From Candidatus Electrothrix aestuarii (GTDB lineage: Bacteria; Desulfobacterota; Desulfobulbia; Desulfobulbales; Desulfobulbaceae), in the NCBI GenBank assembly GCA_032595685.2, contig CP159373.1, positions 1,881,001 to 1,945,000 of the forward strand: a DNA stretch of 64,000 nucleotides, given 5' to 3'. Shown here piece by piece: positions 1-64,000 of the stretch. Position 1 is the first letter of the stretch. Each line of letters opens with the position of its first letter. Under the pieces are notes generated by a model, which made no database searches, was not told the origin of the DNA, and saw only the letters and a program-made list of their open reading frames with translations. The position numbers and the translations under genes are program-made.

Positions 1-734
1 ATGAAACGCCCTCCTTTCCCAACGAAATCGTGGCGACCGTAGAGCAACAGCAGGTCACTATCTTTGCCAGTGTACCTGCCCATTATCGAGTATTGCGAGA
101 AAGGGATGTGAATCTGCGTCTGGCCTTTTCTTCTGCTGGCATGCTGGAAGAAAAAGATAATGCGGCCTTCTGTCGTTTTCATCCTGCGGGAGTGATAGAG
201 GTCTATGGATCTACAGAAACTGGAGGTATTGCCACACGCAATAGGCATCAGGGCGAAGAGTTTTTTACGCCATTCTCAACTATTGACTGGAAGGTCGTTC
301 AGGAGCGTCTGGCTGTACGATCACCCTATATCTCACCTGATCTACCTGTTGATGAGCAGGGGTTCTTTCTCGCCAATGACCGAGTCAAGGCGGAGGATGC
401 TCAAGGATTTTTCCTCAAAGGAAGAAGCGATGCTGTGGTCAAGGTTGGTGGAAAACGGGTGGATCTTGATGAAATTACAACACTTATTAAAAAAGAAGCC
501 TGTGTGACCGACTGCATAACTACTGCTCTGCCTGAGCCTGGTGGACGTGGTCAACGCATTGCCACCTTGATTCAGGGAGAGGGAATTAATAAGGAGCAGA
601 TCAAAAAGATACTTGAAAATTCGCTGGAGTCCTATGCTCTTCCCCGTCTGATCAAAATCGTGGCTTCCCTTCCTGTGAAGCAGAACGGAAAATACGACTG
701 GCCTGCTCTTCTTCGAGTGCTTGAAGAAGAATGA
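1..734 (+). CDS. AMP-forming acyl-CoA synthetase / AMP-ligase, C-terminal part (5' truncated by window)
   Basis: This is the C-terminal portion of an ANL-superfamily adenylating enzyme, which activates a carboxylic acid as acyl-AMP and normally passes it to CoA or a carrier protein. The reading frame stays open to the left edge of the window, so the GTG at 30 is internal and the true start lies outside. Visible family motifs are YGSTETGG (the A5 motif), GFFLKGRSDAVVKVGGKRVD (the A8 hinge) and LPVKQNGKYDW near the C-terminus, which carries the lysine expected to catalyse adenylation. The next gene downstream on the same strand is a fused fatty-acid-kinase-like protein, so a fatty or hydroxy-acid substrate is plausible. 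The substrate cannot be read from this fragment. Confidence 0.85.
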   Translation, partial: ETPSFPNEIVATVEQQQVTIFASVPAHYRVLRERDVNLRLAFSSAGMLEEKDNAAFCRFHPAGVIEVYGSTETGGIATRNRHQGEEFFTPFSTIDWKVVQERLAVRSPYISPDLPVDEQGFFLANDRVKAEDAQGFFLKGRSDAVVKVGGKRVDLDEITTLIKKEACVTDCITTALPEPGGRGQRIATLIQGEGINKEQIKKILENSLESYALPRLIKIVASLPVKQNGKYDWPALLRVLEEE

Positions 735-851
735 GTTGTAGGTGCTGCTTGTTTTCTGGGTAGGTGATGTGGTGTTTTGTGCGAAATGTTCGAGTATATT
801 ATACCGTTTTAATCCGCAGACTGCATTTTCGACAAGGATCCAGGACGTCTA

Positions 852-2645
852 ATGGAAGAACTTCACTCCTCATTTGCCGCTGGTTATGCCTGCCTTGCTG
901 CTTGGTCTGATCTGCTGGACCAAATTAATGTTTTTCCGGTAGCAGATGGTGATACAGGTACGAACCTCCGCATAAGCTTAATCCCCTTGCGCGACTCTGA
1001 GCAAGATGGTAAAAATATCCGTATACTGCTGACTCGTGGGGCTATAGGTAACTCTGGAAATATCGCCGTTGCCTTTTTTCGGGAGTTGTTCCTGGCTGAA
1101 CAGATGAGCGATTTAGCTGGACAGGCAGCCATTGGTCGAGAAAAGGCTTGGCAAGCTGTGGCTGCTCCCTGCAAGGGCACCATGCTTTCCGTCTTTGACT
1201 CTCTTGCCAAAAATCTCACTCCACATGCCCTCTCTGATCTCTCTTCTCTTTATTCTTTGGTTCTTCCTGAGCTGCAAAAAGCGGTTCGTTCCACGCCTGA
1301 ATATCTCCCCGCCTTGAAAAAGGCCGGGGTCGTCGATGCCGGAGCCCTCGGGATGTACATCTATTTTGAGGGCTTTCTCCGATCCCTGACTGATCAAGCA
1401 GGTAAAGCAGATTCGGTTCTTTCTGTCTTCCGTGGTCAGCTGGATATTCAGCGTTCTTTTTTGCAGCCAAAGAGTACAGAGCCTACTGATAGCCTTCAGG
1501 GAAAACAATACTGTGTGGATGCAGTCCTTCGGAAGGAAGTGCAAGAAACCAGCTCTGAAAATCACGAGCAGAGTATTAGTGATACTCTTCGTGACATGGG
1601 AGAGAGCGTGGTTGTGCTTGAAGACGAGTCACAACTGAAGGTACATATCCACACGGATGAGCCGGAACAGCTTCGCCAGAAGATTTCAGCCCTTGGTACA
1701 GTCATTCACTGGGATGCTGAGGAGATGAAAGAGTCTCTGGGCGTTTCCAGTAACAGTAAAGAGGGGCTAGGGTCAGGGATTTCTCCCGCAAAAGATTCAT
1801 CCTACCATATTTTTACCGATGCTGCAGGCTCGTTAACCAGAGATATTGCTGCCCAGTACGGCATTACGCTTTTAGATAGCTATATTGTTGCCGATGAGAA
1901 GGTTCGTCCAGAAAGTCTTTGTGACCCAGCAGAAATTTATTTAAGGCAACGAGAAGGCTCCAGAGTCAGCACTGCCCAAGCCTCCTCTTTTGAGCGCTAT
2001 CAACACTACGCAAGCCTTATTCAGCAATTCGGCCCCTGCCTGTATCTTTCTGTGGGCTCAGCCTTTACTGGTAATTATGCCGCAGCGATGGCTTGGAAAA
2101 AAGAGCATGACCGGAACAACCTGCTTACGGTAGTAGATACAGGTACTGCCTCTGGGCGTCTTGCTCTGATCGCGCTCCTGACATCTCGGTATATGCAACA
2201 AGGGAGTAAATCAGATGAGGTGCTTTCTTATCTCCGTATCCTCATGAAAGAATGCCGAGAATATGTCTTTATTGATGAATTGAAATATTTAGTTGCCGGA
2301 GGAAGGATCTCCAAGGCTGGAGGATTTTTCGGTGATCTGTTTGGCGTCAAGCCTGTCATCAGTCCGATTAATAATATCGTGCAGAAGATGGGGATTGCTC
2401 GTAGCAGAAAGGGGCAGCTCGCCTTTGCCTTGGAAAAATTAAAGAAGCAGGTTGGGCCTGCTGCTCATCCGTTGATCCTACTTCAGTACTCGGATAATGA
2501 GGACTGGCTACGAGAATTCGTGCTTCAAGCAATTCAGGAGTTATTGCCAGCGGCGGAAATTATACTCACGCCCCTCTCGTTAAGCTCAGGGGTACACATG
2601 GGGCCTGGAACTTGGGCAATGGCCTTTGCCCCGAAATCGCTGTAA
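852..2645 (+). CDS. DhaL/DAK2 - DegV fusion protein (FakA-FakB-like fatty acid kinase)
   Basis: The 597-residue protein joins two halves that are separate proteins in Firmicutes. The N-terminal half is a DhaL/DAK2 nucleotide-binding domain with the Mg-binding signature FPVADGDTGTN, a GNSG turn, GTMLSV and GVVDAGALG. It is followed by a FakA-like middle/C domain containing LKVHIHTDEP. From about residue 320 a DegV (EDD-fold, FakB-type) fatty-acid-binding domain follows, with IFTDAAGSL, SVGSAFTGNY, VVDTGTASG and KYLVAGGRISK. In the known system FakA phosphorylates a fatty acid held by FakB to give acyl phosphate for phospholipid synthesis. Fatty-acid phosphorylation here is inferred from the domains. 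The ATG at 852 is preceded by an AGGA-like site, and an AMP-ligase gene lies upstream on the same strand. Confidence 0.88.
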   Translation: MEELHSSFAAGYACLAAWSDLLDQINVFPVADGDTGTNLRISLIPLRDSEQDGKNIRILLTRGAIGNSGNIAVAFFRELFLAEQMSDLAGQAAIGREKAWQAVAAPCKGTMLSVFDSLAKNLTPHALSDLSSLYSLVLPELQKAVRSTPEYLPALKKAGVVDAGALGMYIYFEGFLRSLTDQAGKADSVLSVFRGQLDIQRSFLQPKSTEPTDSLQGKQYCVDAVLRKEVQETSSENHEQSISDTLRDMGESVVVLEDESQLKVHIHTDEPEQLRQKISALGTVIHWDAEEMKESLGVSSNSKEGLGSGISPAKDSSYHIFTDAAGSLTRDIAAQYGITLLDSYIVADEKVRPESLCDPAEIYLRQREGSRVSTAQASSFERYQHYASLIQQFGPCLYLSVGSAFTGNYAAAMAWKKEHDRNNLLTVVDTGTASGRLALIALLTSRYMQQGSKSDEVLSYLRILMKECREYVFIDELKYLVAGGRISKAGGFFGDLFGVKPVISPINNIVQKMGIARSRKGQLAFALEKLKKQVGPAAHPLILLQYSDNEDWLREFVLQAIQELLPAAEIILTPLSLSSGVHMGPGTWAMAFAPKSL

Positions 2646-2681
2646 CAAAAGAACTGAAGTGGCTCGAGCAAAAAAAATGAA

Positions 2682-2705
2682 ACGGGGCAGGAACTCCTGC
2701 CCCGT
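2682..2705 (-). terminator. Rho-independent terminator of the DUF1641/SQR operon
   Basis: A 10-bp perfect GC-rich stem (2682-2691 with 2696-2705) has a four-base loop. Read on the minus strand it is followed by TTTCATTTTTTT. A second small hairpin (2730-2737 with 2743-2750) overlaps the 3' end of the DUF1641 gene. The main hairpin sits between convergent genes and may also stop the upstream plus-strand gene, though no T-run follows in that direction. Confidence 0.75.
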
Positions 2706-2744
2706 ATGGAGAAAAATAGATGAAAACTAGGCTGAGCTTAAGGC

Positions 2745-3482
2745 TCAGCCCTGTTTATGAAGTTGAGAAGGCTGTTTCAGAACCGACATAACAGCAGCCA
2801 GTTCCAGCATTACACCAAGTCCTTCCTGTACTTCGGGACGTTTCATGGCAGACATCATGCCGAAAATTCCGGTTACCGGCTTAATTTCTTCAAAATTAAT
2901 TGCCTTTACCCTGGTGCAGGCCCGTTCTCCGATCTCCATTAATTGTTCAATGTCGTCAAACAGACCGCGTTGTTTGAGACTCTCCAGCCGCTCAATGACA
3001 TCGTCAATGACTGGTCCGCTCAACTCGGTGACATCGCGTTTCATATCCATAACGGAGCCGAGTAGCTTCATCATTTCGGCCATATTCGCCATATTAAGGA
3101 TAAACTGCCTGAGCAACTCCTGCAGATTTTCTCCCTCAAAGCCCTGGAGAGCTGTGTGCAGGCGACGGGTCAGCTCATGAAACATATCATGGCTGTACGG
3201 CTCAAAATCCCTTTTAAAGTCCATAACCTTATTCAGGGTTTTAACGGCCTCGGCAATATTGGCACTGGATGCCAGAGACTGGCCGACCATTTCTCCGACA
3301 TCTTCCAGTTCTACATTTTTATCCAGACCACTCAGACGTGCTGTGGCCTCATGGACCATAGAGTGGACTAAGGGCTCCAACTCCTGCTTCAGTTCCACAT
3401 AGGGCCTGACAGCGCGTTTGGCTTCCCGCACTTCCTCGGTGAGTTCATCGAGGCGGGCGAGAATTTTTTCTTCATTGGTCAT
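2745..3482 (-). CDS. DUF1641 family protein (partner of sulfide:quinone oxidoreductase)
   Basis: This is a 245-residue soluble, strongly helical protein without signal peptide or membrane segment. Its C-terminal part (MSAMKRPEVQEGLGVMLEL) is the typical DUF1641 sequence. Two internal stretches resemble each other (VKTLNKVMDFKRDFEP and MKLLGSVMDMKRDVTE), suggesting an internal duplication of a helical unit. DUF1641 genes are repeatedly found next to sulfide:quinone oxidoreductases, and here the gene follows the SQR gene by 11 bases on the same strand, so the two are almost certainly cotranscribed. Its biochemical role is not established. A support or anchoring role for SQR is inference from context only. 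Confidence 0.85.
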   Translation of the reverse strand: MTNEEKILARLDELTEEVREAKRAVRPYVELKQELEPLVHSMVHEATARLSGLDKNVELEDVGEMVGQSLASSANIAEAVKTLNKVMDFKRDFEPYSHDMFHELTRRLHTALQGFEGENLQELLRQFILNMANMAEMMKLLGSVMDMKRDVTELSGPVIDDVIERLESLKQRGLFDDIEQLMEIGERACTRVKAINFEEIKPVTGIFGMMSAMKRPEVQEGLGVMLELAAVMSVLKQPSQLHKQG

Positions 3483-3493
3483 GATGCTCTCCC

Positions 3494-4723
3494 TTATTCC
3501 TGAACTTTACCCGCAAGAGACATCTGGGCCTCAAGCGGCAACTCCTCGCCGGTCAGCAGTTTGTTCCAGTATATCCATTTAAACATCATCTTACCCCAAT
3601 GGTTAGCTTTGGTATCACCAAGAAGGGTAAATGGTCCGAGGCCAGGAAGGGGGAACTTACCAGGCAGGGGCTCGTATTCATAGTTGAAGTCGATAAGAGA
3701 GGCCTTGCCAAAGCCAGTCTCGATAAAGCAGTTGGAGTGACCATCGTAATCTGGTCGAACAGGCTCACCGTCGATCTCGCGCATGAAATTCTCGACCATG
3801 ATCTCAGCAGAAAAATGGGCAACGGAACCTGCCTTGGAAGTAGGAATGGTGGTGGTGTCACCGAGCACGTACATGTTCTCGTGCGCTTCTGCCTGCAAGG
3901 TGTGATTATTTGTTTTAACGTAACCTACTTCATCCATAGCGATCTCAGAATTGACTAGATAACGCGCTCCTACATTAGGTGGGATGGAAACCAGCAGATC
4001 CCACTCAATTTCATCGCCAGAAGCAGAAATTAATTTATTATTTTCGCAGTCAACCTCAGCAAGGATAAAGTCTGCTGTAACCTTGATGTTTTTATCCTGC
4101 ATCATTTTGGTAAAGTAGGCAGAGGCCTTGGGCTTCGTAAAGGCTCCGGTCATTGGGGTAACAAATTGGATTTCTATATCATCACGTACCCCACGCTCGG
4201 TAAAATACCAGTCGGCAAGATAGACGAACTCCAATGGAGCAACTGGGCATTTATACGGGAATTCAGCAATGTCCAGAACCATCTTGCCGCTCTTGAAGCT
4301 ACGTAGCTTCTTTTCCAGGTTTATGGCTCCTTCCAGGGTATAAAAGTCAAAGATTTTGGTCTGCCAGCCGTCCATCATGCCTGGAATTTCTTCCGGGGCC
4401 AAGCCCACACCTGTACAAACGATGATTTTGTCATATTCGTATTTGCCAGCTGTCGTTTCAACTACTTGTGCCTCTTTGTCGACAGCGATAATTTCATCCA
4501 CGACAAAATTAACGCCCTTGCTAATAAACTCGCTACGAGTACGGACAATTTCTTCCGGCTTATACATGCCAAAGGGGATAAAGATCAGGCCGGGCTGATA
4601 AATATGTTTGTCATCTTTATCAATGATCGTGATTGACCATTCGTCACGATTCAGTTTTTTGCGCAAATTGTTTGCAACCATTGTTCCTGCACAACCCGCT
4701 CCAAGAATAACCAACTTTTTCAT
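3494..4723 (-). CDS. sqr: Sulfide:quinone oxidoreductase family flavoprotein
   Basis: This 409-residue FAD enzyme is predicted to oxidise sulfide and reduce membrane quinone. The N-terminal VILGAGCAGTMVAN is the dinucleotide-binding fold, IIVCTGVG and MYVLGDTTTIP are further FAD-contact motifs, and the C-terminal region is amphipathic as in SQRs that sit on the membrane. Cys159 (FPYKCPVAP) and Cys332 (SNCFIETG) fall where the two redox-active cysteines of SQR lie, which favours SQR over NADH dehydrogenase II. The CFIETG form resembles the type III/IV branches more than type I, but a tree would be needed. A strong AAAGGAG site precedes the ATG. DUF1641 follows in the same operon. Confidence 0.87.
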   Translation of the reverse strand: MKKLVILGAGCAGTMVANNLRKKLNRDEWSITIIDKDDKHIYQPGLIFIPFGMYKPEEIVRTRSEFISKGVNFVVDEIIAVDKEAQVVETTAGKYEYDKIIVCTGVGLAPEEIPGMMDGWQTKIFDFYTLEGAINLEKKLRSFKSGKMVLDIAEFPYKCPVAPLEFVYLADWYFTERGVRDDIEIQFVTPMTGAFTKPKASAYFTKMMQDKNIKVTADFILAEVDCENNKLISASGDEIEWDLLVSIPPNVGARYLVNSEIAMDEVGYVKTNNHTLQAEAHENMYVLGDTTTIPTSKAGSVAHFSAEIMVENFMREIDGEPVRPDYDGHSNCFIETGFGKASLIDFNYEYEPLPGKFPLPGLGPFTLLGDTKANHWGKMMFKWIYWNKLLTGEELPLEAQMSLAGKVQE

Positions 4724-5777
4724 CGTTCATCTCTCCTTTGAGACTTCTGTTCGTAGACCGGTCAATACTATCAACCTGATTTGACTGCATTTGGATGCAG
4801 GTGCCGAGAATATCTTTACCTCAAGCCCTGAATCCGCTTCACAGAATTTTTTGAAGCTAAAAAATGAAGTACCACAAAGATTAATATTGGTCAATAAAGA
4901 AATTTACCACTTAGTGGTATTTTTTGTTGATTACAGGTTTGGCATAGCCTTCTGTCTGGCCTTGGTAATACAGATTATCCTTTGTGCGGTAAGGAAATTT
5001 CTCGGAATAGAAAGAGTCTGTATTTGAAAAATGCAGACGTTGAAGTGATAGAGGACGAAAAGAGGAGGAGGTCTGGTAAATCTCTGCCTAATGTGTGAAG
5101 GCAATTAATAAAACTCAGGAGCCCTGCTGTGAAACTCGACCTGCTGGCCCTATTAATTGCCCTCTTAAATATTTGATACCATATTTTAGCATTCTTTTAA
5201 AGATATTTTTTCGAAAATACAATATGTTGCAAGGTGTGCACAAGGCGTTTTTTGTGTAAAAAATATACAGAGCCTACGCTAAGGTTTGTTTTGCTCATGT
5301 AGTTCATAGAGGCCGGGCAGGAGTATCTCTTCTCGATACGTTGAGCGCTGATTTTATTTTGTCATAGCCTCTGCTCAGGGGCGGGTATTAATTTCTTGAC
5401 AAGAATATAGCCTCGTTTTACGGTGCCGAAAAGCATGGATAAACGTTTGTTTATGTTCTTTTGATTGTTATAGAGTGTTATGTGCCCTTGCTCGTTGCGT
5501 ATTTTTTCAATACCGCTGCTCCACGAGTGTTTGACGCCTATATGAAATTGAAATCAGCAACAGGGCTGGTTGGTTGTTTTGTCAATTTTGATGATTTGTG
5601 AGTGATTTTAGAAAAAATATGGGCATTAAGGTGATTTCTTGTACACATGCCTATTAAAAAGGTGCCTGATCGTCTAAGATAAGAATATAGCTCACCAGGA
5701 AGATAGAGGCAGAGCTAGCTTTCCTTCCAGTTTTTGTCTGCAAGCATTTTTATTCGATCAGCGAGAAAAGATATATT
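4724..5777. other. Gene-free kilobase between divergent sqr and symporter genes
   Basis: No convincing gene is present. The longest open frame here (4791-5027, plus) has no family resemblance or good ribosome site. The stretch must contain the promoters of the leftward sqr operon and the rightward symporter gene. It also holds a small perfect repeat CTGCAT-TTGG-ATGCAG at 4785-4800 just upstream of sqr, and a larger inverted repeat at 5100-5161 that is listed separately. The base composition is AT-rich compared with flanking genes. Confidence 0.6.
5100..5161. repeat. Long-armed inverted repeat / candidate structured RNA
   Basis: GGCAATTAATA at 5100-5110 pairs perfectly with TATTAATTGCC at 5151-5161 across a 40-base loop. 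The loop itself can form a short inner hairpin (CAGG-AGC-CCTG). It lies in the gene-free interval between sqr and the symporter. It could be part of a small RNA, a protein-binding site pair or a remnant of a small mobile repeat; nothing in the sequence decides between these. Confidence 0.4.
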
Positions 5778-7049
5778 ATGGAGAACAAGAAGTACTTCGT
5801 ACCCGCCTATATTTTGGGCGCTATAATAATAGCCATTGTTTTTGCTCTCGCTTTTCCACGCATAGCAGTGCGCTTTCATATTGGCGGTGAAGTTTTTCTT
5901 AAGCTGCTGAAAATGCTTGTTGTCCCACTTGTGATGTCGAGCGTGATGAGTGCTATTCTCGAGTTGGGAGATATCCGTAAACTTGGTCGTTCAGGGTGTG
6001 CCACGGTTTGCTATTATGTTTTAACAAGTGCTGTGGCGGCTTTTGTTGGGCTTGTCTTGGTAAATATTATTCAGCCAGGCTCTGGGGCTATTGATCAACA
6101 GACCTTGGATACTATTGCCGCGCAGGGAGCAAGCAATCAGTATAATGATGCAGGTATTGGAGCGATATTAAAGAATCTCGTTCTGATGTTCCTTACAGAT
6201 AATCTTTTCTCCTCAGCTGCCAATACGGATCTCCTGCCACTTATTGTTTTTTCTGTAATATTTGCCGGGATATTAACGACTATGAACAGTCGTGTTGAAA
6301 CTGTCAAAAGCAGTATTCGGGAGATAAATAATGCTCTGATATCTTTTGTGCTCCTTCTGATGAAAATAGCCCCTCTTGGTATCTTTTGTCTGGTTGCCTC
6401 TCGATTTGGTGAGGCCCAAGCAGAGGGAGAACTTTTTCAGGTAATACATCAGGTAGGTAAGTATACCTTAACTGTTGTGATAGGTTTAGGAGTTCATGCC
6501 TTTGTTACTCTCTCTGCAGTTCTCTATGCCTTTACCAGAAGGAATCCGATCCAGTTTATGTGCCAAATGGCACCAGCTTTGTTAACAGCTTTTTCCACCG
6601 CAAGTTCTTCAGCAACGTTGCCCGTGACAATGGAAGCGGCAAGAGACAGAGCAGGGCTCTCAAGACGATCTGTGGACTTTGTCTTGCCGCTTGGCGCAAC
6701 CATTAATATGGATGGAACAGCACTTTATGAAGCTGTTGCTGCTATTTTTATCGCTCAGGCCATAGGTGTTGAATTAACTCTCAGTGCCCAGTTGACGGTA
6801 GCAATTACAGCAACGCTCGCTGCAATCGGAGCCGCCGGAATCCCCGAAGCAGGACTGGTTACTATGCTTATAGTTCTTAATGCAGTTGGCTTGCCACCTG
6901 AATATATCGGTCTGATTTTATCCGTAGATTGGCTCCTTGATCGCTTTCGTACAACAGTCAATGTCTTTGGTGATACTGTTGGCGCAGCTATTCTCGAAAG
7001 AACATTTCCAGAGGAAAAAACGGAAGAAATTGTTTCCCCCCAGCCCTGA
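5778..7049 (+). CDS. Dicarboxylate/amino acid:cation symporter (DAACS/GltP-DctA family)
   Basis: This 423-residue multi-pass inner-membrane carrier takes up dicarboxylates or acidic amino acids with sodium or protons. The family's core is intact: the serine-rich re-entrant loop FSTASSSATLPVT, the substrate-site segment NMDGTALYEAVAAIFIAQ, the second loop AIGAAGIPEAG, and the D-R-x-x-T-x-x-N element in LLDRFRTTVNVFGD that binds the substrate carboxylate and cation. The length fits the family. The gene stands alone with about 140 bases to the next gene. For a sulfate-reducer-like bacterium, uptake of C4-dicarboxylates or glutamate is the likely role; the exact substrate is not readable. Confidence 0.92.
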   Translation: MENKKYFVPAYILGAIIIAIVFALAFPRIAVRFHIGGEVFLKLLKMLVVPLVMSSVMSAILELGDIRKLGRSGCATVCYYVLTSAVAAFVGLVLVNIIQPGSGAIDQQTLDTIAAQGASNQYNDAGIGAILKNLVLMFLTDNLFSSAANTDLLPLIVFSVIFAGILTTMNSRVETVKSSIREINNALISFVLLLMKIAPLGIFCLVASRFGEAQAEGELFQVIHQVGKYTLTVVIGLGVHAFVTLSAVLYAFTRRNPIQFMCQMAPALLTAFSTASSSATLPVTMEAARDRAGLSRRSVDFVLPLGATINMDGTALYEAVAAIFIAQAIGVELTLSAQLTVAITATLAAIGAAGIPEAGLVTMLIVLNAVGLPPEYIGLILSVDWLLDRFRTTVNVFGDTVGAAILERTFPEEKTEEIVSPQP

Positions 7050-7190
7050 TTTCCTGTCCAAGAGTCCGTTTCTACGTTTATCACTTGCCACATTCCCATT
7101 AATGCCTATAATGTAGCAAATTACATTTTTATCAGATTATAGTATAGGTATCAGTTTTTTAACCTTTTGGAATATATTAAGGAATACACA

Positions 7191-7826
7191 ATGTCAGAAG
7201 AGCAGAAGCAAGTCTCTCTGGACACCGTTATTGGTGAGCTGGAGAAAATATGTGCAGAAAATCCTGAGAATATCATCGCTCATCATAAGCTCGGTTTGAT
7301 TTATCGTCAGGCTGGTCGCGTCGATGACGCTGTTCGTGAGTTGGAAAAGGCCATTGAGCTGGATGATCATTCCGTGGAAAGTTATATTAATCTTGGTGCT
7401 ATCTATTTTGATAAAGGTAATATTCCTAAGGCGCTAGAGCTGAACGAAAAGGCTCTTAAGATTACCCCGAAGATGGCGGAAGCCCATGTTAATATTGGCT
7501 TGATTCGTCAGGGTGAGGGAAAGCCTGACGAAGCCCTAGAGTGTTATGAGAAGGCTCTGCAAATTGACCCTCATCTGTTGACGGCATGGATTAATATGAC
7601 GTCAGTTTGTACTATGCTGGAACAGGATGATAAGGCGGTAGAATCTGCCCGTCAGGCTGTGACGCTGGAACCGGATAATGGGATGGCCCGGAATAATCTG
7701 GCTGTGGCCCTGTATTTCTTAGGATCCTATGAGGAAGCGAAGCGGAACATGGACAAGGCCAAGGAACTGGGATATGCGGTTGAGCCGCGTTTTGTTCAGG
7801 GGCTGGAAGCAAAATTGGCAGCATAA
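7191..7826 (+). CDS. Tetratricopeptide repeat protein
   Basis: The 211-residue cytoplasmic protein is made almost entirely of TPR units, with recurring A-x-x-x-L/Y-x-x-A-x-x-x-D/P patterns such as GRVDDAVRELEKAIELDD, GNIPKALELNEKALKITP and GKPDEALECYEKALQIDP. About five repeats are visible. TPRs form protein-binding scaffolds; no catalytic domain is present. I chose the ATG at 7191 because an AAGGA site precedes it by a proper spacing, in preference to the in-frame TTG at 7167. The stop overlaps the start of the following gene by one base (TAATG), so the two are translationally coupled. Confidence 0.88.
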   Translation: MSEEQKQVSLDTVIGELEKICAENPENIIAHHKLGLIYRQAGRVDDAVRELEKAIELDDHSVESYINLGAIYFDKGNIPKALELNEKALKITPKMAEAHVNIGLIRQGEGKPDEALECYEKALQIDPHLLTAWINMTSVCTMLEQDDKAVESARQAVTLEPDNGMARNNLAVALYFLGSYEEAKRNMDKAKELGYAVEPRFVQGLEAKLAA

Positions 7827-8968
7827 TGGCAGCAAAAAAACAAGCGAATACTCGTCCTTGGTGTCCGTTTTGCGGTATGGATGTAGGGCGTCCGGTGGAT
7901 GCCCCGCAACGCAAGATGACCGAGTTTCCTGTGGGTAGATGTGAGTGCGGAGCAGTGTATGTTTGCGATGCCACAGGGCATAATGTGGGCTCCGCAATGG
8001 TGGAATGTCTGGTCTACGCCTGCGGAGAGGAATGGGATCTGGCCTGGGAGCTCATCCCGGAGGATGACTACCTCACTGGTCGGGTGGAAGATTACGACGA
8101 TGTCACTCATCAGATTTGTCCTAAGAGGAACCTGGACGGTCGGGGAGTGCGGGGAGTGCTTTATTTTGTTCGCCTGCATAAGGATGTGGCAGAAATTGCT
8201 GATCGTTTTGCCAAGAAAAAGGAGCAGGAGGTCCAAAATGCATTCTCAGAAAGTGAGAGAGGTTCCCAAAACTCGATAATCCCTGAAGTGGAGCCTGCCC
8301 GTGATCCCAAACGGAAAAAGAAACGGGCATCCAAGACAATCGTCAAGCAATTAGCTGATGCCCAGGATATTGATGGGCTGCTGGATCTTTGTTTTGACGA
8401 TAAGCGTACCTTACGCTTTATGCAGCGCCTCCTCTATGAGCCAGACCCGGTGAAACGCTATAAAACGGCTTGGCTGATCGGACAGGTCTGTGCCCGGCTT
8501 TCTACCCGTGAACCTGCTCCGGTAGCAGATATGTTGCACAGGCTCTTTGAGGCCTGCTCAGACTCTGCTTCTATGCCGTGGGGCATGGTGGAGGCCATCG
8601 GGGCTATCATTTCCGCCCGGACGGATATCTACGGGGCCTTTACCCGACATCTGCTCAATTTTATGGATGATCAGGGAACCCAGGAGGCTGCCCTCTGGGG
8701 CCTGAGTGAAATTGCTGCCTCTCGGCCTGACCTCATTCGTAATACACCTTTTTACTCAACCTTTCATTTCTTGGAACACCATAACCCGGTGGTGCGCGGT
8801 TTGATGGCGCGTTTGCTGGGTCGCATTAAGGCCAAAGAGGCTATGTTTCAGATTATGGGCCTGCAAAAGGATGAGGCAGAGATTATCCTCTATGAGCAGG
8901 GTGATCCTGTCAAGATGACTGTGGCTGCTTTGGTGAAAGAAGCTGTAGCTGGGATGCAGGAGGCGTAG
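7826..8968 (+). CDS. Zinc-ribbon and HEAT-like protein, DVU0298-type
   Basis: A 380-residue cytoplasmic protein. The N-terminus carries a probable zinc ribbon (CPFCGMDVG ... CECGAVY). It is followed by a conserved region, a lysine-rich linker (KRKKKRASKT), and a C-terminal helical-repeat region (LLDLCFDDKRTLRFMQRLLY onward) of HEAT/PBS-lyase character with several R-x-L-G-R and A-x-W-L-I/L elements. I associate this architecture with the DVU0298 family of sulfate reducers, whose function is unknown. It is coupled by a one-base overlap to the upstream TPR gene, suggesting the two work together as a binding module. Family name from memory; the visible domains are the firmer part. Confidence 0.75.
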   Translation: MAAKKQANTRPWCPFCGMDVGRPVDAPQRKMTEFPVGRCECGAVYVCDATGHNVGSAMVECLVYACGEEWDLAWELIPEDDYLTGRVEDYDDVTHQICPKRNLDGRGVRGVLYFVRLHKDVAEIADRFAKKKEQEVQNAFSESERGSQNSIIPEVEPARDPKRKKKRASKTIVKQLADAQDIDGLLDLCFDDKRTLRFMQRLLYEPDPVKRYKTAWLIGQVCARLSTREPAPVADMLHRLFEACSDSASMPWGMVEAIGAIISARTDIYGAFTRHLLNFMDDQGTQEAALWGLSEIAASRPDLIRNTPFYSTFHFLEHHNPVVRGLMARLLGRIKAKEAMFQIMGLQKDEAEIILYEQGDPVKMTVAALVKEAVAGMQEA

Positions 8969-8993
8969 AAACTGCCCTCATAACGCATGATGT

Positions 8994-9030
8994 AAAAGGA
9001 TAGAGGGTAAGTTCTGGCCTCTATCCTTTT
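8994..9030 (+). terminator. Strong hairpin terminator after the TPR/HEAT operon
   Basis: AAAAGGATAGAGG (8994-9006) and CCTCTATCCTTTT (9018-9030) form a perfect 13-bp stem with an 11-base loop, 25 bases after the stop codon. The A-start and T-end of the stem provide the U-tract in either direction. Confidence 0.8.
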
Positions 9031-9145
9031 GCTGTGTTATCAGGCGATTCATTTCAAAAAGGATAAGTCTGCCTGATTTCTTTAGAAAACCTGCCGTGCG
9101 CTCCTTTCGTGGCGTGATTTTAAACAATTTGATCTCATTTAACCC

Positions 9146-10840
9146 ATGTTGTTACACGCCCTCCTGTTTCCATTATTCCTCATATTTTTCTACTGCCTGG
9201 GCGTCTCTTTTGTTTTCTTTCTATCAAAAATTAATAACGTAAAAAACAGAGAGAACACCCTGGTGACGGGCATCGGTGTCCGGGGATTTCTCGGCTTGCT
9301 CTTATTTGGCATGCTTGGTGTCGGCTTTAATTTTTTTCAGCCTCTCACATCAACAGTATTTCGAGCAAGCATTTTCTTCATAGCATTGTTGGGTGGTATA
9401 ATCTGTATAAAAAACAGAAGGCAATTGAACAAAATAGAGCTTTGCAGTTTTGTTGCCATATCTTGCATCCTTGCCATGTTGGCAGCTTCCATGAGATCTG
9501 GATATGATGGCGGACTCTACCACTTACCGCATCAAGTCTGGCTACGAACCGAACCTATAGTCGTTGGGCTTGCAAATCTCCATGGTCGTTTTGGTTTCAG
9601 TTCGCTGTACGAATATATGGGTGCGGCGTTATGGGTGAAGGATAATTTTATATTGCTTTCATACTTACAGGCATCCTTCATTGTGTTTTTTCTCTTATTT
9701 CTTATTGAACAATCACGAAATGCTGAGGGGGCTCATCAAGTCCTTCTGCTGGGGGTAGTTGCAAATTTTATAGTCTTTCATGATTATATATATGAAGAAA
9801 AAATAGACAAAGACTTAGCTCTTGAGCTTTGGTATACATATACTGACCTGCCTGCTGGAATTTTATTTACTGTAACCTTTCTTTATGGTCATTGGCTCGT
9901 CAGTCAAAAGTCCTCTGTACAACGGAACGAGTGGAGTATTTTTTCCCTCCTCCTTCTTGCTGCTCTCTTGCTAAAAATCTCTTCTGTTCCGCTTGTCTTG
10001 TGGTTTCTTTTTGTCGTATTGTACCGAATCGTATCGAAAAGGGATAATCCTTTCCCGGTTCTTATCAGTTTAGTGCTGCCAACGGGCTTTATGTTTGTCT
10101 GGTTTCTTAAAAATATAATCTCAACAGGATGTCTATTATATCCCCTGTCATCTTCTTGCATTGATGTTCCTTGGTCAGCGAAGATAAACGCTCTCAAGGA
10201 CGCTCAGTGGATTACCGCTTGGGCCCGACATCCAGGATCAGGACTCTATTCATTACAAGATAATGGTTGGTTTTTATCTTGGTGGTATCCTCACTATTAT
10301 CCTTTTTTAATCAAACTTCTACTTTCTGGAGGAGTTGTTGGAATATTATACGTTGGGATTGCGTTGCGAAGTAAGTTTGCCAGTGTTAAAGTGCTTGATA
10401 TTCGTTTTTGGGGAGCCGTAGGGGTGATGGCTCTTTCGTTGCTCTTCTGGTTTTGGAAAGCGCCAACTCCTCGATTTGGAATAGGAGTATTTTTTCTCTT
10501 TTTTCCGGTCGTATTTCTCTTCTTCTCTGGTTATGATTTTGACCTCTCTGTGAAAATTAATAAACCTATACAGGTAGCAGTTATTGTAGGACTGCTTTTT
10601 TTCTCTTTTTATATTGGAACTCCTTGGAAGAAAATATCTCAGCAAAACTTATTCTCCTTCAAAGCTATAACAGTGCCGACTCCGAAAACACAAGCTGATG
10701 TAACGTACGGAGTACGTGTTATAGGCGGAGATCAATGTTGGTTAAGCCCGCAATGTTCTCCTTATGATCGTCCTCCCTTGTCATCGTGGCATGGGGTTAA
10801 AACATTCTATAATTTTAATTATTATAAGAGTTCTCAATAG
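9146..10840 (+). CDS. Multi-pass membrane protein, GT-C glycosyltransferase-like (LIC_10190-type)
   Basis: This 564-residue protein has about a dozen hydrophobic segments. The first large extracytoplasmic loop carries [14 protein letters not shown] followed by [13 protein letters not shown], which I associate with the LIC_10190 family of envelope-polysaccharide membrane proteins. An acidic residue in the first periplasmic loop (YDGGLYH) is reminiscent of GT-C transferases that use polyprenyl-phosphate sugars. The gene immediately downstream encodes a polyprenyl-phosphate sugar synthase type GT2, which is the expected donor-making partner. Catalytic activity is therefore inferred from fold-like features and context, and the acceptor is unknown. 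Confidence 0.7.
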
Positions 10841-10854
10841 GATTACAAGATACC

Positions 10855-11589
10855 TTGGAAAATAAAAACGATACATTCAGGATACTCTCCATAGTGGTCC
10901 CTGTTTTTAACGAACAGGAGACCCTAAAAGAAGTAATAGAAAGAATCCAGGCTGTCCAGCTTCCTCTTGAAAAGGAAATAATCATCATTGATGATTGTTC
11001 GAGCGATGCCACGAAAGAGGTTATGGAGCAGGAGCTACAGCATATCAATGCGGTAAAGCTCTACCATCCGCAGAACTTAGGCAAGGGAGCTGCATTGCGT
11101 ACCGGTTTACGCGCCGCAACCGGTGACATTATATTAATACAAGATGCAGATTTGGAATACGATCCTGTAGATTATCCAAAGCTCTTACAGCCTATCCTTG
11201 CTGGAAAAGCTGATGTTGTGTACGGGTCTCGTTTTGTGGGCTCAGAGGCCCATCGAGTGCTTTATTTTTGGCATATGCTTGGGAATAAGATGTTGACCTT
11301 ATTGTCCAATATGGTGACAAATCTTAATTTAACCGACATGGAAACCTGCTATAAGGTTTTTCGTAAAGAAGTTATCGACAAACTGAGTTTGCAAGAAAAT
11401 AGATTTGGTTTTGAGCCAGAGGTTACAGCAAAAGTTTCGCGGCTTGGTTGCAGAATATATGAGGTCGGTATTTCTTATAGCGGAAGAACCTATAATGAAG
11501 GAAAAAAGATTGGTTGGCGAGACGGGTTGAGTGCTCTTCGCTGTATTATCAAATATTCATTACTCGAAAGAAAGAGCAAGGCTGAGTAA
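10855..11589 (+). CDS. Family 2 glycosyltransferase (DPM1-like polyprenyl-phosphate sugar synthase)
   Basis: The 244-residue GT-A-fold enzyme is predicted to transfer a sugar from a nucleotide donor onto polyprenyl phosphate at the cytoplasmic membrane face. [13 protein letters not shown] is the nucleotide-binding N-terminus, IIIDDCSSD holds the first acidic pair, and DADLEYDP is the D-x-D metal site. YGSRF and the late R-F-G-F-E-P-E-V motif are typical of this group. It has no C-terminal membrane segments. Translation appears to begin at a TTG (10855), since no ATG or GTG fits before the conserved start. It follows the GT-C-like membrane protein by 14 bases, so the two form a donor-synthesis/transfer pair. 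Confidence 0.88.
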
Positions 11590-11664
11590 GAATTGAGCAT
11601 AGGCCCTCTCTTACCTTATTTTGTAACGAAGTGAGCGTATTTTTTCCAAATCAGGAGTATCAGA

Positions 11665-12507
11665 GTGAGAGTACAATTCATAAAGCATAAACGCGACAAA
11701 CAAGGTCGGACCGCCATATACCTCCTTTTCTGTCTCATAGCCTGTTCTTTCTTAAGCGGCTGCGGAGCCACTGAAGGCATGTTCGATAGCTGGTCTGTCT
11801 TTGGCTTTGGTGGAGAAAAAGAAGAGAAAATTGATTCAGCAGGGACATTGGTTACTCAGGGAATGAATGCCTATAAGGTCGGCAAGTACAGTACCGCGAT
11901 AGAGCATTTTCAGGAAATCAAGGACCGTTACCCTTTTAGCCCGGAAGCCCTTTTAGCTGAATTAAAATTGGCTGACTGCAAGTATTACAGCGAGAACTAC
12001 GAGGAAGCCAAGGAATTGTATAAGGACTTTGAGGAACAGCATCCTACCAATGAGGCGGTCCCCTATGTTATGTTTCAGATAGGCATGTGCGATTATTCCC
12101 GCACAGACAGTATTGATCGGGATCCCTCAGGTGCTCAGGATGCGATTAAATCTTTTTCCCGTTTGCTCCGTACCTACCCGGATTCTCCGTATACTCGGGA
12201 AGCCAAGGCAAGGATTCGGGCTGCTCGGGAATTTATAGTAAATCATGAGTACTACGTGGCGGTCTTTTATGTTCGGACGAAAAAATACGATCAGGCCAAA
12301 CATCGCCTGAAATATATCCTTACTATGTATCCGGATGCCGCTATTATCCCCAAGGCAAAAGTTTTGCAAGAACGGCTTGCAGCCGGTGACCCGCCTAAAT
12401 GGGGCCTGGACAGATGGCTACCAGATCTGAACCTGCCGAATTGGGATTTGTCTGGCGTGGGGATTGGTACCCAAGATGATGATATAGAAAGCCAGATCGG
12501 CCAATAA
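11665..12507 (+). CDS. bamD: Outer membrane assembly lipoprotein BamD
   Basis: A 280-residue lipoprotein of the BAM complex, which inserts beta-barrel proteins into the outer membrane. The signal peptide ends in the lipobox LSGC with Cys33 as the lipidated residue. TPR-like repeats follow (GMNAYKVGKYSTAIEHFQEI, RYPFSPEALLAELKLADCKY, FSRLLRTYPDSPYTREA), matching the BamD fold, and the length is normal. The GTG start has a CAGGAG site at good distance. The C-terminal tail (WLPDLNLPNWDLSG) is short and lineage-specific. The next gene encodes a secretion ATPase and begins about 15 bases after the stop. Confidence 0.88.
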   Translation: MRVQFIKHKRDKQGRTAIYLLFCLIACSFLSGCGATEGMFDSWSVFGFGGEKEEKIDSAGTLVTQGMNAYKVGKYSTAIEHFQEIKDRYPFSPEALLAELKLADCKYYSENYEEAKELYKDFEEQHPTNEAVPYVMFQIGMCDYSRTDSIDRDPSGAQDAIKSFSRLLRTYPDSPYTREAKARIRAAREFIVNHEYYVAVFYVRTKKYDQAKHRLKYILTMYPDAAIIPKAKVLQERLAAGDPPKWGLDRWLPDLNLPNWDLSGVGIGTQDDDIESQIGQ

Positions 12508-12522
12508 AGGGACTTGTACGCT

Positions 12523-14328
12523 ATGGGCTTGCTGAAGAGCGACAAACTCCTGGACCTGCTTATTTCTCAAAGGTTACTGACGGTAAAACAGAAACAGTTT
12601 GTCCTCCGTCATAAGGAACGGCAGACGCAGCAGCTGATTAAGCTTCAGGGGGGACATAAAGAGGCGGGGCGTGGATATCCTGATATGGTCGATATCCTTG
12701 CCTCATTGAAGCTGGAGATTCCAGGGAATAAGCAGCGAATTCTCTCGGAAGAGCTGATCATGCGGGCGGTGGGCCGTAAATTGGGCATTCCCTTTAAAAA
12801 GCTTGATCCTCTTGAGCTGGACATCGAGATTGTCACCAAGACCATTCCCCGTTCCTTTGCCATCAATCATCTGATCCTCCCCTTTGAGGTGCGCAACGGT
12901 GTGCTTCAGGTCGTGACCTACGACCCGGATAATAAGGCACCCTTGCAGGATATTGAGCAGGTCAACCAGACAGAGCTGAAGCCTTATCTGAGTACCCGCT
13001 CGGACATTAAGAAGATCCTGTCTGAGTTTTTTGGTTTTCAGCGCTCTATTACTGCGGCAGAAAGTCAGTTCTCCTCAGGAGGGGGGAGCTCAACCGTAGA
13101 TATCGGTAACCTGGAGCAATATGTTAAGCTTTCCAGTGCCCAGGAACTCAGTTCCACGGATCAGCATATCAAGGCGGCGGTCAATCATCTCTTCAACTAC
13201 GCGCTGGAGCAGCGAGCCAGTGATATTCACGTAGAACCAAAACGTGAGAGCTGCCTGATTCGTTACCGGATTGACGGTGTCCTGCATACCATCTATAAGT
13301 TGCCCAAGGCGGTGCATTCCGCTATTACTTCCCGTATTAAGGCCTTGGCTCGTTTGGATATTGCTGAAAAACGCAGGCCCCAGGACGGCAGAATCAAGAT
13401 AGGGCAAAAAGATGGTAAGGAGGCGGAACTTCGTGTATCAACTATTCCGGTCTCCTTTGGTGAGAAAACAGTTATGCGTATCCTGGATACCAATGTCATC
13501 TTTCAGGATCTTGATGAACTGGGGTTCTCCCAGCGCGATAAGGCGGTATATAATTCCTTCATCACTGCCCCGCACGGTATAGTCCTGGTCACCGGTCCTA
13601 CAGGAAGCGGTAAGTCTACCACCTTGTATTCCACCCTGAAGAAAATCGCCTCGCCGGAGATCAATATCATCACGGTGGAAGATCCGGTGGAGATGGTGCA
13701 TGAGGATTTTAATCAGATTTCCGTGCAGCCGCTGATTGACGTCACCTTTTCCACCATCCTGCGTAATATCCTGCGTCAGGACCCGGATGTAATCATGATT
13801 GGTGAGATCAGGGACTATGATACCGCGATCCATGCGGTGCAGGCCGCCCTGACTGGTCATCTGGTTTTTTCTACTCTGCATACCAATGATGCGGTTTCCA
13901 CGATTGTCCGTTTGCAGGACCTTGGTTTAGAGCCCTTCCTGATCGGTTCCACCATGCTCGGGGCCTTGGCTCAGCGCCTTGTTCGTAAAATCTGCCCTCA
14001 CTGTATCGAATCCTATCAGGCTGATACAGAGGAGCTGCAAAAAATGGGTTTCCCTGTGCAATCAGGGCACGGGACCATCGAGTTGAAACGAGGGAAAGGG
14101 TGTAAAGAGTGTCGCAAGACAGGGTATGCTGGCAGGATGGGTGTGTTTGAGGTCTTTCCCTTGACGGATAAGATCAAAAAGATGGTGGCGGACAAGGCCA
14201 CTGATGCCGAGCTCCGTCAGGTAGCTATTCGGGAGGGTATGACTACCCTGAACGAGGATGCCTGGCAGAAGGTACGGAATGGCCTGACCACTGTTGAGGA
14301 GGCCCTGCGAATTAGTGGGGATATGTAA
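12523..14328 (+). CDS. Type II secretion / type IV pilus assembly ATPase (GspE/PilB family)
   Basis: This 601-residue cytoplasmic hexameric ATPase powers pilus or pseudopilus assembly. An N-terminal MshEN/GspE_N-like domain precedes the motor domain, which has Walker A GPTGSGKSTT (about residues 358-367), the Asp box (VEDPVE), Walker B VIMIGEIRD and the His box TLHTNDA. Two CxxC pairs (CPHC at 491-494 and CKEC at 527-530) form the zinc knuckle found in extension ATPases and absent from PilT retraction ATPases. The ATG at 12523 is well placed after AAGGGA, better than the TTG at 12514. No other pilus or secretion genes are nearby, so GspE versus PilB cannot be settled here. Confidence 0.9.
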   Translation: MGLLKSDKLLDLLISQRLLTVKQKQFVLRHKERQTQQLIKLQGGHKEAGRGYPDMVDILASLKLEIPGNKQRILSEELIMRAVGRKLGIPFKKLDPLELDIEIVTKTIPRSFAINHLILPFEVRNGVLQVVTYDPDNKAPLQDIEQVNQTELKPYLSTRSDIKKILSEFFGFQRSITAAESQFSSGGGSSTVDIGNLEQYVKLSSAQELSSTDQHIKAAVNHLFNYALEQRASDIHVEPKRESCLIRYRIDGVLHTIYKLPKAVHSAITSRIKALARLDIAEKRRPQDGRIKIGQKDGKEAELRVSTIPVSFGEKTVMRILDTNVIFQDLDELGFSQRDKAVYNSFITAPHGIVLVTGPTGSGKSTTLYSTLKKIASPEINIITVEDPVEMVHEDFNQISVQPLIDVTFSTILRNILRQDPDVIMIGEIRDYDTAIHAVQAALTGHLVFSTLHTNDAVSTIVRLQDLGLEPFLIGSTMLGALAQRLVRKICPHCIESYQADTEELQKMGFPVQSGHGTIELKRGKGCKECRKTGYAGRMGVFEVFPLTDKIKKMVADKATDAELRQVAIREGMTTLNEDAWQKVRNGLTTVEEALRISGDM

Positions 14329-14346
14329 CGTTTCCTGAGCCTCTAC

Positions 14347-14814
14347 TTATGATCTGAGCGTTGCGATCAGCCTTTTGTAGTTGGAAAAATACTCCAAGGC
14401 ATGAAGGGCAGATGTGCAGACAATATCAGCTGCCAGCATTGCCTCTACCGAGGCACCTTCTCTTTGCACAAGCGCAATTCCCAATGCCGACTCTTTGAGC
14501 ATGAGTCGGTCATTTCTTCCATTACCGATGCATACGGTTGTCTTCGGATTAAGCTCCCTAATATACTTCAGTTTCCATTGGGCCTGATCTTCCAGTGGCG
14601 CTATGGTTACGTGGCAAGCGCAGCCTTTGAGTTGTTCTTCGACGACACCGAAGGTATCAGCAGTGATGACATGGATATCAAGATCCGTGATCTTGTTGAT
14701 AGCCTCTTTCACGCCGGGCAAGAGAACGCCGTCTACGGCTAAGGTGCCGTTGTAATCACAGACGATGGTGGCAACGGTGAGGACTCCGAAGTCAGGGATG
14801 ATGATTGCTTGCAT
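14347..14814 (-). CDS. HAD-superfamily hydrolase
   Basis: A 155-residue small HAD-type phosphatase-like protein with a minimal cap. Motif I is CDYNGTL with the nucleophilic Asp but Asn in place of the usual second Asp. Motif II is VITADT, and motif IV is GNGRNDRLML. The DYNGT form and the late K/G-N-G-x-N-D block resemble the soluble HADs related to P-type ATPase phosphorylation domains. A damaged second copy of its first 37 codons lies 870 bases upstream at 15586-15684, across the toxin/antitoxin-like pair. Substrate unknown. Confidence 0.8.
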   Translation of the reverse strand: MQAIIIPDFGVLTVATIVCDYNGTLAVDGVLLPGVKEAINKITDLDIHVITADTFGVVEEQLKGCACHVTIAPLEDQAQWKLKYIRELNPKTTVCIGNGRNDRLMLKESALGIALVQREGASVEAMLAADIVCTSALHALEYFSNYKRLIATLRS

Positions 14815-14834
14815 AAGGTTTCTTTAGATGCTGA
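14715..14834. repeat. Direct repeat copy A (5' end of intact HAD gene)
   Basis: About 120 bases covering the first 33 or so codons of the HAD gene and roughly 20 bases before its start are repeated in the same orientation at 15586-15704. The longest shared stretch includes the segment around CCGTTGTAATCACAGACG. The two copies bracket the PIN/antitoxin-like genes. Confidence 0.8.
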
Positions 14835-14854
14835 ACAGTCGTGCAGGGTGCATT

Positions 14855-15049
14855 TCATACATCTTTTTCATGGGTGTGGACAGCTTGCTTTGATTGCATC
14901 GGTTTCGGGCCGAAATGAACAAACTCCTTTTGTGATCTTTTTTCCTGCTTTCTCAGTGCTTCGCAAATTCTCTTCAAATCGTTATCGTATCGCGCTGCGT
15001 GCTCTGCGCGATACTTCCTGATTTCTTCGACAATAGGATCTTTAATCAT
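14855..15049 (-). CDS. Small antitoxin-like protein partnered with PIN protein
   Basis: A 64-residue polar, highly charged protein starting MIKDPIVEEIRKYRAEHAA. Short proteins with this D-P-I-V-E-E-I-R start are commonly encoded directly after PIN-domain genes and are presumed antitoxins. Its start codon overlaps the end of the PIN frame by four bases (ATGA-type), so it was evolved for coupled expression. The toxin-first order is the reverse of classical vapBC. The antitoxin frame is intact whereas the toxin has lost its start, so this may be a surviving antitoxin of a decaying module. No DNA-binding motif is evident. Confidence 0.6.
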   Translation of the reverse strand: MIKDPIVEEIRKYRAEHAARYDNDLKRICEALRKQEKRSQKEFVHFGPKPMQSKQAVHTHEKDV

Positions 15050-15519
15050 AATATATACCCCAATTCTTCAGGTGAACAAAGTTCCGGGCATTGATAGCCC
15101 AGTTCTTCAATGACGCGGCGAACATCTGCTTTCGTACTGGCGTTATTGATATGCTTGAAATTCCATGTAAGGAGAAAATCAATACCGTTGGCTGCCGCGA
15201 TACCTATGTGCAACGCATCCTCTTCGCTACCTGCCGGTACAGCTCGGGCTGTGACGAGTTGTTCGGCAATCACCTGAGCCTCTTCGGATAATGTCAGGTT
15301 TTTAATGCTTGATGTTACAGCCACCCGTCGAGCGGCAGCTTCCGGGTGACCTTGTCCGATTTCCTGCTCAACCAATTCGGAGACATACACCGCGAAGTGC
15401 TGTAGATTTTCAGCCCACCACGTCTCTGTAATGGTTTGCCGGGCAGCCTTTACCAAGTCATTGCTCGGACGTGCCGTGAGGTAACTGATAACCGATGATT
15501 CTATGTAGACTTTGGGCTT
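15046..15519 (-). pseudogene. PIN-domain toxin-like gene without its start codon
   Basis: The frame encodes a PIN-type ribonuclease-like protein. Its N-terminus reads KPKVYIESSVISYLTARPSN and it continues through EEDALHIGIAAANGIDFLLT to WNFKHINN, with the acidic residues expected in the PIN active site. In related proteins the first codon is ATG before K-P-K. Here that position (15520-15522, minus strand) is TAG, a stop. The next possible start, a TTG at 15456, would remove the first 21 residues including the first beta strand and its acidic residue. I therefore call it inactive. An unusual start (ATA/ATC) cannot be excluded. Confidence 0.65.
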
Positions 15520-15585
15520 CTAGCTTGATTATACCATATACGTCTTTATGCGGCTAACAACAGCTCATTAGAAGCATGTATCCCT

Positions 15586-15684
15586 CGGGAAGAATACGCC
15601 GTCTGTTGTTCAGGTTCCGTTGTAATCACAGACGATGGTGGCAAGGGTTAGGGTGCCGAAGTCAGGGATGGGGATTGTTTGCAT
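15586..15684 (-). pseudogene. Fragment of HAD hydrolase gene (copy B of direct repeat)
   Basis: Reading leftward from the ATG at 15684, the first 23 codons encode MQTIPIPDFGTLTLATIVCD plus YNGT, nearly the same as the intact HAD gene. A TGA then replaces the next codon, and the similarity fades after about 33 codons. The same ~20 bases upstream of the start are also kept. This is a truncated duplicate, not a functional gene. Together with copy A it flanks the PIN/antitoxin-like pair. Confidence 0.8.
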
Positions 15685-15725
15685 AAGGTTTCTTGAGGTG
15701 CTAACCATCCCGCATACTTAATACC

Positions 15726-15956
15726 TTAGAATGGTTTATCTATATTATCAATTGATTTGTCAATATTCTTAAAGACTTCTTCGATAGGTTTAGATGAGAA
15801 GGCTGAGAAAGACTTTCCGACACTTGGATCACCTATTGCTGTCCCGATAGCACCTGCCACACTACCAACTCCTATAACGGTAGCAAGACCCGCCACAGCA
15901 TTCACGGCCCGTAATCCGAATTTCATTCCCTTTACAAGCGTTCTTTTGGTGCTCAT
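15726..15956 (-). CDS. Small glycine-rich hydrophobic protein, unknown
   Basis: A 76-residue protein with a basic start (MSTKRTLVKGMKFGLR), a central Ala/Gly/Val-rich segment (AVAGLATVIGVGSVAGAIGTAI) that could span or associate with a membrane, and a Lys/Asp-rich tail (NIDKSIDNIDKPF). A GGAAG site lies nine bases before the ATG, which supports expression. I do not recognise the family. A small membrane-active peptide or a phage/toxin-like product is possible, but nothing proves it. It sits in the accessory stretch between the HAD remnant and the insertion sequence. Confidence 0.5.
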   Translation of the reverse strand: MSTKRTLVKGMKFGLRAVNAVAGLATVIGVGSVAGAIGTAIGDPSVGKSFSAFSSKPIEEVFKNIDKSIDNIDKPF

Positions 15957-16118
15957 CTATAATTACTTCCGAACATGCTATTATAGAGGATGAATTTCAT
16001 GCAGTTATTTCAGATTAACTTCTGCTCTCATCTGGAGGAAGAAGCTCGTTCAATGCAAAGCCGTATCCAAAACGTTCCATAGTAGCCTCGAATTAAATAA
16101 ATCCGATCCCTTTTCGCA

Positions 16119-16754
16119 TCATTTTTCTGCATAAATAAACCGTAGTACATTAAACCGATCAACTATCTCATACCAAGCCTTACCCAGTTCCTTCATAGCC
16201 GTTTTGCATTCTTTGCGCACATCCGAAAGGGTAGAAACATTTGGGTCAACCTCCCTTCCTTGTGCAATAGATTCTGCTGCAACTACTTGCCGATCTATGG
16301 TATTTTCTAAATGCTCAAGAAGTATTGAGGCCCGACTACAATAGGAACGACTATCACTCAGTCCTCCAACTACGAAATAGTTTGCAAGAGACTGAAGAAA
16401 TCTCCGCTCTGTTTCAGGAAGCTTGGTTCCTTGTTTTCCGTCAAGAAGAGTCTCGATAGCTGAAAGTTTCTCTCTGATAGGCAATAGCTCAATACGCCGC
16501 ATATGAAGATACTCAAGAGCTTCTGTCGGAGACCCTGTCCCTTGTGGGTCATTCCCTGGAAGGTCTGGGTCTATCTTCCTAACTTTCCACTCTAACTCAG
16601 TAAACATTTTGAGATAGTCGCTATGTACAGCGCGGAGTTCTTCAAAAGAAGGCTTATAAATTTCTTCATATCGAGCCTTCATTCGTTCGTCTTCAATCCG
16701 CACAAGCTCAATTATCCGGTCGGTTACATCAATCAGTGCATCAATCATGATCAT
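16119..16754 (-). CDS. Hypothetical helical protein adjacent to insertion sequence
   Basis: A soluble protein of about 211 residues, mostly charged helices (for example IELVRIEDERMKARYEEIYK and LLEHLENTIDRQVVAAESIA), with no recognised domain. The open frame extends upstream to a GTG at 16829, but that codon lies inside the terminal repeat of the IS1634-type element, so I chose the ATG at 16754. No clear ribosome site precedes either. The IS inserted only 62 bases before this start, so the gene's native promoter has probably been separated from it. Joining the two flanks of the IS meets a stop just upstream, so the insertion did not interrupt a longer version of this frame. Confidence 0.55.
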   Translation of the reverse strand: MIMIDALIDVTDRIIELVRIEDERMKARYEEIYKPSFEELRAVHSDYLKMFTELEWKVRKIDPDLPGNDPQGTGSPTEALEYLHMRRIELLPIREKLSAIETLLDGKQGTKLPETERRFLQSLANYFVVGGLSDSRSYCSRASILLEHLENTIDRQVVAAESIAQGREVDPNVSTLSDVRKECKTAMKELGKAWYEIVDRFNVLRFIYAEK

Positions 16755-16809
16755 AATGGGAGTTCGATTTTTGAGATAGCTAACACTGTAGAAAATAATC
16801 TCATTAAAC

Positions 16810-18572
16810 ACATGGCCCACATTCCGCACGTTGACATCTCAGAAAAATATTTTATAACCTGCTGCTACAGAACTATATTTTTCTCATCAATCAGACAGGA
16901 TGTATGGAAAGCAAAACAACTCTTTTATCGCAGGAATGCTCCAGTAAGATTCTCAATCATTTGGGTTTAGTAGCCGGTACGTATGATGAACTCGGACTGG
17001 GCGAGTTAATTGACAGTTTGATTCCTCAGGATAAAGAGAAACGGGTGGTCTCGGTCGGTCAGGCAGTTAAGGCGATGGTTGTTAATGGGTTGGGGTTCGC
17101 AAATCGGGCACTGTATCTGACCCCGCATTTTTTTCAGGACAAGCCTGTGGATCGACTCATCGGAGAAGGCATTAAGGCTCAGGACCTGAACGACACAGTG
17201 TTAGGTCGGGCCTTGGACACAATTTACAAGCATAATCCCGAAGAGTTATATGCGTATCTTGCGGTCAGGACAGTTGAGCGTCTCGGATTATTTGTCCGTT
17301 TCGGCCACTTGGATTCAACAAGCTTTCATACCGATGGCAGCTATCAGGACAACGGATCAGAAGAGGAAGATGGTGTTGTTCGGATTACAAAAGGCTACAG
17401 TCGGGATCATCGTCCAGATCTAAACCAGATTGTTTTGCAGCTGATTTGTGAACGACAAGCTGGTATCCCGCTTCTCATGAAACCGCTCAGTGGCAACAGT
17501 AGCGACAAAACAGATTTTCGGAAAACAATTCAAGCGCATATTGATCAGCTGAAAAACGATTTCATCCTGAAGTATCTGGTTGCAGACAGTGCGCTCTATA
17601 CAGCGGAGACACTCAGGGAATTGAGCAGGATCTTGTGGATTTCCCGAGTGCCGGAGACCTTGGCCCTGTCCCGGGAAGTTATCCATGCAGTAGCACCAGA
17701 TTTGATGAAGGATCCAGAACAAGCAGCTTTTCGCAGTCTCGGGATAGAGTATGGCGATGTCAGGCAGCGCTGGTTAGTTGTCTATTCTCCTGAAGCATAT
17801 CAACGAAATCTCAAGACCGTGAACAAAAAATGTCTGAAGTTGAGCACAGCTGAGGCCAAGCAGTTCGATAAATTATGCAAGCAGGATTTTTCTTGCGAGG
17901 CTGATGCGTTAAAGGCCTTCTCCCGTTTTGAAAACAAACTGAAAATGCTCTCAATTCATGGCGCTCATGTTGTTGCCTTGCCTCGTCATACGGGGAAAGG
18001 ACGACCTGCCAAGGGGAAACATCCGGATTTTTATGTTTATCGAATTGAAGGCAACCCAGCATCCCTGCTTCATGAGAGAACTCGGTTGTTGGAGCGAAAA
18101 AGCTGTTTTATTCTGGCAACGAACCAGTTGGATTGCGAAGAGTTGTCCGATGAGGAACTTCGGGAAGCGTACAAAGATCAGCAAAAGGTTGAGCGGGGCT
18201 TTCGCTTCCTCAAAGATCCATTTTTCATGGCTTCCACTCTTTTCCTGAAATCTCGAAAACGTATCATGGCCCTGATGATGGTCATGACCCTTTGCCTTCT
18301 CGTTTATGCAGCTTTAGAGTATCGTATCCGGGAAGAGCTTGATACAAATAACGAAACTTTCCCAAATCAGAAGGGAAAGCCCGTTTCTGCTCCTACAGCC
18401 CGTTGGGTATTTCAGTTTTTTTCAGGAATTCATGTGCTGATTATCGGGGGTGCGCAACAAGCAGTTTTAAATTTGAATGAGCACCACCTGCGTCTACTCA
18501 GATTGTTGGGTGCGAGGTATGAAATACTATATTCCTGAAATTGACAAAGGGTATGCGGAATGTGGGACATGG
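16810..18572 (+). mobile_element. IS1634-family insertion sequence with 6-bp target duplication
   Basis: The element spans 16816-18566. Its ends are imperfect inverted repeats that share 13 outermost bases, CCCACATTCCGCA at 16816-16828 and the reverse complement at 18554-18566. The flanking bases ACATGG at 16810-16815 and 18567-18572 are identical, a 6-bp target-site duplication within the range known for this family. The transposase frame is full length, so the copy appears intact and probably young. It landed upstream of the leftward unknown gene at 16119-16754. Confidence 0.88.
16904..18538 (+). CDS. IS1634-family transposase
   Basis: A 544-residue DDE transposase. The N-terminal DUF4277-like domain (LNHLGLVAGTYDELGLGELI, VSVGQAVKAMVVNGLGF, DLNDTVLGRALD) is diagnostic for IS1634-type elements. 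The catalytic triad can be placed at the Asp of GHLDSTSFHTDG, the Asp of LVADSALYT, and the Glu of KVERGFRFLKDP. The length is typical and no stop or frameshift is visible. The ATG at 16904 follows ACAGG. It is the only gene in the element. Confidence 0.92.
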   Translation: MESKTTLLSQECSSKILNHLGLVAGTYDELGLGELIDSLIPQDKEKRVVSVGQAVKAMVVNGLGFANRALYLTPHFFQDKPVDRLIGEGIKAQDLNDTVLGRALDTIYKHNPEELYAYLAVRTVERLGLFVRFGHLDSTSFHTDGSYQDNGSEEEDGVVRITKGYSRDHRPDLNQIVLQLICERQAGIPLLMKPLSGNSSDKTDFRKTIQAHIDQLKNDFILKYLVADSALYTAETLRELSRILWISRVPETLALSREVIHAVAPDLMKDPEQAAFRSLGIEYGDVRQRWLVVYSPEAYQRNLKTVNKKCLKLSTAEAKQFDKLCKQDFSCEADALKAFSRFENKLKMLSIHGAHVVALPRHTGKGRPAKGKHPDFYVYRIEGNPASLLHERTRLLERKSCFILATNQLDCEELSDEELREAYKDQQKVERGFRFLKDPFFMASTLFLKSRKRIMALMMVMTLCLLVYAALEYRIREELDTNNETFPNQKGKPVSAPTARWVFQFFSGIHVLIIGGAQQAVLNLNEHHLRLLRLLGARYEILYS

Positions 18573-18685
18573 ACAATTCAATCGACATTTAGTATCTATA
18601 ATTCTCCTGTTACGCCCCTCACATACAACACGTCCATCAGACGCCTGCACAGCAATTGGGGCATGCCCCGATTTGCTTGTTGTAT

Positions 18686-19093
18686 TCACGTTGTCAAGAG
18701 GTGACTCAGGTCTGCAGAGCTGACTCTGGTGCTTCGGAACAAGTCCTCGCGCATGGCGTGTGCTAGATCGGCAGCCACGTCGGTCATGCTTTCACGCTCA
18801 CCTTGCCCTATGGTGGCAGCCGCCTCACAGAAGCGATCGGCAGCACTCACAACCGCATCCGAACCGTAGAGGGCGATCTGCGAGCGCACATAAAAGGAAC
18901 GTCCTCTTGCGCCCGTCTGTGCGTCCCCGTGGCCTTGAGTGAGTTGCGAGAATGTCAGGAAAAAATCGGCATAAACTTCTCGTTTGCGATCAAACAGAGC
19001 GACTTGCCGATCACGGTGTTTTTGGTGGCTATAGGCAAGCATACCGACCAAACCAGTCAGCAGGATACCAATAAGTGTCGCTAAGGCTTCCAT
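18686..19093 (-). CDS. Small single-pass membrane protein, unknown
   Basis: A 135-residue protein with one N-terminal transmembrane segment (ALATLIGILLTGLVGMLAYS) followed by a basic stretch (HQKHRDRQ) and a cytoplasmic helical domain of about 100 residues. The topology is N-out or N-anchored with a cytosolic body. A GGAGG site stands seven bases before the ATG, so it is very likely translated. I recognise no family. Small proteins of this layout (TM, R-x-x-x-F-x-x-R-R-E-x-Y-x-x-F) are frequent as hypothetical genes in accessory regions, and F-D-R-K-R-E-V-Y-A-D-F fits that pattern. Higher GC than the neighbouring IS suggests a different origin. Confidence 0.65.
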   Translation of the reverse strand: MEALATLIGILLTGLVGMLAYSHQKHRDRQVALFDRKREVYADFFLTFSQLTQGHGDAQTGARGRSFYVRSQIALYGSDAVVSAADRFCEAAATIGQGERESMTDVAADLAHAMREDLFRSTRVSSADLSHLLTT

Positions 19094-19183
19094 ATGTAAT
19101 CCTCCAGATTAACAGCCAAATAAATGGAATCTCTTCATGCTATAGATCGCTATAGAACCCGTGAACTTCCTCCATTCCTATGA

Positions 19184-20257
19184 TCACACCCTCACATCCA
19201 ATACATCTGCCAGCCGCCCATAATACTGATCCCGCACCAGGTCCAGCAGCGCGGCATAGTTATTCACCCGGACGTTCAGGCTGGTGACAGCTGATCCGAC
19301 AAAGCCCGGCAGGGTGTATTCGCCATCCTCCGTGACGGTCACCGCCGCACCCGCATCCCCGTCCTCGGTCATGCCGAGCAGGCTGAGGAGCAGGACGCTG
19401 TTTCTGATATCAAAGACCGCCTGGATGCGCAGCATTTCGTCCGCCGTGACTGTGCCGCCGATCGCACTGACAAGGGGACTGGTGGTATTGCTGGTCAGGA
19501 TGCCGACTTCCGGCGGGTTGGGATGGCCAAAATCAGTCAGCAGCAGGAGCGAGCGCAGCTTGCGGCGGTAGACACCGATACGCGGGCTGCCGTGGCCGGT
19601 GGGTCGGGTCGAGACAGTGAGCGTGTATTCGTTATTGAACGGCTCATCCTGAGCAGGGATATCCGGGACCAAGACAATGCTGGAATCCGAGATCGGGCCG
19701 AACTGGTCCTGCACGGCCTCGCCGCTACGGGTACCCTCAATCACGCATTTGCACCCCTCCGCATCCGGGTCAAAGGCTAGGCGGGTGCCGCTGAGATGGA
19801 GCACACCCTTGCTGTAGAGCACATTAGCCAGATGGAGGCGGGTATCCTCAATACTGTCGATTACCGGCCCTTTCTCGCTCATGGGCAGCTTCTCGAAATG
19901 GGCCTGCTGACTTATTTCCTTGAGGAAGGGTTGCAGCACCCGCACACTGACATGTAGGGTCTCGTCCGCCGGTGGGAGAGGATCATCCGGCGACTCCAAT
20001 CTGCCGGTAAAGGAAAGGCCAAAGGAGAGCATGCCGTCTATGGTCGCCTGATCGCCACTGAGCAGCTTCTTCTGAATGACCCGCTCCAGGAGGGCCAGCG
20101 CGGTCTTGGCATCTTCGATGCTGTAGTTCGGGTTCTCTTCATGCATTGCGACCGTCAGGTCATCTGTTCCAGATGAACCGCGAGGCACGAAGCGAATTTT
20201 GTAGGAAGGGGGAACGGTGAGGACGTTAGGTTCGGGCCGCCATTGGATCGTAGGCAT
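19184..20257 (-). CDS. DUF4469-like protein with HU-like N-terminal region
   Basis: A 357-residue protein without signal peptide. The first part (SYKIRFVPRG through VRVLQPFLKE) has the look of the HU-like domain found before DUF4469. The middle section (GEAVQDQFGPISDSSIVLVPDIPAQD through NEYTLTVSTR) resembles the beta-rich Ig-like DUF4469 domain. A further about 110-residue domain (PEVGILTSNTTSPLVS onward) follows. The ATG at 20257 is preceded by GGAG at proper spacing. The promoter region upstream holds a striking array of palindromes at 20408-20469. DUF4469 proteins are uncharacterised; DNA binding is inference from the HU-like part. The assignment is by resemblance only. Confidence 0.55.
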   Translation of the reverse strand: MPTIQWRPEPNVLTVPPSYKIRFVPRGSSGTDDLTVAMHEENPNYSIEDAKTALALLERVIQKKLLSGDQATIDGMLSFGLSFTGRLESPDDPLPPADETLHVSVRVLQPFLKEISQQAHFEKLPMSEKGPVIDSIEDTRLHLANVLYSKGVLHLSGTRLAFDPDAEGCKCVIEGTRSGEAVQDQFGPISDSSIVLVPDIPAQDEPFNNEYTLTVSTRPTGHGSPRIGVYRRKLRSLLLLTDFGHPNPPEVGILTSNTTSPLVSAIGGTVTADEMLRIQAVFDIRNSVLLLSLLGMTEDGDAGAAVTVTEDGEYTLPGFVGSAVTSLNVRVNNYAALLDLVRDQYYGRLADVLDVRV

Positions 20258-20407
20258 GATATACTCCAATATTGAGGTGGAATGCTGCGCCGATAGGTAA
20301 GTGTTGATTTTTCACAGATTAATTCTGCATTCTTGTCCTGTCAAGATGTATTTCAAGGCGGCGGGCTGCTGATCAGACAGGAAAGAGGATGGTCAATACG
20401 AATCCGT

Positions 20408-20469
20408 CGTTATAGGTATAACGAATTTGCCGTGATACGTATCACGATTTTTTCATGATACCTATGACG
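20408..20469. promoter_or_regulatory. Array of three 16-bp palindromes with exact 23-bp period
   Basis: Three related 16-base palindromic units occur at 20408-20423 (CGTTATAGGTATAACG), 20431-20446 (CGTGATACGTATCACG, perfect) and 20454-20469 (CATGATACCTATGACG). Their centres are exactly 23 bp apart. A weaker fourth unit continues the period at 20477-20492 (TGGGATACGAATAATG). The array lies about 150 bases upstream of the leftward DUF4469-like gene and downstream of the nucleoside hydrolase gene. It looks like tandem operators for a dimeric DNA-binding protein that stacks cooperatively. The rest of the 320-base interval shows no gene. Confidence 0.7.
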
Positions 20470-20578
20470 GAACCGGTGGGATACGAATAATGATGGAAAG
20501 CGGGTGAGTATCCGCTTGGCAACGGAACAAGGAGGTGGGTGAGCTCTTCCAGGGAGGAAATACCCTGGCGTGAGCCTT

Positions 20579-21466
20579 TCATACAAAGGTAGAAAAAAAG
20601 GTGTCGAAAAAAAGCTCCTTGTCTGCTGAGGTGGCTATCTGATGCTGGCCTGGGTATGCAAAGGGTTCTGGCAGCCAATGCGTGTATCCCAATAAGCGGC
20701 TGCTTTGCAGTTCCACTTCCACGCTTCCCTGTTCCAGCCCGCAGATACGTTCATCAAAGATGGTTGCTGCCGCCAGGGGATCATGAAAAATAACCTCGTC
20801 ACGATCTTCAAACCATATCCGGGCAAAATCCAATACAGGGCGGAGGAGATCATGTTGGGCAAAGCGGTCCATGACCTCCTGCTTGCCCATGCGGATATCA
20901 TGGGTGACATCGGCCCCGATGGAACGATGAACAGCCACCTGATGATTATAGACTATCGCCGTTGCGTACGGGTCCTGGCGGGCGTTCCATTCCAAGGGAT
21001 CAAGCCGTCCCAGGCGTCGCTGAAAAAGGCCGCACATCAGGACCAGCCCTTTGAGCAGAGATGGAATTTCAGGGTCAAGGGTGAAGAGGGTGGCGATGTT
21101 GGTCATAGCGCCTATGCCGAGTAAGGTGATTTCTCCTGGATGCTCATGGATGGTCTCCATGAGAAAGGGAATCGCCTTGTTCCTGGGGAATGTTTGTTCA
21201 TGCGGCCAATGTGCTAAGGCCTCTGCCTGCTGCGCTTCATCCTGCATAATCGGGCTGAGCATCGGATGCGCCAGGCCGGGGAAGATTGGGATATCCTGGC
21301 CTGCGATCTTGCATAAGGCGCTTGCGATCATGGCGCGTTTTTCAGGCTCTCCTGATACCGTGCTTATCCCCATCAGTTCACAGGCAGGATGTGCCAGAAG
21401 ATAGGCCAGACAGATGGCGTCATCTATATCCGTGCCGATATCTGTATCTAATAATATTTTTTCCAT
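20579..21466 (-). CDS. Nucleoside hydrolase (inosine-uridine preferring family)
   Basis: A 295-residue enzyme predicted to cleave the N-glycosidic bond of ribonucleosides, releasing base and ribose for salvage. The N-terminal [13 protein letters not shown] is the calcium-binding Asp cluster of the family. [12 protein letters not shown] is the conserved central block, and [11 protein letters not shown] near the C-terminus carries the late His/Asp motif. I chose the ATG at 21466, immediately before the conserved core. A longer frame exists upstream but runs through the terminator hairpin of the next operon. GGAG lies twelve bases ahead. Substrate preference (purine or pyrimidine) is not determined. 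Confidence 0.87.
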
Positions 21467-21494
21467 GCGGCTTGTTACTCCTTCATTGCTTGCA

Positions 21495-21535
21495 TAAAAA
21501 AAGCGGCATCTCAACCCGAAGGCTGAGATGCCGCT
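21495..21535 (-). terminator. Rho-independent terminator of the sodium:solute symporter operon
   Basis: AGCGGCATCTCA (21502-21513) and TGAGATGCCGCT (21524-21535) form a perfect 12-bp stem with a ten-base loop. Read on the minus strand it is followed by a run of seven T (21495-21501). It lies 35 bases past the stop of the symporter gene. Confidence 0.9.
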
Positions 21536-21569
21536 CATAATAGTAATGATACTGTATTAACTCAGTTCA

Positions 21570-23315
21570 TTATGGTTGCATAACACCAGGAACGCGAATG
21601 TCTTCAACCAGATGCTGGATGTGCTCCGGCGGTTCCGGGGTGATGCGGGATACCAGATAGGCAACCGCAAAGTTCACCAGGGCACCAACGGTACCAAAGG
21701 CCTCTGGAGCAATTCCGAGAAACCAGTTTTCAGGAGTATTGGCAGCCATTGCTGTATCTGCCATAAAGAACCAACCCTTGAACCAGAAGATGTAGACCAG
21801 GGTGATACTCAAACCGGACAGCATACCGCAAACTGCACCGATATTATTCACCCGCTTGACAAAAACACCCATCATCAGGGCTGGGAAGATGGAAGAAGCA
21901 GCCAGTCCAAAAGCCAAGGCAACAACCTGGGCTGCAAATCCCGGAGGATGGAGACCAAACCAACCCGCCACAGCAATAGCAGCAGCCATAGCGATACGAC
22001 CAGCCATCAGCTCTTTCTTGTCGCTCATATCTTTCATGATAATACCTTTCAGCAGGTCATGAGAGATAGAGGAAGAGATGGCCAGCAGAAGACCAGCAGC
22101 AGTGGACAGCGCCGCAGCAATACCACCGGCAGCAACTAAGGCGATAACCCAGTTCGGCAGTTTCGCGATCTCAGGATTGGCAAGCACCATGATGTCACGG
22201 TCAACCTTGACCATTTCATTCTCAAGCCCTTTATAATTGGGGCCAACATACTGAATTCTGCCGTCGCCGTTCTTATCCTCAAACTGCAGGAGACCGGTTT
22301 TTTCCCAGTTTTTAAACCATTGCGGACGTTCATCATATTTAAGCCACTCGCCAGCGCCCTCTGCTGCCTGGGCAGTGGTGGGGCGAATGGTCTCCATCAG
22401 ATTCAAACGTGCCATAGCACCAACCGCAGGAGCAGTGGTGTAGAGAATGGCGATAAAAATCAGGGACCAGCCCACGGAAGAACGAGCATCTTTCACCTTA
22501 GGAACGGTGAAAAAACGGGTGATAACATGGGGAAGACCAGCTGTACCGATCATCAGGGACATCGTGTACAGAAATATGTTCAGGGTTGAACCATTCTGAG
22601 TCGTGTACTGATTAAAGCCAAGATCCAACAAGGTCTTATCAAGTTTTTCCAGCAGGAACATACCAGAACCGTTTAACTCTCCACCAAGACCAAGCTGTGG
22701 CAAAGGATTGCCAGTAAGGTGCAGAGAAATGAAAACCGCAGGAACGGTGTAAGCAAAAATCAGAACGCAGTACTGAGCAATCTGTGTGTAGGTAACACCT
22801 TTCATTCCACCGAGAACAGCGTAGATGAAGACGATAACCATACCGACACCTAAGCCGACTTCATAGGGGAGTTCAAGAAAGCGGGAAAAGGCAACACCAA
22901 TACCCTTCATCTGCCCGATAACATAAGTCAAGGAGGCAACGATGAGGCAGATAACCGCAACAACCCGGGCTGTATTGGAGTAATAACGATCCCCAATAAA
23001 TTCCGGCACGGTAAATTTACCGTATTTCCGCAGATACGGAGCCAAAAGCATGGCCAGCAGACAGTAACCGCCAGTCCAGCCCATCAGGAACACAGAGGCA
23101 TCATACCCCTTAAAGGCGATAAGGCCTGCCATCGAGATAAACGAGGCCGCAGACATCCAGTCCGCACCAGTTGCCATACCGTTGAGTACTGGATGTACGC
23201 CCTTGCCAGCAACATAAAACTCACCCGTTGTACCGGCTCGGGCCTTGATGGCAATAAAGATATACAGTCCAAAGGTAGCGCCAACCACCAAGTATGTCAG
23301 TAATTGTAAACTCAT
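21570..23315 (-). CDS. Sodium:solute symporter, VC_2705/ActP-like large subunit
   Basis: A 581-residue SSS-family carrier with about 13 membrane segments. GADWMSAASFISMAGLIAFKGYD and the WTGGY segment are the sodium-site region of acetate-permease-like members. The pairing with a DUF4212 small membrane protein directly upstream (11 bases) identifies the two-component VC_2705 subfamily. An insertion of roughly 70 hydrophilic residues (ARLNLMETIRPTTA to LENEMVKVDRDI) occurs between membrane segments and includes a D-K-N-G-D-G-R motif like a calcium-binding loop. Likely substrate is acetate or another short-chain monocarboxylate, by family analogy only. A strong terminator follows. Confidence 0.9.
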   Translation of the reverse strand: MSLQLLTYLVVGATFGLYIFIAIKARAGTTGEFYVAGKGVHPVLNGMATGADWMSAASFISMAGLIAFKGYDASVFLMGWTGGYCLLAMLLAPYLRKYGKFTVPEFIGDRYYSNTARVVAVICLIVASLTYVIGQMKGIGVAFSRFLELPYEVGLGVGMVIVFIYAVLGGMKGVTYTQIAQYCVLIFAYTVPAVFISLHLTGNPLPQLGLGGELNGSGMFLLEKLDKTLLDLGFNQYTTQNGSTLNIFLYTMSLMIGTAGLPHVITRFFTVPKVKDARSSVGWSLIFIAILYTTAPAVGAMARLNLMETIRPTTAQAAEGAGEWLKYDERPQWFKNWEKTGLLQFEDKNGDGRIQYVGPNYKGLENEMVKVDRDIMVLANPEIAKLPNWVIALVAAGGIAAALSTAAGLLLAISSSISHDLLKGIIMKDMSDKKELMAGRIAMAAAIAVAGWFGLHPPGFAAQVVALAFGLAASSIFPALMMGVFVKRVNNIGAVCGMLSGLSITLVYIFWFKGWFFMADTAMAANTPENWFLGIAPEAFGTVGALVNFAVAYLVSRITPEPPEHIQHLVEDIRVPGVMQP

Positions 23316-23326
23316 TCTTTTTCTCC

Positions 23327-23584
23327 TTAATCTTCCTGAACACCGAATTTACGATCAAGCTGATTCATACGCCAGGCATAAAAAAAGACGAGTATGACAA
23401 AGCTATAGATAGACCCTTGCTGGGCAAACCAGAAACCAAGCGGGTAGCCGCCCAAAATATGAATACTATTCAATGCCGGGGCAAAGAGTATTCCGCAACC
23501 GTAGGACACGACGAACCAGATAACCAAACATACCGCAACTAATCGGATGTTGGCTTTCCAGTATGCTTGCGAATCACTGCTCAT
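23327..23584 (-). CDS. DUF4212 small subunit of sodium:solute symporter
   Basis: An 85-residue protein with two transmembrane segments (LVAVCLVIWFVVSYGCGILF and GSIYSFVILVFFYAWRMNQL). W-K-A-N-x-R-L, the G-G-Y-P-L-G-F-W-F-A-Q-Q-G turn and the final W-R-M-N-Q-L-D-R-K are characteristic of the DUF4212 family, which always accompanies VC_2705-type symporters. It is the first gene of the transporter operon, and a GGAGG-like site precedes its start. It probably stabilises or gates the carrier; the exact role is unknown. Confidence 0.92.
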   Translation of the reverse strand: MSSDSQAYWKANIRLVAVCLVIWFVVSYGCGILFAPALNSIHILGGYPLGFWFAQQGSIYSFVILVFFYAWRMNQLDRKFGVQED

Positions 23585-24052
23585 ATAACCTCCTTGTGTT
23601 TAAAGTTAACAGACAAGATCTTTTTGTCTGCCTCTTGGGAGTGATTCCCTTGTGTTACACATATATTATGAAGCTCCAGAGTCCTTCCCTGGGAGCCTTG
23701 TAATCAAAGTGTTGCTTTTTACAGCGCTCTATTTTTTCATCTGATCTTCCGATAATCAGATGAGAGCTACAAAAGACGGTGTCGATGTGTTCCAGAGTGT
23801 TTTTTTCGCTCGGCGTCATTCTTCCATAGATGTATTCCAATCTTGTGAAAAAGAGAAATGGCTCTTTCTTACAATAAAGAACACATCGTGGGAGTGTTCT
23901 TCATTCAGGAAACTCATGTGGTTACACTGGAGATGTTTCATTTTTGACGACAAGTTGTTACAATAACGTAGGTTATCGAAAAGCATGAATAACCACTTTT
24001 ATACTTTTCTCTGACAATGATGTCAAGATCGAAGAGTAGAAAAGAGAATGTC
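23585..24052. other. Intergenic region upstream of DUF4212/symporter
   Basis: No gene is supported in these 468 bases; the short open frames at 23655-23840 and 23760-23966 lack any conserved feature. It must hold the leftward promoter of the symporter operon and the 3' end of the exonuclease operon. It is AT-rich, and I see no clear hairpin terminator after the exonuclease gene. Confidence 0.6.
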
Positions 24053-24766
24053 TCAGTGCAGAATTCTTCCGGCCCTATAAAGTTCCTTTAGAGAATGAAT
24101 GCCGCCGTCTTTGAATTTTTTTATAAGATATAAAAAGAGATAGGCTGTTTGGAGAGCATCTTCTAATGCATCATGGGGCTTAAAGGCAGGCAGGCCAAAT
24201 TCTTTGGCGAGCGCATCCAAATTGTAGGCTGAGGCGTGGTCGTGATGTCCGTAGTGATCAGTCTGTCCACTGTCTTTATATCTGCGGGCAAGCCGCATGG
24301 TGTCAACTCCTGGATTAGACAGGGTTCCACCCAAGACCTGACGGGCTGTCTTGTTGAGGAAATACATGTCCAATCCCACGAAATGACCAACGATCAGACT
24401 GTTGTCGCAGAACTCTATGAATTGAGGGAGCACCTCTTCAGCAGGATCTGCTTTTTTGAGTTCCTCTGGTGTAATCCTGTGAATGAGAGTAGCTTTATTC
24501 GGATTGATATTAACAGGACGGATAAAGCGATGGAAGGTCTGATCAAGTTGAATCTGGAGATTGACGATACGAACAGCACCTATGGAGATGATCTCGTCTT
24601 TGCGTTTATTCAGACCGGTTAACTCGGTGTCGCAGACGACAAAGCTGTATTCTGCCAGAGGCGCCCCTTGATGAAAGTCAAGGAACTGCACCCTGTTTTT
24701 TTGCAAGACAGGATGCGGAGGATCCAGAGAAAGCATCCTCCGAAGGGCTTGAAAAAAGGAAGACAT
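24053..24766 (-). CDS. DnaQ-like 3'-5' exonuclease (Pol III epsilon family)
   Basis: A 237-residue DEDDh exonuclease. ExoI is VVCDTELTGL with D-x-E, ExoII is IVGHFVGLDMYFLN, and ExoIII is HDALEDALQTAYLF with the catalytic His and Asp. About 40 residues precede the core. Stand-alone enzymes of this type are often encoded with DUF294/CBS regulators next to ActP-like symporters, and here it begins 14 bases after the DUF294 gene. It may trim nucleic acid as a repair accessory or act on a small nucleotide signal. The second idea rests only on the neighbourhood. Confidence 0.88.
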   Translation of the reverse strand: MSSFFQALRRMLSLDPPHPVLQKNRVQFLDFHQGAPLAEYSFVVCDTELTGLNKRKDEIISIGAVRIVNLQIQLDQTFHRFIRPVNINPNKATLIHRITPEELKKADPAEEVLPQFIEFCDNSLIVGHFVGLDMYFLNKTARQVLGGTLSNPGVDTMRLARRYKDSGQTDHYGHHDHASAYNLDALAKEFGLPAFKPHDALEDALQTAYLFLYLIKKFKDGGIHSLKELYRAGRILH

Positions 24767-24780
24767 GATTGAATGTATGT

Positions 24781-26706
24781 TTACGGAGTAGGAAACATTG
24801 TTTTTAACACACTGTGCAGGCGATCAATAACCTCAAAGGCATCCCGAAGCATGCGTTTCTCCAGTTCCGAAAGTTCGTCCGGTGCAACGTGATTATCCGG
24901 TTCTGCATCAATTTCCAGCTGGTTCAGCTGGTGAATAATACGGAGTTGCATCTGCATCTCATAGGCATCTACCGCTTTGACCCAAAGGGATTCGTCGATG
25001 ATGTTTTCCTTGGCAAGAACATGTAAGCGGGCCAGGGTATTTGTTTCCTTGATTCCATGTCTGAGGGCCAGGAGGCGGGCAAAGTTGACAAAAGGCGTCA
25101 GGCCCTGATGCTTGATGTCCAACTTGTTCTTATGCTCGCCATTTTTTTCCACAATGAAGTTTCTAAAAAAGGAGAGCGGTGCTTTTCCGGCCAAGCATTG
25201 ATTGGCAAGGTGGAGCAGATACAGCTCATGACGTTCGGTAAGGTCGCTCAGGTACTGGCGGAGTTCATCGGCAAAAGATGCTTTGCCGAATCCAGAGCGG
25301 AAATCAAAGAAAATGGTGGCATGTAAAATTTCCTGGGGATCAGGCGAGGAGACCCAATCTTTAAAATAGCCTTTCCAGACCGAAAGCGGCTGACACCATT
25401 TAGGATTGACCGCCATGATCTCGCCAGGACAGAGGGGGTAACCGCATTCAACCAAGTGATCTATGGCCTTGCGGGTGAAGCGGGAAAAGTACTCTTCCGC
25501 CTCCTTGGCTTGCTGTTCGTTTTTGGGATCAGCATAGATAATGGCGTTATCCTGATCGGTTTTAAATGTCTGTTCCCGTCGCCCTTCCGAGCCCATAAGG
25601 AGCCAGCAATACGCGACTGGAGGAGGTCCTATCTCCTCCTCAAGGAGGGTCAGGAGTCGTTCCAGAATGTGATCATTGAGGATGGAGATCATTCGGGAGA
25701 TATTCCCTGATTTGGCGCCTTCTTTAATCAGATTTCGGATCATCTCCGGGATCTTTTTGGAAAGGGGATAGAGGTCGGGAATTTTTTGTTGCTTTCCAAC
25801 CTCTTTAAACAGCGAGTAGGGGGAGACCCCCTGGATCAGGGTGATATCATGGGAGGTGATGACACCGATGATTTTTCCTCGTCGCTCCACCGCAAGGTGA
25901 TGGATTGAGCAGGACATCATCTTGAGCAGGGCATCAAAGCAGGTGGATTGAGAAAGGACAGAGGCAACAGGTGAGGACATGATGCACCGAACCTGCTCTG
26001 TATACGCAAGACCAGGCGCTAAGACCTTAGAGCTCAAGTCCCGGTCCGTGATGATTCCGATAATTTCATCAGGACGGCCAGGTTGATGAATGAGCAGGGA
26101 GGCCACGCGATGGGTGGCCATTTGTTGCGCTGCCTGCTGGATGGTGCTGTCGGCTGAGGCTTTGCGAAGAGGCTTTTTCACGAGATCCCCTACCTGCATG
26201 GAAAAGAGGTACAGATTTTCATCGCCTCGGCGGGTCATCTTATGACGACGCAGTTCAGCATAGGCCGTGCCAACAAATTTTTCTGAAAAGCTTTTGAGGT
26301 AATATTGGGAGAAACCGGGCTGGGTATTGATGAGATCTAGAAAGATCGCCTGGGGAAGGAGGAAGCAGAAGGTGTCTTCAACGGTTTCCACGTCGAGGCT
26401 GGCCTTGGTCCCCCGGATAATGCCAAGTGCCCCGATATAATCTCCCTCGCCCCGGTAATCTTTCAGGGTGACCTCACCCTCATCGTCAGTGATAAAAGAT
26501 TTGACCCCTCCCTGTTGGATAAATAAGAGATGGGAAATGGTTGTTTCGCCAGCATGGAACAAACGGGTTCCTTTAGGGAAAAAGTCAACCTTAACATGCC
26601 GGGCCATGCCATGCAGTGTTTCATGGTCAAGCTCTTTAAAGGGCATGATTTTGGCGAAAAACTCAACCACGACTTCAGGGGCTAAGGAGTGTACATCTGC
26701 TGCCAT
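24781..26706 (-). CDS. cNMP-binding / CBS / DUF294 nucleotidyltransferase-like regulator
   Basis: The 641-residue cytoplasmic protein has four parts in order: a cyclic-nucleotide-binding-like domain (about residues 15-135), two CBS domains (about 175-300, including VASLLIHQPGR and IGVITSHDIT), a DUF294 nucleotidyltransferase-like domain with GSEGRREQTFKTDQDN (about 375-390), and a helical DUF294_C domain. The G-S-x-x-R-x-E-Q and D-Q-D-N residues keep the pattern of GlnD-type uridylyltransferases. Such proteins accompany DUF4212/SSS symporters and are thought to sense nucleotides and modulate transport. The exonuclease gene is 14 bases downstream; the symporter genes follow after a gap. Confidence 0.9.
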   Translation of the reverse strand: MAADVHSLAPEVVVEFFAKIMPFKELDHETLHGMARHVKVDFFPKGTRLFHAGETTISHLLFIQQGGVKSFITDDEGEVTLKDYRGEGDYIGALGIIRGTKASLDVETVEDTFCFLLPQAIFLDLINTQPGFSQYYLKSFSEKFVGTAYAELRRHKMTRRGDENLYLFSMQVGDLVKKPLRKASADSTIQQAAQQMATHRVASLLIHQPGRPDEIIGIITDRDLSSKVLAPGLAYTEQVRCIMSSPVASVLSQSTCFDALLKMMSCSIHHLAVERRGKIIGVITSHDITLIQGVSPYSLFKEVGKQQKIPDLYPLSKKIPEMIRNLIKEGAKSGNISRMISILNDHILERLLTLLEEEIGPPPVAYCWLLMGSEGRREQTFKTDQDNAIIYADPKNEQQAKEAEEYFSRFTRKAIDHLVECGYPLCPGEIMAVNPKWCQPLSVWKGYFKDWVSSPDPQEILHATIFFDFRSGFGKASFADELRQYLSDLTERHELYLLHLANQCLAGKAPLSFFRNFIVEKNGEHKNKLDIKHQGLTPFVNFARLLALRHGIKETNTLARLHVLAKENIIDESLWVKAVDAYEMQMQLRIIHQLNQLEIDAEPDNHVAPDELSELEKRMLRDAFEVIDRLHSVLKTMFPTP

Positions 26707-26745
26707 TGCTCTCTCTGCTTTGTGTACTCGTTCAGGAAAGAAGGA

Positions 26746-27717
26746 TTACTCGGAGTTTTCGTCCTGCTTTCCTTTTTTACGTTGACCAGGTTTCCTTGTG
26801 GGCTTGTTTTTTGTTTTTTTCTGTCCCGGACGCTGTACTATTGTTGCCGCTCTCCACTGTTCTTCGTTCATCAGGAGTTCCCCGTTTTCCCGAGATACGG
26901 CTAGTACCGTGCCTTGCAGAGCAAAAATTCGCACAACCCGATAAACATTCCCCTCATACTCCAGCAGGCGACCGACCTTTGGCATTTCCCGTTTGATAGC
27001 TTTGTAGGTATCGAACTCATAGGTCAGACAGCAAAGCAACCGATTACAAACCCCGGAAATTTTCGATGGATTCAGAGGAAGATCCTGGGTCTTAGCCATC
27101 TTGATGGAGACGGAATCAAACTTCTGAAGAAAAGAGGTGCAGCAGAGTTCCCGACCACAGGCACCGATGCCTCCGGTCATTTTGGTCTCATGTCGAACAC
27201 CTATCTGGCGCATTTCCACCCGAGTGCGGAATTCCTGCACCAAATCCTTGACCAGTTCCCGGAAATCTACCCGATTTTCTGCGGTGAAGTAAAAAATCAC
27301 CTTGGATCCGTTAAAAAAACGTTCAGCTCGGACCAGGTGCATGGATAGGGAATGTTTTTTTATGCATTCCCGACAAAAGGAAGCCGCCTTTTTTTCCAGG
27401 CCAGGCAGGCACTCATACTTTTTCTTTTCATCGTCGTTTACTCGTCGTTGAATCTTGTAGGAGTACCCCCTTTTGATGTCTGGTTCTGTTGCTCCAGCGG
27501 TTTTACAGATCACTGTCATCGGCTCAGGACAATTCTCTGTGTCCACCAGCACCACGTCTCCTCTGCACAGGTCAGGTTCGGTACTCCGTGCGGTGTATTC
27601 CTGGCCCTGCTCACGAAAACGAACGCGGTAATAGAATGCTTGCTCTCCAGGGTAATCGCTCTTTGCCATATCTTTGTGAAATGGTTCAACAGGCTGTGGT
27701 TCTTGCGTTTCTGTCAT
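26746..27717 (-). CDS. ricT: PSP1-domain protein RicT/YaaT
   Basis: A 323-residue cytoplasmic protein with the PSP1 core: FYYRVRFREQG at the start, GDVVLVDTE, the FYFTAENRVDFRELVKDL block, and the cysteine-rich segments GGIGACGRELCCTSFL and CNRLLCCLTYE. In Bacillus RicT belongs to the Y-complex with RicA and RicF, which carries iron-sulfur clusters and affects RNA maturation. Partners are not present here, and its role in Desulfobacterota is unknown. A basic tail (KKTKNKPTRKPGQRKKGKQ) suggests contact with RNA. It directly follows holB, as it does in many bacteria. Confidence 0.9.
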   Translation of the reverse strand: MTETQEPQPVEPFHKDMAKSDYPGEQAFYYRVRFREQGQEYTARSTEPDLCRGDVVLVDTENCPEPMTVICKTAGATEPDIKRGYSYKIQRRVNDDEKKKYECLPGLEKKAASFCRECIKKHSLSMHLVRAERFFNGSKVIFYFTAENRVDFRELVKDLVQEFRTRVEMRQIGVRHETKMTGGIGACGRELCCTSFLQKFDSVSIKMAKTQDLPLNPSKISGVCNRLLCCLTYEFDTYKAIKREMPKVGRLLEYEGNVYRVVRIFALQGTVLAVSRENGELLMNEEQWRAATIVQRPGQKKTKNKPTRKPGQRKKGKQDENSE

Positions 27718-27789
27718 ATATATGCACCGGGATCTTCCGGCAGATTGTACGGGTCATGAATTTCCCTGCTGTCCAGAGCTTGCAAATTT

Positions 27790-28764
27790 TTATGCAAAAA
27801 GTTCCAGCAGCAGGACCTCGCACACCAAGGCCCGATTACAGTTCCTTGCCAGTTGGCGGCGAGCAGTATCAACAGCGTCCACCATAGCAGAAAGACGTTG
27901 TAAATTCCAGCCTTCTCTTGTCGTTGAGGTGAGAGTGGGCTCTGTCCCTTGCGCTCCGCTGATCTGAGTCATCATGTTTTCCTTGAAAAAGAGTGCCAGG
28001 AGGTCAAAAAGCTGGTCCAGTCCATCTTTAAGTTCTGCAAGGCGTCCGGCAAGATACAGGGCCTGCTCCAGGGCTTCAGCTTGGCTTCTGTTTTTGCTGA
28101 GCAGGGCCTGAGTGCATTCTTTATGTAAGGAAAGCACTTCGTCGTTATAAAGGGTTCCGGCCTGGCCTGGGCATCCACTGGTCAGTTTGGCCATCGCCTC
28201 AGTTTCTTCAGGAGAAAATTCAGGATGATTTCTCTGGATAATTTCTACGGCCTGCGCTACTGGCAGGGGCATGAAGGGAATAACCTGGCATCGGGAGACA
28301 ATAGTCTCCAGAAGGGGCTCAGAGTCTGCTGCCACCAGGAGGAGGAGATTGTTCGGAGGTGGTTCTTCCAGGATTTTAAGCAGGCTATTTCCTGCCTCCC
28401 GTCCCATAGTTTGTGCATCTTCAATGATGACTATCCGCATCTCTGCTTCAAAAGGAGGGAAGGAGAGGCTTTTTTTTAGCTCACGGATCTGCTGGATTTT
28501 AATCCCCGCTCCTTCGGGCCTGAGGACCTGGAAATCAGGGTGGTTGCCGGAGGCGAATTTTATGCAACCTCCGCAACGGCCACAGGGCATGCCCGCCTGC
28601 GGAGCCTGACAGAAGAGGCTGGCTGCCAGGGCGCGGGCTGTTGTGGCCTTGCCGATGCCTTCCGGGCCGACAAAGAGATATCCGTGGGCCAGGCGATTAC
28701 CGTTCAGGGCACGGGTGAGTAAGTTGACCGCCTTGGGCTGGCCGATAATCGATGAAAAGGGCAT
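27790..28764 (-). CDS. holB: DNA polymerase III delta' subunit
   Basis: This roughly 324-residue protein is a clamp-loader subunit of the replicative polymerase. FSSIIGQPKAVNLL is the family's start, GPEGIGKATTARALA is the degenerate P-loop, CRCGGC-type cysteines (MPCGRCGGC) form the zinc module, and IIEDAQTMGREAGNSLLKILEEPP contains the Walker B and sensor region. I chose the ATG at 28764 because proteins of this family begin M-P-F at this point; a TTG at 28806 is also in frame. It heads a leftward row holB-ricT-DUF294-exonuclease. Confidence 0.9.
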   Translation of the reverse strand: MPFSSIIGQPKAVNLLTRALNGNRLAHGYLFVGPEGIGKATTARALAASLFCQAPQAGMPCGRCGGCIKFASGNHPDFQVLRPEGAGIKIQQIRELKKSLSFPPFEAEMRIVIIEDAQTMGREAGNSLLKILEEPPPNNLLLLVAADSEPLLETIVSRCQVIPFMPLPVAQAVEIIQRNHPEFSPEETEAMAKLTSGCPGQAGTLYNDEVLSLHKECTQALLSKNRSQAEALEQALYLAGRLAELKDGLDQLFDLLALFFKENMMTQISGAQGTEPTLTSTTREGWNLQRLSAMVDAVDTARRQLARNCNRALVCEVLLLELFA

Positions 28765-28973
28765 AGACGTTCTGGTGTTATTTGCGGCACGGAGTCTTTT
28801 GCTCAAAAAAATGGATAGCCGCAGTTTACCTGACCCGTGCGGATAATGTTAGTTTTTTTTCCGGTAGTGCCTGCCCGATTTCTTCTGCCGAGTCTTTACA
28901 TTTACGGTGTGAACGAATATCTTTTGGGAAATCAATTCTCTCATCCATCCTCTACAGCATCTTTCCCTCAATC

Positions 28974-30254
28974 ATGAAGAAACAGTCTGTTATCAGGGAG
29001 TGTTCTTTTCAGGAAGCGCATCGGGCCATTATCACTGCTCTACAGCCTTTAGAGCAGGAGCCGATTCTCCTTTTCCAGTCCTTGGGGCGCATTAATGGAA
29101 GAACAATCTGTGCTGAACGTCCCAAACCTTTTTATGATCAATCGACACGGGATGGTTTTGCCCTTGCTGAACAGCCTTCTGCCTTTGATGCTTCATGGGC
29201 TGAATTTCAGATACGGGGAGAGCAGGCTGCGGGCTGCACAGAACAGCAACAGGTTGTAGCGGGCCAGGCCTATCGGATTATGACCGGGGCTCTACCCCCC
29301 AGCGGGACCGCACGAGTTGTCCCCTTTGAGATATGCAGAGAGGAAGGGGAAAAAATCTTTGTGCCTCAAGAAGCATTGCTGGAAAAAGAATTACATATCC
29401 GTCCTCAAGGACAAGATGTCAAGCTGGGGCAGATCTTGGTTTCTGCTGGGACTCGCCTCTGTCCTGAACACCTGCTTCTTTTGACAGAGGAGGGAGTGGA
29501 GCAGGTGGCTGTCTATCGCCGTCCCCGGGTGGCAGTTGTTTGTACAGGGAGTGAGCTGATCAAGAACGGAGAAAATCCGCTGCCTGGTCAGAAGGTTTCC
29601 AGCAACGGGATGCTCCTTGCCTCGCTTTTGCAGGCAGAACAGTGCCAGGTTGCGGGGACCGAGACCGTAGGAGATGATGCGGATAAGATTATAGCTCGTA
29701 TTCAAGAGGTGATCAATCAGGAGCAACCAGATCTGGTCATCACGACCGGAGGAATGGGGCCGGGAAAATTTGATCTGTTGGAACAGGTAGTGTCCCGTCT
29801 TGGAGGCAAGCCAATCTATAATCGATTGCAAATCCGGCCAGGAAAATCAACCCTGTTCGCCATAATAGGGAGCACCCCACTCTTTGCCCTCCCAGGTCCC
29901 CCACCGGCGGTCCGCCTTCTTTTTCATGAGCTTATTGTTCCGGGACTTCATCGTTTGCAAGGGCTCCCAAGCCGAGATGAGCCTGCCTCTGATCTGGTGG
30001 ATGCTGTTGTAAAAGGGCCAGTGCGTTTTCGCCGTTCCGGTCATCTTGTTTTGAAAAGTGCGGTGGCATCTGTAGGTAACGGGCAAGTGCAGGTGCGCCC
30101 AACAAAACGGCTTGAACCCATGAATGCAATTATGCATCTTGCCTGCCCAAAGGAGGAAAAAGAGCACGGGGAAATAGCAAAAGGCCAACAGGTTCAGGTT
30201 CGCCTGCTCGGCTCCTTGGCAACGGTGAACGAGATTGATGAGATCAATGAATAA
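28974..30254 (+). CDS. moeA: Molybdopterin molybdotransferase MoeA
   Basis: A 426-residue enzyme that inserts molybdate into adenylated molybdopterin, the last step of molybdenum cofactor assembly. Domain III shows VAVVCTGSEL and DLVITTGGMGPGKFD, a variant of the usual GG-x-S-x-G-x-x-D motif. PFYDQSTRDGFAL is the N-terminal substrate loop and LFALPGPPPAVRLLF is the late conserved block. The M-K-K-Q start at 28974 is chosen because upstream residues show no similarity. Its 3' end overlaps the convergent acyltransferase gene by 11 bases. The G-P-G in place of S-V-G near the active loop is uncommon in enterobacterial MoeA. Confidence 0.9.
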   Translation: MKKQSVIRECSFQEAHRAIITALQPLEQEPILLFQSLGRINGRTICAERPKPFYDQSTRDGFALAEQPSAFDASWAEFQIRGEQAAGCTEQQQVVAGQAYRIMTGALPPSGTARVVPFEICREEGEKIFVPQEALLEKELHIRPQGQDVKLGQILVSAGTRLCPEHLLLLTEEGVEQVAVYRRPRVAVVCTGSELIKNGENPLPGQKVSSNGMLLASLLQAEQCQVAGTETVGDDADKIIARIQEVINQEQPDLVITTGGMGPGKFDLLEQVVSRLGGKPIYNRLQIRPGKSTLFAIIGSTPLFALPGPPPAVRLLFHELIVPGLHRLQGLPSRDEPASDLVDAVVKGPVRFRRSGHLVLKSAVASVGNGQVQVRPTKRLEPMNAIMHLACPKEEKEHGEIAKGQQVQVRLLGSLATVNEIDEINE

Positions 30255-31110
30255 AGCGCTCGAAATGATACCACTCAAAAGGGTGTTCACGTAAGGCCTG
30301 TTCCAGCAGATTAGCATATTGCTGGGCCGCCTGACTGACGGCGGCAGCCCTGTCTTGCCTGGATTGGGCCTCAACGGCAATGGGCTCGGAAAGGCTGAAG
30401 GTATATCCCTGATTAGTGCGGAAGGTAAAAAAGGCAAATAGAGGCGAACCGGAAACCAGGGCAAAGATAAAAGGGGCTTCTGGGATAGAGGCATCATGCC
30501 CGAGAAAGCTCACTTGTACCCTGCGCTGATCATGCCGCCACAGCCTGTCACCGGTAAGGGAAACCAGCCCGCCGGATTGGAGAAAGCGAATTCCCTCCAC
30601 AGCGGACAAAGCTGCATTCTCATCCTGATCCACCCCTATAATGGTCACGCCGGAGCGTCGAAGATCCTCTTTCTGGATGCGCTCCACTCCTTCCTTTTCC
30701 TTGACTCCCATATAGAGCAGCAGGTGGAGATCCGCCTTTTGCTGCTTGAGCAGGGTGGCTGCCATCTCCCAGTTGCCCAGATGAGACATGAGAAGGATGC
30801 CCCCTTGTTTGCCGATCACCGCTTCCAGATTTTCCCAGCCCTGGGAGGTATAGTTGATGGATTGGGTGTTATCCAGCAGCAGGCGATCAAGGTGAATGGT
30901 GGTGAAGTGCTGATATTGCTGAAAGGTACACCAGAGATGGTAATATTTGCTTCGCTTTGGATAGAGGGCTGCGTAAAAACGGCGGCTTTCCGGGACGTTT
31001 CGGGAAAAGAGAAAATAGCCTGCCGCGATTATTCGGGCAATAAGGGCAAAGAACCAGGAGCCGAAGATCCGGGAGCTTCCCACCAGGAGTTTGTACCAAA
31101 AGCCGTTCAT
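30244..31110 (-). CDS. LpxL/HtrB-type lysophospholipid acyltransferase family protein
   Basis: A 288-residue membrane-associated acyltransferase with one N-terminal hydrophobic segment (GSWFFALIARIIAAGYFLF). The catalytic H-x-x-x-x-E/D motif is visible in MSHLGNWEMA, followed by the conserved ALSAVEGIRFLQSGGLVSLTGDR and FEWYHFERF blocks. Family members add secondary acyl chains to lipid A or related glycolipids on the cytoplasmic face of the inner membrane, so a lipid A or ornithine/other lipid substrate is possible. The gene converges on moeA with an 11-base overlap of the coding ends. Confidence 0.87.
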   Translation of the reverse strand: MNGFWYKLLVGSSRIFGSWFFALIARIIAAGYFLFSRNVPESRRFYAALYPKRSKYYHLWCTFQQYQHFTTIHLDRLLLDNTQSINYTSQGWENLEAVIGKQGGILLMSHLGNWEMAATLLKQQKADLHLLLYMGVKEKEGVERIQKEDLRRSGVTIIGVDQDENAALSAVEGIRFLQSGGLVSLTGDRLWRHDQRRVQVSFLGHDASIPEAPFIFALVSGSPLFAFFTFRTNQGYTFSLSEPIAVEAQSRQDRAAAVSQAAQQYANLLEQALREHPFEWYHFERFIH

Positions 31111-31218
31111 TGTTTAATTCTACTTTGGCACTCACAAAGGCTGTGGTAACAAATCGCTATTCTGTTGTTTATCGTATGCGAAATCTATTGAGGCTCGCCT
31201 CTTTCTATCCTGAACTGA

Positions 31219-31291
31219 ATTCGTATAATAAGTGGAAACCTTCCAACCTTTTGATAGTAATAGGTTCCGTTAATTTCCACTTATTACGAAT
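31219..31291. repeat. 73-base imperfect inverted repeat (MITE-like hairpin)
   Basis: The left arm 31219-31238 and right arm 31274-31291 pair over 18 bases with a 2-base bulge (ATTCGTA(TA)ATAAGTGGAAA). An inner pair AACC...GGTT may extend the structure. It lies just before the 3' end of lysA and upstream of the acyltransferase gene. It may serve as a lysA terminator-like structure or be a miniature mobile repeat. Confidence 0.6.
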
Positions 31292-31297
31292 TGTATC

Positions 31298-32569
31298 TCA
31301 GGGCAAGGAATTCAATGCCTCCCCCCGCACCAAATCCTCATAACTCTCCCGCTGCCTGATAACCCGGAACTGATCACCATCAACCAGTACCTCAGCCACC
31401 TTGGGTCGGGAGTTATAGGTTGAGGACATGGAAAATCCATAGGCCCCGCAGCTCATAACCGCCAGCAGCTCGCCGGGTTGTACATCAGGCATCATCCGGT
31501 CTTTGGCCATGAAGTCACCGGTCTCGCAGATGGGGCCGACTACATCAACTTCATGCTTTTGTGCATCTTCAGCAGGCTCTTGCACTGGGAGAATTTCATG
31601 AAAGGCTTTGTACAGGGAAGGGCGGGCAAGATCGTTCATCCCGACATCCGTAATCAGGAATCGTTTGTCCTTTTCTCCGCCGGTGTTGACCTTGGTGTAT
31701 TGAACCTCGGTGACCAACATGCCAGCATTACCGGTGATAACCCGGCCCGGTTCAAGGATCAGGGTGCAGTCCATATTCTCCAGCTCAGCCTTGATAGCCG
31801 CTGCATAATCCACCGGGTGGGGAGGCTGCTCGTCATCATAGGTAATACCAACACCGCCACCCAGATCCAGGTACTGAATGTGGATCCCTTCCTCATTCAG
31901 GCGCTCAACAAAATTCTTCACCTTGTGCAGGGCCTCAATAAAGGGATCAATCTGAGTTAATTGAGAGCCGATGTGACAGCTCACGCCGACGATCTCGATA
32001 TTTTCCATGTCTCTGGCGCGCAGATATTCAGCCAAGGCCTCGTCCACAGGAATACCAAATTTGTTTTTCGCCAGACCGGTGGAGATGTAGGCGTGGGTTT
32101 TGGGGTCAACATCCGGGTTGATGCGGAAGGCGATCCGGGCCTTGATGCTCATCTTCGATGCGACATCCTGGATGCGATCCAGTTCCTGGGGAGATTCCAC
32201 ATTGAACATCAGGATATCCGCTTCCAGGGCTTCGCGGATCTCTGTTCGGGTTTTACCCACACCGGAGTAGATGATTTTTTGGGGATCAATACCGGCCTTT
32301 AGAGCCCGGAAAAGCTCGCCGCCGGAGACGATGTCAGCTCCTCCGCCCATCTTGGCAAAAAGATTGAGGATGGAGAGGTTGGAGCAGGCCTTGACCGCAA
32401 AACAGGTCTGGTGTTTCATCCCGTCAAAACCCGAATCAAAGGCATCAAAATGGCGCTGGAGAGTCGCGGTGCTGTAGAGATAAAAGGGGGTGCCGATTTC
32501 CTTGGCGATATCCTGTATAGGTTTGTCCTCGCAGCAGAGTGCGCCGTTTTTATAGGTAAAATGATTCAT
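31298..32569 (-). CDS. lysA: Diaminopimelate decarboxylase
   Basis: A 423-residue PLP enzyme making lysine from meso-diaminopimelate. FAVKACSNLSIL contains the PLP-binding lysine, SGGELFRALKAG and GVGKTRTEI are conserved barrel motifs, GVSCHIGSQ, LDLGGGVGI and EPGRVITGNAG bind the phosphate and substrate, and CETGDFMAKDR provides the catalytic cysteine across the dimer. The ATG at 32569 matches the usual family start (HFTYKNGALCCEDKP). It is the last gene of the row argF-argG-argH-lipoprotein-lysA, after a hairpin-rich spacer of about 185 bases. Confidence 0.95.
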   Translation of the reverse strand: MNHFTYKNGALCCEDKPIQDIAKEIGTPFYLYSTATLQRHFDAFDSGFDGMKHQTCFAVKACSNLSILNLFAKMGGGADIVSGGELFRALKAGIDPQKIIYSGVGKTRTEIREALEADILMFNVESPQELDRIQDVASKMSIKARIAFRINPDVDPKTHAYISTGLAKNKFGIPVDEALAEYLRARDMENIEIVGVSCHIGSQLTQIDPFIEALHKVKNFVERLNEEGIHIQYLDLGGGVGITYDDEQPPHPVDYAAAIKAELENMDCTLILEPGRVITGNAGMLVTEVQYTKVNTGGEKDKRFLITDVGMNDLARPSLYKAFHEILPVQEPAEDAQKHEVDVVGPICETGDFMAKDRMMPDVQPGELLAVMSCGAYGFSMSSTYNSRPKVAEVLVDGDQFRVIRQRESYEDLVRGEALNSLP

Positions 32570-32584
32570 AGCATTTTTTACTGG

Positions 32585-32684
32585 TGCCCAAGCTCTGCTT
32601 GGGCATCTTGAATACAGAAGCTCCGGCTTCGGCAAATGAAGCAGAGCTTCAGAAAAAGCAGTTCCCAAGCCGGAGCTTGGGAAC
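32585..32684. repeat. Cluster of palindromic hairpin repeats
   Basis: Three hairpins are packed in 100 bases between lysA and the lipoprotein gene: TGCCCAAGC-TCT-GCTTGGGCA (32585-32605), a GAAGCTC...GAGCTTC pair around 32618-32650, and GTTCCCAAGC-CGGA-GCTTGGGAAC (32661-32684). The shared GGCTT/AAGC cores show they are related. They resemble REP-type repeats that are widespread in bacterial intergenic regions. An additional short palindrome (CACGGCATGCCGTG) lies at about 32720. Confidence 0.8.
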
Positions 32685-32753
32685 CAAACAATCAGACAAA
32701 AAACTGTAATCTCGAAAGAGCACGGCATGCCGTGCTTCTACAACGTTTTTTAG

Positions 32754-33824
32754 CTACTCCGCCTCTACCTCAGCGGAGCGTTCGCTCTCATTGGGTGGAT
32801 CGCTCTTGTCAAAGCTGCTGACTGAGTAATACACGTACATGTTCTCGTCTGGGGCCTCAGTGTCCTCATAGATATTATACGGCACCTTGACTTCGCCGAT
32901 CATGGTGGGGTCGTCCTCATTCCCCAGACGGCGGTAAATTCGATAGCCAGCCAAGTCAGGCTCTTCGCCCTGATCCCAAAAAACCTTGACCGTACTGGCT
33001 GTGCGGACAGTGGAGACGTTTTCCGGTGTTGCCGGAGCAATCAGGTCCACTATTTCAACCTCAACAGGTTCACTGAAATCTCCGGCGACCATATCCCCAT
33101 CGTAGGAGCTCAGGGCCTGGACGCGGTAGGTGTATTCATGGCCTCCAGTAACCTCACTATCCACGAATTCCGACTCGGCCTGGAGCTGACCTATATTCTG
33201 GAAGGAGCCCTTGCCCTCACGGCGGGAGACCTGGTATTGAACTGCTTCATCTGTTATCTGGCTACCGTCTCGATAGCTATAAACTGGCTGCCAGTGAAGG
33301 GAAACCATGCTATCACCGCTCTCAGCTACCAGATTCTGGGGAACCGCAGGCGGTGTCTCCCAGGAGAAACTGACCTGATTAGAATCAGCAGACGGGGTGA
33401 GCCAGCCGGTCCGGCTCAGTACCTTAAAGAAATACTTATGGCCCGGTCGAAGAAAACCTATGTCATAACTGGCTGCCCTTTTTCCCTCCCGTTCGGGGAT
33501 TTGACCACCATCTACCTTGATTGGATTGCCAAAGGGGATGGGACAGGTGTCGCAGTAGGAAGCTATCGGAACCTCTGCCCGATAGAGCATAAAGGAGTCA
33601 ATTTCTGTCAGGTCCTCGCCACCTACGGTCCGGGTGGGGTAGCTCCAATGCAGGACAGCTCCCTTCTCGGTCAGCTCATAGCGCAGATCATGGATAGGGA
33701 CAGGAACCAAGGCCTGCGGTGCCACTGGATCGTTTTTGTAGCCGCAGCCGCTCAGACCGCTCAGCAACAGGCCGCTCAGCAAGCCGCATACAAGAGTACC
33801 TCGCTTCATAACACGCATCTTCAT
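32754..33824 (-). CDS. Fibronectin type III lipoprotein with LptM-like N-terminus
   Basis: A 356-residue lipoprotein exported to the periplasm or outer membrane. The signal ends in LSGC with Cys27 lipidated. The mature start CGYKNDPVAPQ resembles the CGxKGPLxxP start of LptM lipoproteins, which are also encoded beside lysA. Three FN3-like beta domains follow (PIHDLRYELTEKGAVLHWSYP, PQNLVAESGDSMVSLHWQPV, PENVSTVRTASTVKVFWDQG). The start codon overlaps the argH stop by TAATG coupling. Binding partner unknown; a role in envelope assembly is inference. Confidence 0.82.
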   Translation of the reverse strand: MKMRVMKRGTLVCGLLSGLLLSGLSGCGYKNDPVAPQALVPVPIHDLRYELTEKGAVLHWSYPTRTVGGEDLTEIDSFMLYRAEVPIASYCDTCPIPFGNPIKVDGGQIPEREGKRAASYDIGFLRPGHKYFFKVLSRTGWLTPSADSNQVSFSWETPPAVPQNLVAESGDSMVSLHWQPVYSYRDGSQITDEAVQYQVSRREGKGSFQNIGQLQAESEFVDSEVTGGHEYTYRVQALSSYDGDMVAGDFSEPVEVEIVDLIAPATPENVSTVRTASTVKVFWDQGEEPDLAGYRIYRRLGNEDDPTMIGEVKVPYNIYEDTEAPDENMYVYYSVSSFDKSDPPNESERSAEVEAE

Positions 33825-35236
33825 TATACTATCCCCAGTTGTTGTTCCGCACGTTCCAAGGCCTCGGCAACCCGTAATTGCGAGGTGCCGCCTATGGAAA
33901 CCCGGCTGTTGACCGAGCCTTCCACGGAAAGGACATCAAAAATATCTTCCTCTATCAAATCAGAAAACTCTTGCAGCTCATCCAGGCGGAGTTCAATCAG
34001 TTCAATGTCACGTTCCTGGCATAGGGCGACAATGCGTCCCACCACCCCGTGCGCCTGGCGAAAGGGCATGTATTTCCTGACCAGATAATCGGCAATATCG
34101 GTGGCAGTCATGAAGCCGCCATAGGTTGCCGCTTTCATCCGTTCTGTATCAAAGGAGCTGTTCGCCAGCAGCTCGGCGGTGATAGACAGGCTGGCCTTGA
34201 CCGTGTCCAGCGCATCAAAAAGCGGTTCCTTGTCTTCCTGCAAATCCCGGTTATAGGTGAGCGGCAGCCCCTTGACCGTCATCAGCAGAGAGACCAGCGA
34301 TCCGGTCACCCGACCTGCCTTGCCCCGGATCAGCTCCGGGATATCCGGGTTTTTCTTTTGCGGCATGATGGAGGAGCCGGTACAGTACTTATCGCCAATA
34401 CGGATAAAATCAAACTCCTTGGAGGCCCAGAGGACAAACTCTTCAGCCATTCTGCTCAGGTGGAGCTGAATAGTGGTCAGGCAGAAAAGCAGCTCCATCG
34501 CAAAATCGCGATCTGCCGTGGTGTCCATAGAATTGGCGGTGACTGCCGGGAACCCCAGTTCTTGGGCGACAAATTCGCGGTCAATGGGCAGGCCAGTGCC
34601 AGCAAGAGCTGCGGATCCCAGAGGCATGATATTGATCCGTTTCATGCAATCGGCTATCCGCTCCCGATCCCGCCCGAACATCTCCATATAGGCCAGGAGA
34701 TGATGGGAAAGCAGGACCGGTTGGGCCCGTTGGAGATGAGTATAGCCGGGCATCACCGCGCCGAGATTGATGCGGGCCAGGCGGGTGAAGCCTTTCTGTA
34801 CTTCGGTTAAGAGCTGATCCAACGTTCCCCCTTCGTCGCGGAGGTAGAGTCGAATATCCAGAGCCACCTGATCGTTGCGGCTGCGGGCCGTGTGCAGCTT
34901 TTCTCCGGCAGCACCGATTTTATCGGTCAGGGCCTTTTCGATATTCATGTGAATATCTTCCAACTCCTCCCGAAAGGTGAAGCGACCCTCGGAGATTTCT
35001 TGCTCAATCTCGCTCAGGCCTGCAATGATGGCGTCCCGTTCTTCATCGCTGATCAGGCCCTGCTTGGCCAACATGCGGGCATGGGCCTTGGAACCCATGA
35101 TGTCGTGCCGGTACAGCCGCCAGTCATAGGAGATGGATTCGGTAAAGGCTTCCACCGAGGCAGCGGTCTGTTCAGCGAAGCGACCACCCCAGAGTTTGCC
35201 GGAGGTTTCTGTCTGCGTAGTAGTATCTGTTGTCAT
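33824..35236 (-). CDS. argH: Argininosuccinate lyase
   Basis: A 470-residue enzyme of the fumarase/aspartase superfamily catalysing the final step of arginine synthesis, argininosuccinate to arginine plus fumarate. The start [46 protein letters not shown] with the catalytic His, and the signature [20 protein letters not shown] are all present. I chose the ATG at 35236 (MTTDTTTQ). It is followed with a one-base overlap by the lipoprotein gene and preceded by argG. Confidence 0.96.
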
Positions 35237-35289
35237 AGTCGAAGGGGAAGGAAGGGGCAACCAGCGGGTTGCCTCTATGAAGTCTTATG

Positions 35290-36486
35290 TTATTTTCGAT
35301 TCAAGGCCTGAATCTGGAGACGCAGGGAATTCAGACGGATAAAACCACCAGCATCAGCCTGATCATAGACCGCATCCTCTTCAAAGGTGGCGTGAGCTTC
35401 AGAGTACAGGGAGTTGTCGGATTTACGTCCCACCGGGATGCAATTGCCCTTGTAAAGTTTCAGGCGAACCGTACCGTTCACGGTTTTCTGGCTTTCATCC
35501 ATAGTCTTTTGCAGGATCTCCATTTCCGGGGAGAACCAGAATCCGTTATAGATCAGCTTGGCGTACTCCGGTATCAGGCTATCGCGGATGCGCAGGACCT
35601 CGCGATCCAGGGTGATGGTCTCCAGATCCCGGTGGGCTTCCCGGAGGATGGTGCCGCCCGGTGTCTCGTAGACACCGCGTGATTTCATGCCCACGAAGCG
35701 GTTCTCCACCATATCCAAACGACCGATGCCGTTTTCGCCTCCCAGGAGGTTGAGCTCGGTGAATAGTTCTACCGGTCCTAAACGCTCACCGTTGATGGCA
35801 ACAGGATTGCCTTGCTCAAAGTCCATTTCAATATAGGTTGGTTTATCCGGGGCATTTTCCGGTGAGACAGAGAGCTTGAACATATCCTCTTCCGGCTCAT
35901 TCCAAGGATCTTCCAGGATGCCTCCTTCAAAGCTGATATGGAGCAGATTCTCATCCGAGCTGTAGGGGTTCTTTTTGGTGGTGGGAATGGGAATATTATG
36001 TTCCTGGGCAAAAGCAACCAGTTTCTTTCGGGAGTTGAGATCCCAGATCCGCCAAGGTGCGATAATTTGTAGTTTTGGGTTGAGAGCAAGATATCCTAAT
36101 TCAAAACGGACTTGATCATTTCCCTTGCCAGTGGCACCATGACTGACAGCGTTTGCACCTTCCTGTTCCGCGATGCGGACCTGCTCTTTGGCAATGATGG
36201 GACGGGCCAGTGAGGTGCCGAGAAGGTAGGAGCCTTCGTAGATGGCATTGGCACGAAAGGCAGGGAAAATGTAATCGCGTACAAACTCCTCGCGCAGATC
36301 AGAAATGATCACCTTTTCTGCACCAGTGGCCATGCCTTTTTCCCGTACAGCATCCCAATTTTCCTTCTGACCGACATCAGCAGAATAGGCAATAATAGGG
36401 CATTCGTATTCTTCAGCAAGCCATTTCAGGATAACTGAGGTGTCTAATCCGCCGGAGTAGGCGAGTACTATTTTATTTACACTCAT
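35290..36486 (-). CDS. argG: Argininosuccinate synthase
   Basis: A 398-residue ATP-dependent ligase joining citrulline and aspartate. [15 protein letters not shown] is the ATP-binding P-loop-like motif. [13 protein letters not shown] is the citrulline/aspartate site, and the family block [21 protein letters not shown] is complete. The length is typical. It lies between argF and argH, separated from argF by a spacer with a long perfect hairpin. Confidence 0.97.
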
Positions 36487-36516
36487 GATGTTTTTTATTG
36501 TTGTGTATAAAAGCCG

Positions 36517-36544
36517 GTAGGGGCACAGCGCGCCGTGCCCCTAC
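36517..36544. repeat. GTAGGGGCAC-type hairpin repeat between argF and argG
   Basis: GTAGGGGCAC (36517-36526) and GTGCCCCTAC (36535-36544) pair perfectly around AGCGCGCC. It belongs to a hairpin repeat type found interspersed in many bacterial genomes. It is within the presumed arg operon, so it may act on mRNA stability or processing between argF and argG. Confidence 0.8.
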
Positions 36545-36572
36545 AAAAATTATCTTCTCGGGGGAGCCTAGA

Positions 36573-37493
36573 TCACACCATCCCATTGATGATGTACTCC
36601 AGGATTGCCTTGTGCATGTGCATCTTGTTTTCTGCCTGATCAAAGGCAACGCATTGCGAGCCCTCCAGGACGTCCTCGGTAATTTCTTCATCCCGATGGG
36701 CGGGGAGGCAGTGAAGAACAATGGCGTCAGGTGCTGCATGCTGGAGCAGGGCCTTGTTGAGTTGATAGGGTTGGAAAACCTCAAGTCGTTTTTCCGCCTC
36801 GTCTTCCTGCCCCATAGAGGCCCAGACATCAACATTTACCACATCCGCTCCTTGTATTGCCTCTACAGGATCCCGCAACAGGGTAATGGGCTTTTCTGCC
36901 CGCTGTTGCGCTACCTTCAGGATGGTTGGATCTGGATCATACCCTTCCGGGCAGGCAAGGGTCAAAGAAAAACCGAGTACTGAGGCTGCCTGAATCCACG
37001 AGTTCGCCATATTATTGCCATCTCCGAGCCAGACAACTTTTAAGTCGCTGGGATACCCTTTCTGTTCAATCACCGTCATGATATCGCTGAGAATCTGGCA
37101 GGGGTGATGAAGGTCAGTCAGGGCATTGATTACCGGAATCGCTGAGAAATGGGCCAGCTCTTCCACAACCTCTTGGCCATAGGTGCGCACCACGATGGCA
37201 TCGACATAACGGGCCAGGACTCTGGCTGTATCCTTGAGCGGTTCGCCTCGTCCTAACTGGCTTTCTTTGCTCGACATAAAGATAACTTGACCACCCATTT
37301 CGTACATGGCTGCTTCAAAGGATACCCTGGTTCTGGTTGAGGGCTTTTCAAACAGCATGCAAATTTTTCTTCCGGCAAGCTGCTGATGCCGCAGACCGTC
37401 TTGTCTTTCTTTTTTCAGCACTGCAGCCCGGTCAAGAAAGGACTGTAGCTGGGGTAGGGTGAAATCCTGGAGCGAGAGTAAGTGGGTATTCAT
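36573..37493 (-). CDS. argF: Ornithine carbamoyltransferase
   Basis: A 306-residue enzyme converting ornithine and carbamoyl phosphate to citrulline. FEKPSTRTRVSFE binds carbamoyl phosphate, HPCQILSD and DGNNMANSW contact ornithine, and VLHCLPAHRDEEI carries the active-site cysteine. The ATG at 37493 (MNTHLLSLQDF) fits the family; the longer frame upstream does not. It heads the arginine gene row argF-argG-argH. Confidence 0.96.
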   Translation of the reverse strand: MNTHLLSLQDFTLPQLQSFLDRAAVLKKERQDGLRHQQLAGRKICMLFEKPSTRTRVSFEAAMYEMGGQVIFMSSKESQLGRGEPLKDTARVLARYVDAIVVRTYGQEVVEELAHFSAIPVINALTDLHHPCQILSDIMTVIEQKGYPSDLKVVWLGDGNNMANSWIQAASVLGFSLTLACPEGYDPDPTILKVAQQRAEKPITLLRDPVEAIQGADVVNVDVWASMGQEDEAEKRLEVFQPYQLNKALLQHAAPDAIVLHCLPAHRDEEITEDVLEGSQCVAFDQAENKMHMHKAILEYIINGMV

Positions 37494-38030
37494 AATGATA
37501 TTTATCTTGATGTTCACAAAAAACAGGCTGACAGGAGGAGTACTCCTTTTCCTGTGCTGAACAGAACACAGGCTATTATGCCCAAAAATAATTGATATAA
37601 AAAAAACATCGCTTTTGCAAAGTAATTCTGTCGGAAACACCATAAATTATTCTGCGGAGACCTGCACGAAATGGAAAATGTAAAGGATTTTTTCGTGTGC
37701 AGGAACAGTCACCTCTGCGTATTTTATCTCTTTGTGAAAACTGTCAACCTGCCCGAATTCTCGTTCTTGTTAGGATGTGATTAAGGTCTTGACAGGATAT
37801 ACAGGACGTTATAAAGCTTTGATGCCTCACCTTGATTATTATGTTTTGGGAGAGGTAAGAGTTGTGGACGCAGTCAACAGAGGAGGAACGTTGAAGGTAA
37901 AAGGGTTATCTCAAAGCTTATAAACTTCCCTCCCGCCTTGTCGGGGCGGGACAATAAAAGATGAAAGATGGTCGGGGGACTCAAAGGAATCGCCCTATAC
38001 TTTCATATAAAAAATGAGTACGTAAATTAT
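37494..38030. other. Divergent promoter region between argF and rimO
   Basis: No gene is supported in these 537 bases. Leftward for argF, a TTGCAA hexamer and TATCAA hexamer with a 17-base spacer occur around 37585-37620, a weak promoter candidate. Rightward, TTGACA at 37789-37794 with TATAAA at 37810-37815 is 15 bases apart, shorter than ideal. A GC-rich hairpin (TCCCGCC with GGCGGGA, 37931-37951) lies before rimO and resembles those near 56500-56660. Confidence 0.4.
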
Positions 38031-39371
38031 ATGATAGAACAGAAGAAGATGCACCTGACAAGTCTCGGTTGTGCAAAAAATTTGGTCGATTCCGAGATGA
38101 TGCTCGGTTCGCTTGAGCTGGAAGGGTATACCACTGTTGAAGATCCGGCTGAGGCGGAGTTGCTTCTCATTAATACCTGCGGTTTTATTCGTCCGGCTGT
38201 AGAAGAGGCGGTGGATGAAATCCTTCGCCTTGCGGAATATAAGGAGGATGACCCGAGGAAAAAATTGGTTGTCACCGGCTGCATGGTTCAGCGCTACGGT
38301 AAGGACTTGCAGGACGAGCTTCCTGAAGTAGACTTTTTTGTCGGCATTGATGAAGAGAAGGATATCGCCTCTCTGGTGAATGCCTGGTCTCCGGGCAGTG
38401 CCTCACTGTATCTTGAGGGACCTTCCTGTTTTCTTGCTGATAATAAGGTTCCGAGAAGGCTGGCGACCCCATTTTTTCGCAGCTATCTGAAAGTGACTGA
38501 AGGCTGTGATAATCACTGCACCTATTGCATGATTCCGAAAATACGCGGTGATTTGCGGAGCAGAACTGTTCAGGATTTGCTTGTTGAAGCCCAGGCCCTG
38601 GAGCAAGGTGGAGTAAAGGAACTTTGCTTGATCGCCCAGGATTTGACGGCCTATGGCTATGATCTCGGTACCGGCGATAATCTTGTTGCTCTGTTGAAGC
38701 AGCTCCTTGCAGAAACCAATATTTCCTGGTTACGTCTGCTTTATCTCTATCCCTCTTCTGTTTCAGTTGAACTGCTTGAGCTGATGGCTGAGCAGCCACG
38801 TATTGTGCCCTATCTCGATATTCCCTTTCAGCATGTCAGTGATTCTGTTTTGCAAAAAATGGGACGTCGCTACGGGCAGCAGGATTTGGAGCAGCTTGTC
38901 AGTATGATCCGTCGAATTGTACCGAACTGTGCCCTGCGTACCACCATGATGGTTGGTTTTCCGGGAGAAACAGAAGAAGATGTGCAAATAATGTTAGATT
39001 GTCTGCAGCGATGGCAGTTGGACCACGTAGGTGTTTTTCCCTATGAGGCTGAGCAGGGATCACCTGCGGCTGAATTGCAGGATAAGATAGAAAGGAAGGT
39101 CCGGGAAGAACGCTATGTCCGGGTTATGGAGTTGCAGGCAGAAATAAGTACGCAACGTTTGGAGCAGTATGTGGGCAAGAAAGAGCTTGTTTTGGTTGAG
39201 GGGATAAGCCGGGAAACAGATCTACTTCTGGAGGGAAGAACTCGATATCAGGCTCCTGATATTGATGGCTGTGTTTTTATCAATGACGGAACAGCGAGCC
39301 CCGGTGATATCGTAACTGTTGAAATCACCGAGGCCCATACCTACGATTTAGTTGGTGGAATTATCAGCTAA
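38031..39371 (+). CDS. rimO: Ribosomal protein S12 methylthiotransferase RimO
   Basis: A 446-residue radical-SAM enzyme that adds a methylthio group to the conserved aspartate of ribosomal protein S12. The N-terminal MTTase domain has its three cysteines in SLGCAKN, INTCGFI and VTGCMVQR. The radical-SAM cluster motif is EGCDNHCTYCMIPKIRG, and a TRAM domain closes the protein (ELVLVEGISRETDLLLEGR). The S-L-G-C-x-K-N-x-V-D-S-E start is the RimO rather than MiaB form. ATG at 38031 is used; an internal ATG at 38049 is also possible. Confidence 0.95.
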   Translation: MIEQKKMHLTSLGCAKNLVDSEMMLGSLELEGYTTVEDPAEAELLLINTCGFIRPAVEEAVDEILRLAEYKEDDPRKKLVVTGCMVQRYGKDLQDELPEVDFFVGIDEEKDIASLVNAWSPGSASLYLEGPSCFLADNKVPRRLATPFFRSYLKVTEGCDNHCTYCMIPKIRGDLRSRTVQDLLVEAQALEQGGVKELCLIAQDLTAYGYDLGTGDNLVALLKQLLAETNISWLRLLYLYPSSVSVELLELMAEQPRIVPYLDIPFQHVSDSVLQKMGRRYGQQDLEQLVSMIRRIVPNCALRTTMMVGFPGETEEDVQIMLDCLQRWQLDHVGVFPYEAEQGSPAAELQDKIERKVREERYVRVMELQAEISTQRLEQYVGKKELVLVEGISRETDLLLEGRTRYQAPDIDGCVFINDGTASPGDIVTVEITEAHTYDLVGGIIS

Positions 39372-39393
39372 AAGGCAGTGTGAAAATAAAGAG

Positions 39394-39696
39394 TTATTTT
39401 TCTTCGTCCTGGCTTCTTGCTTCAGAATCCACCCGTTCTCTCAGATCTTTGCCCACCTTGAAGAAGGGGAGCTTTTTCGGAGCAACGTTAATTTTTTCTC
39501 CTGATTTCGGGTTGCGGCCTGTATAGGCACCGTACTGCTTGACTGTAAAACTTCCGAATCCACGGATTTCAATGGAATCGCCCTCAACCAAGGCATTGCT
39601 CATTGCATCAATGATGGTCTTGGTGATAGCAGCAGTTTCGCGTACGGGCAGCTCGATTTTCTCGGCTAATGCCTCTATAAGTTCCGATTTATTCAT
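39394..39696 (-). CDS. HU/IHF-family DNA-binding protein
   Basis: A 100-residue histone-like nucleoid protein. MNKSELIEALAEKI, the beta-arm region IEIRGFGSFTVKQYGAYTGRNPKSGE with the intercalating proline, and PKKLPFFKVGKDLRERV are typical. The G-R-N-P-x-S/T-G-E arm and the pattern of IHF beta / HU-like proteins in Deltaproteobacteria both fit, so I leave the subunit open. It bends or wraps DNA without much sequence preference. It is convergent with rimO and stands alone. Confidence 0.92.
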   Translation of the reverse strand: MNKSELIEALAEKIELPVRETAAITKTIIDAMSNALVEGDSIEIRGFGSFTVKQYGAYTGRNPKSGEKINVAPKKLPFFKVGKDLRERVDSEARSQDEEK

Positions 39697-39843
39697 ACCT
39701 TCTCCCTTTCACAGCAGGGCCTGCAGCCGAAAAGTGCAAGGCCGAGGGGTTAAAATTAGTTTGGTAGAAACCATTAAATATCATTACTATTAATGATAGT
39801 TAATCAGGTATACTTCTGAATGTAAAGGGGAATTTAATTTTTT

Positions 39844-40548
39844 TTACAAAAAAAGTTTTTTAAGGTCGTTTTTATCCAAAAAACGGTATCTTCCTTCTGT
39901 AAGATTTTCCAGTCGTAAACGGCCGTAGGCGGTTCGTTTTAAACGAATAACCGGATAACCTATAGCCTGGAACATCTTTCGCACCTGCCTTTTTTTTCCT
40001 TCATGGATTATTATCTCAATGACAGTAACATCTTTCTCTTTTTTTATCACACGAAGCAAGGCGGGCCAAGTTTTTGTACCGTCGAGTACAATACCTTGTT
40101 CAAGCTTTTTTAGCTCTGTCTTTTTGGGGAACCCCTGAACTGTTGCCTGATAGGTTTTTTTGACCTCAAAACGGGGATGAAGGACTTGGTGAGCCAAGGT
40201 CCCATCATTGGTGAGGAGGAGGGCGCCTTCACTGTCCAGGTCAAGGCGACCTACAGGGAAGAGCCGTTCCTGGATTTTCGGGAGAAGATCTGTAACAATG
40301 GGGCGACCTTGGGGGTCAGACATAGTTGTGACATAGCCTCTTGGTTTGTGCAGGAGAACGTACATTTTTTTTTCTTCCTGCAAGGGCTTGCCATCAACCG
40401 TGATAACGGCCTGCTTGGGATCAACCTTGAGTCCTGGCTGGGTGACTGCTTTGCCATCAACCTTAACTCTTCCTTGGGCGATGTATTCTTCTGCCTTACG
40501 CCGGGAACATATTCCTGCGTGGGCTATAATTTTTTGTATTCTTTCCAT
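39844..40548 (-). CDS. rluB: RsuA/RluB-family pseudouridine synthase
   Basis: A 234-residue rRNA-modifying enzyme. An N-terminal S4 RNA-binding domain (RIQKIIAHAGICSRRKAEEYI) is followed by the synthase domain: LHKPRGYVTT, then PVGRLDLDSEGALLLTNDG with the catalytic Asp, and EGKKRQVRKMFQAIG. These features define the RluB/RluE/RsuA group; the short S4-containing form most often modifies 23S rRNA (RluB), but RsuA is not excluded. Upstream, 95 bases separate it from the UbiD-family gene on the same strand, with a hairpin between. Confidence 0.87.
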   Translation of the reverse strand: MERIQKIIAHAGICSRRKAEEYIAQGRVKVDGKAVTQPGLKVDPKQAVITVDGKPLQEEKKMYVLLHKPRGYVTTMSDPQGRPIVTDLLPKIQERLFPVGRLDLDSEGALLLTNDGTLAHQVLHPRFEVKKTYQATVQGFPKKTELKKLEQGIVLDGTKTWPALLRVIKKEKDVTVIEIIIHEGKKRQVRKMFQAIGYPVIRLKRTAYGRLRLENLTEGRYRFLDKNDLKKLFL

Positions 40549-40605
40549 GTGGAAAACCGGGATATTTTTCCGGTCTCATATATATTTATGGCCTTTTAAA
40601 AGCAG

Positions 40606-40628
40606 GGGAGCCACCACAGAAGGCTCCC
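40606..40628 (-). terminator. Probable terminator after the UbiD-family gene
   Basis: GGGAGCC (40606-40612) and GGCTCCC (40622-40628) form a 7-bp stem. On the minus strand it is followed by CTGCTTTTAAAA, a weak U-tract. It starts 15 bases beyond the UbiD stop. Confidence 0.55.
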
Positions 40629-40643
40629 GTCTGCAACGGGGTA

Positions 40644-42419
40644 TTACCTGAACTGCGCTGGAATCATCGAAGCATACTTACTGTCGACAAGCTCCTTGGT
40701 GGCCTGATCGACCTCCAGTACCTCGGTGTACCAGGGTTTCATTCGGCAATCAAAGACTATGGGCGGGGTCAGGCCAACATGGAAGCGTTTAACCTGTTGC
40801 TGTCTGCCATGAATATCCGCCGCAGGCTCAAAACGGGTGAAAAAGGTCCAGACAAATTCCTGCATACTTTCTGTTGCCTCTGCCGTGGAGTCCACCAGCA
40901 GAATGACCGGCCAATCAGTAACACCGTCCCAGCTGGCAAGCTGTGGTCCCAGCTCAGGGCTGCTTTCATAGCTGGCACCCTGAACAACCAGCGTGCCAGG
41001 TAAAAAGGCCTTGGGGCGACTACACCCTGGAGGCAGGCTGCCGCTGAACTCCTTGGGTAAATCACGCTGTTTTTCACCTAAACCCATCATCATGGCCTTA
41101 GACCCCTTATTGACTGAGGGACCGGTGTAGTCCAAGGTGTCTTGGGAAACATTAGCAAAGACAAAGAGATCCCTGTCCCATTGGATGCGCTCCAGAACAT
41201 GAACCCATAATGCGCCAAAATCTGCCACGTCCAGGCTACCGTCGGTGACGATGAGGAATTTGGTCAGGGAGAGCTGCCCCTCTCCGAGGACACGCAAGCC
41301 TGCGGCAAAGGCCTCGCGGGGATAGCGGTTACTGACCCGTGCTGCTGCCAGGCAATGGAATCCTGCTTCCCCAAAGGTCTTCAGCTGTTGTACCCCTTTC
41401 ATGACCAGAGGAAAGAGCGGGGAGAGGAGATCCTGAAGGAAATCGCCGATAAAATAATCTTCCTGCTTGGGACGACCGACCACGGTGGCCGGGTAAATGG
41501 CATCCTTGCGGTGATACAAATGGGTGGTCTGGAAGACCGGGTAATCGTGGGCCAGAGAGTTATACCCATAATGATCACCAAAGGGGCCTTCGGGCTGCCT
41601 GAGTTTGGGCGGAACAAGGCCTTTGATGGCAAATTCAGTTTCTGCAACCAAGCGATGTCCGCCCAGAGGGTCTTTGACCATGTTGAGTTTTTTTCCCTGA
41701 AGCAGAGAGGCCAGCATCAATTCGGGAATATCTTCCGGCAAAGGAGCAATGGCAGAGAGCATCAGGGCGGGTGGACCACCGATGAACAGGGTCATGGGTA
41801 AGGACTGGTTTTGTTGCTCTGCTGCGCAGTAATGATAGCCTCCACCCTTGTGGATTTGCCAGTGGATGCCCGTCGTGGTGTCGTCGTATCGGTGGATGCG
41901 GTACATCCCTAAGTTATGGCCGTGCCCGTCTGGATGCTCGGTATAAACCAGGGGCAGGGTAACAAAAGCCCCCCCATCGGAATGCCAGGAGGTGAGCATG
42001 GGCAGCTCTGTCATCCGGGCTGGTTGCTGGAGGGTTTCCAGAATGGGTGCAGCTCCTGGTTTGACGTTTTTTAAGCCGATCTTCAGGGCCTGGAGAGCCA
42101 GTGGCGCAGCCTGCTTGACTGTGGCAAGACTTGGCGGCATGGCTTGCTCGGTCAGCCGGACCAGATCTGCAACAAAGTCCATTGGTTTCGTGCCAAAGGC
42201 CAGTTCCAGCCGACGGTTGGTGCCAAAAAGGTTGGTGACCACAGGGAAGGAAGACCCCTTGACCTGGGTGAAGAGCAGGGCAGGTCCGCTGCGCGCGATA
42301 ACTCGGCGGTGAATTTCCGCTATTTCAAGGTAAGGATCAACCTCGGTGTCGATAACGAGGAGCTCATTTTCTCGGCGGAGAATATCAAGGTATTGGCGAA
42401 GATTATATATTGATTCCAT
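40644..42419 (-). CDS. UbiD-family decarboxylase
   Basis: A 591-residue prenylated-FMN-dependent non-oxidative decarboxylase. MYRIHRYDDTTTGIHWQIHKGGG and PLGGHRLVAETEFAIKGLVPP contain the prFMN and metal ligands, EGPFGDHYGYN holds the catalytic Glu, and a C-terminal region follows. The pathway is open: UbiD in ubiquinone synthesis, MqnL-type in the futalosine menaquinone pathway, or aromatic acid degradation. Desulfobacterota generally use menaquinone, so a menaquinone role is the better guess. The prFMN-producing UbiX partner is not in the window. Confidence 0.88.
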   Translation of the reverse strand: MESIYNLRQYLDILRRENELLVIDTEVDPYLEIAEIHRRVIARSGPALLFTQVKGSSFPVVTNLFGTNRRLELAFGTKPMDFVADLVRLTEQAMPPSLATVKQAAPLALQALKIGLKNVKPGAAPILETLQQPARMTELPMLTSWHSDGGAFVTLPLVYTEHPDGHGHNLGMYRIHRYDDTTTGIHWQIHKGGGYHYCAAEQQNQSLPMTLFIGGPPALMLSAIAPLPEDIPELMLASLLQGKKLNMVKDPLGGHRLVAETEFAIKGLVPPKLRQPEGPFGDHYGYNSLAHDYPVFQTTHLYHRKDAIYPATVVGRPKQEDYFIGDFLQDLLSPLFPLVMKGVQQLKTFGEAGFHCLAAARVSNRYPREAFAAGLRVLGEGQLSLTKFLIVTDGSLDVADFGALWVHVLERIQWDRDLFVFANVSQDTLDYTGPSVNKGSKAMMMGLGEKQRDLPKEFSGSLPPGCSRPKAFLPGTLVVQGASYESSPELGPQLASWDGVTDWPVILLVDSTAEATESMQEFVWTFFTRFEPAADIHGRQQQVKRFHVGLTPPIVFDCRMKPWYTEVLEVDQATKELVDSKYASMIPAQFR

Positions 42420-43080
42420 AATGTCATGGGGGAAATGGTAGTGGTTCCCCTCCTTTTATTCTTTTTTTGAGCCAAGGACAATATTTTTTCAAAATATTAT
42501 ACGTTGCAGGTTGTAAATAAAACGGAGTAATAAGTAGATGTGTTTTGCAGCGCTGCTGCTTTGGTTGTCTTCGTGCTAAAACTCTGCCGAAAGTTGTTCT
42601 GTTTTAATTGCTTGTTTTTTAACATTTTTGTTCTGTAAGGAGCTTCGTTCTTGGAGTAGATATGTCTACAGTGTAGGTATTGCTTTTCTTGACAAGCCAG
42701 AAAGTGACTATTATCATGAAATATATAATCACATGAAAAATATCATTGATATTGGAGTAAGTAACATTAGGTTCCTGTGAAGAACCTGACTCGGTGACGA
42801 GAAAAAAATCAGGGGTAAAAAAAGTCCCATCTCATCCTCTCGCATTACTCCTGTTTCTCCTCTTACTCCCGTCTTTCGATTCTTCAGCTGTCTGGTCAGT
42901 ATGACCTCTGTATTTTTTGAGTATTGGGTATTCGTATGAAGAACTCTTGTTGGCTCAAAGTATGGACTGTCTCCCACTTCGTTTGTTAGTTATCTCATTT
43001 TCTTAGGACATTCTATGTGTCTTGTTTGGGGTGTCTTTGTTGCTCGTGTTATCTATTGAAAATTGCGTCTGGAGGAGAGT
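42420..43080. other. 660-base region upstream of the DOMON/oxidase cluster
   Basis: No gene is convincing; the minus-strand frame at 42729-42977 is low in complexity and lacks homology. A good candidate promoter lies at 42689-42717, giving a leader of about 350 bases before the DOMON gene. Within the leader, AGGTTC at 42769 and GAACCT at 42782 form a small hairpin. The long leader could carry regulation of the oxidase cluster. Confidence 0.5.
42689..42717 (+). promoter_or_regulatory. Candidate sigma-70-type promoter for the oxidase cluster
   Basis: TTGACA at 42689-42694 and TATCAT at 42712-42717 are separated by 17 bases, close to the consensus spacing. It is the best promoter-like pair in the 660-base interval before the DOMON gene. 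The distance to the start codon is about 360 bases. Confidence 0.45.
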
Positions 43081-43620
43081 ATGAAAGGAAGTAAGTTCGG
43101 TGGTGTACTTGTTGCTGTGCTGTACGTTTTCATGAGCTGTGGTTTGGTCTTTGCCGAAGGCTATGATCATGAAACAAAGGTCGACAACATAAGCTTTGCC
43201 TGGAAGATTGATGGGGAAAGCTTACAGGTCAAGCTCTCAGCAAAAACGGAGAGCTGGGTAGGGATCGGTTTTAACCCCTCCTCCAAAATGAAAGGAGCCG
43301 GTTTTGTCCTTGGTTATGTGAAAGGTGATAAGGTCAAGGTATCTGATGAATACGGCGATGGTGAAAACAGCCATAAGCCGGACACCAAACTCGGTGGGAC
43401 TGATAACGTGACCATCATCGGCGGATCTGAAAAGGACGGTATGACCACAATAGAATTCTCCATCCCACTGCAATCCGGTGAGGAGACAGATGCTATCATT
43501 CAGCCGGACGGTGAAACAACTGTTCTCCTGGCCTATGGCGAGGGGAGGGATAGTTTTAAAATGAAACATAAATTTCGTACTGCTATCAAAGTCAATCTCA
43601 AAACAGGCGAAGTGAAATAA
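43081..43620 (+). CDS. Secreted DOMON-domain protein
   Basis: A 179-residue protein with a signal peptide (GVLVAVLYVFMSCGLVFA) and a single DOMON-type beta-sandwich: SFAWKIDGESLQVKLSAKTESWVGIGFNPSSKMKGA is the characteristic stretch. DOMON domains bind haem or sugars, often with a Met/His pair; an M in SKMKGA and H in DSFKMKHKF are candidate haem ligands. The GGAGGAG site before the ATG is strong. It is directly upstream of SCO and the oxidase genes on the same strand, so a redox role near the terminal oxidase is plausible but unproven. Confidence 0.8.
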   Translation: MKGSKFGGVLVAVLYVFMSCGLVFAEGYDHETKVDNISFAWKIDGESLQVKLSAKTESWVGIGFNPSSKMKGAGFVLGYVKGDKVKVSDEYGDGENSHKPDTKLGGTDNVTIIGGSEKDGMTTIEFSIPLQSGEETDAIIQPDGETTVLLAYGEGRDSFKMKHKFRTAIKVNLKTGEVK

Positions 43621-43660
43621 TCTACAGGACGTCAAACTACCCTCTGCCGGGAGAATAGCA

Positions 43661-44536
43661 ATGAGACAAGGCTGGCTCTTTCCTGCTCTTTTCATTCTGC
43701 TGCTTCTTACTTGCCCGTTCCAGGCTTCTGCGGAACCGGGCAAGGGGGCAGAGGGAACGAAGAAAGAGTATAAGGTCGGCGATCCTGAGCTTGATGTCAT
43801 TTGGGTGGATGAACAAAATGGCAAATATCTTCCCCTAGACAGGACCTTTCAGGATGAAACCGGGAACTCAGTTCAACTCAAAGATATTATAGATAAACCA
43901 ACCCTCCTCCTTCCCGTCTATTTCCACTGTCCCAATAGTTGCACCCTCAACCTTTCCCACCTGACCGATGCCGTCAACAGGTCAAACTTCAGCCCTGGTA
44001 AAGATTTTAACCTGATCGCCCTGAGTTTTAATGATGGGGATACTCCTGCAAAGGCAAAGGCGGCCAAGGAAAATTATCTGCCGCTCCTGCCCAAGTCTTT
44101 TCCGCAGGAGAGCTGGAGGTTTCTCACCGGCAGCAAGGAGGATATCCTGGCCTTGACCAATGCCATCGGCTATCGCTTTGAACAACGAAATGACGGGACT
44201 TTTATCCATCCCTCTGCCGTAGTTGCGGTTGCTGCTGATGGCATGATTATCAAGTATGTCTACGGGAACTTTATCAGCGGTGATGTGGACATGGCTATCT
44301 CTGAGGCTCAGCAGGGGATTCCGGCTCTGTCGGTGCGACGTTTTCTTGATTACTGCTTTAACTATGCCCCGGAAAAGACCAGGGCGTTTTTCACCAACAT
44401 AAAGTTGTTCGTCGTCTTAGGTTTTGTATGTGCAGGCGGCCTTTTTTTTCTCTGGCTTCGTCGAAAGGACAAGAAAAAATGGGAGGAAGAGGAGGCTGTA
44501 CATGATGAGCATCATCAGACAGGAAACAAGGTATGA
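43661..44536 (+). CDS. SCO1/SenC copper chaperone
   Basis: A 291-residue membrane-anchored thioredoxin-fold protein for assembly of the CuA site of cytochrome c oxidase. The signal (ALFILLLLTCPFQASA) leads to a periplasmic domain with the copper motif CPNSC (Cys pair spaced C-x-x-x-C) and the distal His in DGTFIHPSAVV. Unlike many SCO proteins it also has a C-terminal transmembrane segment (LFVVLGFVCAGGLFFLWLRRK) and a charged tail. Its stop overlaps the oxidase subunit I start by four bases, showing coupled translation. Confidence 0.92.
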   Translation: MRQGWLFPALFILLLLTCPFQASAEPGKGAEGTKKEYKVGDPELDVIWVDEQNGKYLPLDRTFQDETGNSVQLKDIIDKPTLLLPVYFHCPNSCTLNLSHLTDAVNRSNFSPGKDFNLIALSFNDGDTPAKAKAAKENYLPLLPKSFPQESWRFLTGSKEDILALTNAIGYRFEQRNDGTFIHPSAVVAVAADGMIIKYVYGNFISGDVDMAISEAQQGIPALSVRRFLDYCFNYAPEKTRAFFTNIKLFVVLGFVCAGGLFFLWLRRKDKKKWEEEEAVHDEHHQTGNKV

Positions 44537-46182
44537 CTGCGACTGAATCGTTTTATCACACACCATCGCCACCGGGCCTGAAGGGAATATGGGCTTGGCT
44601 TTTAACTCAGGATCATAAACGGATCGGCCTTATGTATCTCTGGGCCGTGGGACTCTGGTTCTGCATTGCCCTCTGCTGTGGCCTGCTCATGCGGGTTGAG
44701 CTGATGAGCGCAGGCAGAACCATTATGGGGCCGGAGGTCTATAACTCCTTGTTCACCCTGCACGGGGTGATTATGATCTTTCTCTTTGTGATCCCGGCTG
44801 TGCCGTCCATTTTTGGAAATTTTTTCCTGCCCATTCAGATTGGGGCAGATGATGTCTTCTTTCCCAAACTGAATCTGCTGTCCTGGTATCTCTTTATGCT
44901 CGGGGCCTTCCTGGCCGTGGCTTCCCTTTTTCTGGGCGAGGGCTTTCCCGATACCGGCTGGACTTTTTATGTGCCCTTCAGCCTGACAACGGATAAGAAT
45001 GTGTCCTTGACCGTGACCGCCGCCTTTATCCTCGGCATGTCCTCTATGCTGACCGGGCTGAACTTTATCACCACGGTTCATAGGATGCGGACCAAGGGGA
45101 TGGGCTGGATGCAGATGCCGCTGTTCACCTGGTCGCTGTACGCCACCTCATGGGTGCAGATTTTGGCAACGCCGGTTCTTTCCATCACCCTGCTCATGGT
45201 TATCTTTGAGCGTGTCTTTGCCATTGGCCTGTTTGATCCGGGCAAGGGCGGCGATCCGATTCTGTATCAGCATCTCTTTTGGATGTACTCGCATCCGGCA
45301 GTATACATCATGATCCTGCCCGCAATGGGAGTAATCTCAGAGATCATTCCGGTTTTTTCCCGGAAGGCTGTCTTTGGGTATAAGGGGATCGTGCTCTCTT
45401 CTATGGGAATTGCGGTTGCAGGCTCGCTGGTCTGGGCTCACCATATGTACACCAGCGGCATGAGTGATGTTGCGGTTTTTGTCTTTTCTCTGCTTACCTT
45501 TCTTGTGGCCATTCCTACAGCGGTTAAGGTCTTTTCCTGGATCGCCACCATGTATAAGGGGGCCATAGAGATGACCCCTCCGCTCTATCTTGCCCTGATT
45601 TTTATCTATCTCTTCTGTGTGGGAGGGTTGACCGGGCTGGTGCTGGGATCAGCAGGAACCGACATCCATCTCCATGATACCCATTTTGTGGTGGCACATT
45701 TCCACTTCACCATGTTCGGTGGCACCGGCTTTGCTTTCTTTGCCGCTCTCCATTATTGGTGGCCCAAGATGTTCGGTATTATGTATAATTTTAAAAAAGC
45801 CTATATCGGGGCGACCTTGGCGGCTGTGGGCTTTATCTTTCACTATGTCCCCATGTTTATCCTCGGGATGCAGGGAATGCCGAGGCGCTATTATGATTAT
45901 CTGCCGAAATTCGAACGGGGGAATTTTCTTGCCGGATTTGGTGGCTTCCTGCTCGTTATCGGTATCATCTTGATGTTCTATAACCTACTGATGAGTTTTC
46001 GGAAAAGGCAAGTAGCGCCTCAGGATCCGTGGGGTGGAACGACCTTGGAATGGTCTGTCCCGTCCCCGCCACCGCTACATAATTTTGTCGAGGAGCCCAA
46101 GGTGAAGGCGTATCCCTACGACTTCAGCGAGGTCATTGCCCAAGCTCAGAACGATCAGGCTCATCAGGAAAGCGAGAAATAA
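44533..46182 (+). CDS. ctaD: Cytochrome c oxidase subunit I (A2-type haem-copper oxidase)
   Basis: The 549-residue catalytic subunit of a proton-pumping terminal oxidase. Low-spin haem and CuB ligands are visible: His in LHGVIMIF, His and Tyr in SHPAVYIM, two His in WAHHMY, and His in THFVVAHFHFTMFGG. D-channel residues appear in GADDVFFPKLN. In helix VI the sequence is Y-S-H-P-A-V-Y; the proton-channel Glu of A1 enzymes (H-P-E-V-Y) is absent and the Y-S pair marks subtype A2, as in Thermus or Rhodothermus. Subunits III, IV and II follow in that order. Confidence 0.94.
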   Translation: MTATESFYHTPSPPGLKGIWAWLLTQDHKRIGLMYLWAVGLWFCIALCCGLLMRVELMSAGRTIMGPEVYNSLFTLHGVIMIFLFVIPAVPSIFGNFFLPIQIGADDVFFPKLNLLSWYLFMLGAFLAVASLFLGEGFPDTGWTFYVPFSLTTDKNVSLTVTAAFILGMSSMLTGLNFITTVHRMRTKGMGWMQMPLFTWSLYATSWVQILATPVLSITLLMVIFERVFAIGLFDPGKGGDPILYQHLFWMYSHPAVYIMILPAMGVISEIIPVFSRKAVFGYKGIVLSSMGIAVAGSLVWAHHMYTSGMSDVAVFVFSLLTFLVAIPTAVKVFSWIATMYKGAIEMTPPLYLALIFIYLFCVGGLTGLVLGSAGTDIHLHDTHFVVAHFHFTMFGGTGFAFFAALHYWWPKMFGIMYNFKKAYIGATLAAVGFIFHYVPMFILGMQGMPRRYYDYLPKFERGNFLAGFGGFLLVIGIILMFYNLLMSFRKRQVAPQDPWGGTTLEWSVPSPPPLHNFVEEPKVKAYPYDFSEVIAQAQNDQAHQESEK

Positions 46183-46183
46183 T

Positions 46184-46780
46184 ATGGAGAAAAAGATAGA
46201 TAAAACCGGTATCCGTATCGGGATGTGGCTGTTTCTCTATACGGAAATTATTTTATTCGGCGGGCTTTTTGTGCTCTATGCAGCCTACTTTCATAAGTTT
46301 CCTGAATTATTCGCGCAGGGAGGTGAAGAGCTCAATACGCTTGTCGGCACGGTGAATACCGTGGTGCTACTGATCAGTAGTTTCACGGTTGCCGCCTCAA
46401 TCACTGCCTTGCAACGAGGAAAGAAGGGGCAAACCATAGCCTTTCTCCTCTTTTCGATTTTTTGCGGGGTGTTCTTTCTGATCAATAAGTATTTTGAATG
46501 GTCGACAAAGTTTCATCACGATATTTTTCCGAACTCTGAAACCCTGCAGAATGGCCCTGATGGCCTGAATATTTTCTTCGGGCTCTACTACGTCATTACC
46601 GGCCTGCATGGCTTGCATGTGATTATCGGGATGATATTACTTATGGTCACGCTTGCTCTGGTCATGAAAGAAAGGGTGCGTAAAGATCGTTTTCAGCTCC
46701 TGGAGAATGCTGGCCTGTATTGGCATTTGGTGGATTTGATCTGGATCTTTGTTTTTCCTCTGTTTTATCTGGTTATTTAA
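46184..46780 (+). CDS. ctaE: Cytochrome c oxidase subunit III
   Basis: A 198-residue five-helix membrane subunit. GMWLFLYTEIILFGGLF, FFLINKYFEW and the final GLYWHLVDLIWIFVFPLFYL are typical of the shorter bacterial subunit III, with the conserved Glu in FLYTEIILF and the H-x-x-D in YWHLVD. It begins two bases after the subunit I stop, with an AGGA site in the end of subunit I. Subunit III protects turnover and oxygen delivery in the aa3-type complex. Confidence 0.93.
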   Translation: MEKKIDKTGIRIGMWLFLYTEIILFGGLFVLYAAYFHKFPELFAQGGEELNTLVGTVNTVVLLISSFTVAASITALQRGKKGQTIAFLLFSIFCGVFFLINKYFEWSTKFHHDIFPNSETLQNGPDGLNIFFGLYYVITGLHGLHVIIGMILLMVTLALVMKERVRKDRFQLLENAGLYWHLVDLIWIFVFPLFYLVI

Positions 46781-46798
46781 ACTCTGGGGAGAGAAATT

Positions 46799-47095
46799 GT
46801 GAACACACAAGAAAGTCCGCATATTATCTCGTATAAACTGCTCGGAACAGTTCTTGCCGCCTTGTTGGTGTTGACCGGAGTCACTGTGGCTGTTTCTCAG
46901 GTTGACCTGGGCGTCTTCAATGTGCCGCTTGCTCTGTTTATCGCCTCGACCAAGGCAACTTTGGTGTTGCTCTTTTTCATGCATATGAAATATGAGGGTA
47001 AGGTGATTGTTGTTTCTTTTGTCAGTGCAGTTATTTTTTTAGGCATCCTGATTAGTTTGATGTTCTTTGATGTGTCCTTTAGATATTTCAGTTAG
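46799..47095 (+). CDS. Cytochrome c oxidase subunit IV-like small membrane protein
   Basis: A 98-residue protein with three hydrophobic segments (YKLLGTVLAALLVLTGVTVAV, VPLALFIASTKATLVLLFFM, VIVVSFVSAVIFLGILISL). The K-x-x-L-V-L-L-F-F-M-H-x-K/R motif (KATLVLLFFMHMKYEG) is the hallmark of the prokaryotic CoxIV/CtaF family. Translation starts at GTG with GGGGAGAG upstream. It sits between subunits III and II, and likely assists complex assembly. Confidence 0.87.
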   Translation: MNTQESPHIISYKLLGTVLAALLVLTGVTVAVSQVDLGVFNVPLALFIASTKATLVLLFFMHMKYEGKVIVVSFVSAVIFLGILISLMFFDVSFRYFS

Positions 47096-47107
47096 CATGG
47101 AGAAACT

Positions 47108-47698
47108 ATGAGTCCGGTAGAAGGGGTAGATCACGTTTTTTGGTACATCCTGGGGATTTCTTTTGTTCTCTTGATAGGGATCACCGCAGCAATGATTGTT
47201 TTTGCGGTGAAGTACCGACGGAGTAAGCATCCTGTTCCTGCAACATTTCGGGACAACTGGAAGCTTGAAATTATTTGGACAATCGTTCCCACCATCATAG
47301 CTCTGTCCATGTTTGCGGTGGGGTGGAAGGCCTATGTGGGTTTGCGCAGTGTACCTGAGGATGCCTTGACGGTTGATGTATATGCCCAGCAGTTTTCCTG
47401 GATATTTGTTTATCCTAATGATAAGGAAACGGAAGATGAGTTGGTGGTGCCGTTTGGGAAATCGGTGAAGCTGAATTTGACTTCGGAAGATGTGTTGCAC
47501 GGCTTTTCTTTGCCTGCATATCGTATCAAGGTTGATGCAGTGCCAGGGATGCAGACTTATGCCTGGTTTGAGGCAGACAAGGTTGGAACCTATGATATTC
47601 ACTGCACCGAGTACTGCGGGGTGAACCATTCCAAGATGGCTGGTACCTTGCGCATTGTTCCTGAAGAAGAGTATCTGGCCTGGCTTGAAGAAGAGTAG
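47108..47698 (+). CDS. ctaC: Cytochrome c oxidase subunit II (CuA)
   Basis: A 196-residue subunit with two N-terminal membrane helices and a periplasmic cupredoxin domain. The CuA ligands are all present: His in DVLHGFSLPAYRIKVDAVPG, and the block CTEYCGVNHSKM with both Cys, the Glu carbonyl, His and Met. CuA proves that the donor is cytochrome c or an equivalent, not quinol. There is no fused cytochrome c domain (no CxxCH), unlike caa3 enzymes. The SCO protein for CuA assembly is upstream in the same cluster. Confidence 0.95.
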   Translation: MSPVEGVDHVFWYILGISFVLLIGITAAMIVFAVKYRRSKHPVPATFRDNWKLEIIWTIVPTIIALSMFAVGWKAYVGLRSVPEDALTVDVYAQQFSWIFVYPNDKETEDELVVPFGKSVKLNLTSEDVLHGFSLPAYRIKVDAVPGMQTYAWFEADKVGTYDIHCTEYCGVNHSKMAGTLRIVPEEEYLAWLEEE

Positions 47699-47720
47699 TC
47701 GGGAGGGAGTTGCGGGGGAG

Positions 47721-48599
47721 GTGCCCATCCTCCCCGCTTTTGCAGGTCAGCTCTCTGATAGAGTGCAGCTGGCTAAGCTGGTGCTTTGCCTTCAGGTGGC
47801 CTTTTCCACTCTGTTCGGTTTTCTGTACACGGCCCAGGCCTTTTCTTTTCAGGCGGTTTGGGTTGCCCTTGCAGTCCTTGTTCTTGCCTGCGGCGCGGCC
47901 TCTCTCAATTCTTATCAGGAACGGGGGCGTGATGCCCTGATGCAGCGGACTCGCAATCGTCCCTTAGTGCGCAAGAAACTCTCTCCGCAGCATGCCTTGA
48001 TTCAGGCGCTTTCCCTGATAGCCCTTGGCCTGTTCCTGCTTTTTCAATTTGCTAACCTAGAGTCCTTGTTCGCAGGGATTGCTGCTGTTCTGCTCTATAA
48101 TGTCGTCTACACCAATATGAAGGGTGTGACGCTGTATGCCCTTTTGCCCGGAGCAATCTGCGGTGCTCTTCCTCCCTATATAGGTGCGTTGGCGGTCGAG
48201 GCTGATGAAGCCTTGCTGCGGACCGTTTTACCCGCCCTGTTGCTCTTCTTTTGGCAGGTACCGCATTTCTTTCTGGTCCTGCTGAACCATAAGCAGGATT
48301 ATGCTTCGGGTGCTGTGCCGAATCTGCTGCAACGGCTCTCAGAGCCTGCGCTTCAGCGTGTTTTTCTCCCTTGGATTGCTGCTCTTGCAATGGTCATGTT
48401 GCTCTTTACGGTGATGCCTTCCTCGTTGGATGCCATTGCCCGTCTCCTTGTAGCTGCGAATGCGGTAGCCCTGCTTGGGGTGTTTGGGTTTCAGCTGATC
48501 TATCGAAAAGAACCTGCCTATGGTTTTCTTTTTCAGTATCTCAATTTTTCTTTGTTGTTCGTTATGTTGGTTGGTTGCTGGGGTGGTGTGGGGAGCTGA
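47721..48599 (+). CDS. ctaB: Protohaem IX farnesyltransferase (haem O synthase)
   Basis: A UbiA-family membrane prenyltransferase of about 292 residues that makes haem O for the oxidase. The Asp-rich prenyl site is seen as NSYQERGRDALMQRTRNRPL, where the usual first N-x-x-x-D is altered but D-A-L-M-x-R-T-R-N-R-P is intact. YNVVYTNMKGVTLYALLPGAICGALPPYIGA and HFFLVLLNHKQDYASGAVPNL are the other conserved loops. The frame is open to an in-frame TTG at 47685 and beyond, overlapping subunit II; I use the GTG at 47721, but the start is uncertain. No haem A synthase (CtaA) is nearby. Confidence 0.88.
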   Translation: MPILPAFAGQLSDRVQLAKLVLCLQVAFSTLFGFLYTAQAFSFQAVWVALAVLVLACGAASLNSYQERGRDALMQRTRNRPLVRKKLSPQHALIQALSLIALGLFLLFQFANLESLFAGIAAVLLYNVVYTNMKGVTLYALLPGAICGALPPYIGALAVEADEALLRTVLPALLLFFWQVPHFFLVLLNHKQDYASGAVPNLLQRLSEPALQRVFLPWIAALAMVMLLFTVMPSSLDAIARLLVAANAVALLGVFGFQLIYRKEPAYGFLFQYLNFSLLFVMLVGCWGGVGS

Positions 48600-48757
48600 G
48601 GATGCCAGCATGGGTACTTGTCATGATCGACAAGTACTTATTTAGCTCAAATGGAAAATGTACGTGACTATATTCATGTCAATTAGTATGATTTCTTTTT
48701 GTAGAATCAATTTGATTTCCTTTAGAATAGTCTAGCTACAATAATTTGGTGAAATAA

Positions 48758-49813
48758 ATGGATAGCCGCAAATATTTGATATGGAATAATAAGGGTGGAG
48801 TCGGAAAAACTTTTCTAACATACATGCTTTCGGTAGAATACGCTATAAACCATCCAGAAAAAGAGGTCGTTGTAGTGGATGCCTGTCCTCAATCCAATGT
48901 CTCTGAAATGATTCTTGGTGGTAATGGAAGAGGGGAAGAAAATTTAACAAAGTATAGAGAGAACAACATAACTATAGCTGGTTATATTAAAGATAGGTAT
49001 GAAAGGTCAAAGTCCGCAAAATTGGGAACAGAAGTAGATTATTTCATCAGTGCGCATAAAGAAAATAGTAGTATGCCTTCAAATCTCTACCTCTTGCCTG
49101 GGGATGTAGATTTAGACATCTGTTCAGCTATTATTAATTACCTTGCAACTGCACCTGAACGAGGAGCGTGGAGGAAAAGCAGGTTATTATTGAACGATCT
49201 TGTTGAATCATTTGAACAGAAAAAAGAAACTCAGGTCAAAGAGAAAGTGTTTTTTATAGATTGCAATCCAAGCTTTGCAAACTATACAGAAATGGCTGTC
49301 CTTGCATCAAACAGAATAATCATTCCTTGTACTGCGGATGCAGCTTCGTTACGAGGTGTTATTAATTTATTTAGGCTGATTTACGGTATTTCTCTTTCTG
49401 ACGTAAATAGATTAGAAGAGAACGTATTTATGATGTTCAATGCAAATGTTTCTGACAATGGTCTTAGGCTTCCTTATATACATTCATTTGTTTTAAATAG
49501 ATCAAGAGCTTTTGTAAAAAAGGCTGCTAAAGCGTTTCAAGCTCATGTTGATCAAATTGAAGACGTGGCAATGTCTGTTGAGCAGGAGCATGCTAATATT
49601 TTTCTTCCTTCTCATCAAGCATCTGAACCAAATGGAAAGGTTATCAATGTTAAGGACGGCAATACACTGGCATCGATTATTAATCATGAGGGGGTGCCTC
49701 TAAGCACCTTGCCTCCCAAGAAATATTCTATTTATGGGCAAGAAACACAGGCTAATCAGTCTCAAATAGATGCGTTGTTAAAAGATATAAATGTTTTGAT
49801 TGAAAAACTTTAG
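48758..49813 (+). CDS. Orphan ParA-like ATPase (AT-rich, probably acquired)
   Basis: A 351-residue deviant-Walker P-loop ATPase. WNNKGGVGKTFLTYML is the ParA Walker A with the signature lysine, VVVVDACPQSNVSE is the A' motif, and FFIDCNPSFANYTEMAVLASNRIIIPCTADAASLRG is Walker B and the following loop. It is longer than a minimal ParA and has an extra C-terminal region of about 90 residues. No ParB-like gene or centromere-like repeats are adjacent. The gene is visibly richer in A and T than its neighbours and lies next to broken genes, which suggests horizontal transfer. Plasmid partition remnant, protein positioning or defence are all possible roles. Confidence 0.82.
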   Translation: MDSRKYLIWNNKGGVGKTFLTYMLSVEYAINHPEKEVVVVDACPQSNVSEMILGGNGRGEENLTKYRENNITIAGYIKDRYERSKSAKLGTEVDYFISAHKENSSMPSNLYLLPGDVDLDICSAIINYLATAPERGAWRKSRLLLNDLVESFEQKKETQVKEKVFFIDCNPSFANYTEMAVLASNRIIIPCTADAASLRGVINLFRLIYGISLSDVNRLEENVFMMFNANVSDNGLRLPYIHSFVLNRSRAFVKKAAKAFQAHVDQIEDVAMSVEQEHANIFLPSHQASEPNGKVINVKDGNTLASIINHEGVPLSTLPPKKYSIYGQETQANQSQIDALLKDINVLIEKL

Positions 49814-50104
49814 ATATGGCAAGATAATTAGTCCTAATTAACAAGGGATTACTAAATAGTCTTTTACTGGGGGCGTGCTTGTCGTCGCCCTTGACTCGTT
49901 TTTTTCCCTTCGTCATCCCTTGCCATCAAAAAACGTCAAGCACACTTTGTTGTTAATGTCTATCCTTCCCCAAGGAAGAGAGCCTCTTTGACCAAAAGAC
50001 AACCAGAACCTCTTTGCCCTTCCCGCAGGAATTCGTTATAACCATAACCGGTTACACCAAGAATCCTGATCGTTCCGTTATCCCATTTTTCCTGATACCC
50101 TCAT
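49814..50104. other. Spacer between ParA-like gene and tex fragment
   Basis: No gene or clear repeat of note is seen in these 291 bases. An AT-rich part adjoining the ParA-like gene gives way at about 49870 to GC-richer sequence, which may mark the edge of the acquired segment. The promoter of the former tex gene should lie here. Confidence 0.4.
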
Positions 50105-50293
50105 ATGTCCCAAAATCAGCAGCAACACCAACGTATCTCCCAAGCCCTGAAAATTACTCCCCAGCAGGTAGCTGCCACAGCCCAACTCCTTGACGAAGGC
50201 GCCACCGTCCCCTTTATCTCCCGCTACCGCAAGGAGGTAACCGGTTCTCTCGATGAAACCCAGGTGACAGCCATTCGTGAAAAACGGGGGTGA
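50105..50293 (+). pseudogene. tex: Truncated Tex N-terminal fragment
   Basis: The frame encodes only 62 residues. QQVAATAQLLDEGATVPFISRYRKEVTGSLDETQV matches the conserved start of Tex, an S1-domain RNA-binding transcription accessory protein that is normally about 700-800 residues long. The similarity stops after V-T-A-I-R-E, where the sequence runs into a low-complexity stretch repeating GAAAAACGGGG (50278-50330). The helix-hairpin-helix, YqgF and S1 domains are absent. A deletion or recombination therefore removed most of the gene. Confidence 0.82.
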
Positions 50294-50507
50294 AAAACGG
50301 AAAAACGCGGAAAAACGGGGGCTGACCCGATTGATTGCGTATTGGGATATGTAGGCAGGAGTTTTTTGTGAGTTTCGTAAGTCTAATTGAGTACAACGAA
50401 ATCAGACAAACCCAGCTGATCAGTAATTTCACCTTGCAAATCCAGGGGGATCATGACAGAATACCGTCATTTCTATCACACAGAGTAATTTAACAATCCC
50501 CCTGACC

Positions 50508-51244
50508 GTGACCACAAAATCCTCCCCCGGAGATACCGCAGGCCATCGCCAGCGGCTCCGGGATAAATTCCAGGAAAAGGGCATTGAGGCCCTGACCGAC
50601 ACCGAGGTCATTGAACTTCTGCTGACCTTCGGCACCCCCGCTCTGACTGCAAACAAGCAGCACGGGATGCCCTGGCAAAATTCGGTTCCCTCCCGCAGGT
50701 CCTGGATGCCTCGCCTGTCCTCCTGGAAAAGATCAAAGGAATGGGACCGAAAAATATCTTTGCTCTCCAGTTTGTTCAAGGTATTGCCCGCCGTTATCTA
50801 CGCCAGCGAATCGAGAAAAAGAACTATATCACCTCATCCAGAGAGGTCGCAGATTACCTGATCCATGCCATGCGGAGCCTCCGGCATGAGGTGTTCATGG
50901 TGGTTTACCTGGATGCCTCCCACGCAGTCATCGGCAGCGAGATCCTCTCAGAAGGCACCATTAATGTCAACACGGTCTACCCCCGTGAGCTGATCAAGTC
51001 AGCCTTGGCCCATCATGCCGCCTCTCTGGTGGTGGCCCATAATCACCCATCAGGCAGTTTGCAACCTTCTGGGGCGGACGAGCAGTTGACCCGGACCTTG
51101 TTCCTCATGTGCTCGTTCATGAATATCACCCTCCTTGATCATCTCATCATCGGTGCCGGGGAGACCGTGTACAGTTTTGCTGATCATGGCCTGATGGACT
51201 CTGTGAAGAAGGATTGCGCCGCGATTCGTTCCCGCCTTGCCTGA
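50508..51244 (+). pseudogene. radC: Frameshifted RadC/JAB-type protein
   Basis: Two overlapping frames together give a full RadC protein of about 245 residues. The first frame (GTG at 50508) covers HRQRLRDKFQEKGIEALTDTEVIELLLTFGTP. After that the RadC sequence continues in the +1 frame with CKQAARDALAKFGSLPQVLD, KIKGMGPKNIFALQF and the JAB metal motif VVAHNHPSGSLQPSGAD. The switch lies at a run of five C (50635-50639); one extra C restores the frame. It may be a real mutation or a homopolymer sequencing error. RadC function is debated; the E-x-H-x-H-P-S-G-S-type site is intact. Confidence 0.82.
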
Positions 51245-51273
51245 GCTCTCCGTTTTTTGTTTCCCTGTCGCTC

Positions 51274-52413
51274 ATGAATAATCTCGGCCTGTATTTTCAT
51301 ATCCCCTTTTGTCTCCAAAAATGCCCCTATTGCAGTTTCTACTCCCTTGCCGGGCGGACAGACCTCCATGCTCGTTATGCCCAGGCACTCATCACCCAGC
51401 TGTGTTCTTGTGCTGAAGTCTACCAGGGCCAACTCCGCCCCTTAACCAGTATTTTTTTCGGAGGAGGGACGCCTACGCTCCTCTCTCCAGAGATTTTGGC
51501 AGAGCTGCTCGCCGAATGCCTGACCCGATACCCTTGTATTGATGAGGTAGAAATTTCCATTGAGGTCAATCCGGCAACGGTTGATGCTGTTGGTCTTGCT
51601 CATCTGCGCCGGGCGGGTTTCAATCGTTTGTCCATAGGGGTGCAGTCACTGAATGACACAGAGCTGTGCCAGCTTGGTCGTCCGCATACTGTAGCCGATG
51701 CCGTGCAAACGGTTCAATGGGCGTGCGAGGCAGGCTTTGATAATATCAATCTGGATTTGATGTATGGACTTCCTGGGCAAAAGGTTGAGGCTTGGCAGGC
51801 TACCCTTGAGCAGGCCCTGTCGCTCCGACCGGAGCATCTTTCCATTTATGAACTGACCCTTGAAGAGGGGACACCATTTTTCAGGCAATATGCGCAGGGG
51901 CTGTTTTCTCTCCCTGAGGAGGAGGCTGTCCTGCTGATGCTGGAGGAGACCCAGCAGCTGCTGCATCAGGCAGGTTTACAGCACTATGAGATATCAAATT
52001 ATGCCAGGCCTGGGCGCCAGTGCCAGCATAATATCAATTATTGGCAAAACGGTGAGTACCTTGGGCTTGGGGCAGGGGCGGTTGCCTTTCTTGCCGGAAC
52101 ACGCTATACAGCACTTGCCGATGCAGAACAATTTTGCTTTTGTCTGGAACAAAGTAAAGAGGTGTGGGCAGAGCAAGAGCGGCTTGATCAAGAGGCCTCT
52201 TTTCGGGAAACAGTCATTATGGGGCTGCGTATGACTGCAGGTATCTCACTGGCGGAATTGAAGGAACGCTTTGGCCTTGATGCGGAAAGCTATTACGGTG
52301 AGACCTTGGAGCGTCTTCTTCGCCAAGGATTGCTGCGTATTATGCAGGGGCATTTACAACTCACCGCAGAGGGGCTTCTCCTGGCAAATGCCGTAATGGC
52401 GGAGTTAGTTTAG
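51274..52413 (+). CDS. hemW: Radical SAM protein HemW
   Basis: A 379-residue radical-SAM protein related to coproporphyrinogen dehydrogenase. GLYFHIPFCLQKCPYCSFYS has the C-x-x-x-C-x-x-C cluster motif plus the following Phe/Tyr, FFGGGTPTLL is the SAM motif, and INLDLMYGLPGQ is the later barrel block. The N-terminal arm of true HemN enzymes is missing, so it is HemW, a haem chaperone that delivers haem to membrane proteins. That would suit the nearby haem-copper oxidase. The ATG at 51274 directly precedes the conserved N-terminus. Confidence 0.9.
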   Translation: MNNLGLYFHIPFCLQKCPYCSFYSLAGRTDLHARYAQALITQLCSCAEVYQGQLRPLTSIFFGGGTPTLLSPEILAELLAECLTRYPCIDEVEISIEVNPATVDAVGLAHLRRAGFNRLSIGVQSLNDTELCQLGRPHTVADAVQTVQWACEAGFDNINLDLMYGLPGQKVEAWQATLEQALSLRPEHLSIYELTLEEGTPFFRQYAQGLFSLPEEEAVLLMLEETQQLLHQAGLQHYEISNYARPGRQCQHNINYWQNGEYLGLGAGAVAFLAGTRYTALADAEQFCFCLEQSKEVWAEQERLDQEASFRETVIMGLRMTAGISLAELKERFGLDAESYYGETLERLLRQGLLRIMQGHLQLTAEGLLLANAVMAELV

Positions 52414-52639
52414 GGGTGTTTTGCGTTTCTCTTTTTACTGCTGGTTGCTTTTTGGTGTGGGTATTTTTTTCTCACACAGCGATAAAAAAATATTGCGTAA
52501 CCCTATAAACAGTGTTACGTATCTAAAAAAAATAATACCCTTCGTTGTGGGACTGTTCTCTTGTCTCCGTATAAATGCTAGGTGAGAACTGCACAAAAAA
52601 AAGGCGAGATGCAAGGGGCAGAAGAGTAGGTGAAGAGTT

Positions 52640-53302
52640 ATGAGTAAGATAAATGCGCAAGGTTATAAAGAAGTGATTGTTGCCCCGCTTGCTGCGGGGC
52701 GCGAAGTTTTAGGACTGAGCATTGCTATCTGTTGTATCGTCCTGCTTGCAGGTATGCGCTATGTGCAAGTTGCACCTGAAGATGATGTTGCTGCAAAAAA
52801 ATCCTATCAGATTCAGGATTTTCGCCTGAAAAATCAAGCTCCGGTCCTGTACCGCTCCCTGCTTGGTGCTGTGGACAGTATTACCTGGACTTATGAGGCT
52901 GCGGGAAATTGGCCGGAGATTACCGAGCTGGAAACAGATTCGCTTCCTCCTTTTGTGGGTGATTTTTTGCCCGCAGGTCTCCGAGGCTTCTCCTGGGAGA
53001 TGCATCAGGGAGATACCTGGGTTGATTATTATGGTGCCAATAGAGGTGCTGCCCAGGATGAAAAAAACGGGGCTGATCCCCTGGAAAACAGCTTTATCCT
53101 CCGCATTATTGATCTTCAGGCAGGCAAATATCCCTACCCATATATTCAGGACAGCCAGGAAAATCGTTTTTCCGCTCAGATTTGGATCAATAATCAGATC
53201 GTCGATTACTCGGACGGCTCACTTGCTGAGCGGGGCTGGAAATGGGTTGTCAATGGTAATCCGGTCAGCAATGCAAAGGTGACAGAAACATCCGGGACCT
53301 GA
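52640..53302 (+). CDS. DUF6162-like membrane-anchored protein beside metal ABC transporter
   Basis: A 220-residue protein with one N-terminal transmembrane segment (EVLGLSIAICCIVLLAGMRYV) and a periplasmic domain of about 170 residues. It ends in short aromatic blocks (ISGKWKWVVNG-like, here RGWKWVVNGNPVS). I associate this layout with DUF6162 proteins found next to zinc/manganese ABC transporters, which matches the binding protein, ATPase and permease genes following on the same strand. No metal-binding cluster is obvious. The family name is from memory and moderately certain; the function is unknown. Confidence 0.65.
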   Translation: MSKINAQGYKEVIVAPLAAGREVLGLSIAICCIVLLAGMRYVQVAPEDDVAAKKSYQIQDFRLKNQAPVLYRSLLGAVDSITWTYEAAGNWPEITELETDSLPPFVGDFLPAGLRGFSWEMHQGDTWVDYYGANRGAAQDEKNGADPLENSFILRIIDLQAGKYPYPYIQDSQENRFSAQIWINNQIVDYSDGSLAERGWKWVVNGNPVSNAKVTETSGT

Positions 53303-53406
53303 TTTCTTCCTTCCTTTGTTCTCTTTTTTGTACCTCCTTATCGCTTTCCTTTGGGAGCGATAGGAAAATAGGGGGATTTACAAAATGCAACATGAACGTC
53401 AGATCA

Positions 53407-53443
53407 GATGACTCCACGGAGTCATCAGGTACTCTTATATAAT
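53407..53443 (+). promoter_or_regulatory. Palindromic operator plus -10 element upstream of metal transporter operon
   Basis: GATGACTCC-AC-GGAGTCATC (53407-53426) is an inverted repeat with 9-bp perfect arms. A consensus -10 box TATAAT lies at 53438-53443, so the palindrome covers the -35 region. The binding-protein gene begins 26 bases after the -10 box. This is the layout of a repressor operator, and metal-dependent repressors (Zur, MntR or similar) are the obvious candidates for this operon. Confidence 0.6.
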
Positions 53444-53468
53444 CTCTATCAATGCTACAGGTTTTCAC

Positions 53469-54842
53469 ATGAAGAACGTATTGCGCGCGCAGTTTCTGCT
53501 TGTAGTCTGCCTTGTCTTCTCAACAATGCAGGCATCTGCTCAGGACAAGAAATGTCATTTGAATATAGGTGCTTCCCTGCACCCTTATTATTCCTGGGTA
53601 AAAAATATCGTTGGTGATGAGGCCAATGTGACATCTATCATCCCGCCGGGCTCTGATCCTCACGCCTATCAGCCCGTACCCTCGGATATGGAACATCTGG
53701 AAAACCTGGATGCGATTGTTATTAATGGTATTGGTCATGACGAGTTTATTAAGCCGATGCTTAAGGCTATTGAAAATGACAAACTGCTGGTTATTAACAC
53801 CAGTAAGGGCCTCCCTTTAATTCCTGTTTTTAATAAACATGCCTATGGTGGGGAGGCAGGCAAAGTCTCCTATAACAGCCATACCTATATCGCTATAACC
53901 GGCGCAATTCAACAGATCCAGATGATCGCCAGGAAGCTGAGCAGACTCTGTCCGGATCAGGCCTCTCTCTTTATCCGAAATACCCGCGCTTATTCTATGA
54001 AACTGCGGAATATGTTGCAGGCTGCCCTGATGCGGATTGATATGCTTGATCTCAATAATCTGCGTATAGCCACTGTTCATGACGGATATTCATACCTTTT
54101 TCAGGAATTGGGTATAGAAGTCAGTGCAGTAGTACAACCGCGACACGGTGTAAAACCCAGTGCCCGCCAGCTCCAGGATACTATTAAAAGGATCAAACGG
54201 GCCAAGGTGAATGTGCTGTTCGGTGAACTGGATTATGAGAAGAAGTATGTGGATATTATCTTTAAGGAGACCGGTTGTCGGCTCTACGCCCTTTCCCATA
54301 TCTCGAACGGAGCATATAGCAAAGAGCATTTTGAGCGGACCATGCAGGGGAACATAAACACCATTATCGCAGCCCTGACCGAGGTTTCTGGAGGTATGCG
54401 TCCTGGTGGTGCAGCGTCTGGTTCCATGTCCGGTCAGATTCAGGATAATATGTCACGCCAGATGCAGGATGCTTCCCAGCAGATGCAGAACTCTGTTCAG
54501 GAACGGATCCAAAACGCTGTGCCAGCTATCCAGCAACAGCAGATGTCTGAACGCATGAATCAGCAGCTCCAGGATACCACCAAGCAGATGCAGGAAGGTG
54601 TTCAGAAGCAGCTGCAGGATGCTATCCCGGCAATTCAGCAGAAGCAGATGTCTGAACGCATGGGTCAGCAGGTACAGGATACCACCAAGCAGATGCAGGA
54701 TTCCATGCAGGAGTCTCTGAAAGAGTCTTTGCCGGAAATGCAACAGGAGCAGGTTAAGAACCGGATGGGGCAGCAGATGCAGGATATGCAGAAAGGTATG
54801 ATGGAAAAAATGGCTCCGAAAATACCGCAGGATAAGGAGTAA
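53469..54842 (+). CDS. Zinc/manganese ABC transporter substrate-binding protein with heptad-repeat tail
   Basis: A 457-residue periplasmic protein. The signal peptide (about 1-24) is followed by a cluster A-I type metal-binding protein: SLHPYYSWVKNI, PPGSDPHAYQPVPSDMEHL, VINGIGHDEFI and YLFQELGIEV are conserved features, with His38, His65 and His90 as likely ligand region. From about residue 316 a family-atypical tail of 140 residues begins. It is made of Gln/Met-rich 35-residue units and lacks the usual His-rich loop. The overall family is zinc/manganese ABC (ZnuA-like); the metal is not resolvable. The ATPase and permease genes follow directly. Confidence 0.87.
   Translation: MKNVLRAQFLLVVCLVFSTMQASAQDKKCHLNIGASLHPYYSWVKNIVGDEANVTSIIPPGSDPHAYQPVPSDMEHLENLDAIVINGIGHDEFIKPMLKAIENDKLLVINTSKGLPLIPVFNKHAYGGEAGKVSYNSHTYIAITGAIQQIQMIARKLSRLCPDQASLFIRNTRAYSMKLRNMLQAALMRIDMLDLNNLRIATVHDGYSYLFQELGIEVSAVVQPRHGVKPSARQLQDTIKRIKRAKVNVLFGELDYEKKYVDIIFKETGCRLYALSHISNGAYSKEHFERTMQGNINTIIAALTEVSGGMRPGGAASGSMSGQIQDNMSRQMQDASQQMQNSVQERIQNAVPAIQQQQMSERMNQQLQDTTKQMQEGVQKQLQDAIPAIQQKQMSERMGQQVQDTTKQMQDSMQESLKESLPEMQQEQVKNRMGQQMQDMQKGMMEKMAPKIPQDKE
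54438..54839 (+). repeat. 3.8 copies of a 35-residue (105-base) coiled-coil repeat
   Basis: Within the binding-protein gene, residues 324-358, 359-393, 394-428 and 429-457 align as successive units with the pattern S-x-x-M-x-x-Q-x-Q-D-x-x-x-Q-M-Q and ending A/L-P-x-x-Q-Q-x-Q. Each unit equals five heptads, suggesting a long continuous coiled coil. At DNA level the middle units (starting at 54543 and 54648) share long stretches such as CAGATGTCTGAACGCATG. Recent duplication or gene conversion is likely. Confidence 0.85.
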
Positions 54843-54844
54843 GA

Positions 54845-55552
54845 ATGAGCAGCTCTGAAGGGCATAATCTGCTTGAAATAGATGACCTTTCGGTTTCCCT
54901 GCGGGGAAACCGAATTCTGGATAATATCAGCCTCAGGGTGAAGAAGGGGCATATCCATGCCCTGACCGGCCCCAATGGGGCAGGGAAAACCACCCTGATG
55001 CGCAGTGTCATGGGGGGCATGCCCCATAAGGGGACGATCCGTTTTCTCTTTCGGGAAAGCTCTCGGGTGGGTTATGTGCCTCAGTTCCTGGAATTTGATC
55101 ATTCTGTGCCTATCACAGTCTTTGATTTTCTTTTTCTGATGATGAAAAAGATGCCTGTCTTTCTCGGAAGCCGCAAAGCCATGCGGGACAAGATCGAGGA
55201 TTTGCTCAAAGCAACAGACTGTTCCCATCTTATTGACCGTTGCGTGGGCCAGCTTTCCGGCGGGGAGTTCCGTCGGGTCCTGCTGGCTCAGGCTCTGAGC
55301 CCAAAACCTGAGCTCCTCCTCCTTGATGAACCGGCCAGCAATATTGACGAGGTCGGTATCCGTCATTTTGAGGAAATGCTTATTAATCTGCGCGATGAAC
55401 AGGGAATTACCATTCTGATGGTCTGTCATAGTATGGATATGATTTCGCGCATCTGTGATGCTGTCACTGCGGTCAATAGAACGATTTTTTATGATGGTCC
55501 CACTAAGGGGCTGGACCATTCCGAGCTTCTCCAGCAATATACCTTTTTATGA
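54845..55552 (+). CDS. Metal ABC transporter ATP-binding protein
   Basis: A 235-residue ABC ATPase. Walker A is GPNGAGKTT, the signature is QLSGGEFRRVLLAQAL, Walker B is LLLLDEPAS, and the H-loop is VCHSMD. VGYVPQ is the Q-loop region. It starts two bases after the stop of the binding-protein gene with AAGGAG in the end of that gene. Partner of the permease that follows, in a zinc/manganese/iron type importer. Confidence 0.93.
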   Translation: MSSSEGHNLLEIDDLSVSLRGNRILDNISLRVKKGHIHALTGPNGAGKTTLMRSVMGGMPHKGTIRFLFRESSRVGYVPQFLEFDHSVPITVFDFLFLMMKKMPVFLGSRKAMRDKIEDLLKATDCSHLIDRCVGQLSGGEFRRVLLAQALSPKPELLLLDEPASNIDEVGIRHFEEMLINLRDEQGITILMVCHSMDMISRICDAVTAVNRTIFYDGPTKGLDHSELLQQYTFL

Positions 55553-55597
55553 TAAGCCGCAGTCACGCGTATTGATTCTCAGGCCTCTCTCAACGAT

Positions 55598-56491
55598 ATG
55601 GATTTTATTTACGATATTTTTAAAAACTGGGCAGCTCAAGGGTATTTGCCTGCGATTTTTGAACATACCTTCATGATTCGCGGCCTGCTGGCCGCACTGG
55701 TTATCGGACCCTTACTCGGAGCTATCGGTACGGTGGTCGTCACTAAGAAGCTCTCGTTTTTTACCCAGACTATCGGCAATGCAGCTATGAGCGGTGTTGC
55801 CATCGGCCTGCTGCTTGGCGAACCTGTGGATGGCACCTATGCGGGCTTATACGGATTTTGTCTGATTATCGCTCTGCTGATGACCTTTGTTAAAAACCGG
55901 ACCCGGCTGGCTAATGATACGATTATCGGCGTGGTACTGGCCCAGGTACTTGGTCTCGGTATTATCCTGATGATTGTAGTGACCAGCCAATTCAATATCC
56001 ACCAGGTGGAAGGTATCCTTTTCGGGAGCCTCATTACCCTCAATGATAAGGACCTCATCGCCCTGACCGTAGCGTCCCTTGTTGTGGGGATTTTATTCGC
56101 CTGCAATTTTAATCAGTTTATGCTGGCCAGCTTTAACCGGACCCTGGCCAAGGCCAGAGGCCTGTCACCGGTTTTTCTGGAGTATCTCTTTGTTACCCTG
56201 ATGACCATTGTGGTCGTGTCCAGCTTAAAATTGATCGGTGCCCTGCTTGTCCTGGTGCTGATTGTAGTTCCGGCTGCCGGGGCCCAGTTGGTAGCCCCTA
56301 ATCTTCGTTGCTTTGTCTGGCTCAGCGTTGTTTTTTCCACGATCAGTACAGCCTCGGGACTGTTGCTCTCTGGTTTGTTGCCCGTACCCAGTGGTGCTGT
56401 TATCGCCTTAGTCTCCAGTATTCTCTTTTACGGCGCTCTGATTGCACGTCCGTTGCTGTCCCGAAGTGGTCCGAATCAGGGGGAGATCTAA
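55598..56491 (+). CDS. Metal ABC transporter permease
   Basis: A 297-residue ABC-3 family permease with about eight membrane segments. LLAALVIGPLLGAIGTVVV and NAAMSGVAIGLLLGEPVDGTYAGLYGF are typical, and the EGILFGSLITL and LLVLVLIVVPAAGAQLVAPN blocks are diagnostic for ZnuB/MntB-type permeases. It follows the ATPase by 45 bases, and completes the importer. Confidence 0.93.
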   Translation: MDFIYDIFKNWAAQGYLPAIFEHTFMIRGLLAALVIGPLLGAIGTVVVTKKLSFFTQTIGNAAMSGVAIGLLLGEPVDGTYAGLYGFCLIIALLMTFVKNRTRLANDTIIGVVLAQVLGLGIILMIVVTSQFNIHQVEGILFGSLITLNDKDLIALTVASLVVGILFACNFNQFMLASFNRTLAKARGLSPVFLEYLFVTLMTIVVVSSLKLIGALLVLVLIVVPAAGAQLVAPNLRCFVWLSVVFSTISTASGLLLSGLLPVPSGAVIALVSSILFYGALIARPLLSRSGPNQGEI

Positions 56492-56643
56492 GGTGCGGTC
56501 CTGCCTCGGCGGGACGGAATAACAAAACATGAAAGGCCAGTATGGCCGGTTCCGCCGACTACTTTCTATAACATTTTATTGCGAAGTTCCGGGGCTGATA
56601 CCCTACTGCTTGCGGAGTAACATCAGAATAATTTTTTTTAATA

Positions 56644-56663
56644 CTCCGCCCCTTGGGGCGGGG
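56644..56663. repeat. GC-rich hairpin repeat downstream of the metal permease gene
   Basis: CCGCCCC (56646-56652) and GGGGCGG (56655-56661) pair nearly back to back, with a flanking C-G and T-G pair. Similar hairpins built on CGCC/GGCG are found at 37931-37951 and at 56505-56520. The interval 56492-56695 carries no gene. It may work as terminator or as an interspersed REP-like element. Confidence 0.6.
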
Positions 56664-56695
56664 TAATTTATTAGATCCTTAAAAAAGGAGGTCTC

Positions 56696-57055
56696 ATGTT
56701 GAAAACGCAAACCATCAAGCAGGCTGCCCTGCTGCTTGCCGCAACCATGCTCGTTCTGTCCTTTGCCGCGTCTGCCTTTGCCCACGCAACCACCCTCTGG
56801 TGCTATGTGGAAAATAATCGGGTGTACGTGGAAGGTTTTTTTATGGGTGGAAAAAAAGTCCAGAACGGTAAGGTTATTGTTCTGAATAATAAGGATGAAA
56901 AAATCTTGGAAGGCGCAACCGATAAAGAAGGAAAATTCGACTTTGAACCCCCTTACCAAGGAGACATGACCATCCTCCTGAAGGTGGATCAGGCCCATGA
57001 CGCTGACTTTGAGCTGACTGAGCAGGATTTTCTTGATGCTGCTGAAACAGAGTAG
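56696..57055 (+). CDS. Periplasmic CbiM/NikL-associated-like Ig-fold protein
   Basis: A 119-residue exported protein with a signal peptide (ALLLAATMLVLSFAASAFAH). The mature part begins with His then T-L-W-C-Y-V-E-N-N-R-V-Y-V-E-G-F-F, followed by carboxypeptidase-regulatory-like beta strands (GKVIVLNNKDEKILEGATDKEG). It ends with AHDADFELTEQDF. Proteins of this form accompany cobalt/nickel or other metal importers. Here it follows the metal ABC transporter by about 200 bases, with AAAAAAGGAGG before the ATG. A metal-capture role is inference from context. Confidence 0.65.
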   Translation: MLKTQTIKQAALLLAATMLVLSFAASAFAHATTLWCYVENNRVYVEGFFMGGKKVQNGKVIVLNNKDEKILEGATDKEGKFDFEPPYQGDMTILLKVDQAHDADFELTEQDFLDAAETE

Positions 57056-57127
57056 GCTTGAGCTCCTTCGGAAGAGGTAAAGGAAGAGTAAATACGGTGG
57101 ACCAGCAGAAACTGTCAGGAGAACGTT

Positions 57128-57448
57128 ATGAAAAAAACTTGTCCTTGCTGTACGAATGTGGAACTCCGCAAAGCTGTACGGAGAGGGGTGGAGATTGACT
57201 ACTGCCCTGATTGTAATGGTATATGGCTTGATAACGGCGAGCTGAATAAGATCGTTACGGAGTCCATCCAGGCATCAGTACCCCCACCTCCTCCAGCTTC
57301 CCCCACTTCCTCAGGAGTTTCTGAGAAGGAATCAAGAACATCCATCTTCAAATCGTTCCTGGATCTCATGGGAAGCACCAAGGATGATGCGGTCGATGGT
57401 TTTGCTGATAAGCCTGATGATGATTTTACCTCTCCAAATAAGACATAA
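57128..57448 (+). CDS. zf-TFIIB zinc-ribbon protein
   Basis: A 106-residue protein. The N-terminal CPCCTNVELRKAVRRGVEIDYCPDCNGIWLDNGEL is a TFIIB-like zinc ribbon with two C-x-x-C pairs and the G-I-W-L-D-x-G-E-L motif of the family. A proline-rich linker (PPPPPASP) and an acidic C-terminal tail follow. No enzyme domain is present. Such small proteins are of unknown role; zinc is likely structural. AGGAGAACGTT precedes the ATG, and a hairpin terminator follows. Confidence 0.85.
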   Translation: MKKTCPCCTNVELRKAVRRGVEIDYCPDCNGIWLDNGELNKIVTESIQASVPPPPPASPTSSGVSEKESRTSIFKSFLDLMGSTKDDAVDGFADKPDDDFTSPNKT

Positions 57449-57458
57449 TATAGGATCA

Positions 57459-57481
57459 GCGGTCATCACAATGATGGCCGC
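57459..57481 (+). terminator. Hairpin downstream of the zf-TFIIB gene
   Basis: GCGGTCATCA (57459-57468) pairs with TGATGGCCGC (57472-57481) with one G-T pair and a three-base loop. A pyrimidine-rich tract (TTACCTTCTTCC) follows instead of a clean U-run. The next 270 bases to 57749 hold no gene I can support. Confidence 0.55.
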
Positions 57482-57749
57482 TTACCTTCTTCCGGAGTTT
57501 TTTTCGCCTCTATTATCCTTCCTCCTCCATCGTTCTCCCTTTCATCTCTTCTGTAACCTCAGTTCTATCTCCAGGAAATATCATTTTTCCAAAAAAGAAC
57601 GATTTGCCGACTGTCCTGTAGGGTTTGCTTTTAAATTGAAATTATAGGCAGATCATGTATTCTTATTTTTGTTCTTGCATGAAATGTGAGAATATGTGCG
57701 TAACTCGGCCTGGGGAATAAAAATAATTTTTGTGCATAAGGAGAAGGTT

Positions 57750-57881
57750 ATGAAGGTAACAGGAGATCGTCCAGGAAAAGGCACCTATGTTTGTATGACC
57801 TGCGGACAAAAAGTCGTGATAAAAGATGATGATGAAAAACTTCCAGTATGTCCCAAATGTCATGGGTCCATGTGGCATTAA
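57750..57881 (+). CDS. 43-residue zinc-ribbon/rubredoxin-like protein
   Basis: A tiny protein, MKVTGDRPGKGTYVCMTCGQ plus a short C-terminus, with one metal site of two C-x-x-C knuckles (CMTC and CPKC) around a D-D-D-E-K linker. AAGGAG stands directly before the ATG at 57750, so it is expressed from this start and not from the longer frame. Its arrangement G-x-Y-x-C-x-x-C-G-x-x-V...L-P-x-C-P-x-C is that of small zinc-ribbon/rubredoxin-like proteins. Function unknown; iron or zinc binding is the likely feature. Confidence 0.82.
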   Translation: MKVTGDRPGKGTYVCMTCGQKVVIKDDDEKLPVCPKCHGSMWH

Positions 57882-57947
57882 ACATGGCAGAGCCGTGAGC
57901 CGTTCTTTCCTTGCTTGCCTATAATAGACGAATAGAACGAGTCTCTT

Positions 57948-59870
57948 ATGCAAAAGATACTTATCGTTGATGATAAGGAGCAGAATCTCTTCACGTTGAA
58001 AAAGGTTCTTGCTGACCTTGATGTGGAGTTTGTTCAGGCAACCCACGGTAATGATGCCCTCAAGGCAACCCTGCATAATGACTTTGCGCTGGCCATACTT
58101 GACGTCCAGATGCCTGATATGGACGGCTATGAGCTGGCTGAACTCCTGCGCAGCGATCCAAAAACAGAGAACCTTCCTATTATCTTTTTATCAGCGGTCT
58201 ATCATGATGATTATCATGTCTTTAAGGGATATGATTCCGGGGCTGTTGATTTTATTACCAAACCTTATGAGCCGAAGATCCTGCTCAGTAAGGTAAATTT
58301 CTTTTTACAACTGCACCAGCAAAAGTTGGCCTTAGAAAAGGCCTTTGAGCTGGAAAAAACAAAGAACTACCTGGAAAATATTCTTTTTTCCATGACTGAT
58401 GCGATCTTTGTTATTAATGCTCAGGGCGAGATAGAGATCTGCAATCTGGGCAGTCAGAAGCTTGTTGGCTATGCACAGGATGAGCTTCTGGGCCAGCCGT
58501 TGTATGCATATCTCACTGAGGAGATTTGTATTTCCTGGATGCAGCGCTTTGTCTTTGATGAGAACACAGAGCCTTTGCAAAATCATGAAACCATTTTGCA
58601 AGCAGCGGACAAGGAGGACATCCCGGTTCTTGCCTCTGCTTCCGCAATTCGTGATGAGGCAGGCGAGTTGCATGGTGCCGTCTTTCTTCTCAGGGATTTG
58701 CGGGACCGAAAGAAGCTGGAGGATCAGGTTTTTCGCTCCAAGCGGATGGAGTCCATCGGGCTGATGGCCGGAGGGGTTGCCCATGATCTGAATAACATCC
58801 TGGCTGGTATCATCGGTTACCCGGAGTTGCTTCTGAAGACCCTGCCAAAGGACAGTAATCTGCGGGAACCGCTTGAGGCCATTTGGGAATCCGGTCAGCG
58901 GGCCGCTATGGTGGTGGCCGACCTGTTAACCGTTGCCCGTGGTGTTGCTATTGCCAAAGAAGTCCGAGACCTGAGTGTTTTGATTGGTGAGTACTTGGCT
59001 TCGCCGGAACAGAAGAAGTTAGAGGGGCTGTATTCTGATATTTCCTTTCAGCAGGAGTTTCGGGCTTCGCAGAGTGATATTTTTTGCTCCCCCTTGCATA
59101 TTAAGAAATGCCTCATGAACTTGGTGACCAATGCTGCTGAGGCTGTTGTGGACAGCGGCACGGTGACCATTTCCACGCATAATGAGTATATTGATGAGAG
59201 CAAGGCACAGGAAAATAAAATAAAGGCCGGAGAATATGTTGTCCTTTGCGTTGAAGATACCGGCTCAGGTATCCCGGAGGAAAACCTCCAGCATATTTTC
59301 GAGCCCTTTTACACCAAGAAGGTGATGGGGCGAAGCGGTACCGGCTTGGGCCTGACTGTGGTTTGGAACACGGTGCAGGACCATGAAAGTAAGATCATGG
59401 TGAGCAGTAACGACAAGGGGACCTGCTTTACGGTGTATTTTCCCCTGAGTAAAGAAAAGATTGCTGTGCCAGAGGAGAGCGGCCCCCTGGAAGAAGCGCC
59501 TGCTCCCAGCGGCTTTGTGCTGATTATTGATGATGAACCCCAGTTGCTTGATATTGCTGCAAGAATGTTGCGCTCTCTCGGCTATAGCGCGGATTCAGTT
59601 TGCTCGGGAGAACTGGCGATTAAGTATCTTATGGACAAACAGGTTGATCTCATTGTGATAGATATGCAGATGGAGCCGGGGATGAACGGCTATGAAACCT
59701 ATCGGGAAATCATTAAGATATATCCTGGGCAGAAGGCGATTATTGTCAGTGGATACTCTGACAGTGCGGATGTGAAGGCCACCTTAAAGTTAGGGGCAAA
59801 TGGTTTTATTAAAAAGCCCTACTCGTTGGAGCAGTTGGGGAGGGCTGTGCAAGGTGCCTTGAAAAAATGA
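57948..59870 (+). CDS. Hybrid histidine kinase: REC-PAS-HisKA-HATPase-REC
   Basis: A 640-residue soluble signalling protein. A receiver domain (acceptor Asp52 in LDVQMPDMDG), a PAS domain (about 143-255), HisKA with phosphorylated His279 in GGVAHDLNNIL, HATPase with N-box NAAEAV, G1 DTGSGIP and GTGLGL, and a second receiver (Asp572 in VIDMQMEPGMNG) follow in order. It lacks membrane segments and an output domain, so phosphate probably passes to a separate regulator. Its stop overlaps the alanine dehydrogenase start by four bases, an unusual operon partner. Confidence 0.93.
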   Translation: MQKILIVDDKEQNLFTLKKVLADLDVEFVQATHGNDALKATLHNDFALAILDVQMPDMDGYELAELLRSDPKTENLPIIFLSAVYHDDYHVFKGYDSGAVDFITKPYEPKILLSKVNFFLQLHQQKLALEKAFELEKTKNYLENILFSMTDAIFVINAQGEIEICNLGSQKLVGYAQDELLGQPLYAYLTEEICISWMQRFVFDENTEPLQNHETILQAADKEDIPVLASASAIRDEAGELHGAVFLLRDLRDRKKLEDQVFRSKRMESIGLMAGGVAHDLNNILAGIIGYPELLLKTLPKDSNLREPLEAIWESGQRAAMVVADLLTVARGVAIAKEVRDLSVLIGEYLASPEQKKLEGLYSDISFQQEFRASQSDIFCSPLHIKKCLMNLVTNAAEAVVDSGTVTISTHNEYIDESKAQENKIKAGEYVVLCVEDTGSGIPEENLQHIFEPFYTKKVMGRSGTGLGLTVVWNTVQDHESKIMVSSNDKGTCFTVYFPLSKEKIAVPEESGPLEEAPAPSGFVLIIDDEPQLLDIAARMLRSLGYSADSVCSGELAIKYLMDKQVDLIVIDMQMEPGMNGYETYREIIKIYPGQKAIIVSGYSDSADVKATLKLGANGFIKKPYSLEQLGRAVQGALKK

Positions 59871-60964
59871 TCATCGGAATACCTCAGGAAATCAAGACAG
59901 ATGAACACCGGGTGGCTCTCTTGCCGGTTGGCTGTGAACTTCTGTGCAAAGATGGCCATCAGGTCTTGTTGCAAAAGGGCGCTGGCCTGGGCAGTGGCTA
60001 TGCAGATGCCGCCTACCAGGAGGCCGGAGCCGAGTTAGTTGAGACCGCAGCAGAGCTTTTTGAGCGGGCGGAGATGATAGTGAAGGTGAAAGAGCCTCAG
60101 CCGGAAGAAATTGCCCGATTTCGTCCGGGGCAGCTGGTGTTCTGCTTTTTTCATTTTGCCGGATCCCGAAATTTGACCGAGGCCTGCCTGGAAAGAGGAA
60201 TTTCCGCTGTGGCCTACGAGACCCTGACAGATTCCCAGGGACGCCTTCCTCTGCTGACACCCATGAGTGAGGTAGCCGGGAAGATGGCGATTCAGCAGGG
60301 AGCAAAATGCCTGGAGCGGCCAATGGGCGGAAGCGGGGTGCTGCTGGGCGGTGTTCCTGGAGTTGCTCCGGCCCAGGTTGTGATTATCGGTGGTGGGGTG
60401 GTTGGAACCAATGCGGCCCGGATTGCCGCTGGCTTTGGGGCCAATGTGGTGATCCTGGATGTCAACCTGGAGCGTCTGCGCTATCTGGATACCATCCTGC
60501 CCGCTAATGTGAGCACGGTCTACAGTGATCCCCATGCAATTCTGGAATATGCCCGGAGAGCGGACCTTCTCGTCGGCGCTGTTCTTGTGCCCGGAGCCAA
60601 AGCCCCCATGCTCATTGATCGGACCATCCTGCAGGCAATGAAAAAGGGTTCGGTGTTGGTGGATGTCTGCATCGACCAAGGCGGCTGTTGTGTTACCAGT
60701 CGTCCCACAACGCACAGCGATCCGGTCTTTATTGAAGAGGGGGTTGTGCATTATTGTGTCGCCAATATCCCAGGGGCTGTCAGTAGAACCAGCACCAAGG
60801 CCCTGTGTAATGCCACGCTTCCCTATTGTCGGGAGCTTGCCGGGGCTGGATTGGATGCCTTTATCAAGCGTTCTCCCGGACGGGCTGCTGCCCTGAATAT
60901 GCGTGACCATAAGCTGCTTTGTTCGGCAGTAGCCAAGACGTTTCCTGATTTGCCCTCTGTCTAG
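59867..60964 (+). CDS. ald: Alanine dehydrogenase
   Basis: A 365-residue NAD enzyme interconverting alanine with pyruvate and ammonia. The start GIPQEIKTDEHRVALLP, the substrate lysine in MIVKVKEPQPEE, the His in FFHFAG, and the Rossmann motif VVIIGGGVVGTNAA are present, as is DQGGCCVTSRPTTHSDP with the family's late block. The start overlaps the upstream kinase gene by ATGA. The presence after a hybrid kinase suggests linked control of alanine or ammonium metabolism, but that is inference. Confidence 0.95.
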   Translation: MIIGIPQEIKTDEHRVALLPVGCELLCKDGHQVLLQKGAGLGSGYADAAYQEAGAELVETAAELFERAEMIVKVKEPQPEEIARFRPGQLVFCFFHFAGSRNLTEACLERGISAVAYETLTDSQGRLPLLTPMSEVAGKMAIQQGAKCLERPMGGSGVLLGGVPGVAPAQVVIIGGGVVGTNAARIAAGFGANVVILDVNLERLRYLDTILPANVSTVYSDPHAILEYARRADLLVGAVLVPGAKAPMLIDRTILQAMKKGSVLVDVCIDQGGCCVTSRPTTHSDPVFIEEGVVHYCVANIPGAVSRTSTKALCNATLPYCRELAGAGLDAFIKRSPGRAAALNMRDHKLLCSAVAKTFPDLPSV

Positions 60965-61002
60965 GGCTTTGTTTTCCCAATATCCATTACCCCGATAAAA
61001 CT

Positions 61003-63138
61003 ATGCGTATACATTTCCGCCTGTTCTTTCTTCTTGTCCTGCTCCTGGCAGGCTGCGTTCCCCGGCAAAAACATGTTGCGTCTCCTGGGGCACTGACCTT
61101 TCCTTATCCTCTTCCTGCGGTGTTTCAGGCGCATCTGAACCTCAAGCGATGTCCGCCGCCGACCTCCTTTGAGCTGGTTCTGCGGCCTGATGGCATGTAT
61201 TACCTCCAAATGGAGAAGAAAATCCCAGGTCGTGCTGCGCTGCAGGCCGAGGTCGGCGTATGGCGATATACGGCAGAGAATCAGACTCTCCTGCTACGCA
61301 GTTATAACAGGGCGAGCCGTCTTTTTCGCTTTACAGGAAAAAAGGTTCTGAAGCTCCTCAAGGTCTCTGGTGGCATGATGCCCCAGCTTGTTCGCTATGA
61401 TTTTATCCTGACCAAGACAGCTCCTCGTTATGAGGGGTTAGTTCGTATGCAGGGGATGTATAGTCGGCAGCGCGGACGGGGATTTTTTCGGGAATGCCTG
61501 AGCGGGGCACGCTTTCCTTTGGCGAGTGGTGACCAGACAGCTGGTATTGAGCAATCCTATCAGGAGATTCTGCATGGCCGGGATGAATCACTGTTGGTGA
61601 CGTTGGATATGCGTCTTGCCAAGGGCTCAGGCAGGAGGAACCTGCTGATGCCGCTTCGTTCGGTTAGCCTTGATCCCTACCATTCCTGCCTGGGAAAAGA
61701 TCGACGTATTGCCACGATTGCCAATAACCGTTGGTATTTGACAGAACTGGCCGGAAAGACTGTCACCCCTGAGAGCGTGACGAATCCGCCATTTTTGAAG
61801 GTGCAAAGTGGTGAGCAGTTGATTCAGGGCTTTGCAGGCTGTAATAATTTTACCGGCAGTTGGCTTTTTGCGGATAATGATTTTGTTTTCAGCAGGATTC
61901 GTTCAACCCGGATGGCCTGTCCTCTTGGTATGGAGGTCGAAGATGCCTTTTTACAGGCCCTGGATGCTACCCGGCGATATGCGATTAAAGGGGATATTCT
62001 GAGCCTGCATGACCGACGAGGACGGGTCTTGGCCCGCCTTCGTTACTCCCGTCCCTTAACAGACCTGGATTTCAGCTATCTGGCAGCTAATCAGGAAGAG
62101 GTTGACGAGGATGCCCTTCCCGCTGATGCTCTCGCTTCACCGGAAAGCCGGGTGGAGACAGGCGGGGCTGTTCCTGCCTTTGTGGGTCGTACCTCTGTGC
62201 GGGAGGTTAATGAGAAAATTCTCCCTCTTCCTGAACCTGAACAAGCTTCCCATAAGAAAGCCTTTCATGAGATAAAGGTGGTCAAACCAAAGAAGAAGGT
62301 CGCAAAAAAGAAAAAGGTGCGAGCTGTTGCCCAACCCGCTCAAGCCAAGGAGGTTGTTCCTGCTCCGAAGCCCTCAGCACCTTCTGTTGACCAGACCAAG
62401 CAAGAACAGGAAGAGCAGCAACAGCACGAGCCACAACAGGATCAACAAAATAAACAGCAAAATGAAAAGGTTGTTGTGCCACCTCCAGCTCCCGTTGATC
62501 AAGAAAAGAGCGTGCTGGGAAAGAAAGAGGCAAAAGCCTCTGTTGGAAATGGGATAAACGTCGACCCCACTTCAACTCCTCAGACACCCTCTCAGGAAGA
62601 GAGAGAGCTTGCGCGAGAGTTACCTCTGCCTATCCCAGAAAAGGATGGGCCAGTCGCTCCTCCGATTGAATCAGAAGGGAGAGTGGTGAATAATGAAGCG
62701 GAAATCCCTGTTGAACAGCCTGCGGGGCAAGAGCAGATACAGACAGGTACGGAGGGAGAACCTACATCGCCTCCTGCCTTGCCTCCCATCCCTGAAGAAG
62801 ATGAGGGCGAGCAAAAAATCCAGGCTGAGCCAGTTATAATGGAGGAGAATGGCGAGCAGGTTCCTGCTGCTGAGACCTCGCAACAGGACTTGCAGGAGGA
62901 AAACAAAGCTGAGCCAGATGACTTACCTTTTCCTGAAGTGATGCATCAGGAGCTGCAAGGGAAGGCCGAAGAAACTGTGATGGCCCTGCCGGAAGAGAAT
63001 GCTATGGAGGCTTCTCCTTCGAGTGAAGAAAGAAAGCCTGCCGAGTCTACCACAGGGCCGAAACAGCCTGAAGTGCAGGCTCAGGTTGAGGGGAATACCG
63101 TAAAACAGATCGCTCCTGTCACGATACCCACGCCTTAA
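61003..63138 (+). CDS. META-domain lipoprotein with long low-complexity tail
   Basis: A 711-residue lipoprotein; the signal ends in LLAGC with Cys18 lipidated. After an NlpE-like region (CPPPTSFELVLRPDGMYYLQ) comes a META/HslJ domain: NRWYLTELAGKTV, GFAGCNNFTGSWLF and FSRIRSTRMACP. Beyond about residue 390 the rest is low-complexity, rich in Glu, Gln, Pro and Lys (KPKKKVAKKKKVRA, then E-Q-Q-Q and P-x-P-x-E runs). HslJ-type proteins affect envelope stress and novobiocin tolerance. The tail could span the periplasm or bind peptidoglycan; this is inference. Confidence 0.8.
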   Translation: MRIHFRLFFLLVLLLAGCVPRQKHVASPGALTFPYPLPAVFQAHLNLKRCPPPTSFELVLRPDGMYYLQMEKKIPGRAALQAEVGVWRYTAENQTLLLRSYNRASRLFRFTGKKVLKLLKVSGGMMPQLVRYDFILTKTAPRYEGLVRMQGMYSRQRGRGFFRECLSGARFPLASGDQTAGIEQSYQEILHGRDESLLVTLDMRLAKGSGRRNLLMPLRSVSLDPYHSCLGKDRRIATIANNRWYLTELAGKTVTPESVTNPPFLKVQSGEQLIQGFAGCNNFTGSWLFADNDFVFSRIRSTRMACPLGMEVEDAFLQALDATRRYAIKGDILSLHDRRGRVLARLRYSRPLTDLDFSYLAANQEEVDEDALPADALASPESRVETGGAVPAFVGRTSVREVNEKILPLPEPEQASHKKAFHEIKVVKPKKKVAKKKKVRAVAQPAQAKEVVPAPKPSAPSVDQTKQEQEEQQQHEPQQDQQNKQQNEKVVVPPPAPVDQEKSVLGKKEAKASVGNGINVDPTSTPQTPSQEERELARELPLPIPEKDGPVAPPIESEGRVVNNEAEIPVEQPAGQEQIQTGTEGEPTSPPALPPIPEEDEGEQKIQAEPVIMEENGEQVPAAETSQQDLQEENKAEPDDLPFPEVMHQELQGKAEETVMALPEENAMEASPSSEERKPAESTTGPKQPEVQAQVEGNTVKQIAPVTIPTP

Positions 63139-63140
63139 TT

Positions 63141-63158
63141 CGTAGAGTTTTTTCTACG
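63141..63158 (+). terminator. Short hairpin after the META lipoprotein gene
   Basis: CGTAGA (63141-63146) and TCTACG (63153-63158) enclose GTTTTT. It lies directly after the stop codon. A second pair GCTCCTC/GAGGAGC follows at about 63169-63204. Either could end transcription; no strong U-run follows the first. Confidence 0.5.
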
Positions 63159-63250
63159 TCACTTATCTGCTCCTCCCTGCTCTTTACTTGGGCTGAGAGG
63201 AGCGGATTTGAAAAAAATGGAGGATGATAGCTTGTCGGGCTTTTGTCCTT

Positions 63251-63646
63251 TTACTGCTCGGTCCTAAAAAATTCCACGGGCGGTCCTTCAATACGTTCGT
63301 TCAACCAGTCTTTGAGGCTTCTGTTCAGGCGGTGGACTGTTCCACCAGGACGTCTTCCGTCTTCTTCGCAGGCAGCGTCAAATAAGTCTTTCGGTACTTC
63401 AATTTTTGCCAACTCTTCTGCGCCTTCAAGGGTGCGATGAAGCAGGGTAACCCGTGGCGGCTCTGTCTCCCAGTCAAAAATGACGAAATAAAAGCTCTCA
63501 TCATCAGAGCTTGAGACAAAATCGTTTCCCCTGACCCAGCCTGTTCCCCATTCCAGGAACATTTCCACAGCCTTTTCTGGTGTCATGGCCCAATCAATGC
63601 TGTTAACCAATGTTCTATTTTTTCGGAGCTCTGCTAAACTTAACAT
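63251..63646 (-). CDS. DVU0772-like conserved protein
   Basis: A 131-residue acidic cytoplasmic protein without signal or membrane segment. It begins MLSLAELRKNRTLVNSIDWA and contains MTPEKAVEMFLEWGTGW, SFYFVIFDWETEPPRVTLLHR and GAEELAKIEVPKDLF. I associate this set with the DVU0772 family shared by sulfate-reducing bacteria, which has no known function. The start is supported by a GGAGGTGCC-like site. It stands alone, convergent with the lipoprotein gene. The name is recalled from similarity, not verified. Confidence 0.65.
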   Translation of the reverse strand: MLSLAELRKNRTLVNSIDWAMTPEKAVEMFLEWGTGWVRGNDFVSSSDDESFYFVIFDWETEPPRVTLLHRTLEGAEELAKIEVPKDLFDAACEEDGRRPGGTVHRLNRSLKDWLNERIEGPPVEFFRTEQ

Positions 63647-63795
63647 AGGGCACCTCCCTGGAAAATAATTTTTAAATTGTTATAATTATTATTATCAAAT
63701 AAAATATTAAAGTCAAGGAGGATGAGAAATAAAGAATAGGTCTATTTTTCAAGTTGTTAAATAATCATGTCAATACGATGTAGGGAGAGGGTATT

Positions 63796-64000
63796 ATGAA
63801 AAGTATTTCTTTTTTTGCAGTATTAGGTGCTTTGTTTTTTATATCATATCAGGCTGTTGCGTTTGAAGCTGGAGAGCATGCTCTATTAGGCAATTCAGCA
63901 TTTAATCAAGTCGTTCCTGATAAAAAGGATTATGAGTTTCAACGACTGCTTAATGCGGGTAGCTTTACTTATGGAGAGCTTGTTGCATTGGGAGGTGATT
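63796..64000 (+). CDS. Secreted protein, 5' end only (runs off window)
   Basis: The frame from ATG at 63796 is open to the right edge, giving 68 residues. GGGAGAGG precedes it at good spacing. The first about 22 residues (MKSISFFAVLGALFFISYQA then VA) form a signal peptide, and the mature protein begins FEAGEHALLGNSAFNQVV. H-A-L-L-G-x-x-A-F is suggestive of the zinc phospholipase/nuclease-like start W-x-x-x-H-x-x-L-G, but too little is present to assign a family. The upstream 150 bases are AT-rich and could carry its promoter. Confidence 0.7.
   Translation, partial: MKSISFFAVLGALFFISYQAVAFEAGEHALLGNSAFNQVVPDKKDYEFQRLLNAGSFTYGELVALGGD

What the first reader, a model, noticed from the sequence alone, without database searches (positions are those of the whole stretch)
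20385..20500. Phased palindrome array upstream of a DUF4469-like gene
Three 16-bp palindromes (one perfect) are centred exactly 23 bp apart, with a degenerate fourth unit in phase. Exact spacing and shared half-sites (C-G-T-G-A-T-A-C) imply cooperative binding of a dimeric protein along one helical face series. The downstream gene has an HU-like N-terminus, so autoregulation by the gene product is an attractive idea. Alternatives are tandem operators of an unlinked regulator or an iteron-like origin remnant.
Basis: partly seen in the sequence, partly recalled or inferred. Interest (0 to 1): 0.62.

Follow-up and report, generated by a model that had tools for sequence, protein, structure and literature searches.

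The report
Private operator arrays of cable-bacteria HU-like genes
In cable bacteria, many members of a family of DNA-binding-like genes seem to carry their own, differently worded but identically spaced row of DNA landing sites in front of them, and the row in this window is one of that set; what binds these sites is not yet tested.

Summary
The array is real: 16-bp palindromes at 20408, 20431 and 20454 pair 7, 8 and 5 of 8 positions, exactly 23 bp apart. It lies upstream of a TTGACA/TAATCT promoter and a leftward gene (ATG 20257) for a HU-fold, DUF4469-type protein. The genome groups with cable bacteria, probably Ca. Electrothrix.

The gene belongs to a paralogue family there (23 matches in this genome, fragments included; 33 in the richest of those searched). 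Of 89 deduplicated upstream regions, 74 hold a tandem array; in 73 the best period of 17-30 bp is 23. Sequences differ: none of 314 same-genome pairs share an array (similarity >0.7), while 10 of 10 pairs with proteins >=90% identical do. The 73 arrays form 39 types, 23 palindromic. In a 464-kb sample the only array of lag 23, 46 or 69 at >=0.63 was the window's.

Best explanation: each HU-like protein binds its own array cooperatively and regulates itself, plus a few distant arrays. Binding is inferred. Against: three genomes carry window-type arrays but no close cognate was found, and both protein halves track the array equally. No description found in the papers searched.

The parts
20385..20407 (+). 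degenerate in-phase unit (GAGGATGGTCAATACG + AATCCGT; 2/8 palindromic pairs)
20408..20430 (+). unit 1: palindrome CGTTATAGGTATAACG (7/8) + 7-bp spacer
20431..20453 (+). unit 2: perfect palindrome CGTGATACGTATCACG (8/8) + spacer
20454..20476 (+). unit 3: CATGATACCTATGACG (5/8) + spacer; a similar unit ends several sister arrays
20477..20499 (+). degenerate in-phase unit (TGGGATACGAATAATG; 3/8)
20339..20344 (-). -35 box TTGACA of the HU-like gene, about 64 bp from the first clear palindrome
   Evidence: TTGACA 6/6 in 70 of 73 family members with arrays
20316..20321 (-). -10 box TAATCT, 17-bp spacing, 58 bp before ATG
19184..20257 (-). HU-like/DUF4469-type gene, 357 aa: HU/IHF-fold N-terminus (about 25-121), Ig-like domain (about 127-237), further beta-rich part
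20579..21538 (-). neighbour: nucleoside hydrolase gene whose 3' end faces the array

Best explanation
The array is the private operator of the HU-like gene next to it. A dimer of the gene's product most likely binds each 16-bp palindrome, and dimers line up at 23-bp steps (about 2.2 helical turns) into a short nucleoprotein filament upstream of the promoter, so that the protein controls its own synthesis. The same protein would act at the few distant arrays of the same type. Cable bacteria carry many such protein-array pairs, each with its own site sequence but one shared geometry. Shown: the arrays, the common period, the dyads in most of them, private sequences, the promoter layout, the HU fold as a predicted model, co-distribution of gene family and arrays. 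Inferred: that the product binds, that it is specific and cooperative, and the sign of regulation.
For: Array in 74 of 89 deduplicated upstream regions; best period 23 of 17-30 bp in 73 of 89 (threshold taken from the shuffled maximum). First pass: best lag of 12-69 exactly 23, 46 or 69 in 71 of 88 upstream regions, 5 of 88 after shuffling. Fair control: at self-match >=0.63 with lags 12-69, 65 of 88 HU-like upstream regions pass at lag 23, 46 or 69, but in 464 kb of the same genome (window plus 20 stretches; the window holds the only HU-like match there) only the window's own array does, of 14 tandem arrays found; at >=0.60 one more, of lag 69, appears. Spacing of successive units exactly 23 in 308 of 321 steps, with units 21% different from consensus. 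75 of 107 arrays (imperfectly deduplicated) palindromic at p<0.01; by type 23 of 39 at p<=0.01. 0 of 314 same-genome pairs share an array, 10 of 10 pairs >=90% identical do; Mantel r 0.45, 0 of 2000 permutations as high. Window type kept in Ca. Electronema aureum (73% protein identity, array similarity 0.83; highest of 1500 null values 0.63). TTGACA 6/6 in 70 of 73; -10 mostly 55-62 bp before ATG. Genes in 8 of 37 genomes and 2 of 27 genera; window-type arrays in the same two genera plus one weak hit in a third.
Against: G003, G006 and G016 hold window-type arrays, but the tree, which lacks some of their proteins, shows no window-clade member there and their best match is 56% identical; one G003 array has eight nearly uniform units. 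In G007 the orthologous gene is broken although its array is long. Array similarity follows the N-terminal and C-terminal protein parts equally (partial r 0.251 and 0.245), so the HU domain is not singled out as reader. 43 listed pairs more than 65% identical have arrays below similarity 0.6; this can mean switching or no link. Many window-type units are asymmetric, and 11 of 39 types are not palindromic at p<=0.05. 15 of 89 genes lack an array. Several distant arrays show no promoter by eye in the 200 bases printed after them.
Confidence: 0.57

Rival explanations
1. The arrays are neutral or selfish minisatellites that travelled with duplicating gene modules. Unequal crossing-over keeps the 23-bp period while sequences drift; nothing need bind them.
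For: Unit number differs between orthologous loci (window about 3-5 units, G007 8-9). Lone arrays exist away from the genes, some in genomes where no close cognate was found. A homogenised array in G003.
Against: Dyad symmetry in 23 of 39 types; arrays sit upstream of a conserved promoter; type kept across two genera; the period is not general in a 464-kb sample.
Confidence: 0.2
2. The arrays are bound by other regulators or one shared nucleoid factor, and the HU-like product does something else.
For: Array similarity tracks both protein parts equally. Arrays persist where no close cognate was found.
Against: One shared factor would hardly read 39 sequence types; separate unlinked regulators would have to change in step with each gene.
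Confidence: 0.15
3. Iteron-like origin, partition site or mobile-element end.
For: Phased palindromic repeats upstream of a gene resemble iterons (recalled). Some family genes are present in one of two close genomes and absent at the matching place in the other.
Against: No relative in 72,556 plasmid or 50,697 phage records and none confirmed in viral contigs. The product has an HU-like fold. The two sites compared showed replaced segments, not a clean empty site.
Confidence: 0.04
4. The palindromes act as RNA hairpins in a 3' or leader transcript.
For: By eye, 17-18 of 22 window-type arrays lie on the 3' side of a neighbouring gene.
Against: The array lies upstream of the gene's promoter. Many units of this type are asymmetric. 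No Rfam family matched in the window.
Confidence: 0.04

Closest known systems
HU-DNA_bdg / DUF4469 and HU-HIG proteins (PDB 4fmr, BVU_2165 of Bacteroides vulgatus)
   Different: No target site of that protein came up here; whether its gene carries a 23-bp array was not tested.
HU and IHF
   Same: Residues about 25-121 align with HU and IHF chains (Z 7.1-8.7, rmsd 3.1-5.0). IHF also acts at specific sites (recalled).
   Different: Recalled: HU is mainly non-specific and IHF sites are asymmetric; I know of no private palindromic array per paralogue.
Autoregulated repressors with tandem operators
   Same: Palindromic, phased sites upstream of the gene's own promoter.
   Different: The fold is not a usual repressor fold (recalled), and each genome has several to many paralogues with one geometry and different site sequences.
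Iteron-Rep modules of plasmids
   Same: Phased repeats upstream of a gene whose product binds them (recalled).
   Different: In the chromosome-sized contig of this genome, multi-copy, HU-like fold, no plasmid relatives found.

Membership tests
HU/IHF superfamily | HU fold in the N-terminal domain | tested here: met
   Model mean pLDDT 90.1; HU/IHF chains aligned to residues about 25-121, Z 7.1-8.7. Z under 8 may be a common arrangement; Pfam agrees for relatives (HU-DNA_bdg in 30 of 50 at E<=0.01).
Pfam HU-DNA_bdg (PF14848) | window protein reaches the curated cut-off | tested here: not met
   24.7 bits against 30.
Pfam DUF4469 (PF14734) | Ig-like DUF4469 domain | tested here: inconclusive
   23 of 50 relatives at E<=0.01, not the window protein; seven other loci of this genome over the cut-off.
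Autoregulated tandem operator | palindromic sites upstream of own promoter | tested here: met
Autoregulated tandem operator | cognate product binds and regulates | not testable with these tools
   needs gel shift or reporter
Iteron-Rep origin | plasmid or phage replicon with an initiator protein | tested here: not met
   HU-like fold; no plasmid or phage relative at E<=0.01. Origin activity itself was not testable.
ParB-parS type partition | ParA/ParB partner genes | not tested
   Downstream neighbours look diverse but were not scanned by profile.
Variable-number tandem repeat | unit number varies between orthologous loci | tested here: met
   window against L073, L006 against L072

The most novel reading that the evidence does not exclude
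Cable bacteria have evolved sets of up to some thirty mutually orthogonal HU-fold protein/array pairs that share one 23-bp filament geometry but read private sites. Because the pitch is common, different paralogues could even co-assemble in one filament: one lone array in G007 (L316) joins units of two types in exact 23-bp phase, the second type resembling the private array of a Ca. Electronema paralogue (similarity 0.80). Such pairs could serve as chromosome addresses or cell-state switches in a multicellular filament.
Probability: 0.25. Interest if true: 0.9.

Novelty: new variant of a known kind. Interest (0 to 1): 0.72.

Why it matters
If the pairing is real, an HU-fold protein family has become sequence-specific and diversified into many orthogonal protein-DNA pairs inside one genome, all with one spacing. 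That would be a natural experiment in how the HU fold acquires and switches DNA specificity, a ready set of orthogonal regulators, and a lead to gene or chromosome control in multicellular cable bacteria, which are not yet in pure culture (start of the abstract of PMC13064052, seen in the listing).

Tried and rejected
A gene-specific array as a one-off: replaced when sister arrays of other sequence appeared. Cargo hypothesis (array plus HU-like gene carries variable downstream genes): of 87 nearest downstream ORFs, taken mechanically, 47 are on the opposite and 40 on the same strand, with no rule visible by eye. In-phase palindromes beyond array ends: no excess (1.94 against 1.90 paired positions of 8). 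Mobile module with clean empty site: two sites compared, segments replaced rather than precisely inserted. Control of other ORFs in fetched loci (11 of 208 with lag 23, 46 or 69 at >=0.6) is biased, as most of these loci were fetched for their arrays. My first genome control scanned lags 13-40 only and so could miss arrays best seen at lag 46; I repeated it with lags 12-69. Rfam: nothing at gathering scores. Foldseek on the first, poorer model gave 4fmr and Ig domains of antibodies. Folds not listed are not excluded.

Distant family members: 5 of 6 looked at have a lag of 23, 46 or 69 (L330, L333, L334; G003_253369 and G004_C62_16611); G007_1947909 has none.

Literature: listings only, some empty; term searches inside PMC11976967, PMC10926707, PMC10030654, PMC10580974, PMC12093952 and PMC13047784. 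These showed no description of the arrays or of this family. Subscription journals are mostly not held. No paper was read whole.

Rows dropped or not seen: loci L074, L079 and L084 of the 20 fetched gave no chain of two units at my threshold. Thirteen of the 75 named loci were left out of the family set as partial. The 89 genes are a part of the family; for G000 they are 8 of 23 matches, many of the rest fragments. The genome searches with the two-unit model scored 150 candidates per genome, of 1301 for G000, so weak arrays may be missed. L232 was dropped from an alignment.

Full report
Observation. The window holds 16-bp palindromes at 20408, 20431 and 20454 (7, 8 and 5 of 8 pairs), centres 23 bp apart, with weak in-phase units on both sides; the triple score is reached once in 64 kb at that spacing and in none of 100 Markov simulations. 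It is at the same time a direct repeat of period 23. Over sister arrays the unit is CGTKATAC, a variable right half (inverted, as GTATMACG, or direct, as YCGATRCG) and a 7-bp spacer.

Surroundings. The array lies between the 3' end of a nucleoside hydrolase gene and the promoter of a gene on the minus strand: TTGACA at 20339-20344, TAATCT at 20316-20321, ATG at 20257. The product (357 aa) has a weak HU-DNA_bdg match. With a 50-member alignment the model reaches mean pLDDT 90.1, pTM 0.63. The closest solved structure is 4fmr (Z 12.9); HU and IHF chains align to residues about 25-121, and an Ig-like domain follows. I read the large rmsd with 4fmr (20.4) as domain placement.

Copies of the window-type array. 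In the window's genome (5.11 Mb, one contig) I found four such arrays: the window's, one upstream of a broken paralogue, and two beside unrelated genes. A two-unit sequence model finds matches in 9 of 37 genomes, own included: seven of eight of the genus, one of another genus of the family, and one weak single hit (150 candidates scored per genome). In the fetched loci of eight genomes I read 22 arrays, six with a HU-like gene beside them. Unit number differs between orthologous loci: the window has 3-5 units, its G007 orthologue 8-9.

The family. A search with the protein gives matches in 8 of 37 genomes, in the same two genera, with 2 to 33 matches each and 23 in this genome, fragments included. 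Named contigs place the family in cable bacteria and close Desulfobulbaceae bins: Ca. Electrothrix gigas and aarhusensis, Ca. Electronema aureum and sp. KV, Desulfobulbus sp. F5, unnamed bins, and one contig labelled Ca. Fermentibacteraceae that may be mis-binned (75 loci from two peptide patterns, so distant relatives elsewhere are not excluded). Contig lengths equate G001, G002 and G016 with JAABTP, QYLO and JAABPV, and identical arrays G004 with MTKO; the window's organism is inferred only to genus level, Ca. Electrothrix. With the DUF4469 model 294 of 297 genomes drawn from the phylum have no match at E<=0.001, and only this one passes the cut-off. No relative was found in plasmid, phage or viral collections at the limits used.

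Private arrays of one period. Upstream of paralogues stand arrays of other sequence but the same period. In a first pass the best lag was exactly 23, 46 or 69 in 71 of 88 regions, against 5 of 88 after shuffling. After deduplication 74 of 89 have an array and 73 of 89 have 23 as the best of periods 17-30. Steps between units are 23 bp in 308 of 321 cases. Of six distant relatives looked at, five have such a lag. As a control, 464 kb of the same genome, window included, holds 14 tandem arrays at self-match >=0.63 and lags 12-69; the only one of lag 23, 46 or 69 is the window's own, and the window has the only HU-like match in that sample. At >=0.60 there is one more, of lag 69. By the first measure 65 of 88 HU-like upstream regions pass.

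Dyads. 75 of 107 arrays (imperfect deduplication) are palindromic at p<0.01 against column shuffles; by type, 23 of 39 at p<=0.01 and 28 of 39 at p<=0.05. In the 32 types with the clearest symmetry the pairing extends to about 16-18 bp and falls off beyond, with a weaker central pair. Symmetry in unrelated sequences is hard to explain without a symmetric reader; this is my inference.

Specificity. None of 314 same-genome pairs share an array at similarity above 0.7; 10 of 10 pairs with >=90% protein identity do. Forty-three listed pairs above 65% identity have arrays with similarity below 0.6. The window type is shared with the orthologue in Ca. Electronema aureum, with which it groups at support 1.0. 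Which part of the protein tracks the array could not be separated; in pairs roughly matched for identity, differences were larger in residues 16-45 and 106-120, a hint only.

Promoter layout. The best-scoring promoter has a perfect TTGACA in 70 of 73 and a -10 box mostly 55-62 bp before ATG, while the detected array ends 4-154 bp upstream of -35. A steady promoter and gene behind a variable array is what a changing operator would look like.

Distant arrays. Of the seven other G000 types searched, four clearly and one weakly (E 0.004) match further places in G000 or G007 besides the gene's own. Nine of the ten distant loci examined hold no HU-like match, one (L306) sits before a broken HU-like gene, and most show no clear promoter by eye. 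One G007 array (L316) joins two types in exact phase.

Results against. G003, G006 and G016 carry window-type arrays, yet I found no close cognate there; not every protein of these genomes was in the tree. The G007 cognate is broken into two overlapping reading frames. Fifteen of 89 genes lack arrays. These facts fit gene loss, a second reader, assembly errors or partly neutral arrays.

Verdict.

Noticed in passing
L080 (G003:C1:1654000-1665000), about 5481-5700: A window-type array of eight nearly uniform units lies some 25-30 bp from a degenerate end repeat of a CRISPR-like array (GTTTCAATCCACGCCCCCGTGAGGGGGCGAC).
   Followed up: no
L018 (G000:C1 near 2918893): Regularly spaced copies of TGTCATAACCCAGGACGTCCCGGAGTGTCATTGTGAC, CRISPR-like by eye.
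   Followed up: no
L073 4592-5682: The G007 orthologue of the window's HU-like gene is broken into two overlapping ORFs in different frames (or an assembly error), although its array is long.
   Followed up: partly
L008 3338-4044 (G000:C1:4776373-4776989): A second, broken relative of the window's gene lies beside a nine-unit window-type array.
   Followed up: partly
L009 about 5188 against L073 about 4601: Orthologous loci of G000 and G007 lose homology within a few bases of the HU-like gene's stop codon; the genes beyond differ.
   Followed up: partly
L240 (JADGDO010000021.1): A family member with its own 23-bp array on a contig labelled Ca. Fermentibacteraceae, perhaps mis-binned or transferred.
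   Followed up: no
L277 19868-20000: Tandem repeat of 21 bp (GCCTTGATTGAAGTGTGAATC) in G000, not of the 23-bp kind.
   Followed up: no
window 16904-18538: DDE transposase gene with a DUF4277 domain, about 0.6 kb beyond the HU-like gene's 3' end.
   Followed up: no
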